This document shows, piece after piece, positions 1 through 9,213 of a stretch of 9,213 nt of DNA (within the stretch, counting starts at the first letter, position 1; every line of letters starts with the position of its first letter). Source of the DNA: Candidatus Pacearchaeota archaeon (GTDB taxonomy: Archaea > Nanoarchaeota > Nanoarchaeia > Pacearchaeales > GW2011-AR1); NCBI GenBank assembly GCA_002690445.1, contig NZER01000452.1, forward strand, positions 1 to 9,213, in the 5' to 3' direction. The translations under genes were made by a program, and so were the position numbers. The notes under the pieces were generated by a model. The model was given only the letters and a program-made list of their open reading frames with translations. It did not search any database and was not told where the DNA came from.

Positions 1-2
1 CA

Positions 3-407
3 GACCAAACAACTATGTTTAATATGCACGACTTAACTGTTGAAACATTAAATGAACAAGATTTGTTGTTATATGGTTTTGAACTTGCAATAGCAAGACC
101 TGTTAATAGGATTGGTTTTGATAATGGTAGTAATTTTAAACCACAAGGATATGCTTTGGGTGGCTATGAGGTAACAGGTTCACTTACTTGTAAAAGGGAT
201 GCTGAAAGCACAGATGCAATAGATACATCGACACCTGTTGCATTGGCTTTATCAGCAGGGGATGTATTCCAGATTGATGCACCAAAAGTTATGGTAGATG
301 GTTCAGGAATAAGTTATGATGATGATGGTTGGAAACAAACTATTCCTTTTAGATGCACATATAGTGGAGCAACAACAAGCACTATAGTCGAAATAAAAAC
401 AGCATAA
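3..407 (+). CDS. Phage tail tube (major tail) protein, 5'-truncated by window edge
   Basis: The reading frame is open from the first in-frame codon (base 3) to the TAA at 405-407. The first ATG, at 15, has no Shine-Dalgarno sequence before it, so the gene probably begins upstream and only the C-terminal part (about 134 residues) is seen. The visible part is rich in predicted beta strand, with a GGYEVTGSLTCKRDAES stretch and a C-terminal strand-rich end (TIPFRCTYSG), which fits a tail tube protein that stacks in rings around the tape measure. I recognise the style from uncultured marine phage tube proteins by memory, not by search. The position directly before a frameshifted chaperone pair and a tape measure is the standard place for the tube gene in long-tailed phages, and this context carries most of the call. 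Its stop overlaps the next start by one base (TAATG), suggesting coupled translation. Confidence 0.72.
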   Translation, partial: DQTTMFNMHDLTVETLNEQDLLLYGFELAIARPVNRIGFDNGSNFKPQGYALGGYEVTGSLTCKRDAESTDAIDTSTPVALALSAGDVFQIDAPKVMVDGSGISYDDDGWKQTIPFRCTYSGATTSTIVEIKTA

Positions 408-682
408 TGCCTGATAAGATCAAAGTAAAACCAGAAAAAGGAACTGATTTCAAAGAAATTGAAGTTACTACAAAGGATTGGAACCTTGAAACAAGAAGAA
501 CTATTAATAGGCTTGTACGCCAGGGACATCTGGAAAAGAATGGTTATTGTATGTTCGATGCCTGTTGTGATGTATTAAATCTTGCAACAACACTAACAGA
601 GGAAGATGTATTTAATCTGTCAAAAGATGAGATTGAAGTTATTGCACTCAAATTGGCAGATGAAATTAATAAAAAAAAATAG
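407..682 (+). CDS. Tail assembly chaperone, short (gpG-like) form
   Basis: A 91-residue acidic/basic helical protein with no signal peptide or membrane segment, rich in K, E and D, ending in three lysines encoded by the A9 run. By position between tube and tape measure, by size and by its frameshift site it matches the gpG role in lambda-type phages: a cytoplasmic chaperone that coats the tape measure before the tube polymerises. Sequence alone does not place it in a named family. The start is the ATG at 407, overlapping the upstream stop by one base with no obvious Shine-Dalgarno, so translation is probably coupled to the tube gene. The stop TAG at 680-682 follows directly after the slippery run, so most ribosomes would make this short form and a fraction would make a longer fusion through base 1104. 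Confidence 0.72.
   Translation: MPDKIKVKPEKGTDFKEIEVTTKDWNLETRRTINRLVRQGHLEKNGYCMFDACCDVLNLATTLTEEDVFNLSKDEIEVIALKLADEINKKK
671..682 (+). promoter_or_regulatory. Predicted -1 programmed ribosomal frameshift site (A9 then TAG)
   Basis: Nine consecutive A residues occupy 671-679, read in the zero frame as AAA AAA AAA and followed at once by TAG (680-682). The heptamer A AAA AAA at 673-679 allows both tRNA-Lys molecules to re-pair one base back. After the slip the next codon is ATA at 679-681, and that frame stays open to 1104. I see no convincing downstream stem-loop or upstream Shine-Dalgarno stimulator by eye. An assembly error in the homopolymer is the main alternative: one extra A would fuse the frames outright. 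Confidence 0.72.
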
Positions 683-1104
683 ATGAATTACTGCTTCGGA
701 TCAATGTATGGATTAGCCACAACGGACTTCAACAAGGTGCTTATACAGACGTTTCATTCCCTTATGTAGCATTATGTCCAAGTAATCGTAGAAAGTCCGA
801 ATTTAAGGGTATTACGGATGTGTATGATGAAATTATAAGACTATATGAAGAAGCAGAATCAAAAGGGTTTAATGTGGGAGAAGCAATATACACACAATCA
901 TTTTTCTTTGCCGATCATGGTCTTCTAATTGATGAAGATTGTCAGGATCGCATAACAGAATACAAATTTTGTAAGCAATTTAACTGCCCACCTTATCCTT
1001 CCCTAAAAGAAACACCACCAAATATAATAGATGATTTCCTCATAATTGAGGAGGAGGTCAATAATTGCATGGCTAAAAAGCAAAGGGAGAAATCTAATGC
1101 CTAA
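679..1104 (+). CDS. Tail assembly chaperone, frameshift extension (gpT-like part of the gpGT fusion)
   Basis: This frame is open from just after the slippery run to TAA at 1102-1104 and adds 141 residues, giving a fusion of about 232 residues with the 91-residue short form. It has protein-like composition all along, including the stretch before any possible start (VWISHNGLQQGAYTDVSFPY), which argues against an independent gene. The only upstream-looking start is a GTG at 820 with a weak AAGGG before it; using that would leave about 140 coding-like bases unexplained. The C-terminal part (CKQFNCPPYP, then TPPNIIDDFLIIEEEVNN) resembles small proteins found just before tape measure genes. In known phages the T portion recruits tube subunits to the chaperoned tape measure. 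Its end overlaps the tape measure start by eight bases. The -1 relation to the upstream frame is directly seen; the function is inferred from synteny. Confidence 0.7.
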   Translation: MDELLLRINVWISHNGLQQGAYTDVSFPYVALCPSNRRKSEFKGITDVYDEIIRLYEEAESKGFNVGEAIYTQSFFFADHGLLIDEDCQDRITEYKFCKQFNCPPYPSLKETPPNIIDDFLIIEEEVNNCMAKKQREKSNA

Positions 1105-3154
1105 TTTTTTCATAAATGTAAAAGAAAGAGGTGCAAAAGCTGCTGGTAAAAGTATAGGGTCTTTAACAGGGTCTTTGAAACGCTTGGCATTACAAGCTGT
1201 TGGGGTTGCTGCTGTTATGCAGGGATTGAGAAAATCTATACAAATGTCGGCAGAAATGGAAGGTGTAAAAAGGGGATTTGACAATCTGGCTAAATCGTCA
1301 GGCTTTACAACTGGAGCATTTAACAAATTCAAATCTGCAACTGATAACACCATAGATAGCTTAACACTTATGAAAAAAGCAAATGCTGCTATGTTGCTTG
1401 GTATTACTGACAGTGAAGATCAGATGGCAAGTATGTTTGATGTAGCACAAAGGCTTGGGCAATCTCTTGGTATTGATACAGTTCAGTCTATTGACAGCCT
1501 TGTTACTGGTATGGGTCGGCAATGTTTAACCTCCGATTCTTTTATTTCTACAAAAAATGGAATGAAACAGATAATTGATATAAAAGAAGGTGATATTGTA
1601 TTATCATATCAAGATGATAAAATAATAGAAACAGAAGTAACCCATCTTCATAATAATGGTATTCAGCCAATATATATTGTTACTTTCAAAGATGGTAAAT
1701 ATATAAAATCCACAGACAATCATAGATATTTAACAGATAACGGATGGAAATACTTAAGCGAATTAGATAGTGGCTCAAAAATATTAAATATAGATAATGA
1801 ATATTCTGAAATACATTCAATTAACTCTTTTGGTGAAGAAGATGTTTATGATTTAACTGTACCTGAAACAGCAAACTTTTTTGCAAATGGTTTATGTGTT
1901 CATAATTCTAAACTCATGCTGGACAATCTGGGTATTATGGTAGATACTAATAAATCATATAAGGATTTTGCAGAAGCCAATAATATATCAGTTTCTGCAA
2001 TGACAGATACGCAAAGAAAACAGGCATTTGTTAATGCAGCCATGAAAGAGGCTAATTTTCTTGTATCTCAATTAGGAGAAGAACAATTAACAACAAAAGA
2101 TAAGATTGCACAGATGAATAATGCTTTCGCTGATCTGGCAGTTACTATGGGCGATACTATTGCACCAATAATAACACAGGTTGCTTTAGGGGTGGCAGGT
2201 TTAATTGAAGGTCTTGCTGAACTTGGAATGACACCACTTGAAAAAATGGTTAAATCGTTACAAGAATTAGGTGCAGACGCAGGACTTGTAAAGGCCTTAC
2301 AAGTTGATGTAGCAAATGAAAAAATATCTAATCTTGAATCGCAACTTGGAAGATTTAATGAAAAACAAATACGAGCATCAATAGAATTGTCCAAGCAAAA
2401 AACTGAACAAACATTAGGTGATATTGCTTATTGGGAACAAGAAAATATGCTAACTGATGACCTTACAAAAAAGGCTCAAGAATGGTTGGATGAAGATCAA
2501 AAATCATTAGAAGCAGGGTTGCGACAATTAGAAATAATTAATCAAATAAAAGCATTACAATCAGAAATAGTAGAATTGAAAAAAGAAGAAACAGAGCCAG
2601 AAGATAAAAAAGAAGTAGTAATAAAAAAAACAAAAGAAGAATTAGAAGCAGAACTTAAACTTGCTGCACAAAGAAAACAAGCAAGTAAAGATTTTGTTTC
2701 CAATATGCAGAATATGGCTAAAGCACCTGGCTGGGAAGGAATGGAAAATGCAGCAAAAAGAGCAGCACAAGTTCAAGCTTTGGTAGATGCCTATGCAGGT
2801 GCTAATGCTGCTTTTAAAGCAATGGCTGGGATTCCTGTTATTGGCCCTGCATTGGGTGCTACTGCATATGTTGCTGCTCTTACATCTGGATTGGCTTCTG
2901 TTAAACAAATAGAAGCTGCACAATTTGGTATGGATCAGGTTGTTTCACAACCAACTCTTATAATGGCTGGTGAAGCAGGAGCAGAACAAGTATCAATCAC
3001 ACCACTTGAAGGGCCTAACCTGGAAGGCCCACAAGGATCATCTGTAACTGTGAATGTGTCTGGTAATGTGCTTTCAGATACATTTGTTGAGGAGGAATTA
3101 GCAGAAAAAATCCGTGAAGGAATTAGGCGTGGGGTTGATTTTGGGATTAGCTAA
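1097..3154 (+). CDS. Phage tail tape measure protein interrupted by a mini-intein
   Basis: The precursor is 685 residues; removing the intein (residues 143-270) leaves 557. The tape measure sets tail length, fills the tube lumen and is ejected at infection. Seen in order: a basic N-terminus with a short hydrophobic helix (about 25-45); a helical region ending in SLVTGMGRQ, which continues after the intein as SKLMLDNLGI, together a conserved tape-measure motif; an apolar helix near 352-377; a long charged coiled coil about 406-535; a glycine/alanine-rich apolar segment about 576-603 that could insert in a membrane; and a C-terminus (VTVNVSGNVLSDTFVEEELAEKI) typical of tape measures. The ATG at 1097 is chosen because AAGGGAG at 1083-1089 precedes it and it overlaps the chaperone stop; a TTG further upstream (1046) lacks such a site. 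At roughly 0.15 nm per residue the spliced form predicts a tail of about 80-85 nm (inference). Confidence 0.92.
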   Translation: MPNFFINVKERGAKAAGKSIGSLTGSLKRLALQAVGVAAVMQGLRKSIQMSAEMEGVKRGFDNLAKSSGFTTGAFNKFKSATDNTIDSLTLMKKANAAMLLGITDSEDQMASMFDVAQRLGQSLGIDTVQSIDSLVTGMGRQCLTSDSFISTKNGMKQIIDIKEGDIVLSYQDDKIIETEVTHLHNNGIQPIYIVTFKDGKYIKSTDNHRYLTDNGWKYLSELDSGSKILNIDNEYSEIHSINSFGEEDVYDLTVPETANFFANGLCVHNSKLMLDNLGIMVDTNKSYKDFAEANNISVSAMTDTQRKQAFVNAAMKEANFLVSQLGEEQLTTKDKIAQMNNAFADLAVTMGDTIAPIITQVALGVAGLIEGLAELGMTPLEKMVKSLQELGADAGLVKALQVDVANEKISNLESQLGRFNEKQIRASIELSKQKTEQTLGDIAYWEQENMLTDDLTKKAQEWLDEDQKSLEAGLRQLEIINQIKALQSEIVELKKEETEPEDKKEVVIKKTKEELEAELKLAAQRKQASKDFVSNMQNMAKAPGWEGMENAAKRAAQVQALVDAYAGANAAFKAMAGIPVIGPALGATAYVAALTSGLASVKQIEAAQFGMDQVVSQPTLIMAGEAGAEQVSITPLEGPNLEGPQGSSVTVNVSGNVLSDTFVEEELAEKIREGIRRGVDFGIS
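1523..1906 (+). other. Mini-intein (Hint domain) within the tape measure protein, no homing endonuclease
   Basis: 128 in-frame residues (143-270 of the precursor). The N-terminal block starts with Cys143 (CLTSDSFISTKNG, then IKEGDIVLSY). Block B is STDNHRYL, with the T-x-x-H pair Thr206 and His209. Block F is VYDLTVPETANFF, and block G ends in VHN with His269-Asn270, followed by Ser271 as the +1 nucleophile. All residues for class 1 protein splicing are present, so removal and religation of GMGRQ to SKLML is predicted. The block F position often held by His (HNF in many inteins) is Ala259 here; other active inteins also lack it, but splicing rate could be affected. No LAGLIDADG or other nuclease motif lies between blocks B and F, where only about 40 residues separate them. 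GC by hand count is 75/300 (1561-1860) against 119/300 in 1201-1500, supporting separate ancestry. Confidence 0.92.
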
Positions 3155-3305
3155 TCTTCAAACAAGAAAACAGCGATGGGATGTATGCAATGCTTGTGAA
3201 TATATTACAGAAACTCGTAGATGCCTTGAATGTGGATGTTTTTTAAAATTAAAAATTCTCTTTAGTCGTATGAGTTGCCCTATAAATAAATGGAATAGTG
3301 CATGA
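3129..3305 (+). CDS. Small cysteine-rich, probable zinc-ribbon protein of the tail module
   Basis: About 58 residues with the pattern WDVCNACEY, ETRRCLECGCFLKLK and MSCPINKW: two CxxC pairs (the second followed by another Cys) and a last Cys before PINKW. Such spacing fits a compact zinc-binding fold. From memory, very similar short proteins with an RCxxCGCFxxLK and SCPxNKW signature occur in many marine phages, usually with no assigned function. The start is uncertain: GTG at 3129 has AAGGA at 3117-3121 with seven bases between, while GTG at 3114 and TTG at 3135 or 3141 are also in frame. It overlaps the tape measure end by 26 bases in another frame, and its TGA overlaps the next ATG (ATGA). 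Placement between tape measure and hub suggests a role in tail-tip assembly or a host-takeover factor, but nothing in the sequence decides this. Confidence 0.8.
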   Translation: MGLILGLANLQTRKQRWDVCNACEYITETRRCLECGCFLKLKILFSRMSCPINKWNSA

Positions 3306-6300
3306 GTTTTGCCACCGACATAACAGGGAAGGACACCAATATCTATCCTGTAGTAGTTATTGGCGAGAGTATTTATATATCAACAAACTCAACCACTATT
3401 GATGGCCAATATTATAAGCCAATATTATTATCTATGCCATCTCTGAAAGAGTCTATTGATATTGAAAAGACAAGAAAATACAAAATCAGTTCATTAACTT
3501 TATCTATTAGCTTATATGAGGTCGATGGAGAGCGTTTTAATGAATCGGTAGGTGATAGCTCACTTATCAATCAAAGTGTCGATATTTACTGGATTTCGCC
3601 TACTGTAACGCAATTGGGTGATGGGACAGGGACTGAAGGTAATGCAAAGCTAATATTTAAGGGAACTGTTTTGCGTTATAGTCACGATGACGATAAAGCA
3701 AGTATAGTCGTTGAAGATAAAAGCCAGTCTATTTTTCATAAAGATTTACCAATCGAAACCATGCCATTAAATCAGAACATACCAGTTCAATCGAGGGGGA
3801 ACCCTGTGCCAATGTGTTATGGTCATGTCGATAGAAGTCCTGTGGTGTTTGGGACAGGTCATAAAGAATTAATAGTAGATTGGCAACCGATCACATCATA
3901 TGAGGAAAATATAAATATATTTTCTGTTACTGAAGGCTCTCTATATATGCACCAAGATAGCCATTATATTAATGTATTCAAGGCAGATCAATATGAATAT
4001 CAACCTATAACTCATAGTAATCCTAAAATAATATTCAATTCAAATAATATAGCTATATTTCCAGAAACAGAAACGGAACTAACAGGTGATGGGGGTACTG
4101 GTTCTACAACTGCTACTGGTGAATTAATAGAACCAGAGTTAAAATGTGCTGATAGTTCTAAAAATATATCTTTATCCTTAACAAATCCAGATGATCCAAC
4201 TTGGGGGGATCACGATACAGAAGGATTTACATTAACTGAATATCCTAAAACCATTGATGCTATTACAGATGGCTCTTATGACGTTAATAACATTGAATTA
4301 CATGGTGGGGATCAACATCAAACTGGAGGAGAGACAGTAAATTCAGTTCAACATCTTGCAGATCAAATACTATTTTACGATGTAAATGTTGGAAATATAT
4401 TAATAGAATTTAAAATATTATATAAATTTCTTTTTGGTGATGATGATGATGAACAGCTTATGATAAAATCATTATTAAAATTAAATCTATCATTTGTTCC
4501 ACAATATGACTATAATAAAGATAAAGAAATATATGTAACTAACTTTGCAATAAATGGCAGGAATTTAACCAATATTATAAATTGGGTTCCTACAGAGGGA
4601 TCAGACCCAGGTGGAACTTGGGCTATTGTAATGTCCAATGCACAAACAGCTTCTGGCGATTGGGGTGGTGATAGTTTTGGAAGGCATTGGCTTGGTTCAT
4701 TTTATACAATAACCACTTATCCATCAGCATATTCTGCATTAAATGAATTATTTAATTTTATATCTTTAGGAAATGGTGGTAATAACGCTGATGCTGATTT
4801 GAATATAGATATTGGTGTTGAAAAAAATGGTAACAATATAGATTCAACATTACATATATATGGAGAATTAAATGAAATAGATATAGTTAGAAAGATATAT
4901 GCAACTAAAATATTTAAGAAAGATTATTATGCTAATATAAAAGGTAGGAAAGGACAAAACGAATACGGAGAAAATATATTATTAGAAACTGCACCTGATA
5001 TAATATCCCATATTATGAATGTGGAATTGTTACCTTCTGGGGCAGGAGATATAGTAGCACAAAACGAGGAAGCATATTCATCATGGAAATACGCATTTAC
5101 AGTAGCATCAAAGAAGATTAACAGTAAAAAATTATTTGAAAATATTAGTTCTGCAAGTCCTTATATCCCACATTATAATAATCTTGGTGAATTTTCCTTT
5201 GATGTTATCAAAATGTCATATAATCTTGAAGATATTGCAGCATCAACAAGAATTGAAGCATCAGATTGTATCTCCTGGTCATATAAACGTAGTAAAATCG
5301 AAGAAATTTTCACTTCTATTGAGCTAAAGTTTAAAATAGATTACGCAGCCGATGAATTTTTAGAAACAACTGGTGTGATCAATATAGATGATACTGATAT
5401 ATTGCCTGTCGGAAGTACATATACAAGGGATTATTATGGGCTGGAGGGAGATGATAATACAACTCTTGTAATTGATGATGATAGGGGCAAATACATTCGT
5501 GATCTTAATACTGCAAATCAATTTGTTAGGTGGATGTTACTTTGGCATTGCAATTCTCACCTTCTTATAACTGTTAGATTAAGCCTAAAATATATAGATA
5601 TTCAAGTTGGTTCACTTTGTTCCTTCGATAAGGTCATGGGAAATGTTAAGCCTTATAATATTGATTATGGATATGATGCAGATTATCTTGTTGATGGCAC
5701 TCCATATGTAGGGCATGAACTGAATGGACAACAGATTTATCCAATTTTCATGTGTATAAAATCGACAAAAACGCTGGAATATTGTGAATATACATTATGT
5801 CAATTACATAATTTATCTAATGAATATGAATTTACAGAAGCAGCATGGGGGTGCAGACAACAAGCAGCTTGGAATTATAACCCAGAAGCTGATTTTGATG
5901 ATGGTAGTTGTGTGCTTGGTAGTAGTTTTATACATGGAGATGACTGTCCATTGCAAAGTGATCCTTTAGATGTGACACTATTTTCTTCAAATCCTACTGA
6001 ACATGATATAAACGATCCCTGGGTGTTTAGTGATACAGTAGATTATGGAGAGGGTGTATCTGTGCATGATGCAGCAGAAGCATATTGGCATCAATATGTA
6101 GAGAATAAAGACGATCCTGCCCCTGACCCCATTATACTATTGCAAACTAATTGTGTTTTTGACATTCAAGGACATAATCTAAAAGCAATATATTTTTCAT
6201 ATTATGTTGATCCAGGTGGGGATCAGGATGTGTTTATGAAAGAGCATCTCATTACTCAAGACCCAGAAGAAAACGATTATGGCTCATCAATCGGTTATGC

Positions 6301-6979
6301 AATACCAATAGATCAGGAGCTTAAAGATGCTTATATATCAGAATATGCTGGTGGAGGGTATAATTTAAAATGGAAACTAAAATTTGTATTTGAATATGAT
6401 GCTACCGATGAATTTGGTTTGCCTATCGTTCCAGATTATCAATATGGTAATTTTTATTATAATTTTAAATCAGATTTATTTAATGCTGGTTCACAATTTC
6501 CGTCACCAAGCACTTATAATGGTATAATACAAACTAACTCTGAAGGTGATGGAATATATGAAACAAATGAATTTGATTTTAATTTATTAAATGGACTATT
6601 TGATCCAGGAATATGGAATCTTGAGGGCTATGGAGTACAAATTAAAATGGTTTATAAATTTAATCCTGTAGTGGAAAATGTTGGTGAAGGAACTACTCAA
6701 TTTGAACGATCTATAGCACAACAAAATGAAATCAATATTCATTTTACAGGGCAAGGTGATGTTGAAGGTGATATAGGTGATATGAACAATGATGGGTCTT
6801 GGGATATAATTGATGTCGTAATGTTAACTCAATGTCTTTTAGGTGGATATTGCCATAGTGAGTATGGTTGGCAAGGGGATATGGATGGCAATAGTGCTTA
6901 TACTATATTAGACCTTGTTTCGCTTACAAACTGTGTTCTTGATGCTGATTGTGCTGAAAAATACGGAGCAGGAAATTAA
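3302..6979 (+). CDS. Large tail hub/tip-like protein with C-terminal DDGSC motif and dockerin-like domain
   Basis: 1225 residues. The N-terminal third (YPVVVIGESIYIST; YKISSLTLSISLYEVDGERF; VLRYSHDDDKASIVVEDKSQ; PVPMCYGHVDRSPV) and a later part (FVRWMLLWHCNSHLLITVRL; YIDIQVGSLCSFDKVM; YPIFMCIKST to CQLHNL at 833-838) match, from memory, a tail protein family widespread in uncultured marine phages; in position and layout it resembles a baseplate hub or tail tip. Residues about 260-640 are very AT-rich and low in recognisable motifs. After residue 838 comes an extra region of about 390 residues: GC at 850-851 leading to NYNP and DDGSC at 866-870, a beta-rich domain of unknown fold (about 880-1150), and two calcium-loop repeats (1160-1171 and 1193-1204). 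I infer that this added part is exposed and contacts the host. There is no signal peptide. The ATG overlaps the previous TGA, and the stop overlaps the next ATG. Hub assignment is moderate; structural tail role is firmer. Confidence 0.75.
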   Translation: MSFATDITGKDTNIYPVVVIGESIYISTNSTTIDGQYYKPILLSMPSLKESIDIEKTRKYKISSLTLSISLYEVDGERFNESVGDSSLINQSVDIYWISPTVTQLGDGTGTEGNAKLIFKGTVLRYSHDDDKASIVVEDKSQSIFHKDLPIETMPLNQNIPVQSRGNPVPMCYGHVDRSPVVFGTGHKELIVDWQPITSYEENINIFSVTEGSLYMHQDSHYINVFKADQYEYQPITHSNPKIIFNSNNIAIFPETETELTGDGGTGSTTATGELIEPELKCADSSKNISLSLTNPDDPTWGDHDTEGFTLTEYPKTIDAITDGSYDVNNIELHGGDQHQTGGETVNSVQHLADQILFYDVNVGNILIEFKILYKFLFGDDDDEQLMIKSLLKLNLSFVPQYDYNKDKEIYVTNFAINGRNLTNIINWVPTEGSDPGGTWAIVMSNAQTASGDWGGDSFGRHWLGSFYTITTYPSAYSALNELFNFISLGNGGNNADADLNIDIGVEKNGNNIDSTLHIYGELNEIDIVRKIYATKIFKKDYYANIKGRKGQNEYGENILLETAPDIISHIMNVELLPSGAGDIVAQNEEAYSSWKYAFTVASKKINSKKLFENISSASPYIPHYNNLGEFSFDVIKMSYNLEDIAASTRIEASDCISWSYKRSKIEEIFTSIELKFKIDYAADEFLETTGVINIDDTDILPVGSTYTRDYYGLEGDDNTTLVIDDDRGKYIRDLNTANQFVRWMLLWHCNSHLLITVRLSLKYIDIQVGSLCSFDKVMGNVKPYNIDYGYDADYLVDGTPYVGHELNGQQIYPIFMCIKSTKTLEYCEYTLCQLHNLSNEYEFTEAAWGCRQQAAWNYNPEADFDDGSCVLGSSFIHGDDCPLQSDPLDVTLFSSNPTEHDINDPWVFSDTVDYGEGVSVHDAAEAYWHQYVENKDDPAPDPIILLQTNCVFDIQGHNLKAIYFSYYVDPGGDQDVFMKEHLITQDPEENDYGSSIGYAIPIDQELKDAYISEYAGGGYNLKWKLKFVFEYDATDEFGLPIVPDYQYGNFYYNFKSDLFNAGSQFPSPSTYNGIIQTNSEGDGIYETNEFDFNLLNGLFDPGIWNLEGYGVQIKMVYKFNPVVENVGEGTTQFERSIAQQNEINIHFTGQGDVEGDIGDMNNDGSWDIIDVVMLTQCLLGGYCHSEYGWQGDMDGNSAYTILDLVSLTNCVLDADCAEKYGAGN
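5849..5911 (+). other. GC...NYNP...DDGSC motif in the tail protein
   Basis: Residues 850-870 of the 1225-residue tail protein. Key residues are Gly850-Cys851, Asn858-Tyr859-Asn860-Pro861, and Asp866-Asp867-Gly868-Ser869-Cys870. This short cysteine-bounded motif is common, often in tandem, on secreted and surface proteins of marine Bacteroidota and Marinimicrobia, where it acts as a linker or presentation repeat. Here it sits exactly where the recognisable phage tail domain ends, marking the junction to the added C-terminal region. Only one copy is present. Confidence 0.75.
6773..6949 (+). other. Dockerin-like domain (two calcium-binding loop-helix repeats)
   Basis: Residues about 1158-1216, at the extreme C-terminus of the tail protein. 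The first loop has Asp1160, Asn1162, Asp1164, Gly1165, Asp1168 and Asp1171, the canonical DxNxDGxxDxxD spacing, followed by a helix (IIDVVMLTQCLLGG). The second has Asp1193, Asp1195, Asn1197, Thr1201 and Asp1204, slightly degenerate, followed by ILDLVSLTNCVL. Each repeat ends with cysteines (C1179 region and the CVLDADC end) that could bond. Type I dockerins fold on binding calcium and dock to cohesins, or act as surface-anchoring tails in non-cellulosomal bacteria. What it binds here is unknown. Confidence 0.82.
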
Positions 6980-7590
6980 TGAAAATATACTACGGAAAAG
7001 GATCATGTACTATAGAGGGGGCAGAGGTTGTTGGAATACAGCTTAAAACAAAAGGACAGTTTAAAATAACAAAAACTTGTGGCGATAATGCAATATTAAT
7101 GGCTAAAAATAATAAAATATTAATTTCTCTAATGGGGGAAGGTGGATTGAATAATCTTTTTGATTATATTGGTGAGCTTAAAATATTATCTGCTAAAGTT
7201 GTCAATAAAAATTTAGAATCAAGCCTTGCCACAATAGTCAGGTTGCAGGATTATTCAGAGCTTATAAATAGCAAATCAGAGGATATGACAACAAAGTCAG
7301 AGGATTTGAATGCTGGTTATGTATATAAAAATAGAGTACAAAGAACTACAGTTGATGTAACAACAATAGATAATTTACAAACAAAAGGTGAATTGTATAC
7401 TGCTGATGGAAATTTATATACAGGATTGTATCATATCATGCTTGATGGAGCAAAGGCAATGACAGGGGCAGAGCATAGTAAAGCATCAGAAGATTTATAT
7501 ATTAAGAAGGATGATAAAACAGTGAAAACAGGAATAACAAAATCACCAAGAACAATGACAACAAAAACATCAAGTAGAGGAGGTTACTAA
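6979..7590 (+). CDS. Putative tail/structural protein with YxGxYH motif
   Basis: 203 residues. The N-terminal half (1-95) is predicted beta-rich, with MKIYYGKGSC at the start and hydrophobic alternation through AILMAKNNKILISLMGEGG. The middle (about 96-125) is polar and likely flexible. The C-terminal part carries LYTADGNLYTGLYHIM followed by MTGAEHS (about 139-167). The pattern Y-x-G-x-Y-H plus a downstream M-x-G-x-x-H occurs, from memory, in several structural proteins of marine phages, including cyanophage-type ones, where its role is unassigned. The last 25 residues are Thr/Lys/Ser-rich and end in SRGGY, whose codons also supply the next gene's ribosome binding site. Its ATG overlaps the hub stop by one base with AGGA at 6970-6973 before it. 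A role as a tail-tip or accessory virion part is inferred from position; no catalytic motif is visible. Confidence 0.62.
   Translation: MKIYYGKGSCTIEGAEVVGIQLKTKGQFKITKTCGDNAILMAKNNKILISLMGEGGLNNLFDYIGELKILSAKVVNKNLESSLATIVRLQDYSELINSKSEDMTTKSEDLNAGYVYKNRVQRTTVDVTTIDNLQTKGELYTADGNLYTGLYHIMLDGAKAMTGAEHSKASEDLYIKKDDKTVKTGITKSPRTMTTKTSSRGGY
7578..7584 (+). promoter_or_regulatory. Strong Shine-Dalgarno for the last structural gene
   Basis: AGGAGGT lies five bases before the ATG at 7590. It is the best ribosome binding site in the module, where most other starts rely on stop/start overlap, which suggests that the 346-residue protein is needed in higher amounts. It is embedded in the last codons of the preceding gene. 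Confidence 0.75.
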
Positions 7591-8630
7591 TGCCGTACCA
7601 ATCGACTGGAAAATGCCGATTCTATGTCAGTATATTGCAATGGTTAGATTCATTAGGCAAATTAGAACATCTGCCACAATGGGATTATGATACAGAAAAC
7701 GATAAAAATTTAGTTAGAATAAATCCAGCATCTCAAACTTCATTTGTTGGTACTGGTGATGGAACAGAAGATAATAATCAACAAATATTAAGATATAAAA
7801 ATACCTTAAATACTTTTGATAAACTTATGCCTAATGAACAAAACTTTTTTATGGTTTTAGGGCATAATTTTGCCACAACAGGAGTTAAAGGATTATATAC
7901 AAAGGAAAACGGAAATACTTATAGCCCATTAGCAATTTCGCCTTATGTCAATTGGACTGCTGGAGATGATACACAAAGTGCTACTTATGACGGCTTTTCT
8001 ATTGCTGTTGGTAATAATGCAGGTGATAATACAACAGATTCTTTAGCATTGTATTTTAGACACTATGCGAACAATTTAACTTATAAACTTTCCTCATTTC
8101 TGTACGGCACTTACTGGGAGTCCCCTTTCTCACCCGATCTAAAATTGACTTTAGGCTACGACACAGGAACGAAAAACATTGAGACAAAAGGAGGGGCATC
8201 ACTTTCAAATACAATGTGGAGACCTCCGATGTGGGGCGATACTCTTGGGCCGTGGGAATTATCTGATCCTGACAGTCCAACAACAGGGCAAACATTGGCA
8301 CACAGTTCTCGTAGAATCTGGAAATTATCATTCAGTTTTCTTTCACAGGAAAACATATTTCCTAAATATAATGCTTTAAATAGATATGCCAATACTGAAG
8401 ATTTAGATAGTGCTGATCTCTTATTAACCGAGGGTGAAACACTTTCAGATTCAGACGATTTTTTCAGTCAAGTGTGGAATCGCTGCACAACTGCCTTGCC
8501 CTTTATATTCCAACCAGATAAAGATGTTCCAGAATTTGCGATCTGTAAATTTACTAAACCAATTTCCTTCCAACAAACAGCACCTGGCTTATACCAAATT
8601 TCTAATTTAGAGATTCGGGAGGCCTGGTAG
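7590..8630 (+). CDS. Conserved marine-phage structural protein (RPPMWG/LPFIFQPD family)
   Basis: 346 residues with no signal peptide or membrane segment. Seen in order: FYVSILQWLDSLG (11-23); FMVLGHNFATTG (87-98); YDGFSIAVG (133-141); SPDLKLTLGYDTGTK then GGASLSNTMWRPPMWG (181-216); GPWELSD (220-226); SRRIWKLSFSFL (240-251); LPFIFQPD (303-310); and a C-terminal LEIREAW. From memory this set of signatures marks a protein family widely present next to tail hub genes in uncultured marine phages, still without a proven function. Its alternating beta strands suggest a virion component, perhaps tail tip or adhesin support. The start is the ATG at 7590 after a strong Shine-Dalgarno, overlapping the previous stop by one base. 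GC content jumps to 86/180 at 8101-8280, against 17/60 just before and 16/60 at 8341-8400, so the conserved core has different base use from its surroundings. It is the last gene before the terminator. Confidence 0.7.
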   Translation: MPYQSTGKCRFYVSILQWLDSLGKLEHLPQWDYDTENDKNLVRINPASQTSFVGTGDGTEDNNQQILRYKNTLNTFDKLMPNEQNFFMVLGHNFATTGVKGLYTKENGNTYSPLAISPYVNWTAGDDTQSATYDGFSIAVGNNAGDNTTDSLALYFRHYANNLTYKLSSFLYGTYWESPFSPDLKLTLGYDTGTKNIETKGGASLSNTMWRPPMWGDTLGPWELSDPDSPTTGQTLAHSSRRIWKLSFSFLSQENIFPKYNALNRYANTEDLDSADLLLTEGETLSDSDDFFSQVWNRCTTALPFIFQPDKDVPEFAICKFTKPISFQQTAPGLYQISNLEIREAW

Positions 8631-8675
8631 CTTCCTCAATAGCTCTCCTTACTACATGATGGACTGGGATGCAAC

Positions 8676-8704
8676 AAAGGGGGTCTGACCAACCCCCTTT
8701 TTTT
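8676..8704 (+). terminator. Intrinsic transcription terminator ending the tail module
   Basis: AAAGGGGGT at 8676-8684 pairs with ACCCCCTTT at 8692-8700 around a seven-base loop, giving a nine-pair stem with five G-C pairs in a row, followed by an unbroken T run (8698-8704). It lies 46 bases after the last structural stop codon and should end the late structural transcript. Confidence 0.93.
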
Positions 8705-8810
8705 ATGCCTAAATGTTTTATAAAATGCCCTAAAACCCTTCCCAAGATTTATATGGTAATTATGTCGTATAGGAAGTAAAACACTAAAATAAGCACAAAT
8801 TCCTCCTAAT

Positions 8811-8840
8811 CTGGTAATACTCCGTAATACCCCGTAATAT
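8811..8840 (+). repeat. Three tandem 10-base repeats, core GTAATAY
   Basis: The units CTGGTAATAC, TCCGTAATAC and CCCGTAATAT follow each other with an exact 10-base period, cores at 8814, 8824 and 8834. The spacing equals about one helical turn, so a bound protein would see all three on one DNA face. They lie about 60 bases upstream of the -10 element, a place suited to an activator or cooperative regulator. Confidence 0.6.
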
Positions 8841-8896
8841 CTTTTACTACTTTTTTTGTATCTTTCTCCTTATAAGGTAAATAATTCTTTTACTTA

Positions 8897-8905
8897 TGGT
8901 ATAAT
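8897..8905 (+). promoter_or_regulatory. Extended -10 promoter for the downstream gene
   Basis: TGGTATAAT has a perfect TATAAT (8900-8905) preceded by the TG of an extended -10. The hexamer at a 17-base spacing (GTAAAT, 8877-8882) is a poor -35, which fits extended -10 promoters or ones needing an activator. Transcription would start near 8912, leaving a leader of about 65 bases before the ATG at 8978. Confidence 0.6.
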
Positions 8906-8925
8906 GTATATTAAAGTTAACTTAT

Positions 8926-8944
8926 TATAATCATGGTGATTATA
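8926..8944. promoter_or_regulatory. Candidate operator: perfect inverted repeat
   Basis: TATAATCA (8926-8933) and TGATTATA (8937-8944) are exact reverse complements around the three-base spacer TGG. The site begins about 14 bases after the predicted transcription start, where a dimeric repressor would block the polymerase. A weak stem-loop in the mRNA leader is an alternative, but its AT-rich arms would make it unstable. Confidence 0.5.
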
Positions 8945-8977
8945 TGCAATTGAAACTTATTTGGAGATAGGGGAACA

Positions 8978-9213
8978 ATGAAAAATCAAAAAGAAAAGAA
9001 AATTAAATTAAAATCAATGTTTATGGTTGGAAATAGTGATGATGTCTTTGGAGAATCTGTAGTTACTGAAGCATCGCTGTTTGGAGAATTACAAGTAGAG
9101 AAAAACCAAATATTAGCCTTTAATGGTGTTAAGTGTTTTGATACCAGATTAGAAGCTATGGAGTTTATAAGAGATTGCGATTTTAGTGACTTTAAGGGAT
9201 CAATAAGTGGTAG
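8978..9213 (+). CDS. Unrecognised protein, 3'-truncated by window edge
   Basis: The frame is open from ATG 8978 to the window end (78 full codons). It begins with a very lysine-rich stretch (MKNQKEKKIKLKSMF), followed by an acidic/hydrophobic region containing DDVFGESVVTEASLFGEL and later EAMEFIRDCDFSDF. There is no signal peptide or membrane segment, and I recognise no family. The start is supported by a purine-rich leader with GGAG at 8963-8966 and AGGGG at 8969-8973, and by its position after a promoter and palindrome. Being separated from the tail genes by a terminator and having its own promoter, it is probably not part of the virion module; a regulatory, early or lysis-associated role is possible but not shown. 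The N-terminal lysine cluster might contact nucleic acid, which is speculation. Confidence 0.6.
   Translation, partial: MKNQKEKKIKLKSMFMVGNSDDVFGESVVTEASLFGELQVEKNQILAFNGVKCFDTRLEAMEFIRDCDFSDFKGSISG

What the first reader, a model, noticed from the sequence alone, without database searches (positions are those of the whole stretch)
1523..1906. Endonuclease-free mini-intein placed exactly in the conserved GRQ/S motif of a tape measure protein
The flanks rejoin perfectly as GMGRQ-SKLMLDNLGI, a recognisable tape-measure motif, so the insertion is clean and at a conserved site, as expected for inteins. Tape measures are less usual hosts than terminases, polymerases or helicases. As the protein is a molecular ruler, failure to splice would add 128 residues and a folded domain inside the tube, so splicing could gate tail assembly. 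GC is about 25% against about 40% in the sequence before it.
Basis: partly seen in the sequence, partly recalled or inferred. Interest (0 to 1): 0.85.

Follow-up and report, generated by a model that had tools for sequence, protein, structure and literature searches.

The report
Small intein in phage tape-measure protein
A viral gene for the ruler protein that sets tail length carries a short self-removing protein insert of a known kind, and relatives with and without the insert suggest that it moves between viruses although it lacks the DNA-cutting enzyme such inserts usually use to spread.

Summary
Window 1523-1906 (+) encodes a 128-residue mini-intein, residues 143-270 of a 685-residue tape measure protein (TMP; ORF 1097-3154), between GRQ and S. 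On the isolated segment three intein profiles pass curated cut-offs. The AlphaFold model (pLDDT 96.6) matches DnaB mini-inteins at 1.0-1.1 A.

Of 238 listed proteins, 14 TMPs carry a complete intein at this site (128-130 aa, 38-39 residues between blocks B and F, no room for an endonuclease) and 170 read straight through the motif. One pair differs by two extein residues and exactly 129 inserted residues. On an extein tree of 124 rows the insert needs 10 gains or losses and one clade is rejected; a single gain would need 39 losses. Intein and extein topologies reject each other, though distances correlate.

So this is an ordinary class 1 mini-intein in a host protein for which I found no intein report, and its family appears horizontally mobile without an endonuclease in cis. 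Gating of tail assembly is unsupported. Splicing and the vehicle of transfer are inferred.

The parts
1097..3154 (+). Tape measure protein precursor, 685 aa (557 aa of extein)
   Evidence: ORF. Of 48 aligned family members, 35 match phrog_3779 tail length tape measure protein, best E 2.1e-18; P0001 itself is not among the 35 by its own table and has only weak tape-measure hits, best E 1.1e-4. Pfam tape-measure models hit only 1 of 48 each.
1097..1522 (+). N-extein, residues 1-142, ending ...SLVTGMGRQ
   Evidence: Aligns with intein-free homologues; predicted helix 128-140 ends just before the junction
1523..1906 (+). Mini-intein, 128 aa: C1, block B KSTDNHR, block F VYDLTVPETANF, block G ending VHN
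   Evidence: PF14890, TIGR01443, TIGR01445; model pLDDT 96.6; Foldseek and VIA-align matches to DnaB mini-inteins; blocks read
1907..3151 (+). C-extein, beginning SKLMLDNLGI (+1 Ser)
   Evidence: Aligns with intein-free homologues; predicted helix 272-277 begins right after the junction
407..682 (+). Probable tail assembly chaperone, short form; context only
   Evidence: Inferred from position before the TMP; ends AAT AAA AAA AAA TAG with an A9 run at 671-679. No PHROG hit; its one Pfam hit, MerB, is below cut-off.
673..1104 (+). Probable -1 frameshift extension of the chaperone; context only
   Evidence: Open in the -1 frame; weak phrog_9001 tail assembly chaperone hit, E 0.0033 for 820-1101 and 0.012 for the longer reading
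15..407 (+). Probable tail tube or minor tail protein, near the window edge; context only
   Evidence: phrog_290 minor tail protein E 1.8e-7; PF18906 phage tail tube below cut-off

Best explanation
The segment is a class 1, endonuclease-free cis-splicing intein inside a phage tape measure. After translation C1 attacks the Q142-C1 bond, the chain passes to the +1 Ser, the terminal Asn cyclises, and Q142 is joined to S271, giving a 557-residue tape measure and a free 128-residue Hint domain. The intein family behaves as a site-specific mobile passenger: it enters and leaves the most conserved motif of many tape measures, mainly between related ones. No copy seen carries its own homing endonuclease, so it most likely spreads by ordinary phage recombination across the conserved flanks or with an endonuclease supplied in trans. 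Shown: sequence, fold, exact boundaries, occupied and empty alleles, patchy distribution, conflicting trees. Inferred: that it splices (the reaction steps are textbook knowledge, recalled), and the vehicle of transfer.
Against: Intein and extein distances correlate strongly (Mantel r 0.81, 13 rows), so part of the history is shared descent or transfer only between kin, and higher intein identity may partly reflect a slower-evolving intein (median distance ratio about 0.5). A search for a co-conversion trace near the site was negative: near-flank identity of intein-bearing pairs is no higher than expected (residual -0.010; 67% of random sets as high). On the 139-row tree the label is nearly scattered at random (34 of 500 shuffles as low), and parsimony cannot tell gain from loss. 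Block F has Ala where many inteins have His (recalled). Splicing was not tested. No DNA of another intein-bearing TMP could be fetched, so transfer rests on protein data.
Confidence: 0.87

Rival explanations
1. Ancient intein inherited vertically in tape measures and lost again and again; no recent horizontal movement.
For: Intein and extein distances correlate, Mantel r 0.81; no co-conversion trace; no room for an endonuclease in any of the 14 copies; losses by recombination with empty alleles would be easy in phages (inference).
Against: Needs 39 losses against 10 changes; topologies reject each other; identical inteins in P0121 and P0122, whose exteins are each closer to intein-free TMPs. 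Parsimony cannot tell gain from loss at single tips such as P0124/P0138.
Confidence: 0.2
2. Conditional splicing as a regulator: the intein holds the tape measure inactive until a signal allows splicing and so gates tail assembly.
For: An unspliced precursor would carry an extra folded 128-aa domain; conditional splicing is described for other inteins (PMC7156551 passages).
Against: Absent from very close relatives, so not required. The Cys fourth from the intein's end, a conceivable redox partner, is Asn in P0057 and P0068 and Ile in P0128.
Confidence: 0.06
3. A bacterial intein-like (BIL) or other Hint domain that cleaves rather than splices.
Against: +1 Ser, terminal HN, exact insertion at a highly conserved site, and an empty allele of nearly the same gene. 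BILs sit at non-conserved sites (PMC2814812 passages).
Confidence: 0.03
4. Splicing-dead relic that leaves an oversized tape measure.
For: Activity was not measured; block F lacks the usual His (recalled).
Against: Blocks B and F are kept in 14 of 14 copies and the frame is open; 128 extra residues in a conserved helix-loop-helix junction would probably harm function (inference).
Confidence: 0.03

Closest known systems
NpuDnaB and Ssp DnaB mini-inteins (PDB 4o1r, 1mi8, 6frg)
   Different: 34-36% identity in the structural alignment; host is a helicase, so another insertion site
Mini-intein of P0129, a protein with a P-loop-like motif, insertion at GAGK|S
   Same: 55% identity over 130 columns; likewise too short for an endonuclease
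   Different: Unrelated host; no Pfam family other than intein/Hint models; not found again in viral contigs
Introns with homing endonucleases in the ICP1 tape measure (PMC10448857, section 21 read)
   Same: Selfish, self-removing element in a phage tape measure
   Different: Removed from RNA, not protein; endonuclease within the intron
Cluster J mycobacteriophage terminase inteins (PMC3706429, passages read)
   Same: Occupied and empty alleles with 97-98% identical exteins
   Different: About 340 aa with an HNH endonuclease; host is the terminase

Membership tests
Intein (class 1, cis-splicing) | Hint splicing domain by curated profile | tested here: met
   PF14890 60.2 bits against 35.8; TIGR01443 33.3 against 15.6; TIGR01445 25.1 against 24.5 on the isolated segment, 19.8 (below) on the full protein
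Intein (class 1, cis-splicing) | Nucleophile at residue 1, TxxH in block B, terminal HN, +1 Cys/Ser/Thr (definitions recalled) | tested here: met
   C1, STDNH, VHN, +1 S in the window. In the 13 other copies TxxH was found independently; C1, HN and S were fixed by the search pattern.
Intein (class 1, cis-splicing) | In-frame insertion absent from homologues, flanks contiguous there | tested here: met
   170 of 238 listed proteins read straight through the motif; P0124/P0138 pair
Intein (class 1, cis-splicing) | Splicing activity | not testable with these tools
   No expression data
Mini-intein | No homing endonuclease domain | tested here: met
   39 residues between blocks B and F (38 in P0128); no endonuclease domain among the Pfam and NCBIfam matches of the segment
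Homing (mobile) intein | Encodes or is tied to an endonuclease that cuts the empty site | tested here: inconclusive
   None in cis. None recognised by Pfam in nine plus-strand ORFs of the window. A trans-acting gene elsewhere cannot be excluded; no whole genome is held.
Tape measure protein | Homology to annotated tape measures; place after tail tube and chaperone genes; long helical protein | tested here: met
   phrog_3779 in 35 of 48 members, though Pfam tape-measure models hit only 1 of 48 each; gene order; mostly helical low-confidence model, pLDDT 67.8. The window protein alone scores weakly.
BIL domain | Non-conserved insertion site (PMC2814812 passages) | tested here: not met
   Site lies in the most conserved patch

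The most novel reading that the evidence does not exclude
An intein family that has lost its endonuclease for good still spreads actively between phages by other means, an endonuclease in trans (collaborative homing, described for introns) or plain phage recombination at a conserved motif, and has even crossed into an unrelated P-loop gene. Mini-inteins would then not be immobile relics.
Probability: 0.4. Interest if true: 0.68.

Novelty: new member of a known kind. Interest (0 to 1): 0.5.

Why it matters
It adds the tape measure, a structural ruler, to the intein hosts, and gives natural occupied and empty allele pairs of an endonuclease-free intein. That makes testable how mini-inteins persist and move once the endonuclease is gone. 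A compact 128-residue intein with a +1 Ser may also be useful as a tool.

Tried and rejected
Searches failed because I gave the wrong frame; repeated as 8-10. The window's genome is not held. Scans for DNA of other intein-bearing tape measures: IMG/VR with patterns TG[IML]GRQCL and VYDL[TS]VPE gave 49 loci and GTDB genomes 67; a pattern test found no tape-measure junction in any of these 116. I sent the proteins of 38 of them to print and, by eye, those I saw were terminases, helicases, ribonucleotide reductases and the like. A scan with intein-free TMPs confirmed 124 loci and kept 80; all 80 show the empty motif, but one of its two patterns (QSKLMLD) can match only empty sites, so this is no occupancy estimate. 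tblastn in 50,697 phage records: with the TMP 65 records, 20 listed; with the intein alone 117 records, 60 listed. No listed row is named a tape measure, but 14 of the 20 and some of the 60 are unannotated Prevotella Lak phages, and others are unnamed proteins. Two leads whose match reached into the N-extein were followed: Microcystis phage Mvi-JY20 is a family A DNA polymerase; for Lak-A1 only a 159-residue frame was seen and the host was not identified. Plasmids: 3 weak hits. P0129 was not found in viral contigs.

Co-conversion near the site: negative. Clustering of the intein label on the 139-row tree was weak (34 of 500 shuffles as low; 6 of 500 on the 124-row tree).

Literature: eight full-text searches showed no report of an intein in a tape measure. 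Listings were partly capped (20 of 33, 40 of 42, 10 of 17, 10 of 21). I opened 14 papers by word search for passages and read one section. Inteins in other structural or morphogenesis genes are mentioned there: a minor head protein (PMC7468147) and a capsid morphogenesis protein (PMC8425127). Only openly licensed papers are held; PMC4760082 was not available.

The full precursor model (pLDDT 67.8) was used only for helix positions around the site and for the folded state of the insert.

Full report

Host protein. The window protein alone has weak tape-measure matches, but 35 of 48 aligned relatives match phrog_3779, tail length tape measure protein; Pfam tape-measure models hit only 1 of 48 each. 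The gene follows a tail tube or minor tail gene and a probable chaperone pair with an A9 run at 671-679 and an open -1 frame to 1104. The precursor model (pLDDT 67.8) places the insertion between a helix ending at 140 and one beginning at 272.

Family. Three searches listed 238 proteins (the first found 374 and listed 120). Of these 238, 14 carry the complete intein at this same site, 2 more (P0009, P0131) are cut at the front with only its end, 170 read through the motif, and 52 match none of my patterns: intein hosts of other kinds, more distant tape measures and others not sorted. Lengths are 128-130 aa in all 14, and I saw no tape-measure copy with an endonuclease, although the length limits of the searches would have admitted one. 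C1, HN and +1 Ser in the 14 follow from the selecting pattern; blocks B and F were found independently in all 14. The site lies in the most conserved patch of the protein, as expected for inteins (PMC2814812 passages).

Mobility. P0124 and P0138 are an occupied and an empty allele of nearly the same gene: 2 differences in 608 extein residues. For 11 of the 14 copies the nearest extein is empty. On the 139-row extein tree the insert needs 12 changes. On a careful tree of 124 rows, with 15 long-branched or neighbouring rows left out, among them the intein-bearing P0128, it needs 10, and one clade is rejected at p-AU 4.1e-5. One gain would need 39 losses. The intein and extein topologies reject each other. 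Against a simple picture of free movement: distances of the two parts correlate (r 0.81), the intein may simply evolve more slowly, and there is no excess similarity beside the site. I read this as repeated exchange mainly between related phages, with a few wider jumps.

How it moves. No endonuclease lies in cis, and Pfam recognised none in nine plus-strand ORFs of the window. Two routes remain: homologous recombination in co-infected cells across the conserved flanks, or an endonuclease elsewhere in the genome. Collaborative homing of that kind is described for phage introns (PMC10448857 section 21). I hold plain recombination to be the likelier of the two, by inference only.

A second host. 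The closest intein outside tape measures sits in P0129 at a Walker-A-like GAGK|S (motif recognised by eye), 55% identical and likewise too short for an endonuclease. Its host has no Pfam family besides intein and Hint models, so I leave it unnamed.

Novelty. Inteins, mini-inteins and selfish introns in tape measures are known, and inteins occur in other phage structural genes (PMC7468147, PMC8425127, passages). I found no report of an intein in a tape measure in eight full-text searches of an open-licence library. This makes it a new member of a known kind; the endonuclease-free spread is the part that could become more.

Noticed in passing
window 671-679, 673-1104: A9 run at the end of the 91-aa ORF 407-682, with the -1 frame open to 1104: probable programmed -1 frameshift of the tail assembly chaperone.
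   Followed up: partly
window 3302-6979: 1225-aa predicted protein downstream of the tape measure ends in a dockerin type I repeat (residues 1159-1211, PF00404 26.0 bits against cut-off 22.9), unusual for a phage tail region (recalled). No PHROG hit.
   Followed up: no
window 3114-3305: Small Cys-rich protein of family DUF6171 (28.8 bits against cut-off 27) between the tape measure and the next gene.
   Followed up: no
P0129 (protein): 55% identical endonuclease-free intein in a P-loop-like protein at GAGK|S: apparently the same intein lineage in an unrelated host gene.
   Followed up: partly
L098:1013-3328: Intein of several hundred residues in an ATPase-like protein (by eye) of a Woesearchaeota genome contig, insertion GGGK|S.
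   Followed up: no
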